A DNA stretch of 11,035 nt from Candidatus Acidulodesulfobacterium acidiphilum (GTDB lineage: Bacteria > SZUA-79 > Acidulodesulfobacterales > Acidulodesulfobacteraceae). The stretch spans positions 1-11,035 of the forward strand of contig SHMQ01000051.1 in the NCBI GenBank assembly GCA_008534395.1, read 5' to 3'. Each line of letters opens with the position of its first letter. Positions within the stretch are counted from its first letter, which is position 1. The position numbers were made by a program, and so were the translations under genes. Positions 1 through 11,035 of the stretch are shown here, in pieces. The notes under the pieces are model-generated. The model saw only the letters and a list, made by a program, of their open reading frames with translations, was not told where the DNA came from and ran no database searches.

Positions 1-584
1 GCTCTCGCGACGCGGTTTGGAATATCCGTAATAAGCAAAGAATGAAGGGATTTATCGTAAACTACCCTGCCCTGCGAACTTAAGACCGATTTTACTTTTG
101 CCATCAAACCGCTTGCCGAAACGTAATTAATTGGAACGAGTCTCGTTACTTTATGTTCCGAAATCGCTCTCGCTTTTTTTTCCGACGAGACTACGGTCGC
201 TATAGTTCCTGTAGAGTTTATATAATATATTCCGTCCTTTTTTATCATGCCGAGACCGTAAGCCTCTAATATAAGGGATAATATATTTTTCAACGGAACG
301 TCTTTCATTTTCATAGTAACCGTTCCTTTCACGTTTGAGCCTATCAAAACGTTCATGTCGGAAACTTTCGCTATCATTCTTATTACGTCGGAAACGTTAG
401 CATTCTGAAAATTGAAGCTGACTCTCATATCGGAAGGATCTACGAAAAATTTTTTGACTCCGCTGCCGTTTCCACCGCCATCAGTGTTTTGCCCTGCATA
501 AGCCGAAGATAGACTAATTCCTGCGGACAAAATAAAGAATAATATAAATATAAAAGGCATAAATAATAATTTTCTCGTTCTCAT
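1..584 (-). CDS. pilQ: PilQ type IV pilus secretin, N-terminal part (3' end beyond window)
   Basis: This is the N-terminal 194 residues of the outer-membrane secretin through which type IV pili pass; the frame stays open to the left edge. Residues 1-30 form a signal peptide: basic start MRTRK, a hydrophobic core, and cleavage after AYA (residue 30). A Gly-rich linker at 31-42 follows. From about residue 53 there is an STN/N0-type domain (RVSFNFQNANVSDVIRMIA, then a VKGTVTMKMKDVPLKNIL stretch ending in DGIYYI), and then the start of an N1/secretin_N domain (VPINYVSASGL, SLLITDIPNRV). The AMIN domains usual in proteobacterial PilQ are absent. The ATG at 584 is supported by GGAGAA about 8 nt upstream and by the signal peptide directly after it. 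It is the last gene of the visible pilMNOPQ set, 66 bp after pilP. The family assignment is firm from domain order and context; the C-terminal secretin barrel is not in the window. Confidence 0.9.
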   Translation of the reverse strand, partial: MRTRKLLFMPFIFILFFILSAGISLSSAYAGQNTDGGGNGSGVKKFFVDPSDMRVSFNFQNANVSDVIRMIAKVSDMNVLIGSNVKGTVTMKMKDVPLKNILSLILEAYGLGMIKKDGIYYINSTGTIATVVSSEKKARAISEHKVTRLVPINYVSASGLMAKVKSVLSSQGRVVYDKSLHSLLITDIPNRVAR

Positions 585-650
585 ATTATGTTCTCCATAG
601 CTAATAAAATTTAATAACTATCGCATTGTTTTATTTTTATTGTTATTGCT

Positions 651-1220
651 CTATTGTAGCGGCATAACTAAATTCATGGACCGCATTTGACCTAAAATAT
701 TATAAGTTCTTTCTACTAAATTTACGGCGCTAGATGTAATGGAAACAACTTTTGCCCTGTTTACGCCTATCAAAGAACCGTCGGTAACTATATAAGACCT
801 TCCGTCCGGCGTCTGAACCATAGCAAAATATTTTCCTCTTCTGCTCATAATGCCGACGACTTTCAGGGACGAAACGGCGTACTGCAATAAAGGCAATTCT
901 CCTGATTTAAATGACGTCGTCGGCCTTTGGGTATATAAAAAAGTCTGGAACGGGTCCCTCTTTAAATAATAAGGATACGCGATATTGCTGCTTTTTACTT
1001 TTTTAACCTGTTTACTTTTATTATGCGTTCCGTTATTATTAACGCTGCCTGCATAACAAGAAGGTGCATAAAAAATTAAGCCGGTTAAAAAAACTAAAAA
1101 TGCGGCAAACGATAAAAATTCAAAAATAAACTTAAACCGTTTCCCCTGTTTTATTTTTTTAATTAAATTTTCAGCCATATCGTTTGTATTATTTATCGGC
1201 GGTTTATTAATAATTGCCAT
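651..1220 (-). CDS. pilP: PilP type IV pilus assembly protein
   Basis: PilP connects the PilNO inner-membrane scaffold to the periplasmic N0 domain of the PilQ secretin. The 189-residue protein has a polar, partly basic N-terminus (1-30), a hydrophobic segment at about 31-52, a low-complexity Asn/Lys linker (58-78), and then the PilP core. The core has RDPF at 88-91 (the family hallmark), LPLLQY at 109-114, LKVVGIM at 119-125, the AMVQTPDGRSYIV strand block at 133-145, and an IG..RAKVVSI turn. PilP is usually a lipoprotein. Here the only candidate lipobox is APSC (Cys55), which lacks Leu at -3, and CYA-G just after it could be a signal peptidase I site, so lipidation is doubtful. The start at 1220 is preceded by AGAGG at good spacing; the internal Met15 has no Shine-Dalgarno sequence. 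It sits 34 bp after pilO and ends with TAG. Confidence 0.9.
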   Translation of the reverse strand: MAIINKPPINNTNDMAENLIKKIKQGKRFKFIFEFLSFAAFLVFLTGLIFYAPSCYAGSVNNNGTHNKSKQVKKVKSSNIAYPYYLKRDPFQTFLYTQRPTTSFKSGELPLLQYAVSSLKVVGIMSRRGKYFAMVQTPDGRSYIVTDGSLIGVNRAKVVSITSSAVNLVERTYNILGQMRSMNLVMPLQ

Positions 1221-1254
1221 TTTATACCTCTTTAACTCATTGCCTTGCTTATTT

Positions 1255-1881
1255 CTATGGTTTCTTGACCGTTGTCGGTTTTTGCGCCGGCTTTACCGGA
1301 AACTTCGGCTTTACGGCTCCTATGAACGAGAAAGTAGTTCCTTGAAAAGAAACCGAAACGCTGCCGCCTTTAGCTTTCTTTGAAATAGAAACGCCGTGGA
1401 CGTCGATTATTCTTTTCATAGACGCAAGTTTATAAAAAAACTTATACACGTTATAAAAATTTCCGCTTATATTCATAGAAAAAGGAACGGTTTCGTAAAA
1501 ACCTTTAGCCGTTCCTTTATCCGGTTTAAACATATTCAAATTAAGATTTAAAACTTTTTCGTAGTTCGAAATTTTCATTAAAAGCTGAGGTATATTTTTC
1601 TTAGACGGAAGTTCTAAAAGCAAACCTGCAAATTCCTTGCTTAACTTTTTATCCTGCTTTACTATAACGGGATAGCTCCTTGCTAACGACAAATACGAAT
1701 TATATTTAGACGTTGCGGCATTTAACGTGTTTTGTTTTTGCGCTTCCTTCGATTTTAATCCGGAATATATAAAATAATAGTAAACGCCTATAATAACTAT
1801 AAACAAAACTATGCTTATAATTGCTCCCAAAACTTTAGGATTCTTTAAATCGATTTTAGATTTTATAGATTCTAAATTCAT
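1255..1881 (-). CDS. pilO: PilO type IV pilus inner-membrane alignment protein
   Basis: PilO is a bitopic inner-membrane protein that pairs with PilN through periplasmic coiled-coil and ferredoxin-like domains. The 208-residue product has a short cytoplasmic N-terminus, one transmembrane helix at about residues 18-39 (VLGAIISIVLFIVIIGVYYY), and a charged helical region at about 42-90. Its periplasmic domain carries typical PilO features: ELPSKKNIPQLL, then YETVPFSMNISGNFYNVYKFF and MKRIIDV. The C-terminal 15-20 residues are a Pro/Lys-rich tail (KPKFPVKPAQKP), probably disordered. It follows pilN with a single nucleotide between stop and start, which suggests translational coupling. Length and topology match the family. 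Confidence 0.9.
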   Translation of the reverse strand: MNLESIKSKIDLKNPKVLGAIISIVLFIVIIGVYYYFIYSGLKSKEAQKQNTLNAATSKYNSYLSLARSYPVIVKQDKKLSKEFAGLLLELPSKKNIPQLLMKISNYEKVLNLNLNMFKPDKGTAKGFYETVPFSMNISGNFYNVYKFFYKLASMKRIIDVHGVSISKKAKGGSVSVSFQGTTFSFIGAVKPKFPVKPAQKPTTVKKP

Positions 1882-1882
1882 A

Positions 1883-2464
1883 TTATTTTTTTAAAGCATT
1901 TTTAGACAATGCTTCGCCTTTTACGTTCATAGTCATGCTGAAATTTTGCAGTTTCAGTCCTTGTTTTTTTGTTTCGGAAGTCTGTATTAAACTTACGTCG
2001 TTAAAAAAACCCGTTTTGCTTAAATTATTCATAAATATAGACTCGACCTGCCCGTCTAATGCTGTTCCTGAAACGGATATAACGCCTTTATTGGATTTTA
2101 AAGAATTAATCCATGAAAACCTTGGAATTGCCGCAGTAATGTAATATATATATCCCAACGGACCCATCTGAGCCTTTTTTAACGTTTTAATAATGTTAAT
2201 CTTTTGCAATATTTGAGCATCCTTTGCTTTAAGCGCGTTGACTTTTTCGACTTGGGGCATTAACACTACCGTTTTTGCATTATAGATTTTTATATTCTTA
2301 TTTATATCGTTTATTTTACTTTCTATAGAAGACTGCATTAAAAAAATAACTATTCCGCCCGCTATAACCGGAATTATTAAGAAGATAAGCATATTTCGCA
2401 GGCTTCCCGCTTCTATGGAAATTTTTACTTTTTTAGGTTTTTTGTTCAAATTGATTTTAATCAA
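1883..2464 (-). CDS. pilN: PilN type IV pilus inner-membrane alignment protein
   Basis: PilN is the bitopic inner-membrane partner of PilO. Its extreme N-terminus docks into a groove of cytoplasmic PilM. The 193-residue product starts with MIKINLNKKP, matching the family's I-x-I-N-L PilM-binding peptide. One transmembrane helix lies at about 24-43 (NMLIFLIIPVIAGGIVIFLM), followed by a coiled-coil-like stretch at about 45-100. A C-terminal ferredoxin-like domain has the usual IPRFSWINSL, GVISVSGTALDGQVESIFMN and FSMTMNV segments. Both neighbours are one nucleotide away (pilM before, pilO after), so pilM-pilN-pilO is one tightly coupled translation unit. Confidence 0.92.
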   Translation of the reverse strand: MIKINLNKKPKKVKISIEAGSLRNMLIFLIIPVIAGGIVIFLMQSSIESKINDINKNIKIYNAKTVVLMPQVEKVNALKAKDAQILQKINIIKTLKKAQMGPLGYIYYITAAIPRFSWINSLKSNKGVISVSGTALDGQVESIFMNNLSKTGFFNDVSLIQTSETKKQGLKLQNFSMTMNVKGEALSKNALKK

Positions 2465-2465
2465 T

Positions 2466-3518
2466 TTATTCCGCTCCCCTTAACGCAAGACCGACGGCTA
2501 CTCCGAAAAAATTATGAATAGCATCGGACGATTCATGCTTAAAAAGTAAATTTCTAAAAGGATTTAAATTTGATGCAGGAATATTGATTTTGCTCTCTAT
2601 TTCCTGCAATATGCTGCCGAGCAGCGCAGAACCGCCCGTTAAATAAATTTTTTTCGGATACTGTTTGTCGTTATTTGCCGCAAAATAGTCTATGGTCCTG
2701 TGAATTTCGGAAATAACCCTGGTCAAAATCATATCTAAATATATATTGAATTCCGATTTAAAATCTTCGCTTCTGTTTCCCATATTTCCGGTTTTAATAT
2801 TTTCGGCTTCGTTAAAATTAATTTGAAATTTTTTGGCTATTTCTTCGGTTATGTTGATTCCGCCGATAGGTATATCTCTTCTGAATAAATTAGTCCCTTT
2901 TTGGATTATGTGTACGTTTGTTTCAGACGCGCCTATTTTTACTATGGATATAAGTTCGTCGAATTCTTCGGGATAATTAAAATTAAACATATTTTCTAAA
3001 GCTATACAGTCCACGTCTATTATATAAGGATTTAAACCGCACTCGTGAAAAAAATCGGACTGGTTTTCTATTATATCTTTTTTGCCGGCAATTATCATTA
3101 TAGCGTTATTTGACGGCTCGGACGGCGAATCTCCCAAAACCACGTAATCCAATGATACTTCGTTCATGTCGTACGTTATATATCTTTGAGCTTCGTAATA
3201 AATCGAAGATTCAAGTTCCGACGGTTTCATTTTAGGCATTTCTATAGTTTTTATTATTACGTGCTTGCAGGGTATTCCGATTACTACTTTTTTTTCGCTG
3301 ACGCCGTGCTTCGCAAGAGAATTTTTAAGGTATGAAGCGGTAGAAGCCGCATCGTTTACAATGCCTCCTCCTACGGCTCCGGAAGGAAGGTCTATTGTGT
3401 CTAAAACGTCTATATAATATTTATGTCCGCTTTTAGAAAGTTCAATTACTTTAATAGAGCTGGATCCAATGTCTATACCCACGCTCTTTTTTGAACCTAT
3501 TCCAAATTTAAGCGCCAT
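2466..3518 (-). CDS. pilM: PilM actin-like type IV pilus ATPase-fold protein
   Basis: PilM is a cytoplasmic FtsA-like protein that binds nucleotide and the N-terminal peptide of PilN, coupling the cytoplasmic motor side to the PilNO scaffold. In the 350 residues, the phosphate-1 loop is GIDIGSSSIKVIEL at 14-27, the phosphate-2 region is VKIGASETNVHII at 193-205 followed by RRDIPIGGINITEEIA, and the adenosine motif is IYLTGGSALL at 291-300. IGIPCKHVIIKTIEMPKM (about 80-97) and the EAQRYITYDMNEVSLDY segment are typical of PilM. The start at 3518 has GTGAGG about 8 nt upstream. It is the first gene of the pil cluster and faces a 231-bp divergent promoter region. Confidence 0.94.
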   Translation of the reverse strand: MALKFGIGSKKSVGIDIGSSSIKVIELSKSGHKYYIDVLDTIDLPSGAVGGGIVNDAASTASYLKNSLAKHGVSEKKVVIGIPCKHVIIKTIEMPKMKPSELESSIYYEAQRYITYDMNEVSLDYVVLGDSPSEPSNNAIMIIAGKKDIIENQSDFFHECGLNPYIIDVDCIALENMFNFNYPEEFDELISIVKIGASETNVHIIQKGTNLFRRDIPIGGINITEEIAKKFQINFNEAENIKTGNMGNRSEDFKSEFNIYLDMILTRVISEIHRTIDYFAANNDKQYPKKIYLTGGSALLGSILQEIESKINIPASNLNPFRNLLFKHESSDAIHNFFGVAVGLALRGAE

Positions 3519-3627
3519 GAAAACCTCACTTTATTAAATAAATCGGCAATTTATATACAAAACTTTATATATAAAATATTAATAAATTATTTTTTAAATT
3601 TAATTTATATAAAATTTATCTAAATAT

Positions 3628-3656
3628 AAAATACCTTCAATTAAATTAAATGTCAA
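3628..3656 (-). promoter_or_regulatory. Candidate sigma-70 promoter for pilMNOPQ
   Basis: On the minus strand there is a perfect TTGACA -35 box (3656-3651), a 17-nt spacer, and TATTTT (3633-3628; 4 of 6 matches to TATAAT). The start site would be near 3621, giving a leader of about 100 nt before pilM. Immediately downstream (3564-3619) lie 56 consecutive A/T bases, which become the pilM leader. In such A/T-rich DNA -10-like sequences are common, so the assignment rests mainly on the exact -35 box and the optimal spacing. Confidence 0.5.
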
Positions 3657-3719
3657 GTATTTTTATTATTTTTTATAAAAATTATAATCTTTTTGATTTT
3701 ATTTTAACTTTAAAAATCG

Positions 3720-3725
3720 TATAAT
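3720..3725 (+). promoter_or_regulatory. Candidate -10 box for the glycosyltransferase gene
   Basis: An exact TATAAT ends 24 nt before the ATG at 3750. No good -35 box lies at 16-18 nt spacing; TTGATT at 3693-3698 is 21 nt away. If used, the start site would fall near 3732 and the leader would be only about 18 nt, with no Shine-Dalgarno sequence in it. Confidence 0.4.
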
Positions 3726-3749
3726 GTTTCTAAAAAAATTAATAACACT

Positions 3750-5306
3750 ATGAATAAAAACAAAATAATTACTTACTCTCTTTTTTTAATCCTGATTATT
3801 TTATTCGCCGTCAGGCTTATATTGATAACTAAAATAGATCTTATACCGGAAGAAACTTATTACTGGCAATGGTCGAGGCATCTTGCTCTTTCATATTACG
3901 ATATGTCTCCTATGGTTGCCTATACTATCGCGTTAACAACTTTTTTCGGAAGATTCAATTCCCAGTTTTTCGTCAGATTTGCCGCGCCCGCTATTTCTTT
4001 GCTTTTGTCTTTGTTTGCATATTCGGCTTTAAAAAAAATAACCGGAAAAACCTTGCCGCCGTTAATATGGGCGATTTTATTAAATGCAGTTCCGATATTA
4101 AATATAGGTTCTATTCTGATAGTTTACGGAAATTTACAGATGCTGTTTTTTTCGTTGACGATTCTGCTGTTGATATATTTTATTATTTCCGGTAAAGATT
4201 TTTACTGGTATTTAATCGGAATATCCACCGGATTTGCTTTACTGAGTAAATATACGGCGGCATTTATTTATCCTATAGTTTTAGCTTTTCTTATTTTAAG
4301 CCGTAAACACAGAAAATATCTTTTTAAAAAAGAGCCTTATATAGCGTTTTTAATATCGGTAATTATATTTGCTCCCGTAATAGTTTGGAACAGCTTTAAC
4401 GATTTCGTATCGTTCAGGCATCTTATGACGCTGTCGGGCGGATATAAAAGCTTTGATATATTTTCAAAAAACCTTACTTTATTTATAGGATCGCAGGCGG
4501 GTATTATTTCTCCATTTTTATTTTTAATAATGATGGTTTCTATATTTGCCGGCTTATACATCGCCTTAAAAGAAAAGAACGACGTTTATTTAGTCCTTTC
4601 CTCGGCATCTATAATACCTTTTTTATATTTTTTATATCAATGCACAAAAACTATGGTTCAGCCTAACTGGCCTGTTTTTTTATATTTTCCGGCTTTCCTG
4701 CTTGCTTCTCTTGTCGCTTACAGACTTTATGAAACTTCTAATAAGAAAATAAAAAAAATAATCGTTTATTTTTACGGCCTTTCGTTTATTACCGGCATTC
4801 TGTTTTCGGTTATTATTTTTATTTCCCCTTATTATCCCGCGGTAGGAAAACTGTTTAACGTTAAGATAAGCAAAAGTCCTTTAAGGGATATGCTGGGATG
4901 GAAAAATATTGGCAAAGATGCAGATTTTATTTTAAATAAATACAAAAAAGACCGGCTTCTTATAGCCGCAAGAAGATTTCAAACTGCAAGCGAACTTGCA
5001 TATTACGTTAAAGGAAGACCGCAGACGTACTCGTTTAACTATTTTATGAGAAACAATGAATATTCGCTTTGGAATAATTTTAAAAACAAAAAAGGACGGA
5101 ATTTTCTTTACGTGATAGATACAAAATACGGAAAAAACTTAGAAAAAAGCTTATGCGAAAATTTTAAGAGTTGTTCTCTCGTTAAGAAAACCGTGATAAA
5201 AAATAAATTCGGCCAGAAAATCAGGACGGTAAAATTTTATATATTAAAAGATTTTCTTTACAAAGATAAATATATGTTTAAAAAATTCTCTTCTAAAGAA
5301 TTTTAA
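3750..5306 (+). CDS. GT39/ArnT-like polytopic glycosyltransferase (PMT_2 family)
   Basis: This is a GT-C fold membrane glycosyltransferase, expected to move a sugar from a polyprenyl-phosphate donor to an acceptor on the periplasmic side. The 518 residues have a first transmembrane helix at about 8-27 and then the first-loop signature EETYYWQWSRHLALSYYD (34-51), where family members usually have an Asp-Glu pair; here it is Glu34-Glu35. The usual DxPP reads DMSP. Further family motifs are LLSKYTAAF (164-172), IVWNSFNDFVSF (211-222) and QPNWP (304-308), among about ten hydrophobic helices up to about residue 358. A soluble basic C-terminal domain follows, with the RRFQTASELAYYVKGRP segment (408-424) and RNNEYSLW (434-441), both common in this group. 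The acceptor is unknown: pilin, lipid A or another glycan are all possible, and divergence from pilMNOPQ is only a hint. No Shine-Dalgarno sequence precedes the ATG. It converges on shdrB2 with a 22-bp gap and no clear terminator. Confidence 0.85.
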   Translation: MNKNKIITYSLFLILIILFAVRLILITKIDLIPEETYYWQWSRHLALSYYDMSPMVAYTIALTTFFGRFNSQFFVRFAAPAISLLLSLFAYSALKKITGKTLPPLIWAILLNAVPILNIGSILIVYGNLQMLFFSLTILLLIYFIISGKDFYWYLIGISTGFALLSKYTAAFIYPIVLAFLILSRKHRKYLFKKEPYIAFLISVIIFAPVIVWNSFNDFVSFRHLMTLSGGYKSFDIFSKNLTLFIGSQAGIISPFLFLIMMVSIFAGLYIALKEKNDVYLVLSSASIIPFLYFLYQCTKTMVQPNWPVFLYFPAFLLASLVAYRLYETSNKKIKKIIVYFYGLSFITGILFSVIIFISPYYPAVGKLFNVKISKSPLRDMLGWKNIGKDADFILNKYKKDRLLIAARRFQTASELAYYVKGRPQTYSFNYFMRNNEYSLWNNFKNKKGRNFLYVIDTKYGKNLEKSLCENFKSCSLVKKTVIKNKFGQKIRTVKFYILKDFLYKDKYMFKKFSSKEF

Positions 5307-5328
5307 TTTAAAAAATTAAACTTAAAAT

Positions 5329-6252
5329 TTAAAAACCTTTTTCGTTAAGAACTTTTAACGGTTCCGAAATCATATCGCTGAATTCCGCTTCTTTTTTTGA
5401 AAAACCGAACGCTAATGCCATTAACTGCGTCAGATAAACAATAGGGAGTTCGGAGTCCTTTCCAAATTTCTCGACTATCTTAGGCTGATTGACGTCTAAT
5501 GCGCCGGCGCATTTAGGGCATATAAGAGCTATAACATCGGCTCCGGCTTTTTTAGCCTTTGAAATCGTCTGAGAGCATAAGGTAAAGGATGTTTCCTCGT
5601 CCTGAACTACGTTTCTGCCGCCGCAGCACTGCACTTCATTGCCGTAAAAAACAGTTTCCGCACCTAATGCTTCTAAAAATTCATGCATGAAACGGGGTCT
5701 TTCTGAATTATCCATTTTAGGTTTTTTATCCGTAAAGGTGTACATAGAAGGTCTGGAATAAAGGCATCCATAATAAGGAGCTACTTTAAGTCCTTTAAGG
5801 GGTTTAACGACGTTCTTTTTTACTTCTTCTACGCCTTTTTCGTTATACAAAAACTCGAGAATGTGTCTTGCTTCGCCGTCCGGAATATATTCCTCTTTAA
5901 ATTCGCCCGCTTCTTTAAATATTTCGTTTACTGCGGTAAGTTCGTTTTGATTTTCCTTAACTCTGTTAATAGACCTGGAAAATTCGTGGTAGCATACAGA
6001 ACAAGCCATAACTAAATTTTTAGAGCCGAGCCTGTTTTTAGCAATCATCATATTTCTAAGAGGCAAGTACATAGAAGCTGCGCCTTTAGATTTCATTTCT
6101 CCTATTCCGCAACAGTTATAATCGGGTATTTCTACAAGTTCAATGCCCATTTTTTTTGAAACCAACTTTGAACTGTTATTATACGCTCTGTCTATAGTCA
6201 ATAAGGCGCAACCAGGATAATACGCAGCTTGATTTTCCTTTAATTTATCCAT
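5329..6252 (-). CDS. shdrB2: sHdrB2, heterodisulfide-reductase-like subunit B with two CCG domains
   Basis: This HdrB-type subunit has two cysteine-rich CCG domains that in HdrB bind non-cubane [4Fe-4S] clusters at the disulfide/sulfur site. In the 307 residues, the first motif is C15-X31-C47C48-X35-C84xxC87, exactly canonical. The second is C163-X45-C209C210-X34-C245xxC248, also complete but with a longer first spacer. In sHdr systems this subunit works with sHdrC2 in the cytoplasmic complex thought to oxidise lipoate-bound sulfane sulfur to sulfite. It is the last gene of the cluster. Its start lies 4 nt after the shdrC2 stop, and a GGGGG run within the last shdrC2 codons can act as its ribosome binding site. 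There is no membrane segment or signal peptide. Neither LbpA nor DsrE/TusA genes follow; the next gene is convergent. Confidence 0.9.
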   Translation of the reverse strand: MDKLKENQAAYYPGCALLTIDRAYNNSSKLVSKKMGIELVEIPDYNCCGIGEMKSKGAASMYLPLRNMMIAKNRLGSKNLVMACSVCYHEFSRSINRVKENQNELTAVNEIFKEAGEFKEEYIPDGEARHILEFLYNEKGVEEVKKNVVKPLKGLKVAPYYGCLYSRPSMYTFTDKKPKMDNSERPRFMHEFLEALGAETVFYGNEVQCCGGRNVVQDEETSFTLCSQTISKAKKAGADVIALICPKCAGALDVNQPKIVEKFGKDSELPIVYLTQLMALAFGFSKKEAEFSDMISEPLKVLNEKGF

Positions 6253-6256
6253 TTAT

Positions 6257-7045
6257 TTAAACCCCCGCTTCGCTGTTTTCAATAGTTTTTAATTTATGTA
6301 AATAATTTTCTATTGCTTCTTTGGAACTGCTCCAGTTATGAGGCTTGCCCAATCTTAATACGGAAAATGCCCTGCCGTCTTTAACCATTTCAAAAATAGC
6401 GCCTCTTTCTATTTTTCCGAGCATCTCTTTAGTTCTGCCTGATTTTTGCATTGCGGATGTATGAAGTTTGGCAAGGTCAAGTCTTCCGTGTCCTATTATC
6501 ATATCTTCGTATATTGTTTTTACTTCCTCGTCAAGCTTTAATTTAGTTTTAACCTCTTCGGAAAAATATTTTTTCATAACAAGCGCAAGTGCTTCCATCA
6601 TTTCGGCAGGATTTACCTGTTTTGGGCATCTTTGGGAACATTTATAGCATCCCACGCATCTCCATGCAACGTCGATATATTTCTTAAGTTCTCTTAAGTT
6701 GCCCAACTGCATCATATAAATAAACGCCCTTGGATTAAATCTTCTATATAAAGGCGTCACGGTACAGCTTGCGGTACACATCCCGCACTGCCAGCATCTG
6801 TTTATTCTTGAACCGACTACCGTTTTCTTAATTTCTTCAAAAAAACTTCTGTCGAAATCGGAATCAACGCGTGAAATAATGAAAGTATTCCAGCGACCGG
6901 AGACATCTACGCCGTCTATAACCAGATTTTTTTCTTCTTTAATATTGTCGTCTTCAATAAGATGCCTTGCTACTATATGTTCACCTTTTTCGGCAACCGG
7001 TCTGCCGCCGCCCGAATTTTCTTTATCATGCTTTTCTATAGCCAT
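6257..7045 (-). CDS. shdrC2: sHdrC2, heterodisulfide-reductase-like Fe-S subunit C
   Basis: This is a ferredoxin-like HdrC subunit that passes electrons between the B-type site and the flavin subunit. The 262 residues carry two [4Fe-4S] motifs: C84xxC87xxC90xxxC94 and C130xxC133xxC136xxxC140-P. The first lacks the usual Pro after the fourth Cys (Thr95). They are preceded by an unusually long hydrophilic N-terminal region of about 80 residues and followed by a charged helical C-terminal part (about 150-262) with no further cysteines. The start at 7045 has a near-perfect AGGAGG 7 nt upstream, the strongest ribosome binding site in the window. It lies 10 nt after shdrH and 4 nt before shdrB2. 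Its position after H, paired with B2, marks the locus as type I sHdr rather than the B3/Etf-containing type II. Confidence 0.9.
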   Translation of the reverse strand: MAIEKHDKENSGGGRPVAEKGEHIVARHLIEDDNIKEEKNLVIDGVDVSGRWNTFIISRVDSDFDRSFFEEIKKTVVGSRINRCWQCGMCTASCTVTPLYRRFNPRAFIYMMQLGNLRELKKYIDVAWRCVGCYKCSQRCPKQVNPAEMMEALALVMKKYFSEEVKTKLKLDEEVKTIYEDMIIGHGRLDLAKLHTSAMQKSGRTKEMLGKIERGAIFEMVKDGRAFSVLRLGKPHNWSSSKEAIENYLHKLKTIENSEAGV

Positions 7046-7055
7046 ATTTTTCCTC

Positions 7056-7826
7056 CTATTTTATTGCCTCTTCCAACTTTTCGATACCGAGAAGTTTTTT
7101 CATTAAAGTAAATCCATCCGGAACGCCGACCGACAAGGATTTAGATTCGGCGTAAACCATTTTATAAACATAGTCCGAGTACATATAGCTCAACATAATA
7201 TCCGCACCGTATGGTCGTTCCAAATTAAGTCCGTTTTTGCCCGACAGTTCATAAAGATAATCAATTTCGTCTTTCATTTCCTTAATACTGAAAGGCATAA
7301 TATAAGGATTGCCGTCCCACGTCCGTTTTAAAAAATCTGCCATATACGGCAGACATCCAGTACCGTTATCCTGTCTATAAACCCATGAAGTCCAAAAAAC
7401 ATTCTTATCCGGTTCGTAAAAATGTAAGATTTCTAAAGCTAAGTCTCTTTTAACTATAACGTCTTCATAGGAAAACAATTCTAAAAAACGCCCTATCCTT
7501 ATTTCAGCCGACTTTTTAATATCTGATAGCACGACAAACGAATTTTTTAAGTTATTTTCGCTTAAGCCGTTTAAAATTTTTTCCTTATGCCTTCTAATAG
7601 AAAAAATCATGGATAATATTTCATCCGCTTTTTCTTTTTTTAATTTACCTCCGGTTTTCGATGCGTTTATGACATCTGATAAAAACTCCTTTATAATTTC
7701 CGTTTTAAATTTCAAAAGATAATTAAAAAGTTCTATTTTTTCATCCGGTAAATTTTCTCTTACTATCTCGAAAAATTTTTCTTCGTATCTTTTATCTATT
7801 TTGTTATTTTTTAGTATATAAGGCAT
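7056..7826 (-). CDS. shdrH: sHdrH, conserved protein of unknown function in the sHdr cluster
   Basis: This 256-residue soluble protein sits exactly where sHdr loci carry their 'hyp' gene, between the A and C2 genes. No catalytic or cofactor motif is recognised. The N-terminal half (1-140) looks mainly helical and charged. The centre (about 144-184) is rich in aromatic and invariant-looking residues: FWTSWVY, the NGTGCLPYMADFL turn with the only cysteine (Cys158), and TWDGNPYIMPFSIKEM. No signal peptide or membrane helix is visible. Its start is one nucleotide past the shdrA stop, with CAGGT about 5 nt upstream, so translation is probably coupled to shdrA. The name comes from synteny, not from recognised function. 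Confidence 0.8.
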   Translation of the reverse strand: MPYILKNNKIDKRYEEKFFEIVRENLPDEKIELFNYLLKFKTEIIKEFLSDVINASKTGGKLKKEKADEILSMIFSIRRHKEKILNGLSENNLKNSFVVLSDIKKSAEIRIGRFLELFSYEDVIVKRDLALEILHFYEPDKNVFWTSWVYRQDNGTGCLPYMADFLKRTWDGNPYIMPFSIKEMKDEIDYLYELSGKNGLNLERPYGADIMLSYMYSDYVYKMVYAESKSLSVGVPDGFTLMKKLLGIEKLEEAIK

Positions 7827-7827
7827 T

Positions 7828-8871
7828 TTACCTGTTTTTTACGGCATAAGTATAAGCATTCATAGCGGCGGCGGCGCCTTCGGTAATAGAATCGGAAATA
7901 GCCTTAGGCCCGGTACACGCGCCTGCCAAAAAAACTCCGGGTTTATTAGATTTAAACGGAGAAAGCGTAACGTTTTCCGGCTTTAAAAAACCGTGTTCGT
8001 CAAGTTCGATGCCAAGCTTGCTCGATATTTCGGGAGACTGCGGTCCGCCTTCCATACCGGAAGCAAGAACTACCATATCGAAGGGAATTTCGAACGGCCC
8101 CCTTAAAAGAGTGTCTTCGCCTTTGCATACGACCGTATTATCCGGCCCGGAAGTAATTTCCGCAATTCTGCCTTTAACTATCTGCACGTCATGTTCTTCC
8201 ATAGCTTTCCAGTATAAATCTTCAAAAAAACCGTACGTCCTTATATCCATGTAAAATATATACGCTTCACAGTCCGGAAAATGCTCTCTCATTTCAATAG
8301 CCTGTTTTACGGAAACCGTACAGCAGACTCTGGAACAATACTGGTTTCCTACATGCCTATCCCTTGAGCCTACGCATAAAATAAAGGCTACTTTTTTGGG
8401 CGGCTTGCCGTTAGACGGTCTTACAAAATTATTTTCTCCCATCATTCTTTCAAGGTCTTTTATATCTATAACGTCGTCGAAAAGCTGATAAGAATACTTT
8501 GCGTCTCTTGCCGGATCGAAATGTTCAAAACCCGTCGCAACGATAACGGAATCAAATGTTTTAGTTTCGCTTCCGGAGGCAGACTTTATAACGGCATCAA
8601 ATTTTTTTCCGTTTACTTTAAAATCAGAAATTTCGGAAGAATAATAAACTTTTATGTTACCGCCGGATTCGGTTTTTTTAATAAGCTCCCCTATTACGTT
8701 GTCAGCCGGCTGCATATCGGGAAACAAAAATTTATATTTAAATTTTTTAGGGTTGCCGCCGAGAAAAGAATCTCTTTCGACCAAAGCTACGTTAACTCCC
8801 AATTCTGAAAGCATAACGGCCGCATTCAAACCTGCCGGACCTCCGCCTATCACTAAAATATTTTCAGACAT
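7828..8871 (-). CDS. shdrA: sHdrA, FAD-binding heterodisulfide-reductase-like subunit A
   Basis: This is the flavoprotein core of the sHdr complex, expected to bind FAD and one Fe-S cluster in the cytoplasm. The 347 residues are the short sHdr form: they lack the N-terminal domain and the ferredoxin inserts of methanogen HdrA. The Rossmann dinucleotide motif is VIGGGPAGLNAA at 7-18, followed by VERDSFLGG at 31-39. An ATGFEHFDP segment is at 112-120. The cysteine set is C166VGSRD with C179, C183 and C184 (YCSRVCCTVSVKQA), matching the cluster motif of HdrA proteins. A second FAD contact is AGACTGPKAISDSITEGAAAA at 316-336. The start at 8871 is preceded by GGAGG at about 8 nt. Upstream lies a 140-bp gap holding an expanded palindromic repeat with a promoter-like sequence; downstream, shdrH follows after one nucleotide. 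Confidence 0.93.
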   Translation of the reverse strand: MSENILVIGGGPAGLNAAVMLSELGVNVALVERDSFLGGNPKKFKYKFLFPDMQPADNVIGELIKKTESGGNIKVYYSSEISDFKVNGKKFDAVIKSASGSETKTFDSVIVATGFEHFDPARDAKYSYQLFDDVIDIKDLERMMGENNFVRPSNGKPPKKVAFILCVGSRDRHVGNQYCSRVCCTVSVKQAIEMREHFPDCEAYIFYMDIRTYGFFEDLYWKAMEEHDVQIVKGRIAEITSGPDNTVVCKGEDTLLRGPFEIPFDMVVLASGMEGGPQSPEISSKLGIELDEHGFLKPENVTLSPFKSNKPGVFLAGACTGPKAISDSITEGAAAAMNAYTYAVKNR

Positions 8872-8927
8872 AAAACATCCTCCATTAAATCGCCGTGTTA
8901 TTTAATATTAATTAATCTTTTTATTTT

Positions 8928-9009
8928 GTCATTCCTGCATATATTTTATCTTTGTCTGCATCATTGTCAAGGCAAGCCGTTGGCGCAGACAAAGATTGCA
9001 GGAATCCAG
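8928..9009. repeat. Expanded palindromic repeat (copy 1) between shdrB1 and shdrA
   Basis: The element is an 82-bp composite palindrome. The outer arms are ATTCCTGCA (8931-8939) and TGCAGGAAT (8997-9005), 9 of 9 paired. The inner arms are ATCTTTGTCTGC (8948-8959) and GCAGACAAAGAT (8985-8996), 12 of 12 paired. On the right the arms are contiguous; on the left an 8-nt A/T bulge (8940-8947) separates them. The loop is 25 nt. The GTC/CCAG outer flanks match the two short copies upstream, so this looks like the same repeat with an insert. It starts 2 nt after the shdrB1 stop. No T-run follows the hairpin on either strand, so a canonical intrinsic terminator is unlikely. Confidence 0.85.
8943..8970 (-). 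promoter_or_regulatory. Candidate sigma-70 promoter inside the repeat, reading into shdrA
   Basis: On the minus strand there is an exact TTGACA (8970-8965), a 16-nt spacer, and TAAAAT (8948-8943; 5 of 6 to consensus). The -35 box lies in the hairpin loop and the -10 box covers most of the bulge. A start near 8936 would give a leader of about 65 nt before shdrA. It could provide separate expression of shdrA-H-C2-B2. Sequence match only. Confidence 0.45.
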
Positions 9010-9011
9010 TT

Positions 9012-10214
9012 TTAACTCTTTGGATATTCGTATAAATTAACGGTTTTTCCGCCAGCTTTAAGTTCTTCTAGATACGCATTATATTCTTGTTCGGATTTTT
9101 TCCAGTCTATTCCTATTTTTTCGCATAGAGGCCTCCAATCCGTAGTATGCCATTGAAGTTGGACGATTTTAAAAACGTCCGCGCCGCATGTCAACGCCGC
9201 AAACATAACGTCCGCCATAACGGGAACTTGCTCCGTGTAGCCCATAGCTTTTCCTATCCACTGGTTTTTATCCAATGTAGTGGTGCATCCCGTATCCTGA
9301 GTAATACAGACGTCAGAATGGGCTTCCCTGACCATCGGCCTTATTTTTCTGTCCATTACGAAAGACCTGGACGCTTCCCTTTCCGTCAATATATGCCTGA
9401 AACCAAAACCGCAGCAATCGTACCATGTAGAATAATCAGCCACCTGCGCTCCTAGGGCAAGCATTACTCCGGTAGAAACGGCGGTTCTTTTCCCCGCATA
9501 TATGTCTTTGTCGTAAATGCAGTCTTCCGGAATCATTTTATATGTATGGCAGGCAGGATGAACCGTCGCAATAATATTACTTAAGTCATATTTTTTTAAC
9601 TTTGCTATTTCAAACCGCATAACATGTACCCATTCGCTGTAATGCACTATATATTCGGGGATAACTAAATCCCTGCCTATTTTATGCATAATTCTGCGCA
9701 CTTCGTCGCGTAGTTCTTTATTTTCGACGAGTAAATTTCTCATTTCTTTATAATCGCCAAAAGTAGTAGCACAGTGAAAAAGCGGAAATAAACCTAGTTC
9801 GTATGCCCTGTGCCAGTTTCTTACGGCGACGGCGGCAAGCCCGACAGGATTAGATGTTCCCGACCCGTGATAATTCCAAGCGGTGCATGACGTCTGGTTT
9901 CTTTCATCTACGTATTCGATGCCCATCTGATTCATAAACCACAACAGAGACACGGGATATCCCGGAATATTGCCGCACTGTCCGCATGATTTGTGATGCC
10001 ATAATTTATTTGTGGGGATTTTTTTCTTCCAGCCTAATAGAGTTTCGGCTTCTATAGGTTTATTTTCTTCTTTTATGTGTATTACCTTAACCTCGCCTTT
10101 TGCTTCAAGTTCAAGAAGTCTTTCATGTATATCTTCAAGTTTTCTTCCTGCGGTGTGAATATAATTAGATTTTACGTTTGCAAGACCGAGCCTGTTGCTA
10201 ATTTCTACAGCCAT
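9012..10214 (-). CDS. shdrB1: sHdrB1, heterodisulfide-reductase-like subunit B with altered CCG motifs
   Basis: This HdrB-related subunit of the sHdr complex partners with sHdrC1. It is longer (400 residues) than sHdrB2, mainly through about 70 extra N-terminal residues and a C-terminal tail. The first CCG motif is incomplete: C77-X31-S109C110-X37-C148, so one cysteine of the CC pair is Ser and no CxxC closes the motif (C80 sits in a CGQC start). The second is C222-X44-C267C268 followed by C303 and DTGC310, where the usual CxxC is replaced by an Asp-x-x-Cys arrangement (D307 and C310). It may therefore bind one modified cluster rather than two canonical ones. The start at 10214 has AAGGAGA about 8 nt upstream. 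Palindromic repeats lie directly on both sides of the gene. Assignment as B1 rests on gene order and this degenerate pattern. Confidence 0.87.
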   Translation of the reverse strand: MAVEISNRLGLANVKSNYIHTAGRKLEDIHERLLELEAKGEVKVIHIKEENKPIEAETLLGWKKKIPTNKLWHHKSCGQCGNIPGYPVSLLWFMNQMGIEYVDERNQTSCTAWNYHGSGTSNPVGLAAVAVRNWHRAYELGLFPLFHCATTFGDYKEMRNLLVENKELRDEVRRIMHKIGRDLVIPEYIVHYSEWVHVMRFEIAKLKKYDLSNIIATVHPACHTYKMIPEDCIYDKDIYAGKRTAVSTGVMLALGAQVADYSTWYDCCGFGFRHILTEREASRSFVMDRKIRPMVREAHSDVCITQDTGCTTTLDKNQWIGKAMGYTEQVPVMADVMFAALTCGADVFKIVQLQWHTTDWRPLCEKIGIDWKKSEQEYNAYLEELKAGGKTVNLYEYPKS

Positions 10215-10232
10215 ATCGATGTCTCCTTATTT

Positions 10233-10258
10233 CTGGATTCCCGTCTGCGCGGGAATGA
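10233..10258. repeat. Short palindromic repeat, copy 2
   Basis: A 26-bp core with stem ATTCCCG/CGGGAAT (10237-10243 with 10250-10256) and a 6-nt loop. It is in inverted orientation to copy 3, with 23 of 26 bases identical when one is reverse-complemented. It sits a few nt upstream of the shdrB1 ribosome binding site (10222-10228), so an RNA hairpin here would be in the leader of shdrB1. Confidence 0.85.
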
Positions 10259-10333
10259 CTAAACTTTAATTTAAATATTTACCTTATTTTATAATTCCGG
10301 TCTTTTCTTTATTATTCCCCCATGCTTATTTTA

Positions 10334-10359
10334 TCATTCCTACGCAGGCGGGAATCCAG
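10334..10359. repeat. Short palindromic repeat, copy 3
   Basis: This is the inverted partner of copy 2, 75 bp away and 35 bp after the shdrC1 stop at 10394. The stem ATTCCT/GGGAAT (10336-10341 with 1050-series bases 10350-10355) contains one G-T wobble and has an 8-nt loop. The three differences from copy 2 are all transitions. Two inverted copies at this distance resemble a REPIN-type doublet and could also pair with each other into one long hairpin. Confidence 0.8.
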
Positions 10360-10393
10360 ACTATATATAAATTAAACTAATTATCGCTTCCCG

Positions 10394-11035
10394 TTAAGAA
10401 CTTCTGACGTCGTCCACTATATCCTGAATTATTTCGTAAAGCGAAGGATCGACGGATTCTATTATTTTAAAAACTCCGGCTTCGTCGAATATATCGTATA
10501 ATTCTTTCATAGTTTCCGGAGCGACGTCCCATGCCAAATTAGTAACTTGAAGGGTAGGCATAGGAATAGCTTTTCTTTTTATTGCAAGATCCGTCGAAGC
10601 ATATCCTATATGCGGACCCCAGTCCGGAAAAAAATCCGGCTGTATCATATCAGGAGAAAGCTGATTGCCGTATGCGGTAAGTTTTAAAAGAACGCGCGAA
10701 TAAGGTTTTAAAACTTTTTTCGCCGATTCGAAGCCTCTTCGTACGGCAATTTCCCTTAATATAGCTATAACGCCTCCTGGGCTGTTTAAAAACGGACAAA
10801 TCATCGCGCATGTAAAACACTGAAAACAAGCCCATACATATTCGTCCATCATTGTCCAGATAAGTTCAGGGTCTTTTGACTTCATTTTTTGCAGGACTAT
10901 ACGCGGAGAAAAATCGAAAAATCTGTGGGGCGGGCATCCGCCGGTGCAGACGCCGCAGTTTAAACATCCTCTAACATACTCTTCATACCGGAAATCTTTT
11001 CTTGCTTCTTCGAAAATTTCTTTTTTTAATTCGGC
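10394..11035 (-). CDS. shdrC1: sHdrC1, heterodisulfide-reductase-like Fe-S subunit C (5' end beyond window)
   Basis: This is an HdrC-type electron-transfer subunit with two [4Fe-4S] clusters, partner of sHdrB1. The frame is open from the right edge to the TAA at 10394, giving 213 visible residues. Counting from the edge, the first motif is C24LNC27GVC30TGGC34-P and the second is C70FQC73FTC76AMIC80-P. Both are complete, with the Pro that follows the last Cys. A Met at 10885 lies between the two motifs and cannot be the true start, because the first cluster site would be lost. Only a short N-terminal piece is likely missing. The C-terminal half (residues about 95-213) holds no cysteine and contains a PDFFPDWGPHIGYA segment. 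It is the first visible gene of the sHdr set and is separated from shdrB1 by 179 bp containing repeats. Confidence 0.9.
   Translation of the reverse strand, partial: AELKKEIFEEARKDFRYEEYVRGCLNCGVCTGGCPPHRFFDFSPRIVLQKMKSKDPELIWTMMDEYVWACFQCFTCAMICPFLNSPGGVIAILREIAVRRGFESAKKVLKPYSRVLLKLTAYGNQLSPDMIQPDFFPDWGPHIGYASTDLAIKRKAIPMPTLQVTNLAWDVAPETMKELYDIFDEAGVFKIIESVDPSLYEIIQDIVDDVRSS

Follow-up and report, generated by a model that had tools for sequence, protein, structure and literature searches.

The window, by which we mean the whole 11,035-nucleotide stretch analyzed here (contig C51 of a 2,093,156-base genome), carries an sHdr operon on its minus strand with the gene order shdrC1, shdrB1, shdrA, a hypothetical gene, shdrC2 and shdrB2; these names follow the first-pass annotation and the gene order, and family searches by themselves say only Hdr-like. 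An 82-base palindrome (8928–9009) sits in the shdrB1–shdrA gap, directly 3′ of the shdrB1 stop codon. It is a nested element, in which an outer REP-type stem bears at its tip a second hairpin of ~54 nt that replaces a 4-nt loop, and about 58 nt lie between the outer arms of this copy. The palindromes and the two promoter-like boxes described by the first-pass annotation are found in the sequence and by a site scan, as are the short relatives of the outer arms that it had pointed out upstream in the operon. The parts are as follows.

8926–9011, minus strand: whole nested element, matched by covariance model R3 at 71.8 bits (E 9e-15 in its own genome), the junction copy itself being among the sequences used to build the covariance models
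8931–9005, minus strand: outer stem of 8 bp, with arms ATTCCTGC (8931–8938) and GCAGGAAT (8998–9005), from the sequence and the published CGTC-1/dRS3 description
8927–8930, plus strand: TGTC tag at the foot of the outer stem, an accepted variant of CGTC, from the sequence and tag counts
9006–9009, plus strand: CCAG tail at the opposite foot, from the sequence and the CCA tail of the published description
8948–8996, minus strand: inner hairpin with perfect 12-bp arms (8948–8959 and 8985–8996) and an apex with a shorter stem and a 3′ bulge, from the sequence and covariation over 44 copies
8965–8970, minus strand: TTGACA, −35-like, which is the family's conserved TTGAYA apex, from the site scan and alignment
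8943–8948, minus strand: TAAAAT, −10-like, 16 nt downstream of TTGACA, from the site scan
8943–8949, minus strand: ATAAAAT, a 7-nt insertion relative to two other long alleles, its placement ambiguous by a few bases, from alignment A5
8879–8883, minus strand: GGAGG, the ribosome-binding site of shdrA (start codon at 8871), from the sequence
10233–10259 and 10333–10359, unstranded: a head-to-head pair of short REPs in the shdrC1–shdrB1 gap, from the sequence

On the operon strand, the RNA fold of the junction element reaches −30.3 kcal/mol (z −6.0), a value that none of 200 shuffles equals, and the palindrome is far beyond chance. The promoter-like boxes are interwoven with this fold: the −35 is formed by the apical hairpin's 3′ arm together with a single bulge base, the spacer crosses the arm of the inner stem, and the −10, whose first base is the last of that arm, occupies the 3′ bulge adjoining the outer stem. 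After the stem comes an A-rich stretch instead of a U-tract, and the element is absent from the scan for intrinsic terminators; lacking the U-tract, the hairpin is unlikely to terminate transcription, and a terminator reading was ruled out on this ground. In the neighboring gap, the pair of short REPs (10233–10359) folds as a single long hairpin.

Judged by its sequence, the outer part fits the description of CGTC-1 REPs, which have a CGTC tag (TGTC and CCTC being accepted), an 8-bp stem starting with AT, a 4-nt loop and a CCA tail (PMC3733652); the neisserial members are the dRS3 repeats (PMC3733652; PMC3898611). The junction copy shows the TGTC form of the tag, an 8-bp stem that opens with A and T, and the tail; over 84 contexts the tags were CTGG, read at the other end (35), TGTC (31), AGTC (7) and CGTC (2). 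It departs from the description in its loop, which is 4 nt in the orthologues of G005 and G009. Since members with other loop lengths were noted in the published CGTC-1 survey (PMC3733652), we call the long form a variant.

The inner hairpin is a member of a repeat family. In the genome search for the element that the first-pass annotation had proposed, BLAST of the 141-bp junction region against its own genome returned itself alone, and patterns and covariance models were therefore required, the model locating ten places at E ≤ 1e-3 (eleven matches, one of them an opposite-strand reading). A second long copy, at C7:66488–66556, is a hairpin of 69 bp, almost perfect, that shares its outer arms and layout with the junction element; BLAST with this copy gives, at a loose threshold, matches in 30 of the 30 genomes of the organism's family of acid-mine bacteria. 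The covariance model matches 26 of these 30, with 56 matches in G004, and none of 31 genomes from other families, the counts of weak copies resting on such model searches. A degenerate core pattern scanned across 84,980 species found 26 stretches, all in MAG records titled "bacterium", and found none in the viral contigs scanned; phages and plasmids held no match to the element, and no Rfam family scored above its gathering cut-off.

What the family has in common is an apex, CATCAAAGACATGCTTTGATAAACG, flanked by stems that vary in sequence and still pair; ATAT often follows 3′ of the stems, and the outer arms are variable. Across 44 aligned copies (alignment A4), 95.7% of cells are paired, compared with 38–44% in slid controls, and two-sided changes occur in 23 of 26 stem pairs; these counts are inflated because the rows were aligned to the structure and are related to one another, yet clean pair exchange is seen at several positions despite the inflation (e.g., UA 31, CG 11). 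Copies occur also within ATTGC/GCAATGAC palindromes (L060, L090, L110, L114), so that the inner and outer parts look separable. The core hairpin occurs twice in tandem at one place, L084:957–1046 (G008:C33). A literature search for the core sequence returned nothing and yielded no description of an apex-expanded REP; a REP expanded in this way, with a promoter match private to one lineage, would appear to be a variant not described in the literature or libraries searched.

Comparison of the junction with 20 further operons reveals a series of alleles. The long form occupies the orthologous shdrB1–shdrA gap in operons G011b and G008a; a short REP occupies the same spot, with nearly the same flanks, in G005 (GGATTCCTGC-TTTT-GCAGGAATGAC) and G009 (GGATTCCTGC-GCAT-GCAGGAATGAC); the gap is without the repeat in G002, G011a, G011c and G014, and other relatives carry different palindromes there. 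The gene order is unchanged in several relatives that lack the repeat. Compared with G011b, one position of the stem shows a paired change (CG to TA). The long G008a and the short G005 are sister operons in the tree, and a second site, the shdrC1–shdrB1 gap, is long in G005 and short in G009; because sister operons differ and the second site varies as well, changes of form are frequent. The alleles would fit either gain or loss of the inner part. Taken with the family copies, they make the expansion of a mobile-type repeat, an idea the first-pass annotation had raised from the short repeats nearby, well supported. At the second site, it is the first of the window's two short REPs that is long in G005, and G012 has a long hairpin there in reverse. 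Two single bins contain divergent sHdr operons, three in G011 (L142, L144, L148) and two in G008 (L145, L153), and such multiple operons per bin may be paralogues or reflect mixed strains.

Copies inside genes bear on movement of the inner part. The nadB gene of G015 contains, in frame, 57 nt with the core that G001 and G009 lack; this filled/empty pair differs by 57 nt with no clear target duplication, and the insert lies between two protein domains, its 3′ arm using GCGGGAATCC already present in the empty site. We infer that the inner part is mobile. The core hairpin in this L-aspartate oxidase gene (L103:5730–5789, the same place as L187) is reminiscent of Rickettsia palindromic elements (RPE). 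This organism's own genome has a further in-frame copy (L123:1501–1581; C39:7583–7663), in a response regulator of the NtrC type: the inner hairpin, enclosed by an outer repeat of the ATTGC type, falls between the AAA lid and HTH domain.

As to what might have mobilized it, the inner hairpin could be the subterminal end of an IS200/IS605 or RAYT transposon moved by a Y1 transposase, as family hairpins adjoin TnpA/TnpB genes or their remnants in L178, L183 and L184. We regard this as quite improbable, given that the eight loci with the strongest Y1 matches (L160–L167) are without the hairpin, that it occurs at only 3 of 30 TnpB loci, that no Y1 match turned up in G019, G013 and G008, genomes rich in copies, and that its orientation relative to the transposase is inconstant. 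IS605-type TnpA/TnpB neighbors of hairpins were seen in G026 and G022, and in L178 the hairpin overlaps the end of the Y1 gene. Beside this genome's own Y1 gene (L010) lies no family hairpin, unlike the inverted copies by which GTAG REPs flank a RAYT gene, and the tags are CTGG/TGTC rather than GTAG or GTGG. The flanks of IS110 loci contain no dRS3-like repeat; among the RAYT/IS200, TnpB and IS110 genes searched, of which those of Y1 type are few, none could be linked to the hairpin as its mobilizer.

The operon (minus) strand of the element has one promoter-like site, TTGACA (8970–8965) and TAAAAT (8948–8943), which matches the sigma-70 hexamers at 11 of 12 positions, its 16-nt spacing falling within the 16–18 nt range. 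When the element is shuffled, matches of at least 11/12 arise in 0.06% of trials, and when the whole junction is shuffled, in 0.4%. Two other 11/12 sites occur in the window, both within coding regions; TTGACA-17-TAAAAT at 9166–9194 (minus strand), inside the shdrB1 coding region, has an equal score. The −35 reads TTGACA in three long junction alleles, and most family copies have TTGATA there. The −10 falls in the 7-nt ATAAAAT, which both other long alleles lack (alignment A5); the promoter-like sequence thus arose within the repeat, as had been suggested, its −10 in an insertion private to this genome. This copy alone among 42 distinct family copies has an 11/12 site, and none of the 20 other junctions has one. 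Random 7-nt insertions beside the existing TTGACA produce such a match in 11% (64% A+T) to 36% (A/T only) of trials; since they do so this often, an accidental origin is plausible, and it would be compatible with an active site.

The explanation that we favor, and consider fairly probable, is a REP with its loop expanded by a family-restricted hairpin, the promoter look-alike being mainly a by-product. On this reading the element in the shdrB1–shdrA gap is a CGTC-1/dRS3-type REP whose apical loop is expanded by the ~54-nt hairpin repeat. It behaves like a dispersed palindromic repeat whose long and short forms interchange within brief evolutionary spans, and it would be transcribed along with the operon, forming an RNA hairpin between cistrons. 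TTGACA belongs to the conserved inner apex, and in this lineage the A/T-rich insertion placed TAAAAT 16 nt downstream of it. Against a mere by-product, so good a match is rare in shuffles, which leaves room for selection. Moreover, hdrB2 and hdrC2 were among the most abundant transcripts in AP4 Candidatus Acidulodesulfobacterium (Tan et al., 2019; PMC6776010); this abundance would suit a strong downstream unit, the names not being assignable to one operon half here. A bolder version, which strikes us as rather unlikely, would make the inner hairpin an independent mobile element of one acid-mine family that enters the loops of unrelated REPs (ATTCC, ATTGC) and sometimes genes in frame, its apex fixed and its stems changing pairwise, with one copy now serving as a new promoter inside a sulfur-oxidation operon.

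Is the site a working promoter? Transcription would then start at about 8936, and shdrA-H-C2-B2 (H being the hypothetical gene) would be transcribed apart from C1-B1. The rare 11/12 match lies at the right distance from a good shdrA ribosome-binding site, and MITEs with sigma-70-like promoters are documented, e.g., the Correia elements (PMC10969869); yet the match is absent from all 20 other operons compared, its −10 is private to this genome, an equally good match lies within shdrB1, and the score refers to sigma-70 hexamers rather than to this organism's own sigma factors. That the match really starts transcripts seems to us possible but doubtful. The functional, operon-splitting promoter proposed by the first-pass annotation finds no support in the relatives, where two long orthologues are without a good −10, two have the short form only, several are empty with the same gene order, and family-wide only 1 of 42 copies reaches 11/12; at this junction such a promoter is a possible, unconserved prediction. 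To an effect at the RNA level we give about the same limited credence. The hairpin could shield the 3′ end of the C1-B1 message, or RNase III could cut it, leaving the two halves unequal, and the stable fold immediately after shdrB1, the paired change relative to G011b, the tendency of REPs to lie downstream of genes and the capacity of RNase III to process MITE hairpins (PMC10969869) all speak for it; many relatives are without the element or carry other repeats, which argues that the operon does not require it. Far less credible is a conserved cis-regulatory RNA of the sHdr operon (an attenuator or terminator), which has position and structure in its favor and is disfavored because the junctions compared show no conservation; copies at unrelated genes elsewhere, the missing U-tract, and the absence of any Rfam match or terminator-scan hit also count against it. 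A promoter, an RNA-level effect and a repeat origin are mutually compatible, and we rank the repeat with its by-product look-alike first, the real promoter and the RNA-level effect standing level behind it.

One junction thus offers, in close relatives, a natural allelic series comprising no repeat, a short REP, a long REP, and a long REP with a promoter match, which makes promoter birth from a repeat testable allele by allele. It also presents a REP type that can accommodate in its loop a second family of hairpins, one that shows clear paired changes and for which no mobilizer is known.

Among known systems, Correia elements and other promoter-bearing MITEs differ in that no terminal inverted repeats or target duplication are defined here, and in that the promoter match is found in one copy alone. 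RPE are likewise palindromic repeats that also occur in frame within genes (nadB of G015 and the NtrC-type regulator here), but have another sequence, and the copies in this genome are mostly intergenic. GTAG REPs associated with RAYT resemble the present family in being small hairpins with paired stem changes, and this genome has one RAYT-like Y1 gene; however, that gene scores 69.1 against a RAYT-model cut-off of 80, no copy lies near it, and the GTAG tag is missing. The outer part resembles CGTC-1/dRS3 repeats, with which the elements share the TGTC tag, the AT-initial 8-bp stem, the CCA tail, the 4-nt loop of the short forms and the arrangement in head-to-head pairs; copies at C9 and C34 fit the dRS3 formula ATTCCC(N8)GGGAAT and its Nf1-target subtype. 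The long form differs from these repeats in holding, where their 4-nt loop stands, a second hairpin of ~54 nt.
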